This document shows, piece after piece, positions 1-64,000 of a stretch of 64,000 nucleotides of DNA (positions within the stretch are counted from its first letter, which is position 1; the number at the start of each line of letters is the position of its first letter). Below the pieces are notes generated by a model. The model saw nothing but the letters and a program-made list of their open reading frames with translations, had not been told where the DNA came from and did not search any database. The stretch comes from an uncultured Chitinophaga sp. (lineage in GTDB: Bacteria > Bacteroidota > Bacteroidia > Cytophagales > Cyclobacteriaceae). The position numbers and the translations under genes were made by a program. The stretch is from positions 496,001-560,000 of the forward strand of contig CABHOK010000002.1 in assembly GCA_902168205.1 (NCBI GenBank), given 5' to 3'.

Positions 1-2831
1 GTGGCCTGTGCAGATTCGATCCGAATACGAATATATTTACAGCCTATAAACACGAAGCAAACAACCCGTTTTCGATAGGACAGAACAGTGTGTGGTGCGC
101 GGTGGAAGACCGGCAGTATCGGATATGGTCGGGAACACAATCGGCAGGGTTGAATGTGTATGATCCTGTCTCGAATAAATTTCGTCAATATACCAGTATA
201 CCGGGCGATACAACTACACTTGTAAATACGTTTATTATCTCGTTGTTTATAGATTCGAAGGAGAGACTTTTTATCGGTACAGCTACCGGTTTGTGCATGA
301 CGGATCTGAAGACTATAAAAAATCCGTTACCCGATAAATTACAATTCAGGCGTTTCAAAGGCGGGAGTTTATATGGTAATCGGATTAATTCCATTACCGA
401 GGATCGTCAGGGAAATATATGGGTAGGTTCTGACCTGGGATTGAATAAACTCAGCGGCAGTCTTTTGTTGCTTGAGACCTATACAACCAAGGAAGGCCTA
501 CCGAATAATCTGATAACCGGTATATGCGAAGATAACCTGGGCAACCTCTGGTTAACCTCGAAGAGTGGCTTGTCAAAACTTGATCCAGCCACACACGTGT
601 TCAAGAACTTTAACACGCACGATGGTTTGCAAGGCATGGAGTTTCAGAGTAAATCCATCGACAAAGCAAAGGACGGTCGTATACTTATCGGCGGTATAAA
701 TGGGTTTAATATTTTCGATCCTGCTAAAATTCTGGCAGACTCCACCAAACCGAAAGTGTTAATAACCGGTTTTAAAATTCACAACCGTATTATCAAAGCG
801 TACGATACGCTGAACAAACGGATCATACTGCAGCAAGCGATAGCAAAAACAAAAGAACTCACACTTCGCTACAACGAATCCTATATAGCATTTGATTTCC
901 TGGCGCTGGATTATGACAATCCGGAGAAGAATAAATATGCCTACCGCATGGCCGGCCTCGATGAAGGCTGGAACTATGTAGGCAACAAGCGAAGCGCCAC
1001 GTATTCTAACCTGGCCGCTGGTGACTATATATTTGAGGTGATGGTATCAGACGATGAAGTATGGGACAATGCTTCGAAGGCAGCGCTTACCATTCACGTT
1101 CTGCCGCCACCCTGGAAAACATGGTGGGCCTATACGCTATATATAGCGATTATCGCCATCGCTGTGGTTTTGGGAATGCGTTACTATACGCGGAGAGTAC
1201 GCGAAGAGAAAGAACATGAACTCGACCAGATGAAGCTGCTGTTCTTTATTAATGTATCGCACGAGTTTCGCACACCGCTTACGCTCATTCTGAATCCCAT
1301 TGAGAAAATATTGTCATCGCCTGCCAATGCAGAAGAGGTGCAGTCATCGGCACGTATTATTCAGCGAAGTGCGCGCAGGTTGCTGAACCTTGTTAACCAG
1401 TTGCTGGATTTCCGGAAGATGGATCTTGGTAAAGCTCCGCTTGAGACTGTACAGGCAGATATAGTGCAATTCAGTAAAGATATATTTCTGTTGTTCAGTG
1501 ATCTGGCGGCCATGCGCTCGATTGATTTTCATTTCGAAAGCTCCGTAGATACACTCCCCGTATGGTTCGACCCGGATAAGCTGGAGAAGATTATTACCAA
1601 CCTGTTGTCCAATGCGCTGAAGTTTACGCAGGAGGGGGGCACCGTTGCACTGCAGGTAGAAGTTACCGGCACATCCAAACGAAATGAAGCAGTAGAGCTT
1701 CGCGTAAAAGATACCGGTATAGGATTGAAGGAAGATCAACTCAAGCATGTCTTTGAACGCTTTTTCCATGTAGACAACTCACGCACGGGAACGGGTATAG
1801 GGCTCCACTTTACAAAGAGCCTGGTAGAGTTACACCACGGTGAAATAGGAGTGGAGAGTGAATTCGGCAAGGGAAGTACATTTACTGTACGTCTGCCATT
1901 GCACGATAAGCGCAACCGGAACGAACAGAAGAGTATACAGGACAACGCGCTCGCAAACTATATATATGATAACAACGCCATCCGATCTACAGAATATGAA
2001 TTGGCCATTACGGGTGGCACGAGTAATGACGATGAAACATTGCAACCCGGAACCGAACATAAACCGGTGCTGCTGATTGTTGAAGATAATAAAGAGTTGC
2101 GCTGGCACCTCAAGAACGAATTGCGCGAACACTATAAAATACGCGAAGCCGTGAACGGAGCCGATGGTCTTGAAAAAATATTGAAGTATTACCCCGACAT
2201 TATCATCAGCGATATTATGATGCCGGAGATGGATGGCTTTGAGTTATGCCGCAAAGTAAAAAGTGAAATTGAGACATGCCATATACCGGTAATTCTGTTG
2301 ACCGCGCGTAGTCTGGAAGAAGATCGCATTGAAGGATACCACACCGGTGCAGACGAATATCTGCCGAAGCCATTCAATATATATGTACTCAAGGCTCGTC
2401 TGAAAAATTTACTCGAATCGCGCCAGCGACTCAAAGATAAATTTATGGCCCGGGGCGGCATGGTGCCCGCACGCGAAGTTACCACCAATACACTCGATGA
2501 GATCTTCCTGGATAAAGTAACGAAGATCATCCTCGAGAACATCAGCAATCCTGATTTTGCTTTGGACGACCTGTTGAAGAACGTGGGCATAAGCCGCTCG
2601 CATTTTTTCAGGAAGATCAGTTCGCTTACCGGGCAAAATCCCAGCAACTTTATCCGCACCGTGCGACTCAAGTACGCGGCTGAGTTACTCGTGCAACAGC
2701 AGCACTCTATTAAAGAGATAAGTTTTATGGCCGGCTTCAACTCGTCTGCCTACTTCAGCAAAACTTTTCGCGAACTCTTCGGCAAAACTCCGCAACAATA
2801 CGTGGAGGAGCAGTGTGGTGCTAAATCGTAA
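1..2831 (+). CDS. Hybrid two-component system sensor/regulator (HTCS), 5'-truncated by window edge
   Basis: The reading frame is open from base 3 with no start, so the gene begins upstream of the window; a GTG at 90 is only an internal codon. Visible domains in order (numbered from that GTG): the end of a two-component-regulator beta-propeller (repeats such as DRQGNIWVGSDLGLNKL), a Y_Y_Y domain at about 225-335, one membrane segment near 345-365, a DHp helix with the phospho-His in NVSHEFRTPL, an HATPase with NLLSNALKFT and DTGIGL, a receiver with the phospho-Asp in SDIMMPEMDG, and a C-terminal AraC-type HTH. In this family the periplasmic propeller senses an oligosaccharide and the cytoplasmic end activates the adjacent PUL. 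The SusC/SusD/enzyme locus that follows on the same strand is the obvious target. The fold assignment is firm; the ligand is not visible. Confidence 0.95.
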   Translation, partial: GLCRFDPNTNIFTAYKHEANNPFSIGQNSVWCAVEDRQYRIWSGTQSAGLNVYDPVSNKFRQYTSIPGDTTTLVNTFIISLFIDSKERLFIGTATGLCMTDLKTIKNPLPDKLQFRRFKGGSLYGNRINSITEDRQGNIWVGSDLGLNKLSGSLLLLETYTTKEGLPNNLITGICEDNLGNLWLTSKSGLSKLDPATHVFKNFNTHDGLQGMEFQSKSIDKAKDGRILIGGINGFNIFDPAKILADSTKPKVLITGFKIHNRIIKAYDTLNKRIILQQAIAKTKELTLRYNESYIAFDFLALDYDNPEKNKYAYRMAGLDEGWNYVGNKRSATYSNLAAGDYIFEVMVSDDEVWDNASKAALTIHVLPPPWKTWWAYTLYIAIIAIAVVLGMRYYTRRVREEKEHELDQMKLLFFINVSHEFRTPLTLILNPIEKILSSPANAEEVQSSARIIQRSARRLLNLVNQLLDFRKMDLGKAPLETVQADIVQFSKDIFLLFSDLAAMRSIDFHFESSVDTLPVWFDPDKLEKIITNLLSNALKFTQEGGTVALQVEVTGTSKRNEAVELRVKDTGIGLKEDQLKHVFERFFHVDNSRTGTGIGLHFTKSLVELHHGEIGVESEFGKGSTFTVRLPLHDKRNRNEQKSIQDNALANYIYDNNAIRSTEYELAITGGTSNDDETLQPGTEHKPVLLIVEDNKELRWHLKNELREHYKIREAVNGADGLEKILKYYPDIIISDIMMPEMDGFELCRKVKSEIETCHIPVILLTARSLEEDRIEGYHTGADEYLPKPFNIYVLKARLKNLLESRQRLKDKFMARGGMVPAREVTTNTLDEIFLDKVTKIILENISNPDFALDDLLKNVGISRSHFFRKISSLTGQNPSNFIRTVRLKYAAELLVQQQHSIKEISFMAGFNSSAYFSKTFRELFGKTPQQYVEEQCGAKS

Positions 2832-2843
2832 CAAACGATTTAA

Positions 2844-2867
2844 AAATTCAATCAATCGATTGAATTT
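2844..2867 (+). terminator. AT-rich perfect hairpin after the HTCS gene
   Basis: A perfect 10-bp stem (AAATTCAATC / GATTGAATTT) closes a 4-nt AATC loop 13 bp after the HTCS stop. It has no T-run, so it may be a weak terminator or a protein-binding dyad upstream of the SusC gene. The rest of 2868-3161 holds only the small candidate ORF listed next; I see no TAnnTTTG promoter element in it. Confidence 0.4.
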
Positions 2868-3017
2868 GGTTCATGGTTTATCGTCAATGAGCCATAAGTA
2901 ATCGCCTGTTTTTCAGTTCATAGGGATCTTTGGAGAAGCGTTACTGCACCTTTCAAGCCTTTCCAATACGAAGGCGGAATTGCTGTAACGAAAACAACCA
3001 AACCAAAATTCTAACCT

Positions 3018-3152
3018 ATGAAATCAACATTAGGCAAGCACCCGATACTGTCTCAACAAGGGCAGCGCGTGCGCAACAGTCACGGCCCACCGATGCCCGC
3101 CAGCATCATGCTCCGGCATTTCCCCAGTAGTCCAAAGTTTAAAACAAACTGA
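3018..3152 (+). CDS. Candidate 44-residue leader ORF upstream of SusC
   Basis: An ATG at 3018 follows CCAAAATTCTAACCT, which resembles the sequence in front of the SusC starts in this window. The frame runs 44 codons to a TGA at 3150-3152, nine bases before the SusC ATG at 3162. The product begins MKSTLGKHPILSQQ, is basic and has no membrane segment or recognised motif. It could be a small translated leader or chance. An overlapping ORF at 2930-3130 in another frame has no better claim. Confidence 0.2.
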   Translation: MKSTLGKHPILSQQGQRVRNSHGPPMPASIMLRHFPSSPKFKTN

Positions 3153-3161
3153 ACCAAGTCT

Positions 3162-6100
3162 ATGAATAGATCATTACTTCTACAAAGAGTATCGGTGTGG
3201 ACAAGAACGACAGGTTTACTGCTTGTCTTGTTATATATCTCCGGTATCGTGCAAACCGCTGCAGCACAGGACAGACGTATTTCCGGTGTGGTAAAAGATG
3301 ACTCCGGTCTTCCTATACCCGGTGTAAACATTTTAGTGAAAGGTACTTCGCTCGGAACCACCACCGATGGTGAGGGCAAATATATACTTGACGTAAAAGA
3401 TGCCGATGCCGTGCTGGTATTTTCATTCATCGGCTTCAAGCCGCAGGAAGTGGCCATCGATAATCGCACAGCAATAGATGTAGCATTACAACCCGATGCA
3501 CAGTCACTGCAGGAAGTTATTGTGGTGGGATATGGCGAACAGAAAAAAGAAACGTTAACCGGTTCAGTCGCCAGCGTGGATTCAAAATTATTTCAGGATC
3601 GCGGTGTAGTAGCCAATCCGTTGTCTACACTGCAGGGCCAGGTACCCGGTGTGGTTGTTACCAGGAGTTCCGCTGCACCCGGGCAGGAGGGATGGAATTT
3701 CCAGATACGAGGTGCTGCCTCAACAAACGGTGCTGATCCGTTGGTAATTGTAGATGGTATACCGCTCGTAAGTCTCAATGCACTCAACTCCATCAACCCG
3801 CAGGACATTGACAATATATCTTTCCTGAAAGATGCATCTGCGGCTATATATGGAGCGCGTGCTGCCGGTGGCGTTGTGCTCATCACCACCAAGAAAGCTA
3901 AATCCGGCAAGCCGATCATTCAATACAACGGTTCGGTTTCTCAAAAGCGCATGGGACTTCAGCCTTCCTTCATCAATGGCGATCAATATGGCCAGTATCT
4001 TTTGCAGGCTATATCCAATGCGTCCACGGGTGGGGTACCGGACGAAAACTGGATCTGGACAAAATATGCCAGAGCGTGGATCAACCGTCCGGCCAGTGGC
4101 TATATCGATAAGAACACACCTGAATACATAGCAGGTGGTGAGACCATTGGTTTCACCGATGTAAAAGACTATACATTCTTTGACACCAATCCCATCGATA
4201 TATTATGGGGTAACGGTCGCGCGATGTCCAATCAACATGATCTCAGTCTTTCGGCACGCAACGACAATTTAGGATATCGTTTATCCTTCGGATATCTCAA
4301 TGACGGTAGTATGTTAAAGTGGGGCGAGAACTATAGCAAGCGCTACAACACACGCCTCGCGGTTGACTATACATTTTCACCACGACTGAAAATTGAAACC
4401 AATATATCTCTGGAGAAAAATGATGTTGTGATGCCGACACGCCAGGACCAGATCAACTTTGGTTCGCAGCCCGGTTTCCCGGTAGCAACGATCAATGGTA
4501 AGCCGTATGCCTGGGGTACACAGCCCGCGCGTAACTGGCTGCTGGAACTTGGCGGAGAAAACAAAACATTCAACAACCGTATTTTCCTCAATACAAAAGT
4601 AGAGCTCAACCTGGCGAAAGATCTGAACCTGATCGCACAGGCAGGCTATAACTGGGCGCTTACCGATATGCAGACACAGTATAAATATATATCCGAAATA
4701 TATAATTATACAGAAACCTACCAGTACCAGGCAAACCCGGCACAGTCGCAGTCATACTATGAACGGGCATCGCTGAAGGATGCGTACGTTAACACCAACG
4801 CATACCTGGAGTATAAGAAGACGTTGTTCAACGATCACAACGTGGCGGTAGTAGCTGGTACCAACTACGAACGTGAAGAGCTGGATTACTTCTCGACACG
4901 CACAACCTATATGGCCAGCAACGATGTGCCGGCATTAGGACTTGGTCTGGGAGACAACACAACACGCTCCAACAGTGAGACACGTTACCATTGGGCCATC
5001 GCGTCTTTCTTCGGTCGTTTGAATTATGCCTACAAGGAAAAATACCTGTTTGAAGCAAACGCGCGCTACGATGGTTCATCCAAGTTCGATCCGGATAACC
5101 GGTGGAAATTTTATTCCGGTGTTTCAGCAGGATGGCGTTTGTCTCAGGAGAACTTCATGCAAAACATTTCTTTCCTGGATGAACTCAAGATTCGTGGTTC
5201 ATGGGGAAGCGTGGGTAACCAGGCAGGCATTGGCTTGTATGACTATATCCAGATGATCGATCTCAACAATACAGGTCCTATACTCGGAGGTTATACATCA
5301 CGTACCGTTACTGCGTCACCATCGTCAACACTGGTAAGCGAGAATAGAACGTGGGAGAAGATCGAAAGCAAAAATATAGGTATAGATATAGGGGTGCTGA
5401 ACAACCGCCTCACGGCAACATTCGATTACTTCTGGAAGACGAACAAGAACATGCTGTTACCACAGACCTACCCGGCAGTATTGGGAGCAACAGCACCGAC
5501 AGCGAATATAGGTGTGCTGAAAGTATGGGGCTGGGAGATGTCGCTGGGATGGAGAGACCGCATCGGAAATGTAGCCTATCATTTGAGTGGTTCACTGACC
5601 GATAACAGTAACAAGCTCGTGAACTATGGTGGTGCCAATGTAGTGACTGCGGGTATGCAGACAATCGAGGGCTACGCGCTGAATTCCTATTTCGGAGTAA
5701 AGTATAACGGACGTATTCAAACCGACCAACAGGCAGCTGAATATGCTGCGCTGGTACCTGGTAGCAGTATAACCAACATGCCGGGGGCTACACAAATGAT
5801 AAAAGGTATAAACATGTATCAGGATATAAATGGCGATGGTAAACTCACCAATGCCGGTGCCAATCAATATTTGCTCGGTAAAAAAGATGCCAATGGAAAT
5901 CCGATTGCCGATGGAGATATAGTATATCTCGGCAGAAGTGACCCGCGCTATGTGTTTGCCATTAACATGGGATTCGAATGGAAGAATTTTGATTTCTCTG
6001 CCGTGTTCCAGGGTGTAGGGCAACGCAATATCTATAGACGTTCTGACTGGAGTACGCCATTTGGTACCATTTGGCAAGGACATGCCGACTGGTGGGTAGG

Positions 6101-6452
6101 GAAGACCTGGACACCGGAAAATCCGAATGCTGAACTTCCTATACTCACAACCGCCACGAACAAAGGCTTTGGTGGTTATGGTGGCTATAATTACCAGATA
6201 TCCGACTGGTCGCTGCAGAATGGAGCGTACGTTCGCCTGAAAAATATAGTATTGGGCTATACTGTATCGCAGGACCTTACCCGGAAGATCCGCGTTGATA
6301 AACTCCGTGTATACGCCGCTGCCAATGATATATGGGAGTGGACGAAGATTAAAGATGCGTGGGACCCTGAGCAAACTGCCTTCGTAACCGGAGGTGCACA
6401 GCGATACCCGTTCTATCGCCTGCTGACGTTCGGAGTGAATGCTACATTTTAA
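3162..6452 (+). CDS. SusC/RagA-family TonB-linked outer-membrane transporter (PUL 1)
   Basis: This 1096-residue protein is the outer-membrane barrel that imports glycan fragments using TonB energy. A signal peptide (about 1-36, ending TAAAQ) is followed by a carboxypeptidase-regulatory-like domain at about 38-115 (RRISGVVKDDSGLPIPGVNI), the SusC motif VIVVGYGEQKKETLTGSV, the plug (LKDASAAIYGARAAGGVVLITTKK) and a beta-barrel ending in the aromatic strand GVNATF. Length and order are normal for the family. SusD starts 18 bp downstream, so the two are co-transcribed. Regulation is presumably by the HTCS immediately upstream. The substrate cannot be read from this protein; the downstream enzymes suggest a uronic-acid-containing glycan. 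Confidence 0.95.
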   Translation: MNRSLLLQRVSVWTRTTGLLLVLLYISGIVQTAAAQDRRISGVVKDDSGLPIPGVNILVKGTSLGTTTDGEGKYILDVKDADAVLVFSFIGFKPQEVAIDNRTAIDVALQPDAQSLQEVIVVGYGEQKKETLTGSVASVDSKLFQDRGVVANPLSTLQGQVPGVVVTRSSAAPGQEGWNFQIRGAASTNGADPLVIVDGIPLVSLNALNSINPQDIDNISFLKDASAAIYGARAAGGVVLITTKKAKSGKPIIQYNGSVSQKRMGLQPSFINGDQYGQYLLQAISNASTGGVPDENWIWTKYARAWINRPASGYIDKNTPEYIAGGETIGFTDVKDYTFFDTNPIDILWGNGRAMSNQHDLSLSARNDNLGYRLSFGYLNDGSMLKWGENYSKRYNTRLAVDYTFSPRLKIETNISLEKNDVVMPTRQDQINFGSQPGFPVATINGKPYAWGTQPARNWLLELGGENKTFNNRIFLNTKVELNLAKDLNLIAQAGYNWALTDMQTQYKYISEIYNYTETYQYQANPAQSQSYYERASLKDAYVNTNAYLEYKKTLFNDHNVAVVAGTNYEREELDYFSTRTTYMASNDVPALGLGLGDNTTRSNSETRYHWAIASFFGRLNYAYKEKYLFEANARYDGSSKFDPDNRWKFYSGVSAGWRLSQENFMQNISFLDELKIRGSWGSVGNQAGIGLYDYIQMIDLNNTGPILGGYTSRTVTASPSSTLVSENRTWEKIESKNIGIDIGVLNNRLTATFDYFWKTNKNMLLPQTYPAVLGATAPTANIGVLKVWGWEMSLGWRDRIGNVAYHLSGSLTDNSNKLVNYGGANVVTAGMQTIEGYALNSYFGVKYNGRIQTDQQAAEYAALVPGSSITNMPGATQMIKGINMYQDINGDGKLTNAGANQYLLGKKDANGNPIADGDIVYLGRSDPRYVFAINMGFEWKNFDFSAVFQGVGQRNIYRRSDWSTPFGTIWQGHADWWVGKTWTPENPNAELPILTTATNKGFGGYGGYNYQISDWSLQNGAYVRLKNIVLGYTVSQDLTRKIRVDKLRVYAAANDIWEWTKIKDAWDPEQTAFVTGGAQRYPFYRLLTFGVNATF

Positions 6453-6470
6453 TTCTAAACAATCAAGAAG

Positions 6471-8207
6471 ATGAAAACGCTATATTCAAAATATATCACC
6501 ATCCTGATGATTGCTATAGGCATCGGTGTTCCGTTTGGTTGTAACGATGCTTTAGATCTGGAACCGCAGGACCGTGTATCGGATGCCACGTACTGGAACG
6601 ATGCTACACAATTTAAACTTGCTGCCAACAATTTCTATAATTACCTGCGCACGTTTAACAATGGAAACGGTGATGGACACAATGGAAGTGATCTGGGTGC
6701 AGACCGCGGTGTATTTGCCCGCGGTACCAACACGATTGTGTCTAACGATGATAACTATAACAATGCTTACCGCTGGATCAGGAATATAAATTACCTGCTG
6801 GCGAAAGCACTGGAGTTTAAAAATCCGGATGCCATTAAAGTATATGTGGCAGAAGCGAAGTTTTTCAGAGCCTATGTTTACTTTGACAAACTGCTGACTT
6901 CATACGGAGGTGTAATTCTGATCAGAGATGTTCTGTCAACCGATTCACCTGAATTGACGGCAGCCCGCAGCACACGCGATGAGACCATTGATTTTATTAT
7001 ACAGGATCTCGAAGAAGCTATACCCGATCTTCCGGATGAGAGCGCGATAGCCGCAGGTGACAAAGGCCGCGTGAGCAAGCAGGCAGCACAGGCATTTTTA
7101 GGGCGCATTTGTCTCTACGAAGGAACCTGGCAGAAGTATAGAAGCGGCAATGCAACCCGCTATAACACGCTGCTCGATAAAGCCATCAGCAACAGCGATG
7201 CGGTTATAACGGCCGGGATACACGCACTGTTCAAACCGATAAACCTGGGCGACTCGGCACTGAAATATATGTTCATACTGGAGAACCAGAAGTCGAACCC
7301 GGCAGGTATAACAAAATCTGCAAACCAGGAGTATATATTGGCGGTTCGCTATGAATCCAACAACCTGCTGAAGACTATACCGAACCAGATTTCATTCGGA
7401 GCACTGGGTGCAGATATGAGTCGCAAGATGGCCGATCTGTATTTGTGCAGCGATGGTTTGCCGATAGAGAAAACATCGGTAGCTTTTAGTCGCGCGACAC
7501 TTAAATCTGAATATCAGAATCGTGATAATCGCATGCGCTACTATATGATGGTACCCGGTTATCCGTATTGGCAGAATGCTACGAACTGGCACATCAACTG
7601 GGATTGGAGTACAGCCGATCTCGCGAACGCACGTCCACCGCATAACCCGTGGAGCAACGATATTACCGGCTACAACAACCAGCAGTGGGCGGCCGAGCGG
7701 CAAGTACCCAACTCACAGGAAGGCTATGATTATCCGGTGATTCGCCTGGCAGAAGTATACCTTAACTATGCCGAAGCCCTATACGAACGCAACGATGTGA
7801 TCAGCGATGCAGACCTGGACAAGTCACTGAACAAAGTACGCAACCGCGTAAACGCTTCCATGCCTAAACTCAGCAATGCCTTTGTATCCGACAACGGACT
7901 GGATATGCGCGAAGAGATCAGGCGGGAGCGGGCAATTGAATTGCAGGGCGAAGGCTTCCGCATGGACGATCTGAAACGGTGGTACATAGCACACATCGAG
8001 CTGGTAAAACCTTTACTGGGCGTACGCTGGAAGGGCACCGAGTTCGAAACGAAATATACCAATGCACCAACCCTCACAGCCGATGGCGATGTACTCGCAG
8101 ACCCGGTAACAGAACGTAAATTTTCAGAAAAGAATTACCTCATACCCATTCCAACCAACCAGATTCAGCTCAATACAAACCTGAAGCAGAATCCGGGGTG
8201 GGAGTAA
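6471..8207 (+). CDS. SusD/RagB-family glycan-binding surface lipoprotein (PUL 1)
   Basis: This 578-residue lipoprotein has a type II signal with Cys24 in VPFGCNDALDLEPQD. It contains the TPR-rich SusD core: the N-terminal SusD-like region (SDATYWNDATQFKLAANNFYNYL) and the C-terminal RagB/SusD region (YPVIRLAEVYLNYAEALYERND, REEIRRERAIELQGEGFRMDDLKRW), ending LKQNPGWE. SusD proteins cap the SusC barrel and capture oligosaccharides. The 18-bp gap to SusC and the strong terminator just after the gene mark the end of the susCD transcription unit. Confidence 0.95.
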   Translation: MKTLYSKYITILMIAIGIGVPFGCNDALDLEPQDRVSDATYWNDATQFKLAANNFYNYLRTFNNGNGDGHNGSDLGADRGVFARGTNTIVSNDDNYNNAYRWIRNINYLLAKALEFKNPDAIKVYVAEAKFFRAYVYFDKLLTSYGGVILIRDVLSTDSPELTAARSTRDETIDFIIQDLEEAIPDLPDESAIAAGDKGRVSKQAAQAFLGRICLYEGTWQKYRSGNATRYNTLLDKAISNSDAVITAGIHALFKPINLGDSALKYMFILENQKSNPAGITKSANQEYILAVRYESNNLLKTIPNQISFGALGADMSRKMADLYLCSDGLPIEKTSVAFSRATLKSEYQNRDNRMRYYMMVPGYPYWQNATNWHINWDWSTADLANARPPHNPWSNDITGYNNQQWAAERQVPNSQEGYDYPVIRLAEVYLNYAEALYERNDVISDADLDKSLNKVRNRVNASMPKLSNAFVSDNGLDMREEIRRERAIELQGEGFRMDDLKRWYIAHIELVKPLLGVRWKGTEFETKYTNAPTLTADGDVLADPVTERKFSEKNYLIPIPTNQIQLNTNLKQNPGWE

Positions 8208-8222
8208 TCCAACTTTAAAAAA

Positions 8223-8253
8223 TCTCCGGTGCGCAGTTGCACCGGAGAACTTT
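8223..8253 (+). terminator. Intrinsic terminator after PUL-1 SusD
   Basis: A perfect 10-bp GC-rich stem (TCTCCGGTGC / GCACCGGAGA, loop GCAGTT) is followed by ACTTTTATA. It lies 15 bp after the SusD stop and separates susCD from the enzyme genes, which would lower enzyme expression relative to the transporter or require a second promoter. Confidence 0.8.
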
Positions 8254-8413
8254 TATAGCGTGATGCAGGGAGCGTAACGCTGTAGAAATTCAGCGAATGA
8301 ATCATAATTGATAGTCTTTGAGTCATAATTATCCTCCCGATCTAACCTGCTTTCAGAATTTTGAAATGGCTTTAATCAATGCCAACGTAATGGCTACATG
8401 TTTCGATAACAAG

Positions 8414-10360
8414 ATGACGCAGCTTCTATATTTACTATCAAGACTAACCAGTGTCTTCATTTTTATTTTAGTGATGGGGATGGGACAATGTGGTTTTGCC
8501 CAGGACGCAGCAGCAATCCGAACAGTATCTTCTCCGGATGGAAACCTGCATCTTGATTTCTGGCACACCGGCAAAAGCGGTAATAAGAAAATGTACTACC
8601 GGGTATCCTATAAGAGCAAACCGGTAATACTCGAATCTCAACTGAATATAAAACTCGATAACCATTTGTCGCAGCTTGCGCTGGCATTAAAGACCGATGC
8701 CGGAAGTTGGAGTGACGATATGGTGCTGGAGAAAGCAACCGAGTCTTCAAACGATATAACGTGGAATCCGCTATATGGAGAAAGAAGCGCGATAAGAGAC
8801 CACTACAAAGAACTGACCCTTCACTTTTACAAGGAGAGCGATCCGCGCTATAAAATGAACTTGGTCTTGCGGGCGTATAACCAGGGCGTTGCATTCCGTT
8901 ATTATTTCCCGGATAATCCCACCGGTGTATACTATCGCATTACTTCGGAAGAAACAGAATTTACTTTTCCTGCCAATACCACAGCGTGGTATGAGCAGTG
9001 GGCACAAGGCCCTTTGAAAGCCATGGCGTTAAAAGACTGGCCAGATGAAAGTGAGCGGCCGTTAACGCTGCAGTTGCCGGGGGGTATATATACTTCACTC
9101 GCAGAGGCGGCCATGGTAAATTATGTGCGTACAAAATTTACCCTGAAGAAGGACAAACCGAACACAATCGCTACGGCCATGTATGAACCGGTTGATATGG
9201 TGCCATACTTTTACACACCGTGGCGTGTAATTATCGTGGCTGAAAAACCGGGCGACCTGATTGAAAATAATTTCCTGTTGCTGAATCTGAATCCGCCGTC
9301 TCAAGTTAAACACACCGGGTGGATCAAACCCGGAAAGATCATTCGCGAGATGACGCTTACCAACGAAGGTGCAAAAGCCTGCATTGATTTTGCCGCGGCT
9401 CACAACCTGCACTATATACTCTTCGACTGGAAATGGTATGGCCCTGCATTTACGTTCGATTCGGATGCACGCAAAGTAGCCATCGATCTCGACCTGAAAA
9501 ATATTATTGCGTATGGAAATGAAAAAGGCATCGGTATATGGTTGTATGTAAATCAACAGGCGCTGGTAAAGCAAGATCATGAATTATTCCCCCTCTATAA
9601 AAGCTGGGGCGTTAAAGGTGTAAAGTATGGATTTGTTCAGGTAGGTTCGCACCGTTGGACAACGTGGTTGCACGAGTCTGTGCAGCGCGCTGCCGATAAC
9701 CAGCTGATGGTAAATATACACGATGAGTTTCGCACGACCGGGGAGCAACGTACATTCCCCAATATACTCACAGCAGAAGGTATACGCGGCAACGAAGAAA
9801 TGCCAGATGCAACGCACAATACGATACTGCCATTTACCCGCGGCATAGCAGGTGCAGGCGACTATACCATTTGCTATTATACAGATCGCATCAAGACAAC
9901 GCATGCGCACCAGCTTGCGCTGGGTGTTGTAAATTATAGTCCGCTGCAAACCTTGTTCTGGTATGATAAACCTTCTGATTATACCGGTGAGCCGGAAGTG
10001 GAATTCTTTGAGAAGCTGCCGGTAACGTGGGATGAAACTCGCATATTACAGGGAGAAATAGGCGAGTATATTATCACGGCCCGAAGAAGTGGATCAGAAT
10101 GGTTCATCGGGGGCATCACCAATAATCAGGCGCGTGAAGTCTCCATACCACTGAATTTTCTGACGGGTAATCAAAAATTTATAACCCATATATATACGGA
10201 TGACGAGACCGTAAAAACCAAGACGCATGTGCGTACCGAGCAGCGCAAGGTAAAGCCGGGAGAAGTAGTAACCGTTAAACTGAAACCCTCCGGTGGTATA
10301 GCGTTTTGGATACATCCGGAGGCAGGTAAGACAAGCGGTAAAGATTCAGCCGGTAAATAA
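8414..10360 (+). CDS. Glycoside hydrolase family 97 (alpha-glucosidase/alpha-galactosidase type), secreted
   Basis: GH97 enzymes cleave alpha-glucosides or alpha-galactosides; SusB is the model. I see a GH97 N-terminal beta-sandwich (SSPDGNLHLDFWHTGKSGNKKMYYRVSY, shown in parts: SPDGNLHLDF, MYYRVSYKSKPV), the TIM barrel (HYILFDWKWYGPAF, GIGIWLYVNQQ, VNIHDEFRTTGEQRTFPN, LTAEGIRGNEE) and a C-terminal beta-domain. At the strand where retaining GH97 enzymes carry an Asp nucleophile this protein has VKYGFV, and the two Glu in TAEGIRGNEE match the inverting SusB-like arrangement, so an inverting enzyme is inferred. The frame is open from an ATG at 8318, but the signal peptide begins at MTQLLYLLSRLTSVFIF, so 8414 is the chosen start. 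It is first of the enzyme block, 21 bp before the next gene. Confidence 0.88.
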   Translation: MTQLLYLLSRLTSVFIFILVMGMGQCGFAQDAAAIRTVSSPDGNLHLDFWHTGKSGNKKMYYRVSYKSKPVILESQLNIKLDNHLSQLALALKTDAGSWSDDMVLEKATESSNDITWNPLYGERSAIRDHYKELTLHFYKESDPRYKMNLVLRAYNQGVAFRYYFPDNPTGVYYRITSEETEFTFPANTTAWYEQWAQGPLKAMALKDWPDESERPLTLQLPGGIYTSLAEAAMVNYVRTKFTLKKDKPNTIATAMYEPVDMVPYFYTPWRVIIVAEKPGDLIENNFLLLNLNPPSQVKHTGWIKPGKIIREMTLTNEGAKACIDFAAAHNLHYILFDWKWYGPAFTFDSDARKVAIDLDLKNIIAYGNEKGIGIWLYVNQQALVKQDHELFPLYKSWGVKGVKYGFVQVGSHRWTTWLHESVQRAADNQLMVNIHDEFRTTGEQRTFPNILTAEGIRGNEEMPDATHNTILPFTRGIAGAGDYTICYYTDRIKTTHAHQLALGVVNYSPLQTLFWYDKPSDYTGEPEVEFFEKLPVTWDETRILQGEIGEYIITARRSGSEWFIGGITNNQAREVSIPLNFLTGNQKFITHIYTDDETVKTKTHVRTEQRKVKPGEVVTVKLKPSGGIAFWIHPEAGKTSGKDSAGK

Positions 10361-10380
10361 AGAATGATAAAGCGTGTAGT

Positions 10381-11496
10381 ATGAGACGTGTGTGTTGGAA
10401 TAAGGTAAGAACAATAGGAGTATATGCAAGTATATTTCTGGTGTTCATTACATGCGCATCAAAACCATCTGTTTCGCATAGCGATGAATATTCCACCTAT
10501 AATTTTGGTGCCGTGGACGGCAAAATACAAAACTGGATAGACAGTGGCTATTACGATGGAGCATCGATACAGATTGTAAAAGACCGGCAGACGATTCACG
10601 AAAAATACTTCGGAAGCTATACTTCACAAACACAGGTATATATAGCATCGGCAGGCAAGTGGCTGGCGGCTGCAACCATCGGAGCTGTGGTGGATGAGCA
10701 CAAACTTTCCTGGAATGATAAGGTTGTGAAATGGCTCCCCGAATTTAAGGATATAAAAGGACAGGCTACACTACAGCAATTACTCTCGCACACGGCAGGC
10801 TATCCCGATTATCAACCTGCAACCGAACATCGTGACGACTATCAGTCTCTGGAAGAAGCGGTGCGACACATTGTAAACCTGCCGGCAGATACAACACCCG
10901 GTACTATATTTCGATATGGAGGGCTGGCCATGCAGGTGGCCGGTCGTATGGCCGAAGTTGCTACCGGTAAAAGTTGGGAAGCCATCTTCCAGGAGAAAAT
11001 AGCCATACCGTTGCAAATGAACAATACACATTTTACACCGGTAGATACAACAGGCGGTCATAACCCCATGATTGGTGGCGGAGCGCGCTGCACACTTCAT
11101 GATTATATGAATTTCCTGGAAATGATTGCCGGTGAAGGAGTATATAAAGGAAAACGTATCCTCTCCGAAGAAACAATTGCCATGTTGCAAGCTGATCATG
11201 TGACGAGTGCGCATGTTCCTTCTGATCAATATGTGGAACATGCTCGAAACGCCAAACATACTGGTATATATGGACTGGGCGAATGGCGGGAACAAGTGAA
11301 CGACCGGGGTGAAGCTATACTCATCAGCAGCCCGGGGTGGGCAGGTGCTTACCCGTGGATTGATAAAGAAAACCAGGTATACGGGTTCTTTCTTGCGCAT
11401 GTAAATGTTGAACGGGCAAATCGCGATAAGTTTTCTTCTTTTTATACGAGTCCGATGTTGCCAATGATGGTACGGGACATTCTTGCTGTGCGCTAG
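10381..11496 (+). CDS. Serine hydrolase, beta-lactamase class C/EstB-like lipoprotein
   Basis: This 371-residue protein has a lipobox Cys25 (VFITCAS). The beta-lactamase-fold nucleophile motif SxxK is SAGK at about 90-93; LLSHTAGYPDYQP and an HTG motif in KHTGIYGLG are also typical of the beta-lactamase/esterase family (PF00144). The usual YxN motif reads YGG (RYGGLAMQVAGRMAE), so the third catalytic-site residue is atypical. In a PUL the likely role is an esterase acting on acyl groups of the glycan rather than antibiotic hydrolysis; that role is inferred from position only. It is 21 bp after GH97 and 37 bp before the next gene. Confidence 0.85.
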   Translation: MRRVCWNKVRTIGVYASIFLVFITCASKPSVSHSDEYSTYNFGAVDGKIQNWIDSGYYDGASIQIVKDRQTIHEKYFGSYTSQTQVYIASAGKWLAAATIGAVVDEHKLSWNDKVVKWLPEFKDIKGQATLQQLLSHTAGYPDYQPATEHRDDYQSLEEAVRHIVNLPADTTPGTIFRYGGLAMQVAGRMAEVATGKSWEAIFQEKIAIPLQMNNTHFTPVDTTGGHNPMIGGGARCTLHDYMNFLEMIAGEGVYKGKRILSEETIAMLQADHVTSAHVPSDQYVEHARNAKHTGIYGLGEWREQVNDRGEAILISSPGWAGAYPWIDKENQVYGFFLAHVNVERANRDKFSSFYTSPMLPMMVRDILAVR

Positions 11497-11532
11497 GAAA
11501 TTGAACCGTTAATCTATAGTGGATACGTGAAA

Positions 11533-12939
11533 ATGAAAGTAGTGAAGTATTTATTTTGGACAAGTATATTTCTCGGACCAACAGCTTCGAAGGCACAGGA
11601 GCTGATAACCTATCCTGCTCCTAAAGCAGTTATATATTCCATGCACAGTGATGATTATACTGTGCGCGTTCGTAAGCCGGATGGCACGTGGCAGGATTTG
11701 TTTGAGTATAAAGTAAAGGTAGATATGGATCGTGTGCAGGATGCTTCCATGGTATATTTTGATTTTTCAGGAAGCGTTGAAGTGTCGGTACGGAGGAATA
11801 ACGGTAATGTCCAATCCGTACGCGTACGTCCTGCCATCCATGGAATAACGCCTGTACAGAATGGAAATGTGATCAACTTCACCCTAACAAAGCCGGGAAA
11901 ATTCTCGGTGGAGTTTGATGGTGATAAACTTCACAACCTGCATGTGTTTGCTAATCCGTTAGAGACGAACCGCCCCGATGCTGGTGATAGCCACGTTATC
12001 TACTTTGGTCCAGGTCTTCATACTCCGCCTGAGAACAGCAATGGTACATTCAAAGTCTCCAAAGGAAAAACAGTATATATAGCCGGTGGTGCGGTTGTAA
12101 GAGGAAAAATATTGTGCGATAGCGTTGAGAATGTTCGCATCCTGGGGCGTGGTATTGTCGATCAGCCGTCACGGGGCGTTGAGATTACGCATAGTAAAAA
12201 TGTTACCGTAGAGGGCATCATCTTCATCAACCCTAAACATTATACTATATATGGAGGCGCTTCAAAGGATCTTACCATCCGGAATATAAAATCATTCAGT
12301 TGTAACGGATGGAGTGATGGTATCGATCTGATGAGCTGCTCGGATGTTGTCATAGACGATGTCTTTATGCGCAACTCCGATGATTGCATTGCTATCTACG
12401 GACATCGGTGGGATTTTTATGGTAGCGCGCGAAACATCTCCATTACCAATTCAACGCTTTGGGCAGATATAGCGCATCCGTCCAACATTGGCATACATGG
12501 CAATACAAACACAGTCGGAGATACGATTGAAAACATTACGTTCAAAAATATAGATATACTCGAGCAGGATGAAGACGATTCGGAGTATCAGGGTTGTATG
12601 GCCATCAATGCCGGAGACTTTAACCTTGTACGCAACGTGCGCTATGAAAACATACGCATTGATGATTTTGAAGAAGGCCAGTTGCTAAACCTGCGCATCG
12701 TTTACAACAAGCAGTATAATACCGGTCCCGGGCGCGGCATCGAAAATATTTACTTTAAAGATATATACTATGTCGGGTTGAATCAGTTTACATCGCACAT
12801 TGCCGGATTGGACAAAGAGCACAACGTAAAAGGTATTACGTTCGAAAACCTGCGCATCAACGGTAAGCTTATGCTGGATGCAGCGTCTGCCAATATAGAA
12901 GCAGGAAACTTTGCCGGGCAAATCATATTCAAAAAGTAG
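11533..12939 (+). CDS. Right-handed beta-helix glycosidase, GH28/GH49-like
   Basis: A signal peptide (cut near SKAQ) leads into an N-terminal beta-sandwich (about 20-150) of the kind placed before the helix in GH49-type enzymes, then a parallel beta-helix with repeats such as SKNVTVEGIIFINPKHYTIYG. Catalytic-type motifs of the polygalacturonase clan are present: WSDGIDLMSC (compare NTDG), RNSDDCIAIYGH (the DD pair) and NIGIHGN (compare GHG). The clan hydrolyses glycosidic bonds by inversion using Asp residues. Substrate could be a galacturonan or another acidic glycan; dextran/pullulan activity as in GH49 is an alternative. A GTG at 11527 is two codons upstream; the ATG at 11533 is preferred. 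Confidence 0.75.
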   Translation: MKVVKYLFWTSIFLGPTASKAQELITYPAPKAVIYSMHSDDYTVRVRKPDGTWQDLFEYKVKVDMDRVQDASMVYFDFSGSVEVSVRRNNGNVQSVRVRPAIHGITPVQNGNVINFTLTKPGKFSVEFDGDKLHNLHVFANPLETNRPDAGDSHVIYFGPGLHTPPENSNGTFKVSKGKTVYIAGGAVVRGKILCDSVENVRILGRGIVDQPSRGVEITHSKNVTVEGIIFINPKHYTIYGGASKDLTIRNIKSFSCNGWSDGIDLMSCSDVVIDDVFMRNSDDCIAIYGHRWDFYGSARNISITNSTLWADIAHPSNIGIHGNTNTVGDTIENITFKNIDILEQDEDDSEYQGCMAINAGDFNLVRNVRYENIRIDDFEEGQLLNLRIVYNKQYNTGPGRGIENIYFKDIYYVGLNQFTSHIAGLDKEHNVKGITFENLRINGKLMLDAASANIEAGNFAGQIIFKK

Positions 12940-12959
12940 AAACGATATCTGTAGATACG

Positions 12960-15311
12960 ATGATAACGATCGATAGGGTAGCGAAGAAATATATAGCATC
13001 TGTGGTAATGATGCTTCTATTCACCATGAGTGCCTCAGCACAAAGCGGACTGGTGGATATGCTGGTAGCCGGAGAGCCTGTCTCGGAGAGGCAGCACAAC
13101 GTACAGGGTATCCGAAGTGAAATTAAGCAAGACGCTTTACAGGAACCTAGTCGCATTCTGCTGGCTCCGGAGACAGCAAGTTGGGAAGGGGGAAAGCTTT
13201 CTTTTACAATGAAGGTTGATCCTGAAAAAGAAAACTATTTTACGGCACGATTCTGGGGATCGGAAGCAAATCCGAATACGCTGGTACTTTTTTGCGAAGG
13301 AAAACAGATCGGCTATCATCACCTCGGTGACTATGATATACTATACCTCGGCGATGAAGCACCTGCGTACAACGATCGTTTTTTCTACAACACAACACTC
13401 TTACCGTTAGCGCTTACAAAAGGTAGAACAGAACTACATTTTGAAATTCGTAGTCGCGGTCCTGCCTGGCGCTATGGACAAAGCTTCGAGCAATATCAGA
13501 AAAATATGATAAAGCCTTCGTGCGGTATCTATCGACTCTATACGCATACCCAAAGTTGTTTTGTTCCGTCACCTCAGGAGAAGCAAGGTATAGTGCCCGA
13601 TGGAAACACAATACGCAAAAGTCCCGGTTCAGAAGTGCTTCTTAAAGTAAAAGAGCGTGTTAATCAAGCGCTGGAAGCATTGATGCATACAGCCCAACCG
13701 TTGTCTCAGCAGGAAATGTTTTTCATGGCAAAGGCGTGGCATGTTCGCTGGACGGTCGCTTATCGTGCAGCCACGATACCTTCGCAGATCGCCAAGTCTA
13801 TCGATGCATTCTATTGGAACCAGAAACGCAATCCCAAACTTGTAACGTACGATCCGCAGCAATACAATCCCGACTGGTTCGGTTTTGGAACGATCGGTAA
13901 TGCTATACTCTTGCTGGAAAATGAATTTACACCCTTTTTGAAAGAAACAGTAACGGATAGTACGGGCTACACTGTAAACAGAAAACAGGCGTGGGCTGAG
14001 TTGATGTTGGCGAGTCGTGAATACTTGCGAACACACAGGCGCCAGTATACCAACCAGTCGATGATCATTGATATGAATATATACCTGAGCAACAAGGCGC
14101 TGGCAATACTGGCTCCGGAGAAAGCTTTCTCCGAACGGGAAGCGCTCCGGTATATATATGAAGCCGTGGGATTGCAGCCCTGGCTCGGAAGCGATACAGA
14201 CCACGGTCCCGAGAAACCATTGGGAGAAAACTACTTCCAATTGACTGATAAAGGCCTTACGAAAGAGTTAGGGTATGTTGGATACTATGGAGAAGTGTTA
14301 GACTGGGTAACGCAAATATATACTGCCACCTGTCGGCCGCTTGACCCTTCCTCCGGTGACAAGAGGATACGAGAGCAGCTCGTGAAAATGGCCAATGCCC
14401 GTGTCGTGTTCCGCTATCCCACGGTAGATGCAGAAGGCTATAAAGCCATGCGGGTCGAAACGATTACCGGCTGGCGGGACACGCATTATCCCGGTGATGT
14501 AACCTATACGGAGCGGCAGGGGTGGGACGCTTCTCCGTTTCTTTCAGTAGTCACTACGTTGGACAATCAGTCGGTTGGCTATGCACAACAGATGCTGGAA
14601 GAAAACCAGTTCTTTAAAACGGTTGAAGATAAAATGGCAACGAGTACAAACCTGCGTGTTACACAAAGTCTCTTGCCAATTCCCGATCAATACGAAACTA
14701 TAAAATCACAACCACCGCGTAAATATAGGTTGCCGATGTACGCGAGTGAACCTGACGGTATATGGTCGGATGAAGAGGATGGTGTAGTTGCTGTGAAACA
14801 GGGCGAAGATATACTGTATGTGTCTTTGTATTGGCGTGCGCGGCACGCAGTGAACTACCTGGCGCGTATCCATTATATAACACCCGGTTACGATCGTGTT
14901 GCCGTGGTGCGCCAGCATTGTGAATTTATACCCAGTGGACTGCAATATACTCGTCCTGATCATATCGACTTTGGTTTCGGTAATGGTGGACATCAGTATC
15001 CGGGAGATTTACATTCGGCACATGCAGGAGAGAAATTACCGATAGCCAAGATTCCGGCTGGTATAGCCTACAACGCTGGCGATGAGAACAGCTATGCCGG
15101 TAAAGCCGACTTTTATGTGTTGGTATATGGCCCATACCTCATTGCCATGAACACCACACGCGATCGAACCTATACACTTTCCATACCAGGTAACTTTAGC
15201 AATGCGCGTGACCTGTCATCCGGAAAGACGATAGGGTCTATACGATCTATACCGGTTTCATCACGCAAAACAATTGTATTATATAAAAAGACAACAGCAG
15301 GTAATCCCTGA
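12960..15311 (+). CDS. Secreted PUL protein of unknown family (possible lyase-like toroid)
   Basis: I do not recognise this 783-residue protein. A signal peptide ends near SASAQ. Residues about 40-200 look like a beta-sandwich (SWEGGKLSFTMKV, TARFWGSEANPNTLVLF), about 220-560 are helix-rich with Trp/Tyr/His clusters (KAWHVRWTVAYRA, YVGYYGEVLDWV, GWRDTHYPGDVTYTERQGW), and about 590-780 are again beta-rich (YVSLYWRARHAVNYLARI, GGHQYPGDLHSAH). That order resembles toroid-plus-sandwich polysaccharide lyases such as PL8 or PL27, but no family motif was confirmed. It sits 20 bp after the beta-helix enzyme and 6 bp before a lyase, so it is co-transcribed with glycan-degrading enzymes and is probably an enzyme. 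Confidence 0.7.
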   Translation: MITIDRVAKKYIASVVMMLLFTMSASAQSGLVDMLVAGEPVSERQHNVQGIRSEIKQDALQEPSRILLAPETASWEGGKLSFTMKVDPEKENYFTARFWGSEANPNTLVLFCEGKQIGYHHLGDYDILYLGDEAPAYNDRFFYNTTLLPLALTKGRTELHFEIRSRGPAWRYGQSFEQYQKNMIKPSCGIYRLYTHTQSCFVPSPQEKQGIVPDGNTIRKSPGSEVLLKVKERVNQALEALMHTAQPLSQQEMFFMAKAWHVRWTVAYRAATIPSQIAKSIDAFYWNQKRNPKLVTYDPQQYNPDWFGFGTIGNAILLLENEFTPFLKETVTDSTGYTVNRKQAWAELMLASREYLRTHRRQYTNQSMIIDMNIYLSNKALAILAPEKAFSEREALRYIYEAVGLQPWLGSDTDHGPEKPLGENYFQLTDKGLTKELGYVGYYGEVLDWVTQIYTATCRPLDPSSGDKRIREQLVKMANARVVFRYPTVDAEGYKAMRVETITGWRDTHYPGDVTYTERQGWDASPFLSVVTTLDNQSVGYAQQMLEENQFFKTVEDKMATSTNLRVTQSLLPIPDQYETIKSQPPRKYRLPMYASEPDGIWSDEEDGVVAVKQGEDILYVSLYWRARHAVNYLARIHYITPGYDRVAVVRQHCEFIPSGLQYTRPDHIDFGFGNGGHQYPGDLHSAHAGEKLPIAKIPAGIAYNAGDENSYAGKADFYVLVYGPYLIAMNTTRDRTYTLSIPGNFSNARDLSSGKTIGSIRSIPVSSRKTIVLYKKTTAGNP

Positions 15312-15317
15312 TATAGC

Positions 15318-17702
15318 ATGATGAGTTTTATAAAATATTTTGAAGATATATCTAAAGTAGTGCGTGGCATGATGCTGGCTATGGCGTTTGTGTCAGGTAT
15401 ACTATATCCGGCCGTTTCGCAGAGTAATCGCGATGGAAAGCAACCGGGTTTATTTTTTACATCGGAACGCGTACAACATCTCCAGCAACAAATAAAGCGC
15501 GATACGGCAATGGCCCGTGCATGGAGCGACATGAAAGACAAAGCCGATCGCGCAATAGCAGAAGGAAAGAATGCGAGTATCGAAGGATTGAGTCTCGCGT
15601 GGTGTATGACGCGCGATAAAAAATATGCCGAAGCCGCGAAGAATCAGCTGTTACAACTGATCAGTCGAAAGCAATGGGATGGTATGGACGATCGTAATCC
15701 CCGATGGAACTCCGGGTTGAATACAGCACATACTTGTTTTGCAACATCCCTCGCTTACGACTGCATCTATGATAACCTGCAAAAAGATGAGCGAGGAAAG
15801 ATTGCTGAGGGGATTGTAAAGCTTGGTATAAAACCTTTGCTGGAAGACTGGCTCTCGGAAGATAAACGAATTCACTCGCTGAATTCCATGGGACATAACT
15901 GGTGGAGTGCCTGTGCGTATATGGCAGGCGTTGCGTCCATCGCGGTACGAAACGAGGTGCCGGAAGCTTCTACGTGGGCACGAGACATTATGGAGGCCAG
16001 TAAGGAGTGGTTCGCTTTTGACGGAAGTATACTCGAGAACAAGCCCGCTAATTTTGACGCGGCCGGAGGATTTTACGAAAGCATCAGCTATGCCGATTTC
16101 GGATTGTCTGAATATCTCTATTTCCGCATAGCCTACACCAATGCATTTGGGACAGTCGCTATGCCGTACGATGCTATGCTGGAAAAAACTGCCGACTGGT
16201 TTATCAACGGAAGTTATCCGAACACGAACCGGCTCATGTCGCTGAACTTCGGTGATTCAAATCCGTTTGCCAACGGTATCAAACCTGTTAAGCTTTTGCT
16301 CGCGCTCGGTTTTCGTAAAGACCGCTATTTCTGGTATCTGCAGCAAACCAGGAACAGTACATTCCGTGATATATACTCACCGGTTGGCCTGGTGTTTGAA
16401 CCGGAGTATCCGGTAAAGATCAGCTCCCCCGACTTGCCGCCATCTGCTATATATAGCGATATGGGGTGGGCGATGCTGCGTTCATCATGGCAGAAAAATG
16501 AGACATTACTGGGTGTCAAGTGTGGCTATACATGGAATCATGCGCATGCGGATGCAGGTTCCTTCGTGCTCTATCACAAAGGAAAGAACCTGTTGATCGA
16601 TGGTGGCGATGTGAATTACGGTCTGCCGGAATATAGCAGTTACTTTGTGCGAAGTGAAGCTCATAACGTTATACTTTTTAATGGTAAAGCACAGGAAGCG
16701 CAGGATCAATACCATGCTGTTAAAAACCCAGGGCATCTTTATAACCTGATGGATGCAGGTGATCTCAAATATATATTGGCTGATGCAACGGGGCCTACAT
16801 CGAATTTCTTTCTGCGCAACTATCGTAATTTTCTCTGGATCGGAAATGTGATTCTGGTGATTGATGATGTGAAGACATACGAGGCGGGTAAATTGGAATG
16901 GCTGCTGCATGGCGATAAAGAGATGAGGAAGAAAGGTCCTGACCTGGAAGTGATTGATGATTCTGCGGCCGTGCTGGTACGCCCGTTATTTCCCGAGACA
17001 CTACCCATGGGCTATGCGCACGATTTTCCGGATAAGATGCGGCTCGAAGAACGTACGGGTATAAAGGATCGTGACGCCAGCAAGAAGATTAACTACTATG
17101 CTATAATTCCGCCTGAACCGACACGCCAGACTAAATTTATTACCGCTATTCTTTTACTGGACGATGCCAATAAGAAAGTAGAAACTTTTACAGGCTCATC
17201 TGGAGCAAGTGGTGCATCGGGCAGAAGTAATCTCCCCGTGATTGAAAAGCTGGAAGGAAAAGATATGATCGGTGTAAAAATCACGCAACAAGGTACGGTA
17301 ACCTATATATATGTGAACCTGCTGGCTGATGGACGGTTGATGCATCGTAACAGTATAAATACAATGGATGGCTGGGAAACGGATGCGTACCTGATGGCGG
17401 TGACCTATCCGGAGAAAAAAGAGAGTAATGAACCTTCACGTTACTTTATTGCAAATGGAAGTTATCTGCGGAAGAACAACGAGGTTATACTGCATTCACT
17501 CTCCAAAGTGTTTCTATGTGCTGAAAAGAAGGATAACCGGATGAATGTTCTGCTTCAGGGGCAACCGCTCATCCGCGTAAAGCTTAAAGCCGTTACGAAA
17601 CCGGCTGTACTAACGGTTAACAACACATCGGTGCAGTCGGTATATACGCAAGGACATATACGAATAGAAATAGACCATACGCCGAAGCCGGAGAAAAAAT
17701 GA
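15318..17702 (+). CDS. Heparinase II/III-family polysaccharide lyase
   Basis: This 794-residue secreted protein (signal peptide ending near PAVSQ) has an alpha/alpha toroid N-terminal half (SLNSMGHNWWSACAYMAG; GGFYESISYADFGLSEY) and the heparinase II/III beta-sandwich C-terminal half with NHAHADAGSFVLYHKGKNLLIDGG, given here in parts (NHAHADAGSF, NLLIDGG), and RSEAHNVILFNG. Family members (PL12, 15, 17, 21 and relatives) cleave uronate-containing glycans by beta-elimination, leaving 4,5-unsaturated uronyl ends. The gene overlaps GH88 by 4 bp; GH88 removes precisely such ends, which supports a lyase role. Which glycan is cut is not visible. Confidence 0.88.
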   Translation: MMSFIKYFEDISKVVRGMMLAMAFVSGILYPAVSQSNRDGKQPGLFFTSERVQHLQQQIKRDTAMARAWSDMKDKADRAIAEGKNASIEGLSLAWCMTRDKKYAEAAKNQLLQLISRKQWDGMDDRNPRWNSGLNTAHTCFATSLAYDCIYDNLQKDERGKIAEGIVKLGIKPLLEDWLSEDKRIHSLNSMGHNWWSACAYMAGVASIAVRNEVPEASTWARDIMEASKEWFAFDGSILENKPANFDAAGGFYESISYADFGLSEYLYFRIAYTNAFGTVAMPYDAMLEKTADWFINGSYPNTNRLMSLNFGDSNPFANGIKPVKLLLALGFRKDRYFWYLQQTRNSTFRDIYSPVGLVFEPEYPVKISSPDLPPSAIYSDMGWAMLRSSWQKNETLLGVKCGYTWNHAHADAGSFVLYHKGKNLLIDGGDVNYGLPEYSSYFVRSEAHNVILFNGKAQEAQDQYHAVKNPGHLYNLMDAGDLKYILADATGPTSNFFLRNYRNFLWIGNVILVIDDVKTYEAGKLEWLLHGDKEMRKKGPDLEVIDDSAAVLVRPLFPETLPMGYAHDFPDKMRLEERTGIKDRDASKKINYYAIIPPEPTRQTKFITAILLLDDANKKVETFTGSSGASGASGRSNLPVIEKLEGKDMIGVKITQQGTVTYIYVNLLADGRLMHRNSINTMDGWETDAYLMAVTYPEKKESNEPSRYFIANGSYLRKNNEVILHSLSKVFLCAEKKDNRMNVLLQGQPLIRVKLKAVTKPAVLTVNNTSVQSVYTQGHIRIEIDHTPKPEKK

Positions 17703-18922
17703 AAGTATATATAATGTGTTTTATGAAGTATAAATTTTGGATACGTGCAGTTGCTATCGGGATGATTGTAACGTTGGCGCAATGTGAAAAACCTGCCTCG
17801 GATGATGTGAAGACTTCGCTTACCTACTGCGCGGAGCAGGCAAGTAAAACGCTGGTAAATATTCCGCACAACGGAGTGATGCCCCGCAATATTGACAGCC
17901 GTGAAACAAACTGGCGCTATGTACCGGTAGAGGATTGGACAAGTGGTTTCTGGCCGGGCATTCTCTGGTATATATATGAAGCTACAGGTGACGCAAAATG
18001 GAAAACAGAAGCGGATAGATATACCCGTATGCTGACGCCTTTGTCGCAGCAGCCGGCACATGATCATGATTTGGGCTTCCAGATATTTTCAAGTTTCGGG
18101 AATGGATATCGCCTGACGCACGACACTACCTATCGGGAGGTAATTCTGCGTACAGCCGATACGTTGGCAACATTGTATAACCCGAAGGCAGGCACTATAC
18201 TTTCATGGCCGGGTATGGTAAGAGAAAAAGGCTGGCCGCACAATACGATCATCGATAACATGATCAACCTGGAGTTGCTATTCTGGGCAAGTCGGGAAGG
18301 AGGGAATAAAGCATTGTATGATATAGCAGTGCACCATGCGGAAACAACGATGAAGAATCATTTTCGCCCCGACTATACTTCGTACCACGTAGTGCTATAC
18401 GATACGTTGACGGGTGCCAAAATAAAAGGCATTACGCATCAGGGGCTTGCCGATGAAAGCACATGGGCTCGCGGGCAGGCATGGGCTATTTATGGATTCA
18501 CCATGGTATACCGTGAGACGAAAGATACACGCTTCCTGGATTTCGCACAGAAAGTAGCGGATGTATACCTGAAGGATTTACCGGACGACTATATTCCATA
18601 CTGGGACTTCCACGCTGTAAATATAGCAGACGCTCCACGCGATGCTTCTGCGGCAGCCATTACAGCTTCGGCCTTGTTTGAGTTATCCGGATATGTACCC
18701 GCTGATAAAGGAGAGTATTACCGGAAGATGGCCGATGGTATGTTGCACACGTTGTCGTCAGATAAGTACCAAAGCCGCCAGCAAAATTCTTCGTTCCTGT
18801 TGCACTCTACAGGACATAAACCCAACGGCACCGAGATCGATGCGTCCATCATTTACGCGGATTATTATTACCTGGAAGCTTTGCTGCGAAAACAAAAAGG
18901 ACAGAAGCGGAGTGATGCCTGA
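17699..18922 (+). CDS. GH88 unsaturated glucuronyl hydrolase, lipoprotein
   Basis: This 407-residue protein hydrates and releases unsaturated uronic acid from lyase products. It carries the family's two key Asp residues, Asp124 in HDHDLGFQ and Asp186 in NTIIDNMINLELL, 62 apart (61 in the Bacillus enzyme as I recall it), plus EDWTSGFWPGILW and ARGQAWAIYGF. A lipobox Cys29 (TLAQCEK) suggests membrane anchoring. The start at 17699 overlaps the lyase stop (ATGA), the classic sign of translational coupling; in-frame ATGs at 17714 and 17723 are alternatives. It is the last gene of the PUL. Confidence 0.93.
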   Translation: MKVYIMCFMKYKFWIRAVAIGMIVTLAQCEKPASDDVKTSLTYCAEQASKTLVNIPHNGVMPRNIDSRETNWRYVPVEDWTSGFWPGILWYIYEATGDAKWKTEADRYTRMLTPLSQQPAHDHDLGFQIFSSFGNGYRLTHDTTYREVILRTADTLATLYNPKAGTILSWPGMVREKGWPHNTIIDNMINLELLFWASREGGNKALYDIAVHHAETTMKNHFRPDYTSYHVVLYDTLTGAKIKGITHQGLADESTWARGQAWAIYGFTMVYRETKDTRFLDFAQKVADVYLKDLPDDYIPYWDFHAVNIADAPRDASAAAITASALFELSGYVPADKGEYYRKMADGMLHTLSSDKYQSRQQNSSFLLHSTGHKPNGTEIDASIIYADYYYLEALLRKQKGQKRSDA

Positions 18923-18952
18923 TGATACATATATAGCATACCGCTATAAAGT

Positions 18953-18985
18953 AAAAAAGGGAGTACGCGTATCGCGATACTCCCT
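18953..18985 (-). terminator. Intrinsic terminator between convergent GH88 and DJ-1/PfpI genes
   Basis: AGGGAGTA-CGCG, loop TAT, CGCG-A-TACTCCCT forms a 12-bp stem with one bulged A at 18958-18985. On the minus strand it is followed by a run of six T (18953-18958), so it is a standard terminator for the DJ-1/PfpI gene; the stem can also stop the PUL transcript arriving from the left. Confidence 0.75.
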
Positions 18986-19007
18986 AACCCCGAGTAATCT
19001 GAATATA

Positions 19008-19796
19008 TTATTTAAGATACTCCAATAGTTTTTCAGCAACCGCTTCGGATGATGCAGGGTTCTGACCGGTAATGAGTTGTCCATCGGTTACTACAAATGG
19101 CTTCCAGTCATCACCGCTTTGAAACTCGGCACCTCTTTGTTTCAGTACATCTTCCAGTAAGAATGGAACTACATCGGTAAGTTTCACGGCAGCTTCTTCT
19201 GTATTTTTGAAACCTGTAACTTTTTTACCTTTCACTAAATAAGCTCCGGTTTTATCTTTTACATCTTTAAGAACGCCTGGTGCGTGACATACAAAAGCGA
19301 CTGGCTTGCTGTTGTTATAGAATGATTCGATCAGGCGAATGGAAACTTTGTCTTCGGCCAGATCCCACAGGGGACCATGTCCACCCGGATAAAACACAGC
19401 ATCAAAATTTTTCTGATCTACATCTTTCAACGCCACGGTGTGAGCCAGTTTGTTTTGTGTTTGCGGATCACCGTTGAAGCGTTTGGTAGAAGGTGTGCTG
19501 AATTCCGGTTGGTTGCTTTTCGGATCAATAGGAGGTTGTCCTCCTTTTGGAGAAGCGATGGTTACGTCTATACCCTGATCTGTCAGTGTATAGTAAGGTG
19601 TTGCAAATTCTTCAATCCAGAAACCGGTCTTTTCGCCGGTGTTACCGAGTTGATCGTGCGATGTTAATACAAATAATACTTTCATTTTTTTAGATTTTGT
19701 TTTCTTTGCAGATGCATGTGCTGTTGATTGTGCGTACGCGGAGAATATCGATAACAGCAGCATGGCGGTCAGGAAAATTTTACGTCCCGTTTTCAT
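19008..19796 (-). CDS. DJ-1/PfpI-family protein (type 1 glutamine amidotransferase domain), exported
   Basis: The Hsp31/DJ-1-type fold is shown by KMKVLFVLTSHDQLG, the loop GFWIEEFATPYYTLTDQGIDV in parts (FATPYYTL), FDAVFYPGGHGPLWDL and the nucleophile elbow Cys in AFVCHAPGVL (about residue 170). Relatives act as glyoxalase/deglycase or chaperones; which applies is not visible. A signal peptide (MKTGRKIFLTAMLLLSIFSAYAQ) implies a periplasmic location, less usual for this family. The frame opens at 19823, but the ATG at 19796 starts the signal peptide and is preferred. The Crp/Fnr gene lies immediately upstream on the same strand, with CRP-like sites between. Confidence 0.85.
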   Translation of the reverse strand: MKTGRKIFLTAMLLLSIFSAYAQSTAHASAKKTKSKKMKVLFVLTSHDQLGNTGEKTGFWIEEFATPYYTLTDQGIDVTIASPKGGQPPIDPKSNQPEFSTPSTKRFNGDPQTQNKLAHTVALKDVDQKNFDAVFYPGGHGPLWDLAEDKVSIRLIESFYNNSKPVAFVCHAPGVLKDVKDKTGAYLVKGKKVTGFKNTEEAAVKLTDVVPFLLEDVLKQRGAEFQSGDDWKPFVVTDGQLITGQNPASSEAVAEKLLEYLK

Positions 19797-19849
19797 AAGT
19801 TTTTTTGAATAATAACGCTGCAAAGATGGCGTGAGGTTACGCCTTTCAT

Positions 19850-19888
19850 AAGGATGTACATCACATCTTTAAAGTGATCTACATCACA
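19850..19888 (-). promoter_or_regulatory. Two CRP/FNR-like sites before the DJ-1/PfpI gene
   Basis: On the minus strand 19888-19873 reads TGTGATGTAGATCACT, one base from the TGTGA-N6-TCACA consensus of CRP. A second copy, TGTGATGTACATCCTT at 19865-19850, keeps the left half and a GATGTACATC palindrome. The copies are 23 bp apart, about two helical turns, and the first overlaps the stop codon of the Crp/Fnr gene. Binding by that neighbour is inferred. Confidence 0.5.
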
Positions 19889-20460
19889 CCGCTGCGGGCA
19901 TGGAAACGGCTTAGTGTTTCGCGTGATACACCGAGATAGGCTGCAATCATTTTTTTAGGAACGCGTTGAAACAACTGCGGGTATTGGCTGAGCAACTGGT
20001 TATAGCGTTCTTCGGCCGTGTTTCGTAACAGCGACAGGATTCGTTTTTGTAAGGCCACATATCCGAACTTGGATTTCACCGCCCAGAAATGTTCCATGCT
20101 TCGTAGCTCGCGGCAGAGCTTGTCATAATTATCGACTGTGATCGCCAGCAGTTCCGAGTCTTCAATACAACTGATATATATATCCGATATACCCTTGCTA
20201 TAGTATGCACTGTAGTCGCTGATCCACCAGTTCTCCATACCAAACTGAAGAATGTGTTCCTTGCCTGCATCATCCGTTACGTACGATCGCACACAACCTT
20301 TTACCACCCAGTAGCTATACTTTACTTCATCGCCCGCTTGTAGCACGAACTGGTGCTTCTGCCTTTTGATCGGTACAAAGTGACCCAGAATATAGTCAAA
20401 GTCTTCATCCGACAGATCGGTAATAATTTCCTGGATGTGATTTTTAAGAAGCAGGCTCAT
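19879..20460 (-). CDS. Crp/Fnr-family transcriptional regulator
   Basis: About 193 residues with an N-terminal cyclic-nucleotide-binding-like beta-roll (FVLQAGDEVKYSYWVVKGCVRSYV, in parts: VLQAGDEVKYSYWVVKGCVR) and a C-terminal HTH (VPKKMIAAYLGVSRETLSRF). No Cys cluster for an FeS centre is seen, and the residues that contact cAMP in E. coli CRP are not conserved, so the ligand is unknown. The frame extends to a TTG at 20484, but the ATG at 20460 gives the usual start MSLLLKNHIQEI and leaves room for the promoter at 20482. The neighbour is a DJ-1/PfpI gene, a common stress-type arrangement. Confidence 0.9.
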   Translation of the reverse strand: MSLLLKNHIQEIITDLSDEDFDYILGHFVPIKRQKHQFVLQAGDEVKYSYWVVKGCVRSYVTDDAGKEHILQFGMENWWISDYSAYYSKGISDIYISCIEDSELLAITVDNYDKLCRELRSMEHFWAVKSKFGYVALQKRILSLLRNTAEERYNQLLSQYPQLFQRVPKKMIAAYLGVSRETLSRFHARSGVM

Positions 20461-20481
20461 TCCGTTGAACAGGGTATGGAG

Positions 20482-20489
20482 CAAAGGTA
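20482..20489 (-). promoter_or_regulatory. Bacteroidota -7 element candidate for the Crp/Fnr gene
   Basis: The minus strand reads TACCTTTG, matching TAnnTTTG. Transcription would begin about 15 bp before the ATG at 20460. No clear TTTG -33 element is found at the right distance, so the call is tentative. The remaining divergent spacer to the sigma-factor gene (20490-20604) shows nothing else recognisable. Confidence 0.3.
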
Positions 20490-20604
20490 ACGCATTTCAC
20501 CGTATCCTTTAACATACACTTAATATTGGAATAAGCATGGGTACATACTAATGCAGTAAACTTGACATGTTCTTTCACGGGTAGTCATTTCTGGTTAAAG
20601 CGTT

Positions 20605-21210
20605 ATGTTCCACAAAAAGTTAGAGAAGAAAAGTGTATCCGATCTTGTAACCGCACTTCGCACCGGAAGCGAGCCGGCTTTCCGTGAGTTGTTCAACCGT
20701 TATGCAGGCAAAGTATTCCGCTATGTAATGCGCTTTGTACCTGCCGAGCCTGTTGCAGAAGAACTTATGCAGGATGTATTTATGAAGGTGTGGAACTACC
20801 GCGAGAATCTCGATGCATCGCAGTCGTTCAACAACTTCCTGTTTCGTATTACGAAGAATCATATTCTGAATCATCTGCGCGACATGCAACGCGATGTCGC
20901 TCTTAATAAAGAGTACAGGTTGTCGCTGTCGTCTTTTCACAATGCCGTAGAGGAGTCGTTAATTCATGAAGAGTATATCGCGCTTGCCAACAAAGCGATA
21001 GCATTGTTACCGGATAAGCGCAGGTCAATTTTTATTATGAGTCGTTTGGAAGGCATGAGCTACGAACAAATAGCCCAGGCGTTGGATATCAGTAAAGACA
21101 CCGTGAGACTCCAGATGATCAAGTCCATCAAGTCCATTCGCGAGTACCTGCGGCTTCATGTTGATGTCCCTATTGGAATCGTCATTTCGGGTCTCTTGTA
21201 CTTTTTATAA
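20605..21210 (+). CDS. ECF RNA polymerase sigma factor (FecI/RpoE-like)
   Basis: This 201-residue protein has sigma region 2 (AFRELFNRYAGKVFRYVMRF, EELMQDVFMKVWNYRENLD) and region 4 (LLPDKRRSIFIMSRLEGMSYEQIAQAL, in parts, and DISKDTVRLQMIKSIKSIREYL). It directs transcription of a small regulon when its anti-sigma releases it. The FecR gene follows 65 bp downstream and a TonB receptor with an STN signalling domain follows that, the standard Bacteroidota cell-surface signalling set. A short hydrophobic C-terminal tail (IGIVISGLLYFL) is seen in this subfamily. Confidence 0.95.
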   Translation: MFHKKLEKKSVSDLVTALRTGSEPAFRELFNRYAGKVFRYVMRFVPAEPVAEELMQDVFMKVWNYRENLDASQSFNNFLFRITKNHILNHLRDMQRDVALNKEYRLSLSSFHNAVEESLIHEEYIALANKAIALLPDKRRSIFIMSRLEGMSYEQIAQALDISKDTVRLQMIKSIKSIREYLRLHVDVPIGIVISGLLYFL

Positions 21211-21275
21211 AAAAATATTTTTCTGAATAGACCTCGGCACCTGATGTTGTGTATTATAAGTAAAGTCAGGTTACA

Positions 21276-22304
21276 TTGGAGCAAAAGGATAGCATATCGG
21301 AAGAACTCATCGCCAGGTTTCTGCGCAACGAAGTAAATGAGCAGGAGCGGACTGCGGTACTAGCATACTTGCAAAGCAGTGCTCCGGATGATGTTGTCGC
21401 TCAGACTATATTTGAAAAAAGCTGGGAGCGGGAAGAAGATGCTGCAGAGAACCTGTCTCCGTTGTTATACGAGCGTCTGCAATCCCGTTTGGACATTCCG
21501 ACACAGAAGACCTATATATCCCGTCCAGTTGTATATCGTATGGCTGCTTCATTCTTGTTACTCGCAGCCTGTATATATGGCGTTACAACGTACTGGCAAC
21601 ACGTTCTGAACATTATTGACCCGGTGCATTATGTTACCCGTGAGACATACCCCGGGCAACGCATGGAATTTAAATTGCCGGATGGCTCTCATATTGTACT
21701 CAATGCGGGCAGCAAGCTTACGTATCCTGATAAATTCAGAAATGGCAAGCGCGATATTTCATTAGAGGGCGAAGCATTTTTTGAAGTTGTAAGAGACGAG
21801 CAAAAACCATTCATTGTTCGCACAGGACACATGCGTACACAGGTGCTGGGTACTTCCTTTAATATACAGGCGTATCCGAATGAACATACCATGCGGGTGA
21901 GTGTATTAACCGGGAAAGTTGCTGTATCAGTCTATAAAGACTCCGTTGATGCCACACCGGAACAGCAGCAGTTGCTTACGGTAAATGAGCAGGTATATTT
22001 TGACCGGGTAACCGGGGCATTTGAAAAACAATATGTTTCGGCTGTACCGTTTGTAGCATGGACTGAGGGTAAACTCATCTTGCGTAATGCTTCTTTCCGG
22101 GAGATTGCGCACACGCTGGAGCGCTGGTATAATGTAAAGATAGAACTGCACCCGGCTGCAGGCGAGGGCTGTCGCTTTACGGCGAACTTTGGTGAAAATA
22201 CGGCACTGCGTGATGTACTGGAGATGCTGCACATTACCAATCACATTCAATATTCGATCGAGGCCAATAGCGTAAAACTATATGAAGGAAAATGTAACCC
22301 CTAA
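21276..22304 (+). CDS. FecR-family anti-sigma factor
   Basis: This 342-residue inner-membrane protein has a cytoplasmic N-terminal anti-sigma region (about 1-80), one membrane segment (MAASFLLLAACIYGVTTYW), the FecR periplasmic domain (TYPGQRMEFKLPDGSHIVLNAGSKL in parts, LEGEAFFEVVRDEQKPFIV, TQVLGTSFNIQAY) and a C-terminal DUF4974-type domain (RNASFREIAHTLERWYNVKIEL). It holds the ECF sigma until the receptor's STN domain signals. The start is a TTG at 21276: the frame has a stop at 21261 and no ATG before the membrane segment, so a non-ATG start is required. Confidence 0.93.
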   Translation: MEQKDSISEELIARFLRNEVNEQERTAVLAYLQSSAPDDVVAQTIFEKSWEREEDAAENLSPLLYERLQSRLDIPTQKTYISRPVVYRMAASFLLLAACIYGVTTYWQHVLNIIDPVHYVTRETYPGQRMEFKLPDGSHIVLNAGSKLTYPDKFRNGKRDISLEGEAFFEVVRDEQKPFIVRTGHMRTQVLGTSFNIQAYPNEHTMRVSVLTGKVAVSVYKDSVDATPEQQQLLTVNEQVYFDRVTGAFEKQYVSAVPFVAWTEGKLILRNASFREIAHTLERWYNVKIELHPAAGEGCRFTANFGENTALRDVLEMLHITNHIQYSIEANSVKLYEGKCNP

Positions 22305-22365
22305 ACAAAATTAACTATGCAGTAAGGATATAATACCGAGCACTATATATAGGAGGAAGTAAAAG

Positions 22366-22418
22366 AGAACGGAGGTGGACCAACACCCCCGTTCTTGAAT
22401 GAGTCTGTAAAGACTCAT
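22366..22418 (+). other. Two tandem RNA hairpins before the TonB receptor
   Basis: 22366-22395 folds as AGAACGGAGGTG / CACCCCCGTTCT with one mismatch and a GACCAA loop. 22399-22418 folds as a perfect ATGAGTCT / AGACTCAT stem with a GTAA loop. They sit between FecR and the receptor, 50 bp before its ATG. Neither has a T-run, so they could be a transcript processing or stability element, or a leader of the receptor mRNA. Confidence 0.5.
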
Positions 22419-22467
22419 GCTTTCAGGAGTACCGATTAAGATTTAAACCCAAACGCAAGTCAAAAGT

Positions 22468-25400
22468 ATGCAAAAACTTTTACGTGAAACACCTGTTTCT
22501 GTCAGGCGCTTCATTATAGTCATAGTATGTACTGGTTTTGTCGTCAGCCAGGCTTTCTCAAACTCTATCGTATTAGGACAGATACGGATTTCTTTGTCCC
22601 TTCAGAACGCTTCGGTAGAGCAGGCACTGGAAGCGGTGCGCGAACGAAGTGGCATCGGCATCACCTACAACAACAACGATCTGCCCGGTGATAAACGAAT
22701 CACCTGCGATGTTAAAGACGTTACCATAACAGATGCCCTGAATCTCATTCTTCAAAAAACAAATCTTGGTTACAAAGAGTATAAATCCAACTTCGTTATT
22801 TATGTAAAACCTCCAGTAGTAAAGGCAGCAAAAACAACAGGCTCAATCAAGGGCACCATCGCAGATGCAGAGTCAGGTGAAATGCTCATCGGGGCCAGCG
22901 TACTGATTGTAGGTACATCCTGGGGAGCCTCTACCGATGCGGAAGGAAATTTCATGATCAAAGATGTTCCGGCAGGTGTATACCAGCTTGCTTTTTCATA
23001 TCTCGGTTATGAGAGTACTATAGCAAGAGATATTAAAATTACAGCAGGGGAGACAACTGCATTGGATTATAAACTGAAGCCATCCAGTACACAACTCCAG
23101 GATATAGTCATCATCGGTGATAAAGCACTGTCGGGAAATGTTGTTGAGACGAATGAAGTGTCGCTGCTCAATTCCATTCGCAGTTCATCGCTTATTATTA
23201 CCGGTATATCTGCGCAACAGATTTCGCGCAGTGTTGACCAGGATGCTGCCGATGTAGCAAGACGTTTACCGGGCGTTACCGTACTGAACAACTTTGTAAG
23301 TATACGCGGCATGCAGGAGCGCTATAATTTGACATTCCTCAACGGCATGATCGCTCCGAGTTCGGAAGCAGACCGCAGGGCGTTCTCCTATGATATGCTT
23401 CCCAGTAATATGATCGATAAGATGACAGTATACCGCAGCCCCGGGCCTGAACTTCTTTCAGACTTTGCAGGCGGTGTTATCAAAATCGAAACGAAGAATA
23501 CATCAATAGCACGTCAGCTTGAAATAAATGCCTCGGCCTGGTACAGACCGGATTCACACTTCGAAAATTACTATACCTATGATGGCGGAAAGAAGGACTG
23601 GCTTGGGAAAGATGATGGCACGCGTGCACTCCCGAAAAATTTCCCGGCAACGGCTGCTATACCTGCGGGGGGATTAGGGTCACCGGCAACCACGCGCGAT
23701 GTCTCCGGGTATACGGCTGATGAACTTGCTGCCAATGCAAACTGGGGGAAGCAATTATATAACAAGTGGAATTTACAAAAAGCAAATGCTGGTATGGATT
23801 ATCGTGCCGGCATTAATTATTATAATGCGTGGCGACTTGGTGGTGTACGCCTCAGCAATCTTACCTCCATCAACACCACACAGGCAACGCAAATTATACG
23901 ACAGGATTTCAAACCACTGCGAGGCGCAGGTAACGATGGCCGACAGCGTGATATAGAGTCGTATCGCGATACCATCAGCCAGGTAACGGCACGCTGGGGA
24001 CTGTTGCAGAACCTGAGCCTCATCGTTAACCCAAGACACAGCTTTGAACTAAAGGGTATATATAATCGTCTGGGTATAGATGAGACCATTGTGCGTGATG
24101 GTCTCGATTTGTCTACAGACTATAATTCGTATCTGCGCAAAATTACGTATACCTATAGGAGTCGCGAAATACTGGCAACGCAATTGGCCGGTAGTCATAC
24201 GTTGGGAGCAGAGAACAACAGTCATAAAATAACATGGTCAGGCAGCTATAGTTTTGCTAACGATGATGTGCCGGCTCAGCGATCGTTACTCGCGTTGCCG
24301 GTAGGGGGCGGTAACAGTCAGAACCCGGATGCCAAACGGTATATAACCGGTACGGCTTCCAACCCGTTCACAACGGTTAATTCTTTTTTCTATTCGAATG
24401 GTGAGGAAACCAATACCACCTTTACACTTGATTATGAGAAGAAGTATGAGTCTGATTGGTTTTTCAGAACCGGCTTCTTCAATGAAAACAAGGAGAAAGA
24501 TATAGATGCACGCCTGATCGCTGTCGGAGGACAGGACTTTCTTTACGAAGGTTCGCGGGTAAGTGAGTACGAAGCAGAGAAAGTATTCCGTCCTGAACTC
24601 TTTAAAGAAGACGGTACAGGTGCCTATATTTTCGATAATGAATACCTTTCCGGTGTATTCAATGTAAAGGGAAAAATATATGCAGGCTATGCTTCGGTAA
24701 ATATACCACTCATTAAAAAAAAGCTGCAGATCTATGGAGGCGTTCGCTACGAAGGGCAGGATTTACATTTACGTATACCACCCAGTGAGTTTCTCGAGAA
24801 CGCAGGTTATAAGGCAGACCTCATCAACCGGTATATATACTACTGGCTTCCCTCTGTTAATGTAACGTGGAGTTTCTCTGATAAAATGTTACTGCGGGCA
24901 GCATATGGTAAAACGCTCAATCGTCCGAACTACCGCGAACTTATTCCCATCACGGTTCTTGATCCGCGATTGGACAATATGTCTATCGGGAATGATACGC
25001 TGCAGGATGCACAGATCCACAACTTCGATCTGCGTTGGGAATTATACCCTTCGGAAAGTGAATTCGTTTCGGTGGGCGCTTTCTTCAAGCGGCTCAACAA
25101 CGCTATAGAACCGTATGCCTATAATGAAGGCAGTCGCGAAATGATTCGCTATGATAATACACCGGAAGCACAGGTATACGGTTTGGAAGTAGAAGTGCGC
25201 AAGAACCTGGGTTTCATTCCGGGTACATGGTCCAGACGATTTTCTGCGATCGCGAATCTCGCTTTGCTGAAGAGTGAAGTAAAATTCAAAGACGGTTTGT
25301 TTCCCGACCAGGGTAATGACTTTGATGACTTTCGTATCGGCACACGTCCCTTGGAAGGTACAGCATCATACGTGGTAAATATAGGGCTATATTTTGACCA

Positions 25401-25725
25401 GGAAGACTGGGGCACCAAAGTATCTGCACTCTATAATGTGTTGGGACAACGCCTGGTGTATGCGGGTACTTCTTTCTTCCCGGAGACGTATGAACTTCCG
25501 CGCCACGTGGTAGACCTGGTTGTTCGCCAGCGTCTTACAAAATATCTCGAACTGAAAGCAGGTGTTCAGGATCTGCTCAATCAGCCACGCAGATTATACC
25601 GCGATTATGATCGTAATCAATATTGGGACGACCAGCGCAGAACGAAGTTGCCCAATAAAGATTGGATGTTTCAACAGTATCGTCCGGGCAGCTATTTCAT
25701 GCTCGGTCTTAATCTGACGCTTTAA
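22468..25725 (+). CDS. TonB-dependent receptor with STN signalling domain
   Basis: This 1085-residue outer-membrane protein has, after a signal sequence, an STN domain at about 35-115 (ISLSLQNASVEQALEAVRERSG), a carboxypeptidase-regulatory-like domain (GSIKGTIADAESGEMLIGAS), a plug (VDQDAADVARRLPGVTVLNNFVSIRG in parts, PELLSDFAGGVIKIETKN) and a barrel ending in MLGLNLTL. The STN domain contacts FecR, so this is both transporter and sensor for the upstream ECF/FecR pair. No SusD gene follows; instead three surface or secreted proteins do, so it is not a standard glycan SusCD pair. Ligand unknown. Confidence 0.93.
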   Translation: MQKLLRETPVSVRRFIIVIVCTGFVVSQAFSNSIVLGQIRISLSLQNASVEQALEAVRERSGIGITYNNNDLPGDKRITCDVKDVTITDALNLILQKTNLGYKEYKSNFVIYVKPPVVKAAKTTGSIKGTIADAESGEMLIGASVLIVGTSWGASTDAEGNFMIKDVPAGVYQLAFSYLGYESTIARDIKITAGETTALDYKLKPSSTQLQDIVIIGDKALSGNVVETNEVSLLNSIRSSSLIITGISAQQISRSVDQDAADVARRLPGVTVLNNFVSIRGMQERYNLTFLNGMIAPSSEADRRAFSYDMLPSNMIDKMTVYRSPGPELLSDFAGGVIKIETKNTSIARQLEINASAWYRPDSHFENYYTYDGGKKDWLGKDDGTRALPKNFPATAAIPAGGLGSPATTRDVSGYTADELAANANWGKQLYNKWNLQKANAGMDYRAGINYYNAWRLGGVRLSNLTSINTTQATQIIRQDFKPLRGAGNDGRQRDIESYRDTISQVTARWGLLQNLSLIVNPRHSFELKGIYNRLGIDETIVRDGLDLSTDYNSYLRKITYTYRSREILATQLAGSHTLGAENNSHKITWSGSYSFANDDVPAQRSLLALPVGGGNSQNPDAKRYITGTASNPFTTVNSFFYSNGEETNTTFTLDYEKKYESDWFFRTGFFNENKEKDIDARLIAVGGQDFLYEGSRVSEYEAEKVFRPELFKEDGTGAYIFDNEYLSGVFNVKGKIYAGYASVNIPLIKKKLQIYGGVRYEGQDLHLRIPPSEFLENAGYKADLINRYIYYWLPSVNVTWSFSDKMLLRAAYGKTLNRPNYRELIPITVLDPRLDNMSIGNDTLQDAQIHNFDLRWELYPSESEFVSVGAFFKRLNNAIEPYAYNEGSREMIRYDNTPEAQVYGLEVEVRKNLGFIPGTWSRRFSAIANLALLKSEVKFKDGLFPDQGNDFDDFRIGTRPLEGTASYVVNIGLYFDQEDWGTKVSALYNVLGQRLVYAGTSFFPETYELPRHVVDLVVRQRLTKYLELKAGVQDLLNQPRRLYRDYDRNQYWDDQRRTKLPNKDWMFQQYRPGSYFMLGLNLTL

Positions 25726-25800
25726 AAAATTAAAATCCAACAGACACCATATGGAGACCTGATCAAGAATGTTAACCCCATGTCTGTAGGAAGCAGAAAA

Positions 25801-25827
25801 AATGGCCCCGATGCAGTCGGGACCATT
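25801..25827 (+). other. GC-rich hairpin between TonB receptor and beta-helix lipoprotein
   Basis: AATGGCCCCGA / TCGGGACCATT forms an 11-bp stem with one C-A mismatch and a TGCAG loop, 75 bp after the receptor stop and 65 bp before the next ATG. There is no downstream T-run, so it is more likely an attenuator or mRNA-processing structure than a full terminator. Confidence 0.45.
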
Positions 25828-25891
25828 CACACAATGAAAAACCGGAATGCAGTCCAGTTTTAAATAATTATTAAAAGTAAATCAACTCACA

Positions 25892-27427
25892 ATGAAAAAC
25901 AACCTTAAAATTTTAGTAACGCGCGTCATTGCAGGGGCCGCGTTTGCCGGTATGCTTTACGCATGTTCCGATCAACTCGCAACGGATGATTCAAATCTGA
26001 AGGATGGATCACTAAGAAGTGCTGATGTTAGTTTGCTGGCTACTCCGGTTGGTCCGTCAACGGCTACGGAGTGTACCATTACTACCATTACAGCAAACAC
26101 TACCTGGTCACCATCTGGTAATCCTTATATACTATACGGAGATGTACGTGTTGCCAGTGGTGTAACACTTACGATTCAGGCGGGTACAGTAATTCGTGGT
26201 GACAAAGCTTCACGCGGAACACTGACTATATTACGCGGAGCAAGAATCATTGCGAATGGTACATCAACCAGTCCTATCGTATTTACTTCAAATCAACCTG
26301 CAGGATCACGCGCTTCAAAAGACTGGGGTGGCGTAAATATACTTGGATCGGCTCCAAACAACCAGGGCGCCAATGTTAATGCAGAAGGATATCCTTCATG
26401 CGTAACAGCACCACAGTACGGTGGTACAAACTGTGCTGACAACTCAGGGGTTCTCCGTTATGTTCGTATCGAGTACGGTGGAATTCCACAGGCAACTGTT
26501 CCGAACAGTGAGAAGAATGGTTTGACATTGTATAGTGTTGGTAGCGGAACAACAATCGATCACGTACAGGTTTCATTCGGTGGTGATGATGCATTCGAGT
26601 GGTTCGGAGGTTGTGTAAACGCCAAATACCTGATCTCGTATCGGAACCAGGATGATGACTTTGATACTGACTTCGGATACTCCGGTAAAGTTCAGTTCGG
26701 TATTGCCGTTCGCGATCCTGCTATCAATGACAATTCAGCTTCTAACGGTTTTGAATCTGACACAGATGCTGATGGTGTAAATGCTACTCGCACAACAGCA
26801 CGTTTCAGCAACTTTACATTGGTTGGTCCTTACGATCCTGCGTGTGCCCGTACCGTTGTGGACAATGCTTCACCAAACCCTCGCTTCCTCGATGGTCTGC
26901 ACCTGAGACGCAATACTGGTATAGATGTATATAACTCTATCATCACTGGCTGGAGAAATGCACAGGTATATGCTGAGCCAAGCTCAATCGTATCAGCTGC
27001 TTCCGGTGGTGTTGCTCTTTCTCACAACACGGCAGTGAAGCCTGCCAATGCATTGGTACCGGCTTCCGTTTGCTTCATCGAGCCTGCGGCTGCAAACAAC
27101 GTATGGACGATCAGCGCTACAAATATCTGTGCTGATGCTACAGCTTGCGCAAATGGTGGTGTTGGAAGTATGGTAACCAATAGCGGTCTTGGCACTGCTG
27201 CCTGGACACTGACCAACCCAAGTGTAAGACCTTCTACTGCTACCGTTGCTATCCAGACAAACGGAACAAATGCGAATGCACTTGACAGCTTCTTTACCGT
27301 GAATGAGACAACAACCGGAGCTACTACGTACTACCGCGGTGCCCGCAGATTTATTGATGACAACGGATGGGACTTCGGGGGATCATGGGTGAACTACGAT
27401 CCGCAAAATGCTCCTTATCCTAACTAG
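25892..27427 (+). CDS. Surface lipoprotein with right-handed beta-helix
   Basis: This 511-residue protein has a type II signal (Cys25 in MLYACSDQ). The body repeats short beta-helix-like rungs (GVTLTIQAGTVIRGDK, GTLTILRGARIIANGTS, SPIVFTSNQPAGS, DWGGVNILGSAPNN) and includes an acidic stretch (YRNQDDDFDTDFGYSGKV) that could bind metal. I know similar proteins in Bacteroidota only as hypothetical; no enzyme motif is evident. Codon use is smoother and ATA is rarer than in neighbouring genes, consistent with high expression. It is downstream of the STN receptor and is followed by a strong terminator, so it is probably co-expressed with the receptor. Confidence 0.7.
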   Translation: MKNNLKILVTRVIAGAAFAGMLYACSDQLATDDSNLKDGSLRSADVSLLATPVGPSTATECTITTITANTTWSPSGNPYILYGDVRVASGVTLTIQAGTVIRGDKASRGTLTILRGARIIANGTSTSPIVFTSNQPAGSRASKDWGGVNILGSAPNNQGANVNAEGYPSCVTAPQYGGTNCADNSGVLRYVRIEYGGIPQATVPNSEKNGLTLYSVGSGTTIDHVQVSFGGDDAFEWFGGCVNAKYLISYRNQDDDFDTDFGYSGKVQFGIAVRDPAINDNSASNGFESDTDADGVNATRTTARFSNFTLVGPYDPACARTVVDNASPNPRFLDGLHLRRNTGIDVYNSIITGWRNAQVYAEPSSIVSAASGGVALSHNTAVKPANALVPASVCFIEPAAANNVWTISATNICADATACANGGVGSMVTNSGLGTAAWTLTNPSVRPSTATVAIQTNGTNANALDSFFTVNETTTGATTYYRGARRFIDDNGWDFGGSWVNYDPQNAPYPN

Positions 27428-27468
27428 GCTATAGGTACATATATAGTATAACTGGACTGACATTCTTT

Positions 27469-27504
27469 CAACTTCCGGCCCCGTAAGGCGGGAGGTTGTT
27501 TTTT
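27469..27504 (+). terminator. Intrinsic terminator after the beta-helix lipoprotein
   Basis: CAACTTCCGGCC / GGCGGGAGGTTG forms a 12-bp stem with one mismatch and one wobble, loop CCGTAA, followed by six T. It lies 42 bp after the stop and 18 bp before the next ATG, so the TIG gene is expressed by read-through or from its own promoter. Confidence 0.8.
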
Positions 27505-27521
27505 CAAAAACATTTAACCTC

Positions 27522-30401
27522 ATGATGCTTCGAAAAAATCTTTACCCGTCCTTTTTTAAATTACCAGTTCGTGTGGCATTGGGATGCCTGGTATATATAG
27601 CATTGCTGTATACGGTCATTTCCTGTCAGGAAAAAGATGAGTTCGTGCCACTGAAAATTCATGCCATAGAACCATCGGAAGCGATCATTGGCGACACGAT
27701 CACCATCATCGGAGAGGGATTTAGTCCCGGGTACGAGTATAATGAAATATCGTTCCAGGGAGTAAGCGATCCCATTGCTCCGTTGAGTATATCCAACACC
27801 GGTCGCCTGTATGTGCGTGTACCGGACGGAGCAGCATCCGGAAGTATACATATTAATATACTGGATGAAGAAACTGCGGATAGCCCACCCGTTATCATTC
27901 ACGCTCCGGAGATCACTTCCATTACCCCTGACCATGCCTGGATCGGAGATACGGTTGTTATAAAGGGTAAAAATTTTCGAAGCGAGCGCGAGCATAATGC
28001 CGTAAAATTCAACCCGGCAACTAGTAATTTAACAGCTACCGTTATCAGCGCATCAGCAACTGAACTGAAGGCAATTGTACCTTCATCGGCCCGCACGGGT
28101 ACCATGAGTGTACTCGGTTATGCCGGAGTAACATTTACATTAAACCCGGGAGAGATTGCAGTGATAGAACCGCTGCAGGGTGTTGTAGGCGACACCATTT
28201 CACTAAAAGGTAAAGGACTGAGTACGAGCCCGGCCGCAACCATAGTGTTCACCGGGAACAATGCAGTCATCACTTCATTAGAGCAAGAAAGTACTCCACG
28301 CCACCTTCGCGTTATTGTTCCACCCGGAGCAACCGATGGTGTTGTGAAGCTTGTGTACAACAATGTGGACATAATATCACCCGGTATATTTAAAGTATAC
28401 CCGGTGATTAAAGATATATCTCCGCGCTCCGGTCTCGCAGGTTCCGTGATAAAAATCACAGGCCATAATTTCAGCACAGAAGCCGAAGAAAATGAAGTAA
28501 AATTCAATGGCACTACTGTACCGGTAACAGGCGTTTCCGAAACTACATTACAGGTAAAATTACCGTCCGGCATTTCATCGGGACCGGTAACCGTTACTGT
28601 AAATGGAAGAATAGCTACAGGACCATCCTTTACACTCGCGGCCGAAGGCACACCCGTTATTACCGAGCTTCAACCTGACCACGGACCGGTAAACAGCATT
28701 GTAGTTTTGAAAGGAGAAAATTTCAGCACAACCGCTTCGCAGAACGAAGTGAGGTTTGCAGGCAACGCAGTGGCTACTATACAATCGGCTTCTGCCAAAG
28801 AGTTGATTGTGCGCGTTCCGCCGGGAGCTGTGTCTGGTCCGGTTACCGTTACAAAGGAAGGAAAGACAGGCACAAGTCCGGACTATACAATTTCATCCAA
28901 ACCTGTGCCGGTAGTAATATCGCTTATCCCACTTTCCATTAAACGCGGTGCTATACTCACGATAAACGGAGCAAACTTTAAAACAGTAAAAGAGGATGTC
29001 AATATAGGATTCACCGGAGTCGGCACCTTTAATTATACTCCCTTAAGTGCTTCCGAAAATCAACTTACCGTGCAGGTGCCAAATGATATCAGTCCGGGGA
29101 ATTGGACGATCTATGTGGAGCAGGATGGTGAAAGCTCCAACAAGGATAAGACCGTTAAAGTAGAAGGACAACCTGTTATTGCTTCACTGGATCCGACACA
29201 GGGTATACCGGGCTCTGTTGTTACATTGACAGGTACTGATTTTGATCTTATTGAAAGTAATAACCAGGTAAAGTTTGGTAATACGGTAGCAACACTGGTA
29301 AATGCCGGAGATGTATTGCCGGATAAAGTATCGGTATATGTGCCCGACCTTGCTCCCGGCACCTATAGCATTACCTTAACGGCATTTGGGACAGCTTCTG
29401 CCGGAGTGTCATTCCAGGTAAAGCCCAAACCTGCCGTGGTTAGGAATGTATACTATATTTCGGCTGATGATATTGTTACCTCGCAGGCTCTTCTTATCAA
29501 GAAAGCAATATTTGATCCACCCTCTACACAAACTGTATATAAAAGTGTAAATGCCCCCATAATAGGAAGCATGCTGGTGGACCTGGCGGGAAGCAAGGTA
29601 TATCTTGAAGAGAACGGAGCCATTATCCGAAGCAATCTGAATAACACCGGCAAGGTTGAACTATATGATCTGAATGAAGCAGGAGGGACCTATATCGGTG
29701 ATTTGAGTCTTGATGCAGCCAACCAGAAATTATACTGGTCAGGTGCCGGAAGTCCAAATATATACAGCGGTAATACCGATGGATCGGGAACTCCGGAATT
29801 ATTGTACGATGGAACCGATGGACTGGAGATTGCATTGGGCGTTACGTATGTTCCCGAGGATGGAAAGCTATATATAGCAGATCAAAACTATACCAATGGA
29901 CATCGCATCTTACGCGCCAATGCAGATGGCTCCGGAACACCACAGGTATTATTTGATGGTGCGGATGGACTTGGCCTGGTACACGATGTAAAGATCGATG
30001 TTGCAGCCGGGAAAATATTTATTGAAGACATCGAAGAGTCTGCCTGGGCGTACAGGATACTCAGTGGCAACCTGGATGGCAGTGGTACACTCACGGTGCT
30101 CAAAGTATTAGGCTGGCCACAGGTTACCGGTATATCGCTGGATCCGCAGGAGAAGTATATATACTGGATGCAGGTCAATGAAGCTGATCCGCAGTTTGGA
30201 AGTATATACCGCGCGCAATACAATTTTGCTCCGATTCCCGGCACCGATCCGGCTTCCGCTGTACAAACCGTTTATTCGAATATCAAGTTGGCGGGTGTAA
30301 CAGGCTTTGTTGGTGGTATAGCGGTTGAAAATACATCAGGGGCGGCACAACGCGCATCCATACGGTTGCCATTGAAACTCCGTGCCACCAAACATAAATA
30401 A
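27522..30401 (+). CDS. Surface lipoprotein with seven IPT/TIG repeats and a C-terminal propeller-like domain
   Basis: This 959-residue lipoprotein (Cys35 in YTVISCQEKD) contains seven IPT/TIG immunoglobulin-like repeats, each opening with a phrase such as ITSITPDHAWIGDTVVIKG or VITELQPDHGPVNSIVVLKG. From about residue 640 the C-terminal part has YWTD-like rungs (LSLDAANQKLYWSGAG, DGKLYIADQNYTNGHRILRA, ISLDPQEKYIYWM), consistent with a beta-propeller. TIG repeats usually form extended stalks that present a binding domain, and such proteins often take SusE/F-like or adhesin roles in Bacteroidota. Function is not established; the cluster context suggests the same surface system as the receptor. 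Confidence 0.8.
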   Translation: MMLRKNLYPSFFKLPVRVALGCLVYIALLYTVISCQEKDEFVPLKIHAIEPSEAIIGDTITIIGEGFSPGYEYNEISFQGVSDPIAPLSISNTGRLYVRVPDGAASGSIHINILDEETADSPPVIIHAPEITSITPDHAWIGDTVVIKGKNFRSEREHNAVKFNPATSNLTATVISASATELKAIVPSSARTGTMSVLGYAGVTFTLNPGEIAVIEPLQGVVGDTISLKGKGLSTSPAATIVFTGNNAVITSLEQESTPRHLRVIVPPGATDGVVKLVYNNVDIISPGIFKVYPVIKDISPRSGLAGSVIKITGHNFSTEAEENEVKFNGTTVPVTGVSETTLQVKLPSGISSGPVTVTVNGRIATGPSFTLAAEGTPVITELQPDHGPVNSIVVLKGENFSTTASQNEVRFAGNAVATIQSASAKELIVRVPPGAVSGPVTVTKEGKTGTSPDYTISSKPVPVVISLIPLSIKRGAILTINGANFKTVKEDVNIGFTGVGTFNYTPLSASENQLTVQVPNDISPGNWTIYVEQDGESSNKDKTVKVEGQPVIASLDPTQGIPGSVVTLTGTDFDLIESNNQVKFGNTVATLVNAGDVLPDKVSVYVPDLAPGTYSITLTAFGTASAGVSFQVKPKPAVVRNVYYISADDIVTSQALLIKKAIFDPPSTQTVYKSVNAPIIGSMLVDLAGSKVYLEENGAIIRSNLNNTGKVELYDLNEAGGTYIGDLSLDAANQKLYWSGAGSPNIYSGNTDGSGTPELLYDGTDGLEIALGVTYVPEDGKLYIADQNYTNGHRILRANADGSGTPQVLFDGADGLGLVHDVKIDVAAGKIFIEDIEESAWAYRILSGNLDGSGTLTVLKVLGWPQVTGISLDPQEKYIYWMQVNEADPQFGSIYRAQYNFAPIPGTDPASAVQTVYSNIKLAGVTGFVGGIAVENTSGAAQRASIRLPLKLRATKHK

Positions 30402-30444
30402 TGTATATATGCCAGGCTATAGATTATAAACACCTTAAATCACA

Positions 30445-31953
30445 ATGAAAAACAAGAGATTTCTACAAACAAAACTTTCCAGACTAAATGCAGTGGTCTG
30501 GATGGTAGTACTTACCTTATTGGTACCCGCCCATAAAAGTATGGCGCAGGTAACGGCAAACGATTCAACCGCGCTGGTCGCCCTGTACAACGGTACGGCT
30601 GGAGCAAACTGGTTTTCGGCTACCAACTGGTTAACAGGTCCTGTAGGTACATGGCAGGGGGTAACCATTGCCAACAAACGCGTAACGGAGGTATATCTTC
30701 CATTTAATAACCTGTCGGGAGTGCTTCCTGACGAGGTTAAGAAACTTACCGAACTGAAATTTCTCGGCTTGCCCGGTAATCAGCTTTCCGGAGCAATCCC
30801 TTCATCCCTCAGCAACTTAAAGAAGCTCACAGCATTGGATCTGTCCGAGAATAAATTTACCGGCAGCATTCCTGCATCGCTTACCTTGTTAACGAAACTT
30901 ACAAGCCTGAATCTTTCACGCAATACACTCTCCGGCAAAATACCGGCTACGATCGGACTGCTGTATAAACTGACTTACCTGAATCTTGCGCAAAACGGCC
31001 TTACTGGAAATATACCGGTAAGTATAGCACTGATGGCCGATTTGAAAGATCTTTTCCTTGAGAATAATCAACTCTCCGGAAATATTCCTTCTGTAATTGG
31101 TTTCCTCGAAAAAGCAGAGCAGGTATATCTGTATGGTAACAAGTTGTGTGGATCTATTCCGTCCTCCATCGGTTCAATGGATAGCCTGGTATACTTTAAC
31201 GTATCAAGCAACCAATTGACAGGTGCTGTACCTTCATCGGTAGCATCGCTTATCAGACTATATCTCTTTAATATTGAAAGCAACCAGATCGAAGATCTTC
31301 CGAATCTTTCCGGTGTATCTTCACTGTTCCAGTTAATCGTAGGCAATAACCGCCTTACGTTTGCAGATCTGGAACCGAACATTACCAAAATGCTTCCGGG
31401 AAGTTATGCTCCACAAGACAGCGTTGGTACGAACAAGACGGTAACCGTTTGTGAAGGTGATTCACTCGTGCTTTCTGCTGATGTGCTGGAGTCATCACCA
31501 AATAATACTTTTGTTTGGTTCAAGACCGACTACTCCTATATCTCCGATGCATCATCCAGCCCTGTATTAGTACTGCCGAACGCAACAGCAGCCGATGCAG
31601 GTATATATTCTGCCGAAATAACCAATAGCCATGTTCCGGACCTATATCTGTATAGAAAAGCAGTTTTTGTGACGGTAAATACATGTCCCGAGACAGAAGC
31701 CACTGCACGCAACGGAGCTACCAAAGTATTTCCGGCACCATTCGAGTATGAAGCTACAGTAGAGGTAACAACAGCGAAAGATGAAAATCTGACGCTCGTT
31801 CTGATCGACAAAAGTGGACAGGTAGTAACACAGCTTGCAAACCTGAAGACCAATGAAAGAATTTCCATTGGAGCAAGCCTTCCGCGTGGATTGTATTATC
31901 TGAAGTCGCAACATGGAGGAAGAAACGAAGTAGTGCGCATCATAAAAAAATAA
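30445..31953 (+). CDS. Secreted plant-type leucine-rich-repeat protein with type IX sorting domain
   Basis: After a signal peptide (ending HKSMAQ), an N-terminal cap (ALVALYNGTAGANWFSATNW) leads to about eight 24-residue repeats of the plant receptor type (LTSLNLSRNTLSGKIPATIG) plus two irregular ones. An Ig-like domain follows (CEGDSLVLSADVLESSPNNTFVWFK in parts, ADAGIYSAEITN). The last about 80 residues form a type A type-IX-secretion C-terminal domain (KVFPAPFEYEATVEV, ISIGASLPRGLYYLKSQ, EVVRIIKK), so the protein should be exported to or beyond the cell surface. The role is probably binding or adhesion. Confidence 0.88.
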   Translation: MKNKRFLQTKLSRLNAVVWMVVLTLLVPAHKSMAQVTANDSTALVALYNGTAGANWFSATNWLTGPVGTWQGVTIANKRVTEVYLPFNNLSGVLPDEVKKLTELKFLGLPGNQLSGAIPSSLSNLKKLTALDLSENKFTGSIPASLTLLTKLTSLNLSRNTLSGKIPATIGLLYKLTYLNLAQNGLTGNIPVSIALMADLKDLFLENNQLSGNIPSVIGFLEKAEQVYLYGNKLCGSIPSSIGSMDSLVYFNVSSNQLTGAVPSSVASLIRLYLFNIESNQIEDLPNLSGVSSLFQLIVGNNRLTFADLEPNITKMLPGSYAPQDSVGTNKTVTVCEGDSLVLSADVLESSPNNTFVWFKTDYSYISDASSSPVLVLPNATAADAGIYSAEITNSHVPDLYLYRKAVFVTVNTCPETEATARNGATKVFPAPFEYEATVEVTTAKDENLTLVLIDKSGQVVTQLANLKTNERISIGASLPRGLYYLKSQHGGRNEVVRIIKK

Positions 31954-31971
31954 ATTAACCTAAGCCTGGCT

Positions 31972-32008
31972 GGAAGGGTGTTGTTACATCGCACCCTTCC
32001 TTCTTTTT
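31972..32008 (+). terminator. Intrinsic terminator after the LRR gene
   Basis: A perfect 9-bp stem GGAAGGGTG / CACCCTTCC with an 11-nt loop is followed by TTCTTTTT, 18 bp after the LRR stop. It ends the sigma/FecR/receptor/surface-protein region. Confidence 0.8.
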
Positions 32009-32031
32009 AGGGCTTTCTAAACAATTGAATT

Positions 32032-32973
32032 ATGAGAGTAGCAGGTTTGTGTTTTATATACGTAGTCATGTTCTTCGTGGCCGGTTGTTCTGATAGAAAA
32101 GAGCAACGGGAATATATATCGATTCCGGGTACACTTATAAAGATTATACCACCGGAAGAATTTACCCTTGCACCCGACATGGGTGGTTTCAAACATAACC
32201 GGCTTACAGCGTCCATTATGGTTCAGGAAAGTCCAAAGGATTTTAAGACCGTTTCGGATAGCTATACGGATTCAACTCTGATACGGCAGGGCGGTGAACT
32301 GTTAACCAGTTTTCCCATTGCGGTGGATAGTACGGAAGCGATGATGTATAAAACCTTCCGCGTATCACAAGGATTGAACTTTGTGCAGTGGTCGCTCGTC
32401 ATGCAAATGGAAGATCATGTTGTTACCGTGATCAGTTCATACCTGAAACAAAACGACAGAGAGTTGTCTGGGAGAGTAAAGGAAGCACTTATGACAACGC
32501 GTATTGATCGGAATGCAGATCATAAAAAAAGTTTATTATCTTTTATAATTGAAGGCGAGCCATTAAAACAGGCGAAGTTGTTGCAGGGACCTTCGATTAT
32601 GTTTACCGGGAATGGTGAGTGGAATGATCAATCTATATTTCAACTTTCTTTTTTTGCAGGTCCATCGCTGGAGAATGCCATGGTAGAACGCAGTCCGGAT
32701 TTTGTTATGGGACAACTCCGGAATATATGTGCTGATTGCAAGGTTGAGAAGGGCGGCCTAAAGGAGATATCAATTGATAGTCTGGATGGCTATGAGATCG
32801 TTTCGTACCGGATAGATTCTGCTACCCATACACAAAGACTAAAATACCAGGTTGTGTTATTTGAAGATACGCGTTATTATTTACTGGCAGGCACTGCGAG
32901 CGAACATCACGAAGAGAATCTTTCTGCCTTCCGGACGATAGCGCACACGTTTAGGCGTAAGCGTTCGGTGTAG
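32032..32973 (+). CDS. Lipoprotein of unknown function
   Basis: This 313-residue protein has a lipobox Cys19 (FFVAGCSDRKE). The body appears to be two similar alpha/beta halves (LIKIIPPEEFTLAPDMGGF ... FVQWSLVMQMEDHVVTVISSYL, then FQLSFFAGPSLENAMVE ... YQVVLFEDTRYYLLAGTA), each ending in strands that assess a value and a helix (AFRTIAHTFR). I do not recognise a family. It begins 24 bp after the LRR terminator and is convergent with the ABC permease. Confidence 0.7.
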   Translation: MRVAGLCFIYVVMFFVAGCSDRKEQREYISIPGTLIKIIPPEEFTLAPDMGGFKHNRLTASIMVQESPKDFKTVSDSYTDSTLIRQGGELLTSFPIAVDSTEAMMYKTFRVSQGLNFVQWSLVMQMEDHVVTVISSYLKQNDRELSGRVKEALMTTRIDRNADHKKSLLSFIIEGEPLKQAKLLQGPSIMFTGNGEWNDQSIFQLSFFAGPSLENAMVERSPDFVMGQLRNICADCKVEKGGLKEISIDSLDGYEIVSYRIDSATHTQRLKYQVVLFEDTRYYLLAGTASEHHEENLSAFRTIAHTFRRKRSV

Positions 32974-32986
32974 CGATTTTTTTAGT

Positions 32987-33136
32987 CCGCAGAGGTCACG
33001 GATTTACGCAGATAGACCACAGAAAATATTTAAATAGCATCAGGATACTTGAGCTACTGATGTACTTTGTATATATAGTATACAAGTACATGAGTACTTT
33101 TGTATTTATGCTGCGTAAATCTGCGCCTTCTGCGGG
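32987..33136. repeat. Nested inverted-repeat element between convergent genes
   Basis: The arm at 32987-33013 (CCGCAGAGG...GATTTACGCAGAT) pairs with the arm at 33108-33136 (ATGCTGCGTAAATC...TTCTGCGGG) with only a few mismatches over about 27 bp. In the centre, 33061-33090 forms a second hairpin (TGTACTT-T-GTATA / TATAC-AAGTACA). It fills the gap between two gene ends. The arm wording (CGCAGATTTACGCAG) resembles the dispersed intergenic repeats I know from Bacteroidota genomes, so it may be a REP/MITE-like element that also works as a bidirectional terminator. Confidence 0.6.
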
Positions 33137-33154
33137 CTAATGCATTTTGGCTAT

Positions 33155-35539
33155 CTATTCATCCTTGAGAACTTTCACCGGGTTGATGCGCGCAGCCTTC
33201 CACGATTGAAATCCGATGAAGCAGAACGCTATCAGCCACGCGGCTACTCCTGATAATATGATGAGTATAAAATCCACTTCTGTTTTATAGGCAAAGCGTT
33301 GCAGCCAATGACTCATACCATAATATATACCCGGTACAGCTATAATAAAGGCTATGGCAATGGGTATCGAGAACCCCCGTGTCAGCATAAACAGGATCTG
33401 CAATATAGAAGCGCCCAATACTTTGCGAATGCCGATTTCTTTTGAGCGTCTGTTTACCACGAAAGAAGATAGTCCCATAAGTCCCAGGCACGCAATCACT
33501 ACAGCCATGAAAGAAAATACTTCGAATAGCAAAAGAAATTTTTCTTCCTGCTCGTATGTTCTGGCAAACTCGTCATCGATAAAATGATATTCAAAAGGAC
33601 GGTCCTGTGTCAAGCCTTCCCACTTTTGTTTAAGCGCTGCGAGTGTTGCTGATAAATTCTGCGGAGATACTTTCAGCAACAGGTTATCGGAGCAGGCACG
33701 TGCAGGAGCAGGCACCGGGAAATAGGCTATAGGTTCTACTTTCTGATGCAGCGAGTAATGATGTATATCGTTTACAACACCAATAACTCTTCCGCGGGTG
33801 TTGCCTATGGTTACTTCTTTTCCGGTAGCTTCCGTTACACCTAACATCTTACGTGCTGTCTCATTGATGATAAATGCCGAAGAGTCATCTGTACCATACT
33901 GTTGAGAGAAGTTTCTTCCTTCGACAAAGGATGCTCTTAGCAAGTTGAAGTATTCGAAGTCAACGGATACAATGAAGATTGTACCACCATCTTTCTCGGT
34001 ACGTTCATCCCAGCGTATATCCCAGGCGTTGTTCATAGCAGCCGGAAAACTTTCACCGGTAGCAGAAGCTCCCGTTACTCCCGGAGTTGCCGCCATGAGA
34101 TCGCGTATGGTAAGTACTTTCTTCTGTAACTCACGATCGTCAACCGGAATCGTGATCAGTTGATCGGTAACTACGCCCAGGTCTGCTTGCTTCAGATAAC
34201 GGACCTGTTTGTTAATGATCAATGTACTGGCAATAAGCGCGATGGAGATGGTAAACTGAAATACCACCAATGCCTGACGCGAAGAGAAGCCGGAACCGGT
34301 AGGAGTAACTTTTGTTTTAAGGGCTTCCAGCGGTTTGAAAGCCGATAGAAATGTAGCCGGATATAGTCCTGCGAAAATACAGATCAGCGTAATAGCGGAT
34401 AGAAATATAGCTGGCAAAGCCACTGCTGAAAACAGGATAGAAGTATCGGGTATATAATTACTGGCGAGTGGCTGTAAAGCTGAAACAGCAGCAAATGAAA
34501 TGACCAATACAATAACAGATGTAAGAAGAGCTTCCACCATAAACTGTGTAAACAGCTGCTTCCGGAATGCACCGAGTGCCTTGCGTACACCGATCTCTTT
34601 TTTACGAAGTTCAGCCCGCGCAGTGGATATATTAACAAAGTTTACACATGCGAGCAGAAATATAAATCCACCGATAGCGGTAAATATATATACGTTGGTT
34701 ATTCTGTCAGTAAGGTTTTTACCCACGTGCCCGGAGTATAAATGCAATTTGGGTAGCGGTTGAAATTCCAGTTCCTGATGGGAAAATCCTTTACCGGCAT
34801 ATTTTTCCAGGAAAGACGAAGCCTTTTTCTCCATATTGGGTACGGCATCTACATCGTTCACCAGGGCATACGTTGTAACCCAGCTTAGGTTCCAGAAGTT
34901 TTCGAACTGCGGGTATACCTGCATGGCTGTATGCATAGGTGCCAGAAACGTAAATTGAATGGAGGAATTGGTGGGTATATCTTTTACAACCCCGGTAACT
35001 GTAAAAGTAAATTTACGATCACCGTCATATATTTTCAGTTCAACAGTTTTGCCAATGGGATCAGCATCTTCAAAATATTTCTTCGCCATGGTCTCGGTCA
35101 TCACCACGCTATAGGGATCTTTTAAGACGGTAGCGCGATCACCTTTTACAAGATCAAAGCTGAACACGTTGAAGAACGAAGAGTCAGCCCAGTAAAATCC
35201 ATCCTCATAGAAGTAAGAATCCTTATCAGCACGAATAGAAACATTATCCTGTCCCAAGCGAACAATCTGTTGAATGGCTGAATATTCATTCTTCAATGAA
35301 GTTCCTAAAGGATAGGAAGTTGATAACGCTGCCCGATCTGTTTCCGGGAAGGTAAGGTTGACGCGAAATATATTCGCCTTTTGGAGATGAAATTCATCGG
35401 CCTGCAACTCAGACCACACAAACAGGGAAATAAAAATACAACACGTGATACCGGTGGCAAGACCTGCTATATTGATAATGGATGAGAACGGATGACGGAG
35501 AAGATTTCTCCAGGCGCTTTTCAGGTTCGTAAATAACAT
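33155..35539 (-). CDS. ABC transporter permease, MacB/FtsX type
   Basis: About 794 residues with the usual Bacteroidota layout: an N-terminal membrane helix (FSSIINIAGLATGITCCIFISLFVW in parts), a MacB-type periplasmic domain, three membrane segments with an FtsX domain (ELRKKEIGVRKALGAFRKQLF), a second periplasmic domain and a second FtsX domain with three segments (NRRSKEIGIRKVLGASILQILFML in parts). Relatives work with a separate ATPase in peptide, lipid or antibiotic efflux or mechanotransmission. No ATPase gene is adjacent, so the partner lies elsewhere. The frame opens at 35593, but the ATG at 35539 gives the family start MLFTNLKSAWRNLLRH. Confidence 0.92.
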   Translation of the reverse strand: MLFTNLKSAWRNLLRHPFSSIINIAGLATGITCCIFISLFVWSELQADEFHLQKANIFRVNLTFPETDRAALSTSYPLGTSLKNEYSAIQQIVRLGQDNVSIRADKDSYFYEDGFYWADSSFFNVFSFDLVKGDRATVLKDPYSVVMTETMAKKYFEDADPIGKTVELKIYDGDRKFTFTVTGVVKDIPTNSSIQFTFLAPMHTAMQVYPQFENFWNLSWVTTYALVNDVDAVPNMEKKASSFLEKYAGKGFSHQELEFQPLPKLHLYSGHVGKNLTDRITNVYIFTAIGGFIFLLACVNFVNISTARAELRKKEIGVRKALGAFRKQLFTQFMVEALLTSVIVLVISFAAVSALQPLASNYIPDTSILFSAVALPAIFLSAITLICIFAGLYPATFLSAFKPLEALKTKVTPTGSGFSSRQALVVFQFTISIALIASTLIINKQVRYLKQADLGVVTDQLITIPVDDRELQKKVLTIRDLMAATPGVTGASATGESFPAAMNNAWDIRWDERTEKDGGTIFIVSVDFEYFNLLRASFVEGRNFSQQYGTDDSSAFIINETARKMLGVTEATGKEVTIGNTRGRVIGVVNDIHHYSLHQKVEPIAYFPVPAPARACSDNLLLKVSPQNLSATLAALKQKWEGLTQDRPFEYHFIDDEFARTYEQEEKFLLLFEVFSFMAVVIACLGLMGLSSFVVNRRSKEIGIRKVLGASILQILFMLTRGFSIPIAIAFIIAVPGIYYGMSHWLQRFAYKTEVDFILIILSGVAAWLIAFCFIGFQSWKAARINPVKVLKDE

Positions 35540-35745
35540 AGGCTTAGTCTGTAATCGGGCTACTATCCACCTCGAAGGCCAAATCAATGCCAAACCGAAA
35601 ATATAGGTTTACGTGTTGTTTTGATAGCAGGACTTGTGCGATAACGAATAATTATGTTCGCCAGCGGAACGTGTAGGGTAAATGGTTAGCCTTCCATAAA
35701 TACTGTATCATAAATTCTACACCCGGAATAAAACTAAGGAAAAGT

Positions 35746-35762
35746 CTGATTTTTAAAATCAG
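35746..35762. promoter_or_regulatory. Palindrome CTGATTTT-T-AAAATCAG in the divergent spacer
   Basis: A perfect 8-bp dyad around one T lies between the divergent ABC permease and the receiver-PAS gene, about 105 bp before the latter's ATG. It could be an operator for either gene. The rest of 35540-35850 shows no clear promoter match. Confidence 0.35.
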
Positions 35763-35850
35763 GACAGCCCTGATGGATTGAAGCAGTGCGGGGTTGATCT
35801 TTGTGGCAGAAATGCGATAAATGCCTTGCTTACTTTACCCGCAGTAACGC

Positions 35851-37713
35851 TTGAACGCACATATGCTGTCGATGAACAGAAGAGATATATCGAACGTAAA
35901 TCCGGACGCAGGTTCGGATGAACCAAGTGAACCAGATGCAGAGTCGGGTAATACCAGCATTGGACTTCCCGATCAGATCCGTATACTTTTTATTGAAGAC
36001 AATCCCGATGACCTGGAGCTGCTCACCCATGAGTTAAAGCGAAACGGCATCCGGTATACCGCCTGTACGGTACAGACAAAAATAGATTACGAACGTGAGC
36101 TGATAAGTTTCAATCCGCAGGTAATTTTATCCGACTACTCGCTGCCATCCTTTAATGGACTTTCAGCTTTTCAAATAAAACAAAATGTATTACCTGATGT
36201 TCCTTTCATTATTGTTTCAGGGACAATCGGTGATGAGAACGCTGTGGCCCTGATCCGGAATGGTATAACGGATTATGTATTGAAGGAAAATATGTACCAG
36301 GTTCCGCTGAAGATTTCACGTGCCCTGAAGGAAACTGCCGAGCGAAAAGAAAAAGCAATGGCTGAGACACTGCTGAGTCGAAGTCGTGAGCAGTTACAAA
36401 AAATACTGGATCAATCGCTGGACCTGATCTGTACCTTCGATGAAGCCGGAACATTTCTCAGTGCAAGTGCAGCATCTAAAAGTGTGTTAGGCTATACACC
36501 GCAGGAGCTCATTGGCAAGAGTGTATGGTCTATCATTCATCCGGATGATTTGCACCGATCGATAGACACCTCCGGAAAAGTGGTAAATGGTTTGGACGCA
36601 ACCAACTTTGAAAAACGCTTTCGTACCAGTGAAGGTAAATATGTATGGCTGCACTGGTCTGCCAAATGGGATGCGCGTGAAAAGGTGTCCTATTGCGTAG
36701 CGCGTGATGTAACCGAGAAGAAACAGGCAGAGGCTTTGTTGCAGAATCGAGAGAAACGTTTCAAGGCCCTGCTGGAAAATAGTACCGATGGTTTGTCTAT
36801 CTTTAGTGAAGATGGATTTTTACTGGAGGTAAGCCTATCAGGACAAAAGATACTCAACTATGATCCGGATACACTGGTAGGCAAATCTTTCCTGGACATT
36901 GTACACCAGGAGGATCGCGTTAAAGTAAATGACGCTTTCCGGTATATTATTGATCAACCGCAGCAGGTTAAATATATAGAGTATAGATCGTTGCTGCCGG
37001 ATGGTTCCTATCGCTGGATCGAACTGAATTTTCAGAACCAGTTGCAGGAGCCCGCGGTGGGGGCGATCATCGCACACTATCGCGATATAACAGAACGTAA
37101 ATTGTCGCAGTTACTTATCCACGAGAGTGAAGAAAAGTACAGGACTTTATTTGATATGAGTCCTTTTCCGATGTGGGTATTTGATGTGGAGACATTCCGG
37201 TTCCTGAAGGTAAACAATGCGGCCATTCGCCATTACGGATATAGTCGTGAAGAATTTTTGTCCATGTCGATCAAAGATATTCGTCCGCAGAACGATATAG
37301 GTAAAGTTGAACGCATTGTGAGTCGTACAAAAGTGACAGGTGCTTTTAGTCGCGGAGTTTTTACGCACATTCGCAAGAACGGTCAGCGTATATGTGTTGA
37401 TATACAAAGTAACCTGATCGAACTGGACGGAAGAAAAGCCCGGCTCGTATTGGCGAAAGATATAACGGTGCAGATGCGCTACGTGAAAGATATAGAGGAG
37501 AAGAACAAGCGGCTGAATGAAATAGCGTGGGTACAATCGCATGTTGTGCGCGCACCGTTGGCGCGAATAAAAGGTCTTATTGAGTTCATCAAGTTTATGC
37601 CGGCAGAAGAGCTGAATTTACAAGAAGTGCTCAACAATATCATGGCATCAGCAGATGAATTGGACAATGTTATACACGAGATTGTTCAAAAAACAGAACA
37701 ACTTGAAAATTGA
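35851..37713 (+). CDS. Receiver-PAS-PAS-PAS-DHp protein lacking an ATPase domain
   Basis: This 620-residue cytoplasmic protein has an N-terminal receiver at about 43-165 (RILFIEDNPDDLELL; phospho-Asp in ILSDYSLPSF), three PAS domains at about 180-295, 305-420 and 430-545 (GYTPQELIGKSVWSIIHPDD; YDPDTLVGKSFLDIVHQED; YGYSREEFLSMSIKDIRP), and a C-terminal two-helix DHp with a candidate phospho-His at about 564 (WVQSHVVRAPLARIKGLIEF). It stops there: no HATPase follows, and the next gene begins 8 bp later. It therefore cannot phosphorylate itself by the normal route and may relay phosphate from another kinase or act as a dimeric scaffold. Confidence 0.88.
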   Translation: MNAHMLSMNRRDISNVNPDAGSDEPSEPDAESGNTSIGLPDQIRILFIEDNPDDLELLTHELKRNGIRYTACTVQTKIDYERELISFNPQVILSDYSLPSFNGLSAFQIKQNVLPDVPFIIVSGTIGDENAVALIRNGITDYVLKENMYQVPLKISRALKETAERKEKAMAETLLSRSREQLQKILDQSLDLICTFDEAGTFLSASAASKSVLGYTPQELIGKSVWSIIHPDDLHRSIDTSGKVVNGLDATNFEKRFRTSEGKYVWLHWSAKWDAREKVSYCVARDVTEKKQAEALLQNREKRFKALLENSTDGLSIFSEDGFLLEVSLSGQKILNYDPDTLVGKSFLDIVHQEDRVKVNDAFRYIIDQPQQVKYIEYRSLLPDGSYRWIELNFQNQLQEPAVGAIIAHYRDITERKLSQLLIHESEEKYRTLFDMSPFPMWVFDVETFRFLKVNNAAIRHYGYSREEFLSMSIKDIRPQNDIGKVERIVSRTKVTGAFSRGVFTHIRKNGQRICVDIQSNLIELDGRKARLVLAKDITVQMRYVKDIEEKNKRLNEIAWVQSHVVRAPLARIKGLIEFIKFMPAEELNLQEVLNNIMASADELDNVIHEIVQKTEQLEN

Positions 37714-37721
37714 AAGAGGTC

Positions 37722-38126
37722 ATGCGTTTTAAAGTATTGATTATAGACGATGACCCGATTATACTGGTGCTGCATAAAAGCATAGCGATACGGAGCGGCT
37801 TATGTACCGAAGAGCCGTTGAGCTTTCAGAATGGTAAAGCTGCCCTGGACTACCTTTGTGCCAATGGTAATGATAAAGAAAATTACCTGCTGCTGCTGGA
37901 TATACACATGCCCCTGATGAATGGCTGGGAGTTTCTGGATTCGATCCGGAGCACACCCTTGTGGGAACAAATGAAAATTATACTGATCTCTTCGTCCATT
38001 GATGCACGCGATCATGAGAGGGCGAAAAAATATTCCCGGGTGATACGCTATATTGAAAAGCCGCTTCAGTTTGATATCTGCACCAAGCTGCCGGAAATGG
38101 TGCTTAATAATTCAAGTAGCATTTAG
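37722..38126 (+). CDS. Stand-alone response-regulator receiver (Rcp1/CheY-like)
   Basis: About 134 residues forming one receiver domain: acidic pair in LIIDDDPIIL, phospho-Asp in LLLLDIHMPLMNGWEFL, Ser switch in IILISSS, Lys in RYIEKPL. There is no output domain. The frame can be extended to a TTG at 37710 overlapping the previous stop, but the ATG at 37722, preceded by AAAGAGG, is preferred. It is coupled to the receiver-PAS-DHp gene and is the natural phosphate partner of that DHp. Confidence 0.9.
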   Translation: MRFKVLIIDDDPIILVLHKSIAIRSGLCTEEPLSFQNGKAALDYLCANGNDKENYLLLLDIHMPLMNGWEFLDSIRSTPLWEQMKIILISSSIDARDHERAKKYSRVIRYIEKPLQFDICTKLPEMVLNNSSSI

Positions 38127-38161
38127 CTATATACGTTGGACTGATTTTTTGCAAAGACTTA

Positions 38162-38201
38162 TTTCGAGTCGAAACATCTTATATATACGCGGATGCATCC
38201 G
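38162..38201. promoter_or_regulatory. Two short palindromes upstream of the broken esterase
   Basis: TTTCGA-G-TCGAAA at 38162-38174 and CGGATGCATCCG at 38190-38201 are perfect dyads within 40 bp, about 136 bp before the esterase ATG. They might be operator sites. The rest of 38127-38336 holds nothing I can name. Confidence 0.3.
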
Positions 38202-38336
38202 GAATGGGTGGATACCGGCTTGATAGTTCTGTCTGCTTCATTTTCGTTTCGCAGGCTTCCATAGCAATACATTCCTTCTGATCTTCGTTCTTTATCGGAA
38301 GAAAATTTTAGTGATCATCAGTTAATGTATTGAGTT

Positions 38337-39256
38337 ATGAGCCGAGTTATTCTTACAATCCCCATGTTGTGGATGCTGCTGCTGGTACCGGCCTGCAAAG
38401 ATTCCACCGATGAAGAAAGGATATACCGGGTACAAGGCACCTTGACGGTGGATAACCGGGCACGCACCTATATGCTCAATCTCCCTCCGGATTATCATGA
38501 CGATGACACAAAAACTTTTTCATTGGTAATAGCACTTCATGGTGCTGGTGGCAGTGTAAGCCAGTTTGAGACTGACTATCATTTTACAGAGAAAGCAGAC
38601 GCTTCGAATTTTGTAGTGGTATACCCGGAAGGTGTAGCGCGCGAAAGTGTATTGGCCTTGCGAACCTGGAATGCCGGCACCTGCTGCGACTATGCTATGG
38701 CAAATAACATTGATGATGTAAAGTATATACGTGAACTCCTGGACGATCTGGTGAGACACTATAGGATCAATCCCGCCAGGGTATATGTTACGGGCATGTC
38801 CAATGGCGGCATGATGGCATACAGGCTTGCATGCGAGTTGTCGGACAAGGTTGCGGCTATTGCAGTTGTAAGCGGTACTATGGTTATGGACGAGCCCTGT
38901 AATCCCGACAACGCAGTTCCTATATTACATATACATTCTGTGCTCGATACAACAGTTCCGTATGCGGGTGGAACAGGACTGCAGGGCTATCACTTTGCGC
39001 CCGTAGACTCTGTGTTGCTGGTTTGGAAAAGTATAAACAATTGCCCGGCTTCCCCTGATATACCGGTAAATAATGATCGCTATACATTAACCGGAATGCA
39101 TGCGCTGAAACCAGTGCGGTTGAAAGCTACCTCACGCAAGACGGTGGACATGCATGGCCCGGTGGTGAAAAGCCTGGTAACTGGGCAGATATACCTTCCA
39201 CCGCTATTCGTGCAAATGATGTTATCTGGGAATTCTTTCAGCGTTATGAACGATAG
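38337..39256 (+). pseudogene. Frameshifted PHB-depolymerase/LpqC-type (CE1-like) esterase lipoprotein
   Basis: The N-terminal part is a normal alpha/beta-hydrolase: lipobox Cys20 (VPACKD), oxyanion region VIALHGAGGS, nucleophile Ser155 in VTGMSNGGMMAYRL, and Asp204 in HSVLDTTVPY. The open frame then continues to a stop at 39302, but after about residue 250 its sequence is unlike the family (MHALKPVRLKATSRK). In the frame one base back, the expected C-terminus is intact: NACAETSAVESYLTQ, GGHAWPGG with the catalytic His, and ANDVIWEFFQRYER, ending at a TAG at 39254-39256. The change lies near 39060-39098 and equals a one-base loss. As read, the enzyme lacks its His and is probably inactive; a sequencing error is the other explanation. 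Confidence 0.8.
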
Positions 39257-39359
39257 TGCTCCGTTAAGTGCTACTGTACGATTTGCACTCTATAGTACAT
39301 AGTATACTTTATTTTTCTGAATAGTTGATTTATAGTATATCATATACCTGTTCCAAATA

Positions 39360-39367
39360 TAGGTTTG
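39360..39367 (+). promoter_or_regulatory. Bacteroidota -7 element candidate for SusCD pair 2
   Basis: TAGGTTTG matches TAnnTTTG. No TTTG -33 element is found at the usual distance, so the match is partial. If used, transcription would start near 39375, about 30 bp before the palindrome at 39407, which would place that operator just downstream of the start. Confidence 0.3.
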
Positions 39368-39406
39368 CTATACCCTTACAAGTTGCGGTGATGTAGCTCG
39401 ATATAT

Positions 39407-39426
39407 TTACGAAACCGGTTTCGTAA
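39407..39426. promoter_or_regulatory. Perfect 20-bp LacI-type operator upstream of SusCD pair 2
   Basis: TTACGAAACCGGTTTCGTAA is a perfect palindrome with the central CG and AAACCGGTTT core typical of LacI/GalR-family operators. It lies 103 bp before the SusC ATG at 39530 and is the clearest operator in the window. No LacI-family gene is present here, so the repressor is elsewhere. I did not find the same core upstream of the other two SusC genes. Confidence 0.7.
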
Positions 39427-39529
39427 GTAAATAGGCGTTTGGGCTGGAAATTATCCGGGCGAATTGTCAAGTTCGTGAAGTGTTTACTTTACAGTTAATA
39501 CTAAATCTTCACCAAACCAACCAAAGCCT

Positions 39530-42500
39530 ATGAGAAAATTGTACACGTGGTTAATTCTTTTACCATTCTGTGTAACCGGATTTATACAGGGTGCGAATGC
39601 GCAAACTTCGTTGCAGGTAAAAGGAAAAGTAACATCAAGCGATGGTCCCTTGCCAGGGGTTTCTATTCAGATAAAAGGTTCAAGCACAGGAACTACTACC
39701 GATGCAAACGGTGCATACTCAGTTGTTGTTAATGACAATAATGCTGTGCTTGTATTTTCATTTATAGGTTTTCTTTCAGAGGAAGTACCTGTTAATGGAC
39801 AGAGTACAATTGATGTAACACTGACAGAAGATGTTGAAACACTTTCAGAAGTAGTTGTGGTGGGTTACGGTACGGAATCGCGTAAGAATTTGACAAGTGC
39901 GATCAGTACTATAAAAACCGAAGAACTGAATCGCGGTGCAATCAGCGATGTAGGACAATTGCTACAAGGTAAAGTTCCGGGGTTGAACATCTCACGCAGC
40001 GGTGATCCCAACCGTGCTGCCGCTATCATTCTTCGCGGTGCATCTACCTTACGTGATGGTGCGCAATCTCCTTTGTTTGTGATTGATGGCGTGATCGGTG
40101 CCGATATATCGCTGATCGCTCCGGATGATATCACGGCTATAGATGTATTGAAAGATGCATCCGCCACGGCTATATATGGAAACCGCGGGGCCAACGGAGT
40201 AATTATAGTTACCACCAGGCGCCCCACCAAAGGCGAAGGTACAGTTTCCTATAGTGGCTATATTTCCCTGGATAAAGTATCGCATCAGTATGAAATGATG
40301 GATGCAAACCAGCTCCGCACCTTTGTACAGGACAATGGTTTGGTGTTTAACCCGGCTGATGATTTAGGTGCGAATACTAACTGGCAGAACGAAGTGCAAC
40401 GTAGCTCGGCAGTGTCTCATAATCACAACCTTTCACTTACCGGGGGAGGAGAGAAGACAACCTATATAGCGAGCCTCAACTATTTTAATCAGGAAGGTAT
40501 CATTCGCGAAAGCGGCTTGAAGAGAGTAGTAGCAAAATTAGGGGTGGAACAGAAAACATTGCGCGATAAATTGAAGTTAGGATTGTCTGTAACCAATTCA
40601 TTCAGCGATGCCAGGCTGGTTCCATATCGCAATACCGTGTTATCGCAAATGGTAAGTTATTTGCCAACGGTGCCGGTGCGCAATGCCGATGGAACTTACT
40701 TTGCATTTACTACGAATAACCATAACACAGATTATAATCCTGTAGCCATGCAGGAGAGTGCAACGGAGCGTTCGAAGTATAATACTTTTCTGGGTTCACT
40801 CACCGCACAACTGGATTTGCCATTCAACCTGAAATATAATTTACAGGCATCCTATCAAAGCCTGACCACCAACTACGGTGCGTATTACAACAGTTACTTT
40901 ACCAATACATTTGAAAGTGTACGCAACACGCCTGATCCTCCCAATAATCCTGCCTTTATTAATATTACCGGTAAAGATGGTCTTGCCGTACGCAACACCT
41001 ACCAGTATACCAACGTGATTTTCGAAACATATTTCACATGGGACAAGTCTTTTGGTAATCATTCCGTAAATGCTGTGTTAGGATATTCATGGCAGGAGAA
41101 TACCAACGGTGATGGCTTCCAGACATCCAGTACGAATTTCTCAACAGACGATGTAAGCTATAACAATCTTTCGCTCAGTAATCCGTATGGCGTTAGTGAC
41201 TTCCGGGTAGACTTTGGATCGAGTATATATGATCAGATCCGGTTGATCTCTGACTTTTTGCGCGTGAAATATGATTATGACAGCCGCTATTTATTGCAGT
41301 TGTCTTTACGAAGAGACGGTTCATCTGCCTTCGGTGTGAATCACCGCTGGGGATATTTCCCTTCGGTGGGTGCCGCCTGGAGAATTTCCAAAGAGAGTTT
41401 TATGGATAACACGAGTTTCATAAGTGATCTGAAATTGCGTGCAAGTTATGGCGTTACCGGTAATTCGGCCGGGTTCAATGCCTATACTACAAAACTGCTT
41501 TATGGTTTTGTCGGTACAACGGTATACCAGGGCAATACGATCAACGCAATCAGTGCTATACAGAATGATAATCCGGATTTGCGCTGGGAGAAAACATCAA
41601 CAGCAAATATAGGCCTTGACTTTTCCATTCTGTCGGACCGTATCAGTGGTTCATTTGAAGTATATGATAAGCGTACTACCGATGTTATATACCCATATCC
41701 TGTAAATACCAATCAGTACCTGTATTCACAATTGGTGGCCAACGTAGGTGAAGTATCCAACAGGGGTTATGAGATAGCATTGAACGCTAACGTGGTGGAT
41801 CGCGGAAGCTTCAGCTGGAATACATCCCTGAACCTGGCACATAATAAAAATGAGATTGTTACCCTGTCGAATGATATATTCAAGGCAGACACCATTCGTT
41901 TATTTGCTCCTGAGGGTAGTCCGGGACAAACCGGGGCAACTGTCCAGGCATTGATGAGTGGTCAGCCTATCGGTACATTTTATACTTACCAATATGCCGG
42001 TAAGAATGAAAATGGCGTTTCGCAATATTTAAAGAGTGATGGTACGCTGACAACTACGGCCTCACAATTGACACTTGATGATTACCAGGTGATAGGAAAT
42101 GCACAACCCAAATTGTTATTGGGCTGGAGCAATAATCTGAAGTATAAGAATTTCGACCTGAACATTTTCTTTCGTGGAGTATTCGGCAGCAAGATCATGA
42201 ATATAACACGGGCTGATTTGTTCAAACCGAGTATGGCAACGATTAACAACCTTCCGGTAGAAGCGGCTTCGGAATCTGTTAACGATGTTAACTCTTTCCG
42301 CTATTCGTCCCGCTTTGTAGAGAGCGGTAACTACGTGCGTCTCGACAATGCAACGCTCGGCTATAATTTCAAAAAATTAGGACAGGATATTAAACGCCTG
42401 CGACTGTATGTTTCCGTGAACAATTTATTTGTAATCACAAATTACAAAGGTATAGATCCGGAAATAAACCAGGGCGGTATTGCACCGGGTGTTGATTCGA

Positions 42501-42556
42501 AAAACTTCTACCCGAAGACGCGAACATTCCTGGTAGGTGTAAACGCTTCATTCTGA
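39530..42556 (+). CDS. SusC/RagA-family TonB-linked outer-membrane transporter (pair 2)
   Basis: This 1008-residue protein has a signal peptide ending GANAQ, a carboxypeptidase-regulatory-like domain (LQVKGKVTSSDGPLPGVSIQ), the SusC motif LSEVVVVGYGTESRKNLTSA, a plug (IDVLKDASATAIYGNRGANG) and a barrel ending LVGVNASF. A SusD gene follows 30 bp downstream. No glycosidase is adjacent on either side, so this is an orphan pair. Control is probably by a distant LacI-type repressor at the 39407 palindrome, which would make it sugar-responsive. Confidence 0.95.
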   Translation: MRKLYTWLILLPFCVTGFIQGANAQTSLQVKGKVTSSDGPLPGVSIQIKGSSTGTTTDANGAYSVVVNDNNAVLVFSFIGFLSEEVPVNGQSTIDVTLTEDVETLSEVVVVGYGTESRKNLTSAISTIKTEELNRGAISDVGQLLQGKVPGLNISRSGDPNRAAAIILRGASTLRDGAQSPLFVIDGVIGADISLIAPDDITAIDVLKDASATAIYGNRGANGVIIVTTRRPTKGEGTVSYSGYISLDKVSHQYEMMDANQLRTFVQDNGLVFNPADDLGANTNWQNEVQRSSAVSHNHNLSLTGGGEKTTYIASLNYFNQEGIIRESGLKRVVAKLGVEQKTLRDKLKLGLSVTNSFSDARLVPYRNTVLSQMVSYLPTVPVRNADGTYFAFTTNNHNTDYNPVAMQESATERSKYNTFLGSLTAQLDLPFNLKYNLQASYQSLTTNYGAYYNSYFTNTFESVRNTPDPPNNPAFINITGKDGLAVRNTYQYTNVIFETYFTWDKSFGNHSVNAVLGYSWQENTNGDGFQTSSTNFSTDDVSYNNLSLSNPYGVSDFRVDFGSSIYDQIRLISDFLRVKYDYDSRYLLQLSLRRDGSSAFGVNHRWGYFPSVGAAWRISKESFMDNTSFISDLKLRASYGVTGNSAGFNAYTTKLLYGFVGTTVYQGNTINAISAIQNDNPDLRWEKTSTANIGLDFSILSDRISGSFEVYDKRTTDVIYPYPVNTNQYLYSQLVANVGEVSNRGYEIALNANVVDRGSFSWNTSLNLAHNKNEIVTLSNDIFKADTIRLFAPEGSPGQTGATVQALMSGQPIGTFYTYQYAGKNENGVSQYLKSDGTLTTTASQLTLDDYQVIGNAQPKLLLGWSNNLKYKNFDLNIFFRGVFGSKIMNITRADLFKPSMATINNLPVEAASESVNDVNSFRYSSRFVESGNYVRLDNATLGYNFKKLGQDIKRLRLYVSVNNLFVITNYKGIDPEINQGGIAPGVDSKNFYPKTRTFLVGVNASF

Positions 42557-42586
42557 TAGCTTATGCTGACTCTAAAATTTAATCCA

Positions 42587-44173
42587 ATGAAACGAATCAA
42601 ATATATACTTATAATTCTTTTTGCCGGTATACTCAACTCGTGTCAAGATCTGGATGTTAATATATCGACCCAGCTCACGGCAGAAAACTTTCCATCAACG
42701 GAAGAGCATTTTGTAGCGGCAGCCGGTGCTGCATACAGCGCGTTCCGTGGTGACTATGCGCTGAAATACTGGTTTCTTCAAACCCTGAGTACCGATGAAG
42801 CCATCATGCCGGCACGCGGTGGTAACTGGTATGACCAGGCGCGTTACGAACAACTTCACAAACATACCTGGACGGCCGATCACCAATTTGTACTTGATGC
42901 CTGGAATTACCTGAGCAATGTGGTTGCCAACACCAACAAGTCGTTGCAGGTGATTGAACAGGGTGAAGGTGGAGATACAGCAGCAAAAGCTCAGGCGGTA
43001 GCAGAGTTGCGTGTACTCCGGGCGCTTACATACTTTATGATGATGGACCTGTGGGGAAATATACCGGTAGTGACAAAGTTTGGCGATACTACACCACCAT
43101 CAACAACACCACGCGAAGAGGTTTTTACTTTTATTGAAAACGAGGTTATCGAGTCTCTTCCCAATTTAAGTCGCGCATCAGGTGTCTCAACTTACGGACG
43201 TCCGAATAAATATACGGCTTATGCGCTGCTTGCCAAGATGTACCTGAATGCCGGTGTATATAACAATACCAACCGGTTGAATGATGCCATTGTTGCATGC
43301 GACAGCGTGATCAACTCAGGTAACTATGCACTGGAGAGCAACTACAAGAAAATGTTCTTTATCGACAATGGTCCGGCTATAAAAGAATTCATCTTTGCAA
43401 TACCGTACAGTTCGTCAACCGCCAACGGGTACATGTTTTATAACCGCTACTGGTTGCCGCGTTCGTTGCGTAAGAAGTATAGTCTCAATTACGATCCGAG
43501 CGCGCCCATGAGTACCATACCTTCTTTTTACGCATACTTTAACGATGAGAATGATATACGTTCACGCCTCTGGCTCACCGGTAAACAATACCTGTACGAT
43601 GGTACACCCGTTACGGTAAACACAACCAAGCTTGGATACGATGAACAGTATACGGGTTCAGATGCAAAAGACCCGATTGTATACCACGTTGAACTGACAC
43701 CAGATATAATATTGCGCGGTACGCGACCTTTTGATTGTGGTAACGATGAAAAGTCATGGAACATGGGATACAGAAGTATAAAGTTCTATCCAGACAGTAC
43801 ATCTTCCACCCGTAACCAGAATACGGATGTGCCGGTGTTCCGGTATGCGGATATACTCCTCATGAAAGCGGAAGCTATTCTGCGGGGAGGTGCCGAAACA
43901 ATGGGACACACTCCGTTGTCATTGGTAAATGAAGTACGCTCGCTGCGTACAACTTCGGCAGCACTGGGTAGTGTAGACCTGGAGTTTATCTATGCAGAAC
44001 GTACCCGTGAGTTTGTCGGTGAGAACTGGCATCGTAACGACATGATTCGTTTCGGAAAATTTGAAAACCAATGGGGATTCAAAACGGATGCGGATCTTAA
44101 TAAACGACTCTATCCCATCCCTACAACAGCGAGGCAGCTAAATCCTTTGCTGGAGCAGAACGATGGTTACTGA
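42587..44173 (+). CDS. SusD/RagB-family surface lipoprotein (pair 2)
   Basis: About 528 residues with lipobox Cys19 (LNSCQDLDVN), an N-terminal SusD-like region (NFPSTEEHFVAAAGAAYSAF), TPR helices (RVLRALTYFMMMDLWGNIPVV) and the C-terminal RagB/SusD region (FRYADILLMKAEAILRGGAE, RTREFVGENWHRNDMIRFG), ending LLEQNDGY. The frame opens at 42563, but the ATG at 42587 begins the signal sequence MKRIKYILIILFAGI and is preferred. It is translationally close to SusC and followed by a terminator. Confidence 0.94.
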   Translation: MKRIKYILIILFAGILNSCQDLDVNISTQLTAENFPSTEEHFVAAAGAAYSAFRGDYALKYWFLQTLSTDEAIMPARGGNWYDQARYEQLHKHTWTADHQFVLDAWNYLSNVVANTNKSLQVIEQGEGGDTAAKAQAVAELRVLRALTYFMMMDLWGNIPVVTKFGDTTPPSTTPREEVFTFIENEVIESLPNLSRASGVSTYGRPNKYTAYALLAKMYLNAGVYNNTNRLNDAIVACDSVINSGNYALESNYKKMFFIDNGPAIKEFIFAIPYSSSTANGYMFYNRYWLPRSLRKKYSLNYDPSAPMSTIPSFYAYFNDENDIRSRLWLTGKQYLYDGTPVTVNTTKLGYDEQYTGSDAKDPIVYHVELTPDIILRGTRPFDCGNDEKSWNMGYRSIKFYPDSTSSTRNQNTDVPVFRYADILLMKAEAILRGGAETMGHTPLSLVNEVRSLRTTSAALGSVDLEFIYAERTREFVGENWHRNDMIRFGKFENQWGFKTDADLNKRLYPIPTTARQLNPLLEQNDGY

Positions 44174-44195
44174 TAGATGATTTGGGTAAATTGCA

Positions 44196-44229
44196 GAGCC
44201 TGGTATCAGATACCGGGCTTCTGTTTTTT
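44196..44229 (+). terminator. Intrinsic terminator after SusD pair 2
   Basis: GAGCCTGGTAT / ATACCGGGCTT forms an 11-bp stem with two wobble pairs and a CAG loop, followed by CTG and six T, 22 bp after the SusD stop. It isolates pair 2 from the penicillin-binding protein gene. Confidence 0.75.
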
Positions 44230-44342
44230 ATAATGAGACAGTTGTGAACTATAGATATACAGAAGAGGCCGTTGAAATACAGGCAGGCTACTTGCTTTCT
44301 CCGAAAAGATTAAAGTAATTACTGTGCAATTCCTGACCGTTC

Positions 44343-46643
44343 ATGAAATCATCAGACTCTAGCCTGTTGCACAGAATCAAAAGTATCCTGCTTATCCGAA
44401 AACCGTGGTTCCGAAAGATCGTGAAGACGATCTGGACATTGTTTTTCATTTTCACGATAGGCACTCCGTTGTATGTATACCTGGTGATGGAAAATCCCTG
44501 GAACCTGTTTGGTCCGTTGCCCAGCCTGCGGGCCATTGAAAATCCCGAAAATGATTTTTCATCCGAAGTGATCTCAGCCGATGGTGCTTCGCTCGGGCGC
44601 TACTTCTGGTATCACCGGAGTCAGGTAACATACGAACAACTTCCGCCACTGCTGGTCAGGACACTGGTCATTTCTGAAGACCATCGTTTTTATGAACATG
44701 CCGGTATGGACTTTTGGTCGTACCTGCGTGTACTTAAAGGAGTAATTACGCTGAATGCACAGGGCGGTGGCAGTACGCTGACGCAACAAACGGCCAAGAA
44801 TTTATTTCGCACGCGTGGCAAAGAGCTCCAGGGTAAGCTGGGTGCCTTGGGTGGTCCTGTGGAACTACTCATTAGCAAAACCAAAGAGTGGATCATTGCT
44901 TACGAGTTGGAAAAGACATTCACAAAAGAGGAGATCATCGCGCTATACCTCAATACAGTTCCATTCAACAATAACGCTTATGGAATTAAAGTTGCCGCAG
45001 AAACATACTTTGGCAAACAGCCGAAAGAACTCACTATACCGGAAGCCGCCCTATTGGTGGGCATGCTGCAAGGCACTACACGTTTCAACCCGATTGATTA
45101 CCCGGAACGCGCACGCGATAAAAGAAACGATGTTCTCTTTAAACTATACCAGCACAGCTATATATCCGAAGCGCAATATGATTCACTAGCCGCATTGCCC
45201 TTGCAGCTCAACTTTAGCGTGCAAAATCAAAATCACGGTATCGCTACCTATTTCAGAAGAATACTGGAGGCTGAGATGCAAACCTGGTGTAAAGAGCACG
45301 GCTATAATTTATACGAGTCGGGGTTGAAAATATATACTACGATTGATAGTCGCATGCAGCGGTTGGGAGAAGAAGCCATGGCCGAACACATGCGCAAACT
45401 GCAACGCGACTTCGACCAGGCTTGGGGTAAGCGCAACCCGTGGGTAAGTGAGCACGGTGTGGAAATGAAAGATTTTCTCGAACGAAAAGTAAAGCGCACC
45501 GATACCTATAAAGCATTGGTAAAACGATATGGCGAAAAATCAGATTCGGTAAAGATCGAACTGAATCGTAAGAAACACATGCGCATCTTTACCTGGCGAG
45601 GCGATCGTGATACGCTATTCAGCACGATGGATTCGGTACGATATTACTATCGCTTTTTGCAAACCGGTATGGTGTCGATGGACCCGCGTACCGGTGCCAT
45701 CAAAGCATGGGTAGGAGGTATCAACCATGTATACTTCAAATACGATCATGTCCGCCAGGCGAAGCGTCAGCCAGGATCAACGTTCAAAGCATTTGTATAT
45801 GGTAAAGCCATCGAAGACGGTTATTCTCCCTGTGATAAGTTTATGGATCTTTCGCCCTCCATCAAAGTAAACGGTACAGTATACCGCGTGCCGAATTCCA
45901 ATGGTACTTTTGGCAGCGGTACGAAATATACTTTGAGACAGGCCCTGGCCCGTTCACTTAATACCGTTACCATGCAGTTGATGGAACAGGAGAAGCCTGA
46001 AAACGTAGTGGCCTTCGCCAGACGCATGGGTATAACCAGCGATCTCGACCCGGTATATTCATTAGGACTTGGTACCAGTGATGTATCACTGTATGAAATG
46101 GTAGGCGCGTATAGCAGCTTTGTAAATTTAGGTGTATATATCAAACCATACTATATAACCCGCATTGAAGACCGCTATGGTAACGTATTGGAGAATTTTT
46201 CAACAGAGAAGAAACAGGCAACCGATGAACGCACAGCCTATAAAATGATACACATGCTGCGTGGTGGTGTGGAAGAAGAAGGAGGAGGCTCGCGCGCACT
46301 AAGTCCTGCGGTGACGGAGCACAACGAAGTAGGAGGCAAGACCGGTACAACTGACAATGCTTCTGATGGCTGGTTTATCGGTATAACACCGAATCTTGTT
46401 ACAGGCGTATGGGTTGGTGGTGATGAGCGCAGTATACATTTCCCTTCGTGGAGCTTTGGCTCGGGCGGACGATCTGCATTGCCAATCTTTGATAAATATA
46501 TGTCACGTGTATACCGCCACTCCGAGTTAGGATACCCAAAAGGACAATTCATGCGTCCGGCCACCGGGTTGGGAGAAGGCGCTACGTTGGACTGTCCCGA
46601 AGAAACCGAAGAAGTAGAAGAGGAATTCAAGATCGTAGAGTAA
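44343..46643 (+). CDS. Bifunctional class A penicillin-binding protein (transglycosylase/transpeptidase)
   Basis: This 766-residue inner-membrane enzyme polymerises and cross-links peptidoglycan. It has a cytoplasmic N-terminus, one membrane segment (about 30-48), a GT51 domain with catalytic Glu112 in VISEDHRFYEHAG and GGSTLTQQTAKNLF, and a transpeptidase domain with SxxK in QPGSTFKAF, SxN in ARSLNTVTMQ and KTG in GGKTGTTDNASDGWFIG. An insertion of about 100 residues between the domains (about 340-440) is rich in charged residues. The acidic tail (EETEEVEEEFKIVE) is short. The gene is monocistronic by appearance. Confidence 0.95.
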   Translation: MKSSDSSLLHRIKSILLIRKPWFRKIVKTIWTLFFIFTIGTPLYVYLVMENPWNLFGPLPSLRAIENPENDFSSEVISADGASLGRYFWYHRSQVTYEQLPPLLVRTLVISEDHRFYEHAGMDFWSYLRVLKGVITLNAQGGGSTLTQQTAKNLFRTRGKELQGKLGALGGPVELLISKTKEWIIAYELEKTFTKEEIIALYLNTVPFNNNAYGIKVAAETYFGKQPKELTIPEAALLVGMLQGTTRFNPIDYPERARDKRNDVLFKLYQHSYISEAQYDSLAALPLQLNFSVQNQNHGIATYFRRILEAEMQTWCKEHGYNLYESGLKIYTTIDSRMQRLGEEAMAEHMRKLQRDFDQAWGKRNPWVSEHGVEMKDFLERKVKRTDTYKALVKRYGEKSDSVKIELNRKKHMRIFTWRGDRDTLFSTMDSVRYYYRFLQTGMVSMDPRTGAIKAWVGGINHVYFKYDHVRQAKRQPGSTFKAFVYGKAIEDGYSPCDKFMDLSPSIKVNGTVYRVPNSNGTFGSGTKYTLRQALARSLNTVTMQLMEQEKPENVVAFARRMGITSDLDPVYSLGLGTSDVSLYEMVGAYSSFVNLGVYIKPYYITRIEDRYGNVLENFSTEKKQATDERTAYKMIHMLRGGVEEEGGGSRALSPAVTEHNEVGGKTGTTDNASDGWFIGITPNLVTGVWVGGDERSIHFPSWSFGSGGRSALPIFDKYMSRVYRHSELGYPKGQFMRPATGLGEGATLDCPEETEEVEEEFKIVE

Positions 46644-46782
46644 ATCTGTTTTTGTTGTTGTTAATGGGATTCGGATATAGCTGAAAGTTATCAGCGTAAT
46701 TCGTTGATCGTAACTACAAGGTTGGAGATCGGGTGAAGTTACAGGTGCAATGCGTAAATTGTACGGTATAAATGAAAGTGCT

Positions 46783-47178
46783 ATGGAAATTGTCAGATTA
46801 GGATCACAACCTTCCGGAAAAGGCCCGGCCGATTGGTTTACAGGATCAGTGCGCATCGATCCTTTGTTTCAACCCAATGTACACAGACGTGCCGCGGCTG
46901 CAAAAGTAACATTTGAACCGGGTGCAAGAACTGCGTGGCATACACATCCGTTGGGACAAACGCTGCTTGTTGTTTCCGGAATTGGCTGGGTGCAGCGCGC
47001 AGGCGGACCGATTGAAGAAATTCGCCCCGGTGATGTTGTCTGGTTTGAGCCCAACGAAAAACACTGGCACGGGGCTTCAGCAACCATGGCTATGACGCAC
47101 ATTGCTATCCAGGAAGAGCTAAATGGAAAAGTAGTTGATTGGATGGAACAGGTTACCGATGAACAGTATAAAAAGTAA
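46783..47178 (+). CDS. Small cupin-domain protein (mandelonitrile-lyase-like cupin family)
   Basis: About 131 residues forming one cupin barrel. The metal-binding motifs are visible: [15 protein letters not shown] (two His and Gln) and [21 protein letters not shown] (His). The family opening [21 protein letters not shown] sets the start at 46783 rather than the frame's first ATG at 46750. Members include manganese-dependent hydroxynitrile lyases and many cupins of unknown substrate; the catalytic role here is uncertain. It is convergent with the next gene. Confidence 0.85.
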
Positions 47179-47233
47179 CGGTATAATGCCTTGAAGTTCT
47201 GAGACTATAAATTACAACGCTATATATACTTCA

Positions 47234-47677
47234 TTACGTCAGGCTGAGTTTATCGGGCTCAACCCAGCTGGCGCGGGCCTTTACCGAGAACAGTAACTCG
47301 CGGGTATAGAATTGTAACGGAAGTTCTTTGGATGTCCATTGACTCTTGAAAAGTGTATCGCACAGATCAACCAACGTCAGGTCGCGATTCTTGTTGATGA
47401 ACTCGCGAATGATCTTGCACCAGAAGATTGTAAGAGTCTCATGATAGCCCTTCTCCGGAGTATTCTGGCCTCCAGTCACTACGTTGTACGTAATGATACC
47501 GCTTCGTAAATAACAGATCGCTTCAAACTCATCATAGTTTTTGTTAAACCAGAGTGCTGTTACCAAGTGTGCTTCATGCGTCCATTCCTGCACAGGGAGC
47601 GTACCGTTACGGAAGTTGTTAACGAGATCTAAAATTTCTTTTTCAGTCGTATACAAGGGACGAGTGAGCGTTGACAT
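47234..47677 (-). CDS. Conserved protein of unknown function with WTHEAHL motif
   Basis: This 147-residue, mostly helical, cytoplasmic protein has two His-containing motifs, VQEWTHEAHLVTALWF and KGYHETLTIFWCKII, that I associate with an uncharacterised bacterial family. The paired His and Glu could hold a metal, but no function is known to me. It has no signal peptide and stands alone, upstream of neither neighbour in an obvious operon. Confidence 0.7.
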   Translation of the reverse strand: MSTLTRPLYTTEKEILDLVNNFRNGTLPVQEWTHEAHLVTALWFNKNYDEFEAICYLRSGIITYNVVTGGQNTPEKGYHETLTIFWCKIIREFINKNRDLTLVDLCDTLFKSQWTSKELPLQFYTRELLFSVKARASWVEPDKLSLT

Positions 47678-47769
47678 ATTTTTCGCTATGCGGTTAGCGT
47701 AATACTTACGGTTAAAAACACGTAAAGTTCAGGGATTATGATCTAATATAGATCACATGATCGGGTTAT

Positions 47770-48546
47770 CTATACCGCGGCACCATCGAACCAGGTCTTG
47801 AAGTCCTGTACTTTCTCACGACTCACAATAATCTCCTTGTCAAATTCCTGTAGCAACGTAATTTTTAGTCGGCTGTTGGAGTATACCAGTACATCTTTAA
47901 TCGCGTTGATGTTTACAATGAACGTACGGTTGATGCGAAAGAACGCGCGCGGGTCCAGTACATCTTCCAACGACTCGAGAGTATAATCGATAATGAATTT
48001 TTTCCCCCCCGTTGTCACCAGGTATACATCGCGGCCTTCGGCATAGAGCACTACAATCTGGTCAGTAGTAACAGAGCGTATATGTTCGCCCACCTTTACC
48101 ATAAAGCGGTTCTTGTATACATGATGCTGCGAAGTACTGAAAGCTTGCTGCACACGTTGAGACTGATCGGTATGCAATGTGAATTGCTCACGCAGCACCT
48201 GCAGTTTATGAAGACTCGCAGAGAGATCTGTGAACGTAACCGGTTTCAACAGGTAATCGATACTGTTTACTTTAAAAGCATCCAGGGCAAACTCGTTATA
48301 CGCTGTCGTGAAAATTACCGGCTTACGCACCTGCACCTGTTGAAAGATCTGGAAGCTTAGTCCATCCGTTAGCTGAATGTCCATAAAAATAAGATCGATC
48401 GTATCCTGATTTTGTTGTAGCCACGCTACAGAGCGTTGCACCGAGTCAAGGTGTGCCATAATCTGAATGGATGCATTGTATTTGTGCAGGTACCGCTCCA
48501 GCTTTTCCGCTGCCGGAATTTCATCTTCAATGATAACAACCTTCAT
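47770..48546 (-). CDS. LytTR-family response regulator
   Basis: This 258-residue protein has a receiver (acidic residues in VVIIEDE, phospho-Asp56 in LIFMDIQLTDGL, Lys in SIDYLLKPV) and a C-terminal LytTR DNA-binding domain (about 150-255: FMVKVGEHIRSV, YTLESLEDVLDPRAFFRINRTFIVN in parts). It is the output of the signalling genes upstream on the same strand; only 1 bp separates it from the degenerate kinase. LytTR regulators bind direct repeats; I did not find an obvious target in the window. Confidence 0.95.
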   Translation of the reverse strand: MKVVIIEDEIPAAEKLERYLHKYNASIQIMAHLDSVQRSVAWLQQNQDTIDLIFMDIQLTDGLSFQIFQQVQVRKPVIFTTAYNEFALDAFKVNSIDYLLKPVTFTDLSASLHKLQVLREQFTLHTDQSQRVQQAFSTSQHHVYKNRFMVKVGEHIRSVTTDQIVVLYAEGRDVYLVTTGGKKFIIDYTLESLEDVLDPRAFFRINRTFIVNINAIKDVLVYSNSRLKITLLQEFDKEIIVSREKVQDFKTWFDGAAV

Positions 48547-48547
48547 G

Positions 48548-49618
48548 TTACTTATTTATAGCGATGCCTTCTTCTACTTTTAACACCGGCAGTTTGGTAT
48601 AACTTTCCTGGTATGCCTTTACCTGTATCAACGGCAGGTCGCTGTACAAGGCATACGATTTTTGCAAGCGGTTAAAAGCAACTTTACCTCCTTCATACTG
48701 AATCAGGCGGTCGTTTAATTTATTCTGGATCACAAGGTAATCATCTTCGCGGTAGCAATGTATAATGAATGGTTCGAACCGGGTAATGATGCTGTTCCGG
48801 ATAATACTTTCAAGAACAATAGGAAGCGAACCCGGAATGAGTCGCGCATCGGCATCTGTTTCTTCGAGTGATGTCTCAAAGCGAAGTTGTCCAAAGTATT
48901 TTTCATTCAGAATACGGATCAGGTTCTTACCGGCATCCAGTTCGGCTGTTACAGGCACTAACTCCTGGTGACGGTTGGCAAGCACATAGCGATAAGCACT
49001 GGCAAGCGAATCAATATAGTCTTCTGCTTTATCGACATCGCGATACATAATACCGATCAGGTTCTCCAGGCTTTCATAAAGTAAATCCGGGTTGATGTCT
49101 TGTTGAAACTCGGTCATCTCCATTTCCAGGATTTCACGTTGCTGTATTTCGGCCTGTATCTTCAGTGTGTTTTCTTTCTGCAAGTAATAATGGCTCAGGT
49201 ATAGAATGTTGTACAGTATAACGGTAACCGTAAAGATGATGAGGAAGATGAACGCCTGCGTATCACTCATACTAAACCCGATCGCATACCGGAAGTAGAG
49301 GCTCAATGCGGTCATCACCAGGCCAACCGATACAATCGTAGTAGCAATTACCTGCACCGGTATATGGAGCCGTCCCTGGGCATACCGGGTATATTTACCC
49401 AGCAATTTGATAATGAGCCGCGAGCTCTCGAACGCTACAAAGGTGAGGACAATGAATACATATACCTCTTCACTGCGAAATAATTCATTTACCTGCGCTA
49501 CAGTGTTGTTGATCATCAGCACGAGTAAATAGATCAGCACACCATACACCACCGGGGCCACAATGCGAAACACAGGATGGTTAACAAAGTATTGCTTGGT
49601 ATAACGCTTGTTGTTCAT
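48548..49618 (-). CDS. Degenerate LytS-type membrane kinase (pseudokinase)
   Basis: This 356-residue protein has four predicted membrane segments (about 18-36, 52-70, 88-108, 120-140) and a cytoplasmic region that aligns with the His_kinase/HATPase module of the gene upstream. The phospho-His is replaced: INPDLLYESLENL has Asp178 where the partner has ISPHYLFNSLNTI. The N-box is LESIIRNS against LVENAVKHN, and the G-box VGLENIQ is VAFNRLQ. It should not bind ATP or autophosphorylate. It lies 4 bp after the active kinase and 1 bp before the LytTR regulator, so it is retained in an operon and probably modulates the kinase as a heterodimer partner. Confidence 0.88.
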   Translation of the reverse strand: MNNKRYTKQYFVNHPVFRIVAPVVYGVLIYLLVLMINNTVAQVNELFRSEEVYVFIVLTFVAFESSRLIIKLLGKYTRYAQGRLHIPVQVIATTIVSVGLVMTALSLYFRYAIGFSMSDTQAFIFLIIFTVTVILYNILYLSHYYLQKENTLKIQAEIQQREILEMEMTEFQQDINPDLLYESLENLIGIMYRDVDKAEDYIDSLASAYRYVLANRHQELVPVTAELDAGKNLIRILNEKYFGQLRFETSLEETDADARLIPGSLPIVLESIIRNSIITRFEPFIIHCYREDDYLVIQNKLNDRLIQYEGGKVAFNRLQKSYALYSDLPLIQVKAYQESYTKLPVLKVEEGIAINK

Positions 49619-49622
49619 ACGC

Positions 49623-50732
49623 CTATGCCTGCTTTAAATAGAGATGCTCATTTTTTTCAGTAGTCAGGATAAGCGGCAATGATACACTGAACTTATCATC
49701 ATCACGTACTTCGATTTTACGATCAGTAAACAATTGATAACGCTTCTGAATATTTTCGAGTCCCACGCGGAACGAAGTCACGTGATCGTATATACCGGTT
49801 TTGGTGTTCATTACACGCAGGTACGAATTATCATGTGCCGTGATATAGATAAAAAGTTTCTTGTCGTTCTGGATCGGGTTATGCTTCACGGCATTCTCAA
49901 CCAGCATCTGTAATGTCAGCGGAGGAATTTTACTCTTCATGATACCCGAAGGCAGGTTTATCTCCACGTGCAATTGTTGCTGAAAGCGGATGCGCAGTAA
50001 ATAATAATACGATTGTACAAAGTCCACTTCCTCCTGCAAGGTAACATAGCGTTTATGCTGGGTGTTGAGTATAAACTGGTATGTTTGCGCGAGTCTGCGA
50101 ATGAACTGTTCTGCCGATGGAAGATCCTTGAAGAGGAGAGAGGAAATTGTATTCAGACTGTTGAATAAATAGTGTGGACTGATCTGACTCTTCAACGCTT
50201 CGAACTGCAATTCAAGTTGTCTCCGGTCGCGCTGTAAATTTTCAATCTGTGCCACGGCATAATGCTGGTATGAAAATAACAGTGCATATACAATGTTATA
50301 AATAAACATAACCGTTAGCAGCAGTATAATCGTTTTCAAAACGAGGTCGTCATCCTTGGCGGAAAATCCAAGCCATATACTGTCAGGACCTGCCAATGCC
50401 ATCAGTACGTTGGCCATACCAAAAACGAGTATAGCAGCGAGTACAGCGTTGGAAATATAGCCTGTGAGCAACCGCGCAGCAAAGTGGTTGCTCCAGGGAA
50501 TAACACGGTCCAGCTTCCGGTTGCTATAGAGCAGGCTCACTCCGGCTATACCTCCGGTAAATATACTGAAGAGTATACCCACGATGTCTGTATGTATATC
50601 CGGGAATTGAGCCGTTTCACTGAAGTGCAGGTAGCCATAGATCATGAACGAGGCAAAGGCGGGCAAAAGCATCACCACCAGCACCTGGCGCAGCACATCA
50701 CGCATACGGGTATAATAAGCGGTTGAGTTCAT
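49623..50732 (-). CDS. LytS-type sensor histidine kinase
   Basis: About 369 residues with four membrane segments (for example QVLVVMLLPAFASFMIYGYL and AVLAAILVFGMANVLMAL) and an intact His_kinase motif, KSQISPHYLFNSLNTISS (His at about 187), followed by an HATPase with N-box LVENAVKHNP and G-box VGLENIQKRY. It should phosphorylate itself and then the LytTR regulator. A GTG at 50747 extends the frame by five codons; the ATG at 50732 is preferred. The SDHY-repeat protein gene lies 67 bp upstream on the same strand. Confidence 0.93.
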   Translation of the reverse strand: MNSTAYYTRMRDVLRQVLVVMLLPAFASFMIYGYLHFSETAQFPDIHTDIVGILFSIFTGGIAGVSLLYSNRKLDRVIPWSNHFAARLLTGYISNAVLAAILVFGMANVLMALAGPDSIWLGFSAKDDDLVLKTIILLLTVMFIYNIVYALLFSYQHYAVAQIENLQRDRRQLELQFEALKSQISPHYLFNSLNTISSLLFKDLPSAEQFIRRLAQTYQFILNTQHKRYVTLQEEVDFVQSYYYLLRIRFQQQLHVEINLPSGIMKSKIPPLTLQMLVENAVKHNPIQNDKKLFIYITAHDNSYLRVMNTKTGIYDHVTSFRVGLENIQKRYQLFTDRKIEVRDDDKFSVSLPLILTTEKNEHLYLKQA

Positions 50733-50799
50733 GGTATTGCAACGCACCTGTAAAATAAGAATTGCGCATCAGTTTTGAAATGATTTATACTTCAGCGGT

Positions 50800-52248
50800 T
50801 CAGTCGATGGCACGAACTGCTCTGCCATAGTACGTTTCTGATTCTATAGATTTCGCTGCATCGCGGTAAGCATCCTTAAGAGGAGTGCCTCCGGCTTTTA
50901 CCTTCGGGGCAACATTCGTTAACACGTCCGTTGCGTAATGATCGGACTCAATGCGCTTGGTAAGTTGGATAAGTTGTATGAGCTGGCTTTCGCTGAGCGA
51001 GGCCGAAGATGCTGCACGAATCAATACCTGAGATTTATAGTGATCACTTCCGATAGAGCCCACCAGGTTCAGCACACCGGTAAACTGGTTGTCATTAAGA
51101 CCTTGCTTTTGCAGCAGGTTAATTAAAACGTCTGAGCGGTAATGATCAGATTCGATCGTGGAGATAATAGAGAATGTGGCCGTAAGAATTTCCGGTGTAA
51201 GCTTCGCGCGCATTAAATGATTGATCACTTGTGTGAGGTAATGGTCAGACTCTATATCTTTTACCGTTTCCACTAAACGTTGGTAGGAAGCTTTCGATAT
51301 GCCAGGTTTATCCAAAGCCTTGGTAAGCACCTGGGTTTTGTAATGATCAGATTCTATGGAGCGCGTGACGTTAATCAATTCTGCAAGTGTTGCATCCGTA
51401 AAGGAGGGTGCCTTTAGTAATGACAGCAATACTTCCGTTATATAGTGATCGGATTCCATGCGTGCTGCCGATTGCAGAATTACTCCTATATTTTCAGGAG
51501 TTGCAGATGATTCCTTTAGTGCTTCCTTGATCACATCTGTTTTATAGTGATCAGACTCTATGCCATTCGTTGCAGCAAATACAGCGGTAGTACTTTCTTT
51601 CGTCTGTAAAAACTTGGCGATGTTCGTTTTCAGAAATTCAGTTTTGTAATGATCGGAATCTACTTTGTCAGTGATGGATTTAAGAACCGTTACATACTCA
51701 CCAGGCTGCAGTGTTTTTTTCATCAGTAGATTCGCATACTGAATGCGGACAGCATCATTCTCAAGTCTGTTAATTTCGGCTAATACAGCCGCCGTGCCAC
51801 CTTGTTTATAGATACGGTTCAAACGACTTTCGGCAGATATACCGGTGGAGCGTACTACTTCCTGAAGAATTTCTCCGAGCCATGCCTTGCCGTTTTCCCA
51901 TGAAGAAAGCGTACGTCCTTCATAGTATTCTTTTTTCATTTTCCCGCCACCCAGCGATTCAATTTTTACCGTGCGCTTGCTTCCGAAAACTGTTTTGCTG
52001 ATCTCAAGATAACCATCGTCTGAAATGGATTTTATATCGCGGTCATCATCGGTAACTTCAATTTTTCCACGCAGTTCGATGTTGAACTCGGTTCCGTTGG
52101 AAGAAGTTGAATACCGGTAACGGGCCTTGTTGTTATTGATTTCAACAGATGTATTGGTTGATACCGATTCGTTCTGGCCCAGTGCGGACTCCACGAGGAT
52201 CAATATCAGGAAAGCAATGCTCATCAGGGTGCGTGCCGTGTATTTCAT
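50800..52248 (-). CDS. Exported alpha-solenoid protein with SDHY 34-residue repeats
   Basis: This 482-residue protein has a signal peptide (about 1-24, ALGQ), a beta-rich region at about 35-110 (FNIELRGKIEVTDDDRDIKS, GYLEISKTVFGSKRTVKIES), a link (ENGKAWLGEILQEVVRSTG) and then a run of repeats. Each repeat carries IESDHYKTxVL; the eight exact SDHY motifs start at 198, 232, 266, 300, 334, 367, 401 and 435, with degenerate copies at 164 and 470. The spacing of 33-35 implies a helical solenoid like TPR or HEAT. I recall unnamed relatives fused to or near M56/BlaR1-type proteins, but no function. It is the first gene of a likely operon with the LytS kinase. Confidence 0.85.
   Translation of the reverse strand: MKYTARTLMSIAFLILILVESALGQNESVSTNTSVEINNNKARYRYSTSSNGTEFNIELRGKIEVTDDDRDIKSISDDGYLEISKTVFGSKRTVKIESLGGGKMKKEYYEGRTLSSWENGKAWLGEILQEVVRSTGISAESRLNRIYKQGGTAAVLAEINRLENDAVRIQYANLLMKKTLQPGEYVTVLKSITDKVDSDHYKTEFLKTNIAKFLQTKESTTAVFAATNGIESDHYKTDVIKEALKESSATPENIGVILQSAARMESDHYITEVLLSLLKAPSFTDATLAELINVTRSIESDHYKTQVLTKALDKPGISKASYQRLVETVKDIESDHYLTQVINHLMRAKLTPEILTATFSIISTIESDHYRSDVLINLLQKQGLNDNQFTGVLNLVGSIGSDHYKSQVLIRAASSASLSESQLIQLIQLTKRIESDHYATDVLTNVAPKVKAGGTPLKDAYRDAAKSIESETYYGRAVRAID
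50824..51759 (-). repeat. Tandem 34-codon SDHY repeats within the solenoid gene
   Basis: Ten consecutive units of about 102 bp, eight of them with the codons for SDHY. On the plus strand the motif appears as GTAATGATC(A/G)GA(T/C)TC or close variants. The motif codons are conserved while the rest of each unit has drifted, which indicates old duplication under selection on the motif. Confidence 0.8.
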
Positions 52249-52345
52249 ATCGAGTTTTGTTTTTTTATGCTATCAACGGTACAAGAATGGTGATAAGATT
52301 CACACATAAAAAGAGTATTGTAATGAAGTGTAGAACGGGTGTAGT

Positions 52346-52364
52346 GAACCGTATAAAACGGTTC
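52346..52364. other. GAACCGT/ACGGTTC hairpin in the 52249-52566 spacer
   Basis: A perfect 7-bp stem with an ATAAA loop lies in the divergent spacer between the SDHY-repeat gene and the NarL-type regulator. It may be an operator or a 5' leader hairpin of the SDHY gene, whose ATG is about 100 bp away. I see no convincing promoter or ORF in the remainder of the 318-bp spacer. Confidence 0.35.
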
Positions 52365-52566
52365 GGTTGCCGATAGCATATAGACCTCGATAGTGAAATA
52401 ATTGAAAACGATTCCGCTGATTCAGAGTGATTTATGCCGCTTTATAGAGGTATATTTTTTATCCCGGGAAAGGTACCGGTAGTAACTATTTTAGGTGACT
52501 TTGTCTATTAAATTCGTAGTCATCTTTCAGGTACAATATCTTGGATAAAAACATCTGAATAAACCT

Positions 52567-53211
52567 ATGATTGGAAAATTGAAGAAGAGAATCGTGCTGA
52601 TCGAAGAAGATGACAGGCTACGCGAGGGGTTGAGCTTTATGATTGAACACAGCGGTAATTACTCCATGGTAAATGCCTATAAATTTTATGGTGATGCGAT
52701 CCGCCAGATCCACCGCGATTGTCCTAACCTGGTTATTATGGACATCACCATATCGGACATGCACGGAGTGGAAGGTATACGCACCCTGAAAAGTAAATAC
52801 CCCGCAGAAATTGTCGTGTTCACCGATATAGATTCGGCACAGGTGATCAACGAAGTGCTCAGTCTCGGCATCAGCGGGTATATATTGAAAGATGTACCGC
52901 TTACGGATTTCATTCGTTCACTCGAATGTGTTGTAAACGGAGGTGCTGTGCTCAGCCCGGCTGTTGCCAAAACCGTGCTGGAGTTCTTTCATCTCAATCC
53001 GTATACACCCCTTTCTTCGAGGGAAACCGATGTGTTGAGACTGATCACGCGCGGCAAAACGTATTCGGAAATAGCGCTCGAATTGAACATCGCGATTGAG
53101 ACATCCAAAACACACATCCGGAATATATATAAGAAACTCAATGTCAATTCAAAGTCAGAAGCTGTACGCAAGGCTTTGAATGATAAACTGGTTTCCGTTG
53201 GTGTTGATTAG
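52567..53211 (+). CDS. NarL/FixJ-type response regulator
   Basis: This 214-residue protein has a receiver (RIVLIEEDDRLREGL, phospho-Asp in LVIMDITISDMHG, Thr in VVFTDID, Lys in YILKDVPLTDF) and a LuxR-type HTH (LSSRETDVLRLITRGKTYSEIALELNI in parts, KTHIRNIYKKLNVNSKSEAV). It should bind DNA as a phosphorylated dimer. No kinase is adjacent in this direction. The following SusCD pair on the same strand is a possible target, but a structured spacer of 384 bp separates them. Confidence 0.93.
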   Translation: MIGKLKKRIVLIEEDDRLREGLSFMIEHSGNYSMVNAYKFYGDAIRQIHRDCPNLVIMDITISDMHGVEGIRTLKSKYPAEIVVFTDIDSAQVINEVLSLGISGYILKDVPLTDFIRSLECVVNGGAVLSPAVAKTVLEFFHLNPYTPLSSRETDVLRLITRGKTYSEIALELNIAIETSKTHIRNIYKKLNVNSKSEAVRKALNDKLVSVGVD

Positions 53212-53233
53212 TTAAGAGTATATATAGTTCCCC

Positions 53234-53314
53234 GTACGGCAGGTGTAAACATAGAGCGATTGGTTCATAGGCAACGAGTGTAACTCCCCCGACACTTCAC
53301 CTGCTACTTTTTTT
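53234..53314 (+). terminator. Long-loop stem with T-run after the NarL-type gene
   Basis: GCAGGTG at 53239-53245 pairs with CACCTGC at 53298-53304, extended by GTA/TAC, and is followed by seven T at 53308-53314. The loop is about 50 nt and contains a smaller AGTGT/ACACT stem. It is either a terminator or part of a folded leader. The rest of 53315-53595 has no ORF and no clear promoter match. Confidence 0.45.
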
Positions 53315-53595
53315 GAATGGTAGCTGTCATAAACAATATCTCCTTCTCCTCGTAAAGGTTAAATGATAAACTAAAACGATTACGGTTTTTTTGATCTATA
53401 GCACCGGTTTGTAGAGGCGGGAACGAATCGAACAGACCCATTATGCTGCCTGTAAGATGTTACAACACCAGGGCTACCGTAACAATACCGAGAAGTCGGT
53501 AGGCTCCCTCTCTTAAAATCGGTATATCAGGTTATTTACTGCGCAGGTATACTTCCGCACTTTTAGGGCATAACATTAACCTAAATCTAACAAGG

Positions 53596-56500
53596 ATGAA
53601 GTATCTACTTTATGCATTCGTTATGGTGCTGCCTGCGATTGGTCTGGCGCAGAACAGGACTGTTTCAGGAAAAGTTACTTCGGCAGAAGACGGAAGCGCG
53701 CTGCCCGGAGTAAACGTTTTACTGAAGGGAACTACGGAAGGGACGGTAACAGACTCCGATGGAAACTTCTCGATTGAAGTGAAGGGACCAGCCGGTACAC
53801 TGGTGTTTTCATTTATAGGATTGAAGACAGCGGAAGTTGAATTGGGAAACCAGGTATATATCGATCTGAAAATGCAGACCGATATCAACCAGTTAACCGA
53901 AGTTATCATTACCGGTGCCGGTGAACGTGATAAGAACTCCTATACCGGATCGATCACCGCAGTGGGAGCGGATAAAATTGAAAATCGCCCGGTGGCTACG
54001 GTAGACCAGGTGTTGCAGGGAAGTGTTCCCGGCTTGCAGCTGAGTGCTTCATCCGGTACTCCGGGTTCGGTTCAGAATATACGTATTCGCGGAAGAAGCT
54101 CCATCACGGCTGGCAACGAACCACTCTATGTAATTGATGGTATACCGGTATATACCGGGGAGAACGATGTATCCACATCGACCAGCGGGTTGAGTGTATT
54201 GTCGTCACTGAATCCCAGCGATATCGAAAGTATGTCAGTATTGAAAGATGCAACGGCCACGGCTATATATGGTGCGCGCGGTGCGAACGGTGTAATCATC
54301 ATCACCACTAAAAAAGGTAAAGCCGGTAAACCGCTTGTCTCATTCTCGGCACAAACCGGTTTTGTTTCACGTGCGGTAGAAGGACCGAAGATGCTGAACG
54401 CGGCACAGCGTGATGAACTATATTATGAGTCATTGGTGAACGCAGGCTATGCCTCTTCAATTGACGAAGCGAAAACCGAGTATCCCAGCAGTTGGGATGG
54501 CGTAACAGATACCAATTGGGGAGATGTGCTGACAAATGATGACGCCAAGACAGCAAGCTATGATATATCGGTACGCGGAGGTAATGATCGTTCGAATTAT
54601 TACTCATCCGTAGGATACTTCAAACAGGATGGTGTGAACGTAGGCAGTAACTATAAACGCATCACCGGTAAATTCAATGTAACGACAGCGCTCGGCAAGA
54701 AGATATCGCTGGAGAATGCCACCACCGGTGCTTACTCATTGCAGAATGGACAGCTTGAAGGTGCTGCATACTTCGGTAACTCCGAGCTCGGTAAACTCTT
54801 TTTGTCGCCGTGGGATAAAGCGTACAATGATGATGGTACGATCAATACTGATCTTTCCAGCTCCGTATTCAACCCGCTATATATAGCAGCAAACGACATT
54901 AACCGCAAGCGCCAGGTGCGCGCGATGAACAACACCGTGTTGAAGTTTGATATCACCGATCGTTTACGGTTTACATCATCGCTCGGTATAGACTATATCG
55001 TAACAGACGAATTATATTATGATAACCGTATACACGGTGATGGTGTAGATGTAGACGATGATGGCAATGATGGTGCTTCCTATGCTTATATGAACCGTAA
55101 TTTCAACTGGGTATGGAAGAACATGCTCGACTATAGTATTGAGATCGGTTCGCAAAGTAAACTTGCTTTCAAGGCTATATATGAAGCACAAAAGAATAAA
55201 TACTATACGATTGGCACCGGCGGTATAGCGATCGCTGCGGATGGTTTATACTATCCGTCATCCGTAGCAACACCCGATTTTGCTTACGGTTATGAAAATG
55301 ACTGGGCGATCAATTCCATTACCGGTATGGTAAACTATGCTTTCAGCGACAGGATATTTGTAGACGCTACGTTGCGTGGTGAAGGTAATTCACGCTTTGC
55401 TCCGGGCAATCGCTGGGGTACATTCTATTCATTGGGTGCATCGTGGGTGTTATCGCGTGAAGTATTTCTTTCCGGTATAAGCTGGCTGAACCTCGCGAAG
55501 CTTCGCGGATCATACGGAAGAACGGGTAACGCAGCAATTGATCTGAACGAGTATCAATCATTTCTGACGTACGATGGTTCTTATGGTGGCTCGGCAGCGG
55601 TATACCCGGATCAGCTCGGTAACGATCAACTCTCCTGGGAGAAAAGTAATTCCTGGAATCTAGGTGTGGATGCAGAACTCTTCGGCAGAATTACAGCGAC
55701 TGTAGAATATTTCAACCGCACCAGCTACGATCTCCTGTTAGACGTACCGTTGTCTCGCACAACCGGTTTTACAAGCCAGTACCAGAACGTAGGCGAGATG
55801 GTGAACAAAGGTATAGAAGCTTCCATCAATGTAGATGTGATCAAAACACAATCCTTCAAATGGACAGTGGGCGGTAACATTACCTCGCTGAACAATGAAG
55901 TAACCAAATTGCCGAAGACTTCCGATGGTGATGAGATTGGTATAGTGGGCACCACGCAGATCGTAACCGAAGGCGAAGCAGCCTATACCTGGAACCTGAA
56001 AACATGGGCTGGAGTAGACCCGACTACAGGTGCTCCGCTCTGGTACGTGAATGGTCACAGCGGTGAGACAACATCAACCTATAGCAAAGCTACAGCCGTT
56101 ACACAAAACGCCAGTGCGCTGGCTACACTATACGGTGCGGTAAATACATACGTGGAGTATAAAGGTATATACCTGAGCGGTTCACTCTATTTCTCCGGGG
56201 GAAACAAAGTCTATGACCAGTGGGCAGGCTATACACAGTCTGACGGCCGCTATACATTTACGTACAACGCCTATGCCCGTCAGTACGATCGCTGGCAGCA
56301 GGCCGGAGATATATCCGAGAACCCGAAGAACGTATACGGCAATACATCCAACTCCAACGCAGCATCTACCAGACGTTTATACGATGGCGACTTCATGCGC
56401 CTGCGCGATGTTACGATCGGTTACAACTTTCCGAAGAGTCTCATTTCTGCATTTAAGCTGAGCAACCTCGGCATCTATGTACGTGGCACCAATCTCTGGA

Positions 56501-56616
56501 CACACGTATCCGACAGCAATCTTGAGTTTGACCCGGAAGTGAAACCGGATGGTGAACTTGATCTGACAGCACCTCCGTTGAAATCTGTTGTACTCGGTAT
56601 CAAGCTTGACTTTTAA
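53596..56616 (+). CDS. SusC/RagA-family TonB-linked outer-membrane transporter (pair 3)
   Basis: This 1006-residue protein has a short signal peptide (ending AIGLAQ), a carboxypeptidase-regulatory-like domain (RTVSGKVTSAEDGSALPGVN), a plug (VLKDATATAIYGARGANGVI) and a barrel ending VVLGIKLDF. The SusC signature is present as LTEVIITGAGERDKNSYTGS, less canonical than VVVGYG. SusD follows 12 bp downstream. No glycan-active enzyme is next to the pair, so the substrate is open; some such pairs import peptides or other oligomers. Confidence 0.94.
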   Translation: MKYLLYAFVMVLPAIGLAQNRTVSGKVTSAEDGSALPGVNVLLKGTTEGTVTDSDGNFSIEVKGPAGTLVFSFIGLKTAEVELGNQVYIDLKMQTDINQLTEVIITGAGERDKNSYTGSITAVGADKIENRPVATVDQVLQGSVPGLQLSASSGTPGSVQNIRIRGRSSITAGNEPLYVIDGIPVYTGENDVSTSTSGLSVLSSLNPSDIESMSVLKDATATAIYGARGANGVIIITTKKGKAGKPLVSFSAQTGFVSRAVEGPKMLNAAQRDELYYESLVNAGYASSIDEAKTEYPSSWDGVTDTNWGDVLTNDDAKTASYDISVRGGNDRSNYYSSVGYFKQDGVNVGSNYKRITGKFNVTTALGKKISLENATTGAYSLQNGQLEGAAYFGNSELGKLFLSPWDKAYNDDGTINTDLSSSVFNPLYIAANDINRKRQVRAMNNTVLKFDITDRLRFTSSLGIDYIVTDELYYDNRIHGDGVDVDDDGNDGASYAYMNRNFNWVWKNMLDYSIEIGSQSKLAFKAIYEAQKNKYYTIGTGGIAIAADGLYYPSSVATPDFAYGYENDWAINSITGMVNYAFSDRIFVDATLRGEGNSRFAPGNRWGTFYSLGASWVLSREVFLSGISWLNLAKLRGSYGRTGNAAIDLNEYQSFLTYDGSYGGSAAVYPDQLGNDQLSWEKSNSWNLGVDAELFGRITATVEYFNRTSYDLLLDVPLSRTTGFTSQYQNVGEMVNKGIEASINVDVIKTQSFKWTVGGNITSLNNEVTKLPKTSDGDEIGIVGTTQIVTEGEAAYTWNLKTWAGVDPTTGAPLWYVNGHSGETTSTYSKATAVTQNASALATLYGAVNTYVEYKGIYLSGSLYFSGGNKVYDQWAGYTQSDGRYTFTYNAYARQYDRWQQAGDISENPKNVYGNTSNSNAASTRRLYDGDFMRLRDVTIGYNFPKSLISAFKLSNLGIYVRGTNLWTHVSDSNLEFDPEVKPDGELDLTAPPLKSVVLGIKLDF

Positions 56617-56628
56617 ACTATATCCCGT

Positions 56629-57990
56629 ATGAAGACATTTAAATTTTCAATCTATATATTTCTTGGAATGACTTTGCTGGCTTCGTGTTCCAAGGATTTT
56701 CTGGAGCCCGAAGTAACAACGTCCAAAGATGTTGAGACCAACGTGAATACAGCCGAAGACCTGGATGGTATCATACTCGGTGCGTACGATCGGATGAACG
56801 CATCAACCTACCTCGGGAGAGACTATGTGGTGTATGCAGAAGTTCGTTCCGACAACGCCTTTAGCAATGGTAACTCCGGAAGGTTTGTTGGTCCGGGACA
56901 ATTTTTCCTAAATGCCACCGATGCCTATCCGTCTGATACCTGGCTTCAGATTTACCGCGTTATTGCCAATACCAATATTGTTATCAATACAGAAGTTGAA
57001 GATAATGAGAGTGCCGAAGTACAACACCTGAAAGGCGAAGCGTACGCTATACGCGCCCTGGCACACATGGATCTACTCCGCTTGTATGGTGAGCAGTATT
57101 CCGGGGGTACACTGGGGGTTCCCTATATCACCGTATATAACAGTGGAGAACTATATCCGACTCGTTTAACCATTGATGAAGTATGGACGAATATAGGAGC
57201 AGATCTCGAAGAGGCTGAGGCAAAAATGTCATCTGACTATGATAACGATTCGCCTACGCGTATTACAACACTGGGGGTAGCTGCATTGCAGAGCCGGTAT
57301 TACCTGTATACGAAAAACTATACGGCCGTGATTGAAGCGGCTGAGCGTGTCATAGAATCCGGTGCGTATAGCCTGGCCGATGTAGACAACTATACAACGG
57401 TGTGGAGCGGTTCCGGTGGCACTACATCAGTTTTCGAACTGGCCTTTACATCTACCGATAACCTGTCCAACGATGCGATCTACAATATATACCAGGGCGC
57501 GAACTATGGCGATATCGAAGTGACTACCGACCTGTACGATGCCTACGAGGAGACAGATGTTCGGAAAGAACTATATACATACAATGAAAGCACTGGTAAA
57601 ATCCGCATGACGGGTAAATATCCGAACCTGACGGCCAACATCCGTGTGATCCGTTATGCAGAAGTTATTCTCAACTATGCCGAGGCGCTGGCACAGACCG
57701 GGGCAGGCAATGCACTGGAAGTGTTGAACATGATTCCGGCAAAACGCGGAGCATCGTTATACGAAGACGCAACCGTTGAAAACGTATTGACCGAGAGAAG
57801 AAAAGAACTGGCCCTCGAAGGTCATCGCTTTTTCGATCTGATGCGAAATGAGAAAGCTATACTCAAAGTAGATTCACGCCAGACATTCAGTGGTGATGAG
57901 ATTGCTTACGGCTCATTGTTGTTGCCTTTCCCGATTCCACAATCAGAAGTCAACGCCAATCCCAACATGGAGCAGAACGATGGCTACTGA
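56629..57990 (+). CDS. SusD/RagB-family surface lipoprotein (pair 3)
   Basis: This 453-residue lipoprotein (Cys20 in LLASCSKDFLEPE) is shorter than the other two SusD proteins. It keeps the N-terminal SusD-like region (VNTAEDLDGIILGAYDRM), TPR helices (GEAYAIRALAHMDLLRLYGE) and the C-terminal region (IRVIRYAEVILNYAEALAQT, ERRKELALEGHRFFDLMRN), ending NMEQNDGY. Only 12 bp separate it from SusC, and a perfect hairpin follows. Confidence 0.94.
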   Translation: MKTFKFSIYIFLGMTLLASCSKDFLEPEVTTSKDVETNVNTAEDLDGIILGAYDRMNASTYLGRDYVVYAEVRSDNAFSNGNSGRFVGPGQFFLNATDAYPSDTWLQIYRVIANTNIVINTEVEDNESAEVQHLKGEAYAIRALAHMDLLRLYGEQYSGGTLGVPYITVYNSGELYPTRLTIDEVWTNIGADLEEAEAKMSSDYDNDSPTRITTLGVAALQSRYYLYTKNYTAVIEAAERVIESGAYSLADVDNYTTVWSGSGGTTSVFELAFTSTDNLSNDAIYNIYQGANYGDIEVTTDLYDAYEETDVRKELYTYNESTGKIRMTGKYPNLTANIRVIRYAEVILNYAEALAQTGAGNALEVLNMIPAKRGASLYEDATVENVLTERRKELALEGHRFFDLMRNEKAILKVDSRQTFSGDEIAYGSLLLPFPIPQSEVNANPNMEQNDGY

Positions 57991-58031
57991 CAGCAAGCTA
58001 TCATTCTGATGTAGTATAAAAAACTTTCAAC

Positions 58032-58060
58032 GCGGGAAGAAGTATATCTCTTCTTCCCGC
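58032..58060. terminator. Perfect hairpin between SusD pair 3 and the GNAT gene
   Basis: GCGGGAAGAAG / CTTCTTCCCGC is a perfect 11-bp stem with a 7-nt loop. It has no T-run on the plus strand; on the minus strand a T-run lies about 8 bp beyond. It lies between convergent genes and can serve both. Just beyond, 58083-58125 is a low-complexity run of CTCRYARCTC-like words. Confidence 0.6.
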
Positions 58061-58120
58061 CACGAAAGCCGAACCCGCAACACTCACTACTCGTAACTCA
58101 CGGCTCAAAGCTCGCAGCTC

Positions 58121-58600
58121 TCAATAAAGGTAGCTCATCATCAATTCATCCAGGAAGATCTTCTCTTTCTTCAGATGCGTATACTTCCTCAGCACACCTT
58201 CCCGTTCAAAACCAACCTGTTCATACAGACGTATAGCCCTGGCGTTGTCTACAGCCGTGCTTAGTTCAATGCGCAGCAGATTTTTGGTTTTGCCTAGCGC
58301 TATAATTTCTTCCATCATTTTCAGGCCAAGTCCTTTGCCGCGATGGTCCGGGTGTATAGCCAGGCCACCGAGGTATGCGATATGATCGCTCCGGTGTGTA
58401 TAGGGAATCAGCTTGAACATGCCTGCATCTTTTTGCTCATGCCCGAATATATAGAGGACATTTCGTTCCTGTAGCTGATTGAACTCCGGCACGAATGCCG
58501 ATGCTTCCATGAACTCATATAATAGAAACGGGTTTACCTCCGGGTGCATATATAGCGTATAGATGAAATCAAAATCTTCTTTCTGTACAACACGAATCAT
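58121..58600 (-). CDS. GNAT-family N-acetyltransferase
   Basis: About 159 residues with the GNAT fold: the acetyl-CoA loop LAIHPDHRGKGLGLKMMEEI and motif B NARAIRLYEQVGFEREGVLRKY (in parts: RAIRLYEQVGFEREG). It resembles RimI/RimL-type acetyltransferases; the acceptor is unknown. A TTG two codons upstream (58606) extends the frame, but the ATG at 58600 is preferred. The gene is divergent from the APC permease. Confidence 0.92.
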   Translation of the reverse strand: MIRVVQKEDFDFIYTLYMHPEVNPFLLYEFMEASAFVPEFNQLQERNVLYIFGHEQKDAGMFKLIPYTHRSDHIAYLGGLAIHPDHRGKGLGLKMMEEIIALGKTKNLLRIELSTAVDNARAIRLYEQVGFEREGVLRKYTHLKKEKIFLDELMMSYLY

Positions 58601-58763
58601 TTTCAATCTTTGTTAAGAATGCCAAGATACAAACGGTTCTGACGCGAACCCAATGCAGCCGCTGGACAAGATTGTATTAGAGGAGGGTAATTCAAGTCCT
58701 ATCGCGCATACCGGCACGGTTAATTTTGTACAGATAGCCTTTACCGTAAACCTTTTTTCTTCC

Positions 58764-60206
58764 ATGACTGACGAAACCAAGCAGGAATTCAAACCACATT
58801 TGGGATTGCTGGATGCTACCATGATTGTAGCCGGATCGATGATCGGTTCCGGTATATTTATCGTGAGTTCCGAGATTACACGCAGCGTGGGTGGTGCCGG
58901 ATACCTGGTTGCCATGTGGGTGCTCGCAGGTGTCATTACCATTATAGCCGCGGTAAGTTATGGAGAACTTTCAGCCATGTATCCGAAGGCCGGTGGCATG
59001 TATGTATACCTGCGCGAAGCATTCGGACCGCTTACAGGTTTCTTATACGGCTGGACATTCTTTACCATTATACAAACCGGAACCATTGCAGCCGTAGGTG
59101 TGGCCTTTGCCAAATTTACTTCCTACCTGCTACCCGCGGTGGGCGAAGAAAATATACTCTTGTCTGTCGGGGAGTTTCAACTCAAGGCATCGCAGCTTAT
59201 ATCCATTGCCGTAATTGTGTTGCTCACTTATATCAACAGCAGAGGTGTAAAGAACGGTGCGTTCATTCAAACCTTTCTTACACTCATCAAGATTGCCTCC
59301 TTAACAGGACTGATTGTATTCGGTTTTCTCTGGGGCGCTTCATCGGAAACGTGGACGCTGAACTGGCAAAATGCCTGGACAGCTTCATCGCTTACCACCG
59401 GGAATGGCAACGTTGTGCCCGCTGCATTATCCGGACTTGCATTCTTCGGTGCCATCGCGATTGCTATGAAAGGATCGTTGTTCTCCAGCGACTCCTGGCA
59501 TAACATCACATTTATTGCCGGTGAAGTGAAGAACCCAAAAAGAAATATAGGGCTCAGCCTGGTGCTCGGCACTTTACTGGTAACTGTAATCTATGTGTTG
59601 ACGAACATCATGTACTTAGCAGTGATACCTCTCGAAGGGATAGCGTTTGCTAAAAGCGATCGGGTAGGAGTAGTGGCGGCTGAGTATATATTTGGTCCGG
59701 CAGGTACCATCATCATTGCCGTTATGATCATGATCTCTACCTTTGGCTGCAACAACGGTCTCATTCTGGCCGGAGCCCGCGTGTACTATACCATGGCAAA
59801 AGATAATCTATTCTTTGCGCGTGCAGGTGTTCTGAATAAATACGAAGTGCCAGGCTATAGCTTGTGGTTGCAATGCATCTGGGCATCCGTACTGTGTCTC
59901 ACCGGTAAGTATAACGATTTACTGGCGCTGGTAATTTTTGGCGTGCTGATTTTTTATGTGTTGACCATCATCGGTATATATGTACTCCGTAAAACCCGGC
60001 CAGACATTCCTCGTCCGTATAAAGCCTTCGGTTACCCGGTACTTCCCGCTATATATATCGTAGTCGCATCTGCACTGGCCATACTGCTGCTAATCTTCGA
60101 AACCAGGTATACCCTTCCGGGACTTGCCATTATCCTGTTGGGTATCCCCGTGTACTATTTCATTTTGAAGGGAAAGCGTGATGAATCCTTAGCGGTTAAT
60201 GGTTAA
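58764..60206 (+). CDS. APC-superfamily amino-acid permease
   Basis: About 480 residues with around 12 membrane segments. Helix 1 carries the substrate motif GSMIGSGIFIVSSEITRSVG and helix 6 the region SGLAFFGAIAIAMKGSLFSSD, both typical of APC/LAT-like transporters. It should import or exchange amino acids across the inner membrane. The frame opens at 58653, but the first 37 codons are not transporter-like and MTDETKQEFKPHLGLLDAT is the usual opening, so 58764 is chosen. It lies 324 bp before the hydroxyproline operon; carrying hydroxyproline is plausible but unproven. Confidence 0.9.
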   Translation: MTDETKQEFKPHLGLLDATMIVAGSMIGSGIFIVSSEITRSVGGAGYLVAMWVLAGVITIIAAVSYGELSAMYPKAGGMYVYLREAFGPLTGFLYGWTFFTIIQTGTIAAVGVAFAKFTSYLLPAVGEENILLSVGEFQLKASQLISIAVIVLLTYINSRGVKNGAFIQTFLTLIKIASLTGLIVFGFLWGASSETWTLNWQNAWTASSLTTGNGNVVPAALSGLAFFGAIAIAMKGSLFSSDSWHNITFIAGEVKNPKRNIGLSLVLGTLLVTVIYVLTNIMYLAVIPLEGIAFAKSDRVGVVAAEYIFGPAGTIIIAVMIMISTFGCNNGLILAGARVYYTMAKDNLFFARAGVLNKYEVPGYSLWLQCIWASVLCLTGKYNDLLALVIFGVLIFYVLTIIGIYVLRKTRPDIPRPYKAFGYPVLPAIYIVVASALAILLLIFETRYTLPGLAIILLGIPVYYFILKGKRDESLAVNG

Positions 60207-60375
60207 CCGTGAATCGTTAGCAGTTAATCGTTATTAGTGGGTGATGTATAGTTACGTTGTTCAATAACGAGTATATTTCCTTTTATCAAACTTTGTGATT
60301 TCTATGATTCTCCGTGGCCTTTGCGTCATGGATTTTATTTTACGGATAACCATTAACGATTAACGGATAACGATT
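60194..60375. repeat. Imperfect inverted repeat of TTAACGATT-like words in the 60207-60530 spacer
   Basis: The left arm at about 60194-60233 (GGTTAATGGTTAACCG...CAGTTAATCGTTAT) and the right arm at about 60342-60375 (ATAACCATTAACGATTAACG...) share several 8-11-bp words in inverted order. Between them is TTTGTGATT...CCGTGGCCTTTGCG, which resembles dispersed intergenic repeats of Bacteroidota. The left arm begins within the last codons of the permease. It is probably a non-coding repeat element. Confidence 0.45.
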
Positions 60376-60411
60376 GTCCTCATTCCGTAAGTGTAAAAAA
60401 TACGTTTTTAA

Positions 60412-60436
60412 TTGGATAATTGAATATATTGTCCGA
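60412..60436. promoter_or_regulatory. Dyad TTGGATAAT-N7-ATTGTCCGA before the hydroxyproline operon
   Basis: Seven of nine positions are symmetric. The dyad is about 60-80 bp upstream of the candidate -7 element and could bind a substrate-responsive regulator. No such regulator is encoded in the visible part of the operon. Confidence 0.25.
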
Positions 60437-60494
60437 TGTTAATATAGTATTACTACCTGCTAATCGGAGCAAAAGGTTAGCTTCTGCATCCTGA

Positions 60495-60502
60495 TAGATT
60501 TG
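60495..60502 (+). promoter_or_regulatory. Bacteroidota -7 element for the hydroxyproline operon
   Basis: TAGATTTG matches TAnnTTTG and would put the transcript start about 20 bp before the ATG at 60531. A TTAG at 60477 is a poor -33 match. Confidence 0.4.
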
Positions 60503-60530
60503 TACCGTTGAAAACTAAACAGATTATCTT

Positions 60531-61472
60531 ATGAAGATTACATGGGAAGGAGTTTTTCCAGCCGTTACGACAAAATTTAGCAAGAACGATACGCTTGACT
60601 TTGATGCATTTGGAAAAAATATAGACGTGCAACTTGCAGCAGGTGTGGACGGTATCATCATCGGGGGAACGCTGGGAGAATCAAGTGTACTTACCAATGA
60701 AGAGAAAACCGATTTACTGAAATATACCCTGCAGAAAGTAGAAGGTAAAGTGCCGGTGGTGCTGAATATAGCAGAAGGCTCCACACGTGAAGCTGTCAAG
60801 ATTGCTGAGTCTGCCGCAAAAGCAGGACTGAGTGGTTTGATGATGTTGCCACCGATGCGCTATAAATCCGATCACCGCGAAACCGTTACGTACTTTAAGA
60901 CAATCGCTGATGCAACTGATCTGCAGATCATGATCTATAACAACCCGGTAGACTATAAAGTAGAGGTAACGCTCGACATGTTTGAAGAGCTGACGGCTTG
61001 CAAAAATATAGATGCCGTAAAAGAATCGACACGCGATGTAGTAAATGTTACGCGTATGATCAGCCGCTTTGGTGATCGCTTCAGCATTATGAGTGGTGTT
61101 GATACACTGGCTATGGAAAGTTTGGTGATGGGCGCCAAAGGCTGGGTTGCCGGATTGGTGTGTGCTTTCCCGGCAGAGACCGTTGCTATATATCGTCTTG
61201 TAAAAGCCGGGCGCATCAAGGAAGCGATCGAGATCAACCGCTGGTTCATGCCACTGCTGGAATTGGACACCTTTGCGAAACTGGTGCAGTATATCAAACT
61301 GGCTGAAACCGAAGCCGGTATAGGAACCGAAACCGTGCGGGCTCCGCGATTAACACTTGTTGGTAATGAACGCGAAGAAGTATTAAAGGTAATTCGCGAT
61401 GGTATAAAGAACCGCCCTCTGCTTCCTGACTATCTTAATCTGAACAAAAAAGAAAAAGTTGTACAAGTATAA
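60531..61472 (+). CDS. DHDPS-family lyase, probable 1-pyrroline-4-hydroxy-2-carboxylate deaminase
   Basis: This 313-residue TIM-barrel enzyme has the Schiff-base Lys164 in DAVKESTRDV, the catalytic Tyr136 in IMIYNNPVDY, and the GTLGESSVL phosphate/carboxylate loop (in place of GTTGE). On its own it could be a dihydrodipicolinate synthase or another aldolase of the family. Its operon with an alpha-ketoglutarate-semialdehyde-type dehydrogenase and a hydroxyproline epimerase points to the deaminase that converts 1-pyrroline-4-hydroxy-2-carboxylate to alpha-ketoglutarate semialdehyde. The next gene begins 17 bp downstream. Confidence 0.85.
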   Translation: MKITWEGVFPAVTTKFSKNDTLDFDAFGKNIDVQLAAGVDGIIIGGTLGESSVLTNEEKTDLLKYTLQKVEGKVPVVLNIAEGSTREAVKIAESAAKAGLSGLMMLPPMRYKSDHRETVTYFKTIADATDLQIMIYNNPVDYKVEVTLDMFEELTACKNIDAVKESTRDVVNVTRMISRFGDRFSIMSGVDTLAMESLVMGAKGWVAGLVCAFPAETVAIYRLVKAGRIKEAIEINRWFMPLLELDTFAKLVQYIKLAETEAGIGTETVRAPRLTLVGNEREEVLKVIRDGIKNRPLLPDYLNLNKKEKVVQV

Positions 61473-61489
61473 ACGATATATAGAGTGTG

Positions 61490-62980
61490 ATGACTGAAAG
61501 AAGTGATGAGGTATTGAAGCGGGCTGACAAAGCCTTCCAGGTATATAGAACCGTGTCGCCTCAGAAGCGCGCGGAGTTGTTGTATGCTATAGCCGAGCAG
61601 ATCGATCAACGGGGCGATGAGTTGATTACCATCGCGGGAGAAGAGACCTGCCTGCCCGAAGCGCGACTCAAGAACGAAAGAGGACGAACCACGAATCAAC
61701 TTCGTGCCTTTGCAAAATTACTCGAAGCCGGTGATTGGGTACAAGCTACCATTGATACGGGCGATCCCGAACGAAAGCCCGCCCCCAAACCGGATCTTCG
61801 GAAGATGTTATTCCCGGTAGGACCTGTTATTGTTTTTGGTGCGAGTAATTTTCCGCTGGCGTTCTCAACAGCCGGTGGTGATACGGCATCAGCGCTGGCG
61901 TCTGGATGTACCGTTGTGGTGAAGAGTCACCCGGCTCATCCGAAAACATCAACAGTGGTTGCCGGTGCCATTCGCGCTGCCTTGAAACATTGTGGCTTGG
62001 GAGAAGATATATTTCAGGAAGTTACTGACACGAGTATAGAAGCCGGACAGCAACTGGTAAAACATCCGCTTACAAAAGCTGTAGCATTTACCGGGTCGTT
62101 TACCGGGGGTAAAGCGCTTTTTGACTTGGCGAATCAACGGGAAGAACCTATACCTGTTTTTGCCGAGATGGGAAGTATAAATCCCGTGGTGTTGTTACCG
62201 GGTGCTATACGCGATAACAAAAATTTACCGGCTACACTCGCTGCATCAGTCGTGTTGGGCGTAGGACAATTTTGTACCAACCCCGGCCTGCTAATCGCGG
62301 TGGACACCGAGGGCTTTGCTTCTTTCCTGCATAAACTTTCTGTAGAAGTGGCACAGGCAGTACCGGGCAATATGTTGCATACCGGTATAGCTGCAAACTA
62401 TAAACACAAAAGAGCCGAGGCGCTGAAACAGAAAGGCGTTATGCGTCTGACGGAAGCAAAAGTTGAAGCAACGGAGAGGCTGGGGGCACCGGCACTGGCT
62501 TTGGTAAACGCTCGTGATTTTATAGCCAGCACGGTTTTGAAAGAAGAAGTATTCGGCCCGTATTCACTGATTGTTAAATGTGAAGACGAAACGGAATTGA
62601 GACAGGTGATTGAATCGCTTCAAGGCCAGCTTACGGCTACTGTATTTGGATCGCCCGAAGAACTGCCGGAGTATAAAGCATGTATTGATTCGCTGCACGT
62701 ACGTTGTGGCCGGTTGATATTCAATGGCGTGCCTACGGGTGTAGAAGTAACGAAAGCCATGCAGCATGGCGGACCTTTCCCGGCTTCAACCGACAGTCGC
62801 TTTACTTCGGTCGGTACGGATGCTATCTATAGGTTTGTGAGACCGGTATGTTACCAGGATTTTCCGGAGCAGTTTCTGCCGCCTCAACTGAAGAATAATA
62901 ATGAACTGAATATTTTGCGTTGTGTAAACGGAACGTGGACACGCAACGCCGTGGAAACTTTTAATCTGCAACAAGCTTGA
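61490..62980 (+). CDS. Aldehyde dehydrogenase, probable alpha-ketoglutarate semialdehyde (2,5-dioxovalerate) dehydrogenase
   Basis: About 496 residues with the ALDH fold: cofactor region GPVIVFGASNFPLAFSTAGGD (in parts: VFGASNFPLAFS), KSHPAHP, general base Glu in PVFAEMGSINPVV and catalytic Cys in GVGQFCTNPGLL. This subfamily oxidises alpha-ketoglutarate semialdehyde to alpha-ketoglutarate with NAD(P)+, the last step of hydroxyproline and some sugar-acid pathways. A GTG at 61487 precedes the chosen ATG at 61490 directly. The stop overlaps the epimerase start by 4 bp. Confidence 0.9.
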   Translation: MTERSDEVLKRADKAFQVYRTVSPQKRAELLYAIAEQIDQRGDELITIAGEETCLPEARLKNERGRTTNQLRAFAKLLEAGDWVQATIDTGDPERKPAPKPDLRKMLFPVGPVIVFGASNFPLAFSTAGGDTASALASGCTVVVKSHPAHPKTSTVVAGAIRAALKHCGLGEDIFQEVTDTSIEAGQQLVKHPLTKAVAFTGSFTGGKALFDLANQREEPIPVFAEMGSINPVVLLPGAIRDNKNLPATLAASVVLGVGQFCTNPGLLIAVDTEGFASFLHKLSVEVAQAVPGNMLHTGIAANYKHKRAEALKQKGVMRLTEAKVEATERLGAPALALVNARDFIASTVLKEEVFGPYSLIVKCEDETELRQVIESLQGQLTATVFGSPEELPEYKACIDSLHVRCGRLIFNGVPTGVEVTKAMQHGGPFPASTDSRFTSVGTDAIYRFVRPVCYQDFPEQFLPPQLKNNNELNILRCVNGTWTRNAVETFNLQQA

Positions 62981-63978
62981 GGAAGACTTTTTTTTGCATC
63001 GATGCACACACCTGTGGTAATCCCGTGAGACTGGTAGCGGGTGGTGGTCCTATACTGGAAGGTAAAAACATGAGCGAGAAGCGTCAGCATTTCTTACGCG
63101 AGTATGACTGGATTCGTAAGGGGCTGATGTTCGAACCGCGCGGACACGATATGATGAGTGGAAGTATACTATATCCGCCATCCGATCCGCAAAATGATAT
63201 GGGCGTATTGTTCATTGAAACGAGTGGATGTTTACCCATGTGTGGTCATGGTACCATCGGCACGGTAACCATCGCGATAGAAGAAGGACTGATAACCCCA
63301 AAGACACCCGGAACATTGCGACTCGAAGTACCAGCCGGTATTATTACCATCACGTATAAACAGGAAGGTAAAAAAGTAAAGTCTGTGAAGATCCGGAATG
63401 TGAAAGCATACCTGGCGGCAGAGAATATATCTGCGGAATGTCCTGATCTCGGTGAGCTCACATTAGACGTTTCCTATGGCGGTAATTTTTATGCGATCGT
63501 GGATGTTCAGAAAAACTTTCCGGGCCTTGAACATTTCAAGGCTGATCAACTGATTGCCTGGAGTCGCACGTTGCGTAAGAACATTAATGCGAAATATACC
63601 TTTGTCCATCCGGATGATCCAACGATTAACGGATGCAGCCATATACTCTGGGCCGGTAAACCCATCGATCCTGCCTCAACGGCACGCAATGCAGTGTTCT
63701 ATGGAGATAAAGCGATTGACCGCTCTCCATGCGGCACCGGAACTTCGGCACGCCTCGCGCAATGGCACGCCAAAGGAAAATTGAAACAAGGTGAACCCTT
63801 CGTACATGAAAGTATTATCGGTTCTAAATTTATAGGCCGTGTAGAAGAAGAAACACAGCTGCACGATAAAACGGCTATCATTCCCAGCATAGAAGGCTGG
63901 GCCGTAGTAACCGGCTATAACACTATCATCATAGACGATGAAGAAGATCCCTACGCACACGGCTTCCAGGTAATATAG
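62977..63978 (+). CDS. 4-hydroxyproline 2-epimerase (proline racemase family)
   Basis: This 333-residue enzyme converts trans-4-hydroxy-L-proline to cis-4-hydroxy-D-proline. Both catalytic Cys of the racemase/epimerase type are present: Cys89 in GCLPMCGHGTIG and Cys252 in DRSPCGTGTSA; the related 3-hydroxyproline dehydratases have Thr at the second site. The start is a TTG at 62977 overlapping the previous stop (TTGA): the first ATG is 31 codons in, after the conserved opening FFCIDAHTCGNPVRLV. The next pathway gene, a D-hydroxyproline oxidase or dehydrogenase, is expected just beyond the window, which ends 22 bp after this stop. Confidence 0.93.
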   Translation: MRKTFFCIDAHTCGNPVRLVAGGGPILEGKNMSEKRQHFLREYDWIRKGLMFEPRGHDMMSGSILYPPSDPQNDMGVLFIETSGCLPMCGHGTIGTVTIAIEEGLITPKTPGTLRLEVPAGIITITYKQEGKKVKSVKIRNVKAYLAAENISAECPDLGELTLDVSYGGNFYAIVDVQKNFPGLEHFKADQLIAWSRTLRKNINAKYTFVHPDDPTINGCSHILWAGKPIDPASTARNAVFYGDKAIDRSPCGTGTSARLAQWHAKGKLKQGEPFVHESIIGSKFIGRVEEETQLHDKTAIIPSIEGWAVVTGYNTIIIDDEEDPYAHGFQVI

Positions 63979-64000
63979 TATATATCCACCAACATCAACA

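Follow-up and report, generated by a model that had tools for sequence, protein, structure and literature searches.

Layout and recurrence of the cassette

We examined four minus-strand open reading frames in a 64,000-nt stretch of DNA (hereafter the window; all coordinates are positions in it), and an ORF check found them where an initial annotation had placed them (Table 1). The gaps of 67, 4 and 1 bp given there between SOL, HK, PK and RR also hold. For HK we used the likely ATG at 50732 as the start; the longest open reading frame would begin at a GTG (50747). RR matches the Pfam families Response_reg (E 1e-11) and LytTR (E 3.5e-21), as expected of a LytTR response regulator. The four genes are probably one autoregulated operon.

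Table 1. Features of the cassette and its upstream region, as positions in the window
Feature	Position	Strand	Remarks
SOL, SDHY-repeat protein, predicted to be exported	50800..52248	-	putative signal peptide, predicted beta domain and solenoid; 482 aa
HK, PF06580 histidine kinase, ~4 TM	49623..50732	-	H, N and G boxes intact
PK, PF06580 pseudokinase, ~4 TM	48548..49618	-	phospho-His and N/G-box residues changed
RR, response regulator: receiver and LytTR DNA-binding domain	47770..48546	-	
LytTR-type direct repeat	52319..52353	-	upstream of cassette; units 21 bp start to start
Repeat unit 1, TACGGTTCACTACA	52353-52340	-	0 mismatches for the pair of units 1 and 2
Repeat unit 2, TACACTTCATTACA	52332-52319	-	see unit 1 for the pair
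TTGTACCGTTG block, putative -10 region	52274..52284	-	near-fixed distance from repeats

The annotated order of repeat protein, kinase, degenerate kinase and LytTR regulator proved to be real and recurs across many genomes of Cytophagales type. All four genes were complete and followed this order at 59 of the 69 named loci, which argues that the arrangement is more than chance, and contig ends interrupt 6 of the 10 remaining loci (L151, tallied as a contig-end break, also has a short PK ORF). Since the search patterns for the named loci were derived from cassette-type SOLs, 59/69 is biased toward cassettes, and the fairer figure comes from an order-level sample that shares nine genomes with the named-locus sample. 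There, SOL matches came from 25 genomes out of 194, and the cassette is present in 20 of them (17 complete, 2 with contig-end breaks and 1 with RR elsewhere), at the level of sequence the opposite of the rare adjacency of SOL and kinases that had been named as grounds for refutation. In the last of these, Flexithrix (G180), the best match to RR is ~700 kb from the other genes, so strict linkage is not essential. Beyond the order but within the class, the cassette was found in three genomes from other orders (L177-L179) and in one Bacteroidales metagenome-assembled genome (MAG; L173); a locus in an 'Acidobacteria' MAG (L120), truncated by the contig start, was left unjudged. Named isolates bearing the cassette include Ohtaekwangia, Chryseolinea, Roseivirga and Fulvivirga. 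Pairwise distances of the four proteins correlate across 70 cassettes (r 0.88-0.95), mostly through shared descent, and the co-inheritance figures are largely a consequence of operon linkage. The annotation had known of no described system with this composition, and our literature search, which lacked most subscription journals, likewise found none.

Catalytic residues of the two kinases

Both HK (E 8.9e-21) and PK (E 2.9e-10) match PF06580 in Pfam. HK had been labeled a LytS-type kinase, and while the PF06580 match agrees with this, neither HK nor PK matches 5TM-5TMR_LYT or GAF at E<=1, leaving the label loose. In the accessible portion of PMC5552118, the LytS family (HPK8) is defined by a 5TM-5TMR_LYT input domain together with a GAF domain. 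Predicted TM helices mostly number 3-4 in HK and PK, and the loops of the window HK are 14-20 residues long.

The degenerate kinase of the annotation is real: its phospho-His is replaced by Asp in QDINPD, and N-box and G-box residues are altered. Across loci, the catalytic motifs of HK are intact (77/77), the phospho-His among them (77/77 HK; 0/74 PK), and PK retains the N-box Asn in 3/74 (where the alignment is possibly loose) and the G-box Gly in 0/74. These counts derive from 87 loci with an adjacent HK, minus 11 removed by hand (nine genomes in both collections and two near-identical). All but one of the cassette loci yielded a PK (75/76), the exception stopping at a contig end, and the PF06580 region is retained in 19/19 PK scanned. 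In a tree of 12 PK, 12 HK and 10 other sequences, PK formed a single clade apart from HK (support 1.0). Ten high-ranking PK matches outside cassettes (not strictly the top ten) all adjoin LytTR regulators; nine have intact H and N boxes, and in the tenth (L232) the H-box match is false and the N box intact. We therefore rejected the idea that PK is a common paralogue or became a pseudogene recently, as it is a separate clade and nearly all of these ten outside matches are intact. With the phospho-His and ATP-binding residues lost, and the loss kept over evolution, PK has the sequence character of a histidine pseudokinase.

PK may modulate HK, as the annotation proposed; what the sequences show is that PK has lost catalytic residues and is inherited together with HK. 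DivL, as far as the source available to us covers it, is a histidine kinase without activity that forms a pair with an active one or modulates it. A ChrS variant pairs in the same sense with HrrS; as described in the part of PMC9491836 available, it arose in a laboratory evolution experiment, whereas PK is old and encoded beside its presumed partner in those 75/76 loci.

A LytTR-type element upstream of the cassette

A conserved LytTR-type element lies 5' of SOL, the first gene of the cassette. Target promoters of LytTR response regulators carry a pair of direct repeats spaced by about two helical turns, and the putative site has this form at 21 bp. The best mismatch averaged 4.4 at 21-bp spacing, compared with 7.1-9.5 at 16 other spacings tried. 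The repeat pair was present at <=4 mismatches in 49 of 79 cassette promoters; the other 30 had no good pair by the pattern used, some of their starts perhaps being misplaced. When the 49 promoters were aligned, TTGTA columns reached up to 70 percent, and a TTGTACCGTTG-type block pattern stood at offset 76-77 in 27, which we infer to be the promoter -10 region. A promoter/terminator scan returned sites no more numerous than in shuffled sequence. The direct-repeat promoter falls outside the span of the initial annotation (47770-52248).

The strict repeat pair occurs once in the cassette's own 7.3-Mb genome at <=3 mismatches. Within a set of 22 genomes (L122 was not part of this search), every site at <=1 mismatch is a cassette promoter (15/15), and in none of these genomes does another site match better than the cassette's (tie in 5/22; the comparison omitted eight 3-mismatch matches in G077, G143 and G180, for which one placeholder was entered, and none with fewer). 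The repeat was not found in 22 of 22 control promoters (9-12 mismatches). Twelve of these belong to SOL, BlaI and ECF genes located outside cassettes, and ten to other kinases linked to LytTR; for these ten kinases, we rejected the repeat as a generic LytTR promoter element. A looser pattern gave 72 matches in the 22 genomes, 49 of them outside cassettes (both figures include the eight 3-mismatch matches) versus 21 reversed-pattern control matches, and 10 of the 49 carry 2 mismatches; in the cassette's own genome the comparison is 1 versus 2. Since the non-cassette matches exceed the control, they may be further targets in some genomes, or sites of other LytTR regulators. The cassette's own promoter is probably the clearest target of RR, with weaker targets possible.

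The BtsS/BtsR and YpdA/YpdB kinases contain PF06580, and these systems resemble the cassette in joining such a kinase to a LytTR response regulator with few targets. Unlike them, the cassette is without 5TM-5TMR_LYT and GAF, adds a conserved pseudokinase and an exported solenoid, and has its own operon as the clearest candidate target; E. coli BtsR and YpdB have one target each in the accessible portion of PMC5552118.

LytTR Regulatory Systems of S. mutans are autoregulated via direct repeats beside the operon promoter, with positive feedback, in the available text of PMC6193735. A LytTR regulator and putative autoregulatory direct repeats are common to both, and it could be argued that PK likewise acts at the membrane to inhibit the LytTR regulator, with HK as a second input, given the matching promoter layout and the catalytic residues lost from PK. 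We consider this quite improbable. As far as the same text describes them, the minimum for these systems is a regulator plus a membrane inhibitor. They are defined without a kinase, whereas here an intact HK (motifs complete in all 77 loci) and a receiver-bearing RR are conserved alongside PK and an exported protein; moreover, the PF06580 region kept in every PK scanned suggests kinase-like contacts.

The repeat protein and a candidate signaling loop

SOL has a hydrophobic N-terminus with a plausible cleavage site and is predicted from this N-terminal sequence to be exported. The exact SDHY motif occurs eight times, spaced 33-34 aa, and its predicted structure (pLDDT 92.5) consists of a beta domain (residues 32-115) and an alpha-solenoid of 34-aa repeats (117-482). 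SOL matches no Pfam family at the curated cut-off, repeat families included, and LTXXQ (CpxP/Spy) gave no match at E<=1; in one of seven SOLs scanned the score exceeds the DUF4476 cut-off, and no single stretch does so by itself. The predicted fold agrees with a HEAT/ARM-type superhelix of two-helix repeats, a likeness by prediction only: the best matches to the predicted repeats (Z 15.4 for 9j5i_A, a phosphatase-complex entry; 13.5-14.2 for PP2A entries) have 6-16 percent identity and large rmsd, and Z values of such size are common for helical repeats. The beta domain gave weak matches that we do not trust (p32 entries, Z 5.6; a VtrA/VtrC complex chain, Z 4.9), and a Toastrack (DUF4097/DUF2807) assignment was not supported by any Pfam match or confident fold match. 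A DUF2807 protein was seen only as a neighboring gene, in L070.

The 34-codon unit was not found as a DNA tandem repeat (the sole listed row was 20 bp of a 9-base unit), thus the regularity lies in the protein sequence. In each protein, the repeats share one stripe that evolves in lockstep (permutation limited to offsets -3 to +13). Identical repeat residues use the same codon at a frequency of 0.479, versus 0.459 expected from gene codon usage (58 genes). Recent gene conversion or tandem duplication was rejected as the cause of repeat likeness, there being no DNA array and no codon homogenisation.

At least four genomes of the order carry SOL but lack the cassette; SOL is therefore able to act with other partners. 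SOL relatives outside the cassette are found close to BlaI/M56 or ECF-sigma genes. Two M56 proteins, each next to BlaI and a second SOL, themselves end in SOL repeats; in BlaR1, the C-terminus is the position of the sensor domain. BlaI/M56 (BlaR1-type) systems use a proteolytic relay and a repressor, whereas phosphotransfer is proposed here. The idea that SOL-like parts belong to M56 proteins fits two loci, where the fused part is the C-terminal repeats only.

The annotation's placement of SOL as a periplasmic partner is supported indirectly by the N-terminus predicting export, the short kinase loops and the M56 fusions elsewhere. SOL might instead serve as output only, a protein of the envelope or surface produced when needed while HK, PK and RR sense something in the membrane, with no feedback to the kinases. 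That SOL comes first behind the clearest RR-type site agrees with this, as do relatives near unrelated regulators (ECF sigma, BlaI), expected of a regulated target; however, the fusions place SOL repeats where BlaR1 has its sensor, and HK and PK have no other sizeable extracytoplasmic part, which makes a pure output unlikely.

Together, the sequence evidence points to an undescribed closed loop sensing the cell envelope. Our main reading, to which we assign a probability of roughly 0.46, is that SOL-HK-PK-RR is a self-contained autoregulated two-component cassette with SOL as both sensing subunit and main product. HK and PK would form a mixed pair of short-looped membrane proteins without a sizeable sensing domain, and the exported solenoid would be their extracytoplasmic sensing subunit, its uniform repeat stripe reading a repetitive envelope or environmental ligand. 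The free or bound state of SOL would set HK activity, and phosphorylated RR would bind both repeats and switch the operon, making SOL also the main product. In a homeostatic version, free SOL would restrain HK, ligand would remove SOL, and more SOL would be made. CpxP is exported and made under control of the CpxAR pair that it is thought to restrain; SOL is proposed to work alike, although it has no matching Pfam family and HK has no sizeable periplasmic domain.

We favor this homeostatic loop over pure positive feedback at about 60 to 40. In the latter, SOL would be a soluble receptor whose ligand-bound form activates HK, a possible if rather doubtful variant whose odds overlap those of the main explanation. 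It rests on the same data and has a parallel in LytTR Regulatory Systems, whose promoters carry direct repeats and which show positive feedback within the available text of PMC6193735.

A broader proposal, which we hold to be speculative and on the whole unlikely, is that SOL is an exchangeable extracytoplasmic sensor-effector reading a regular polymer such as a glycan strand or another envelope component with repeating units, wired to three unrelated chassis (the kinase-pseudokinase-LytTR loop, BlaI/M56 proteolysis and ECF sigma control). Every repeat would show the same face, and the faces would have to change jointly with the ligand.

The cassette thus appears to be a recurrent, previously unnamed signaling operon. 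Its dead kinase is an old part, never missing in the loci seen, so a wild-type histidine pseudokinase role is testable in named isolates, and the loop would be measurable with one reporter since its clearest target is probably the cassette itself. The repeats that evolve in lockstep are an example of selection seemingly acting on how uniform an entire array is and, if SOL does read a polymer, this lockstep evolution would record the history of its ligand.

Gene content and conservation of the cassette

The initial annotation had described a four-gene arrangement on the minus strand, and ORFs and a domain search of the window bore this out: the presumably exported SDHY-repeat protein (SOL) is followed by a histidine kinase with intact motifs (HK), a pseudokinase (PK) and a response regulator (RR) with receiver and LytTR domains. 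Both HK and PK belong to PF06580 and are predicted to have about four transmembrane helices with short loops. The SOL N-terminus is a hydrophobic, signal-peptide-like stretch, a putative export signal, and no lipobox pattern was found in any of 76 cassette SOL proteins. SOL carries eight SDHY motifs spaced 33–34 residues; it matched nothing above cut-off in Pfam and NCBIfam, and its sole match among PDB sequences was insignificant (E 0.19). The 147-aa protein encoded downstream had no Pfam/NCBIfam match and no BLAST match in 25 order loci.

Features of the cassette and its neighbors (positions within the window)
Feature	Positions	Strand	Basis
147-aa protein downstream of cassette	47234-47677	-	ORF
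Cassette (SOL, HK, PK, RR)	47770-52248	-	ORFs and domain search
SOL	50800-52248	-	
Promoter repeat (LytTR-type direct repeat, two units)	52319-52353	-	
NarL-type response regulator gene, divergent from cassette	52567-53211	+	ORF and domain matches

SOL matches were found in 25/194 genomes in an order-level survey, and the strongest PK matches lay ~1.4 kb away from SOL. Reading the flanks of these 25 genomes revealed a complete cassette in 17 (the window's own counted), one interrupted by a contig end (G096), one spread over separate contigs (G193) and one without an adjoining RR (G180; best RR match, 59% identity, ~700 kb off); five had no cassette (G109, G102, G047, G136 and the weak match G039). 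At named loci, a sample sharing nine genomes with the order sample, all four genes were present in order at 59/69; six ran into contig ends (L109, L125, L129, L151, L162, L172), and in the others RR was broken into two ORFs (L153) or not adjacent (L139, the same Flexithrix genome as G180), or the cassette was degenerate (L175) or not seen (L120, cut at its contig start). Median intergenic gaps along the cassette were 75, -4 and -4 bp (70 complete cassettes, duplicates removed). A phylum-level survey gave SOL matches in 15/395 genomes: three from the same order, three further cassettes from other orders (L177–L179), two by BlaI/M56 genes, two near ECF-sigma-type genes, four with the N-terminal domain only and one weak. 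Extra, shorter SOL-like genes lie upstream of the cassette SOL at L131 (206 and 343 aa), L145 (213 aa) and L150 (215 aa), as if SOL were sometimes duplicated.

The pseudokinase and the promoter repeat

A joint alignment placed the phospho-His, N-box Asn and G-box Gly in 77/77 HK each; the corresponding PK counts were 0/74, 3/74 and 0/74. A tree built from 12 PK and 12 HK sequences together with ten outside kinases gathered PK in a single clade (support 1.0), separate from that of HK (0.994). Ten of the next-best non-cassette PK matches were kinases adjoining LytTR regulators. In nine, both boxes (H and N) were intact; in the tenth, the N box was intact and the H-box match false. From the residue counts, the single clade and the intact boxes of outside kinases, we infer that the loss of catalytic residues in PK is old and that the protein has been retained.

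SOL is preceded by a pair of WACRSTTCANTACA units at 21-bp spacing. When spacings of 18–26 bp were allowed, the core TTCAN[TG][AG]CA was paired in 18/79 distinct promoters, every pair at 21 bp (mononucleotide shuffles, 0.0). With mismatches allowed, the 79 promoters averaged 4.42 at spacing 21 versus 7.1–9.5 at 16 other spacings, the lower-scoring of which fall at steps of 5 because the repeat unit is itself 5-periodic. At spacing 21, 49/79 promoters had ≤4 mismatches, and an alignment of these 49 shows a TTGTA block downstream of the repeats (columns up to 70%) and, in 27/49, TG[TA][AT]N[CT]GT at offset 76–77. Control promoters scored 9–12 mismatches (22/22), i.e. no repeat match.

The strict pair occurred once in the window's own genome at ≤3 mismatches (control, 0), and a looser pattern added one 3-mismatch site (control, 2). 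Across 22 genomes, all sites with ≤1 mismatch (15/15) were cassette promoters, and the cassette site was best or tied in 22/22 and strictly best in 17. With the looser pattern, 49/72 rows in these genomes were non-cassette versus 21 matches of the reversed control, so that some genomes likely have additional weaker targets or sites used by other LytTR regulators. Together, these results are good evidence that the cassette is a dedicated operon starting at SOL, autoregulated by presumed binding of RR to the repeat.

Structure and relatives of the repeat protein

An AlphaFold2 model of SOL (mean pLDDT 92.5) comprises a beta domain (residues 32–115) and an alpha-solenoid (117–482). Compared with the PDB, the predicted solenoid groups with HEAT/ARM-like superhelices, an arrangement of a common kind (best match at Z 15.4, with an rmsd of 8.8 across 332 residues). 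The beta domain modelled alone (pLDDT 92.8) had no confident match among known structures (best Foldseek E 0.12, best Z 5.6). Four genomes from a different family carry this domain by itself in short ORFs (122–130 aa); the two translated (L184 6169-6534, L186 6271-6645) are small putative lipoproteins.

The repeat motifs change as a set (SDHY, SDYY, SDYEK, SDHEK, SDFEK, SSSEKGS, SDHHK). We compared repeats among 17 representatives of <50% identity, three of them SOLs outside the cassette, at offsets -3 to +13 from the invariant Ser (0), using as null residues dealt among proteins. Likeness between repeats within a protein exceeded chance at -1, +1, +2, +3, +5, +6 and +9 (z 9.8–24.4), more weakly at -3 (z 3.7) and +4 (z 5.0), and core positions such as -2, +7, +8, +11 and +12 gave no signal (z -1.0 to 1.8). 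Identity at +2 was 0.79 within a protein; comparing the same repeat across proteins gave 0.27. This stripe may help the repeats stack on one another or may serve a periodic ligand. Gene conversion was considered as a source of the likeness; codon use speaks against it.

SOL relatives adjoin BlaI and M56 genes at L180 and L183, where SOL repeats form the C-termini of the M56 proteins (one genome gave E 1.7e-24 and 3.0e-26). The repeats of the M56 protein and of the neighboring standalone SOL have the motif PSSGD(K/R) in common, an agreement spanning two separate proteins. In a class-level survey around G370, SOL matched only 4/100 genomes, two being the BlaI/M56 loci, which makes the arrangement uncommon in that sample. 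At L181 and L182, two small genes separate a SOL relative from a sigma-factor-type gene upstream of it; the L181 gene has Pfam sigma-70 regions, that of L182 was assigned from its start alone, and the presumed anti-sigma of L181 had no family match. At L070, a DUF2807 (Toastrack-type) gene (8714-9415) immediately precedes a SOL outside the cassette.

A candidate sensing subunit

No published description of the cassette was found in the literature searched, and the four-gene Toastrack context described in PMC11237479 differs from it. Gene order, catalytic motifs and the promoter repeat are established from sequence. Building on these, the four genes would be transcribed as one unit with RR bound at the promoter repeats, HK would pair with PK, and SOL would contact the kinases and respond to a ligand. 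Since the kinases have about four transmembrane helices and short loops, and since SOL repeats end two M56 proteins, the most economical reading is that SOL is the sensing subunit. SOL would be the operon's main product as well, because the clearest site of RR type lies in front of the operon itself.
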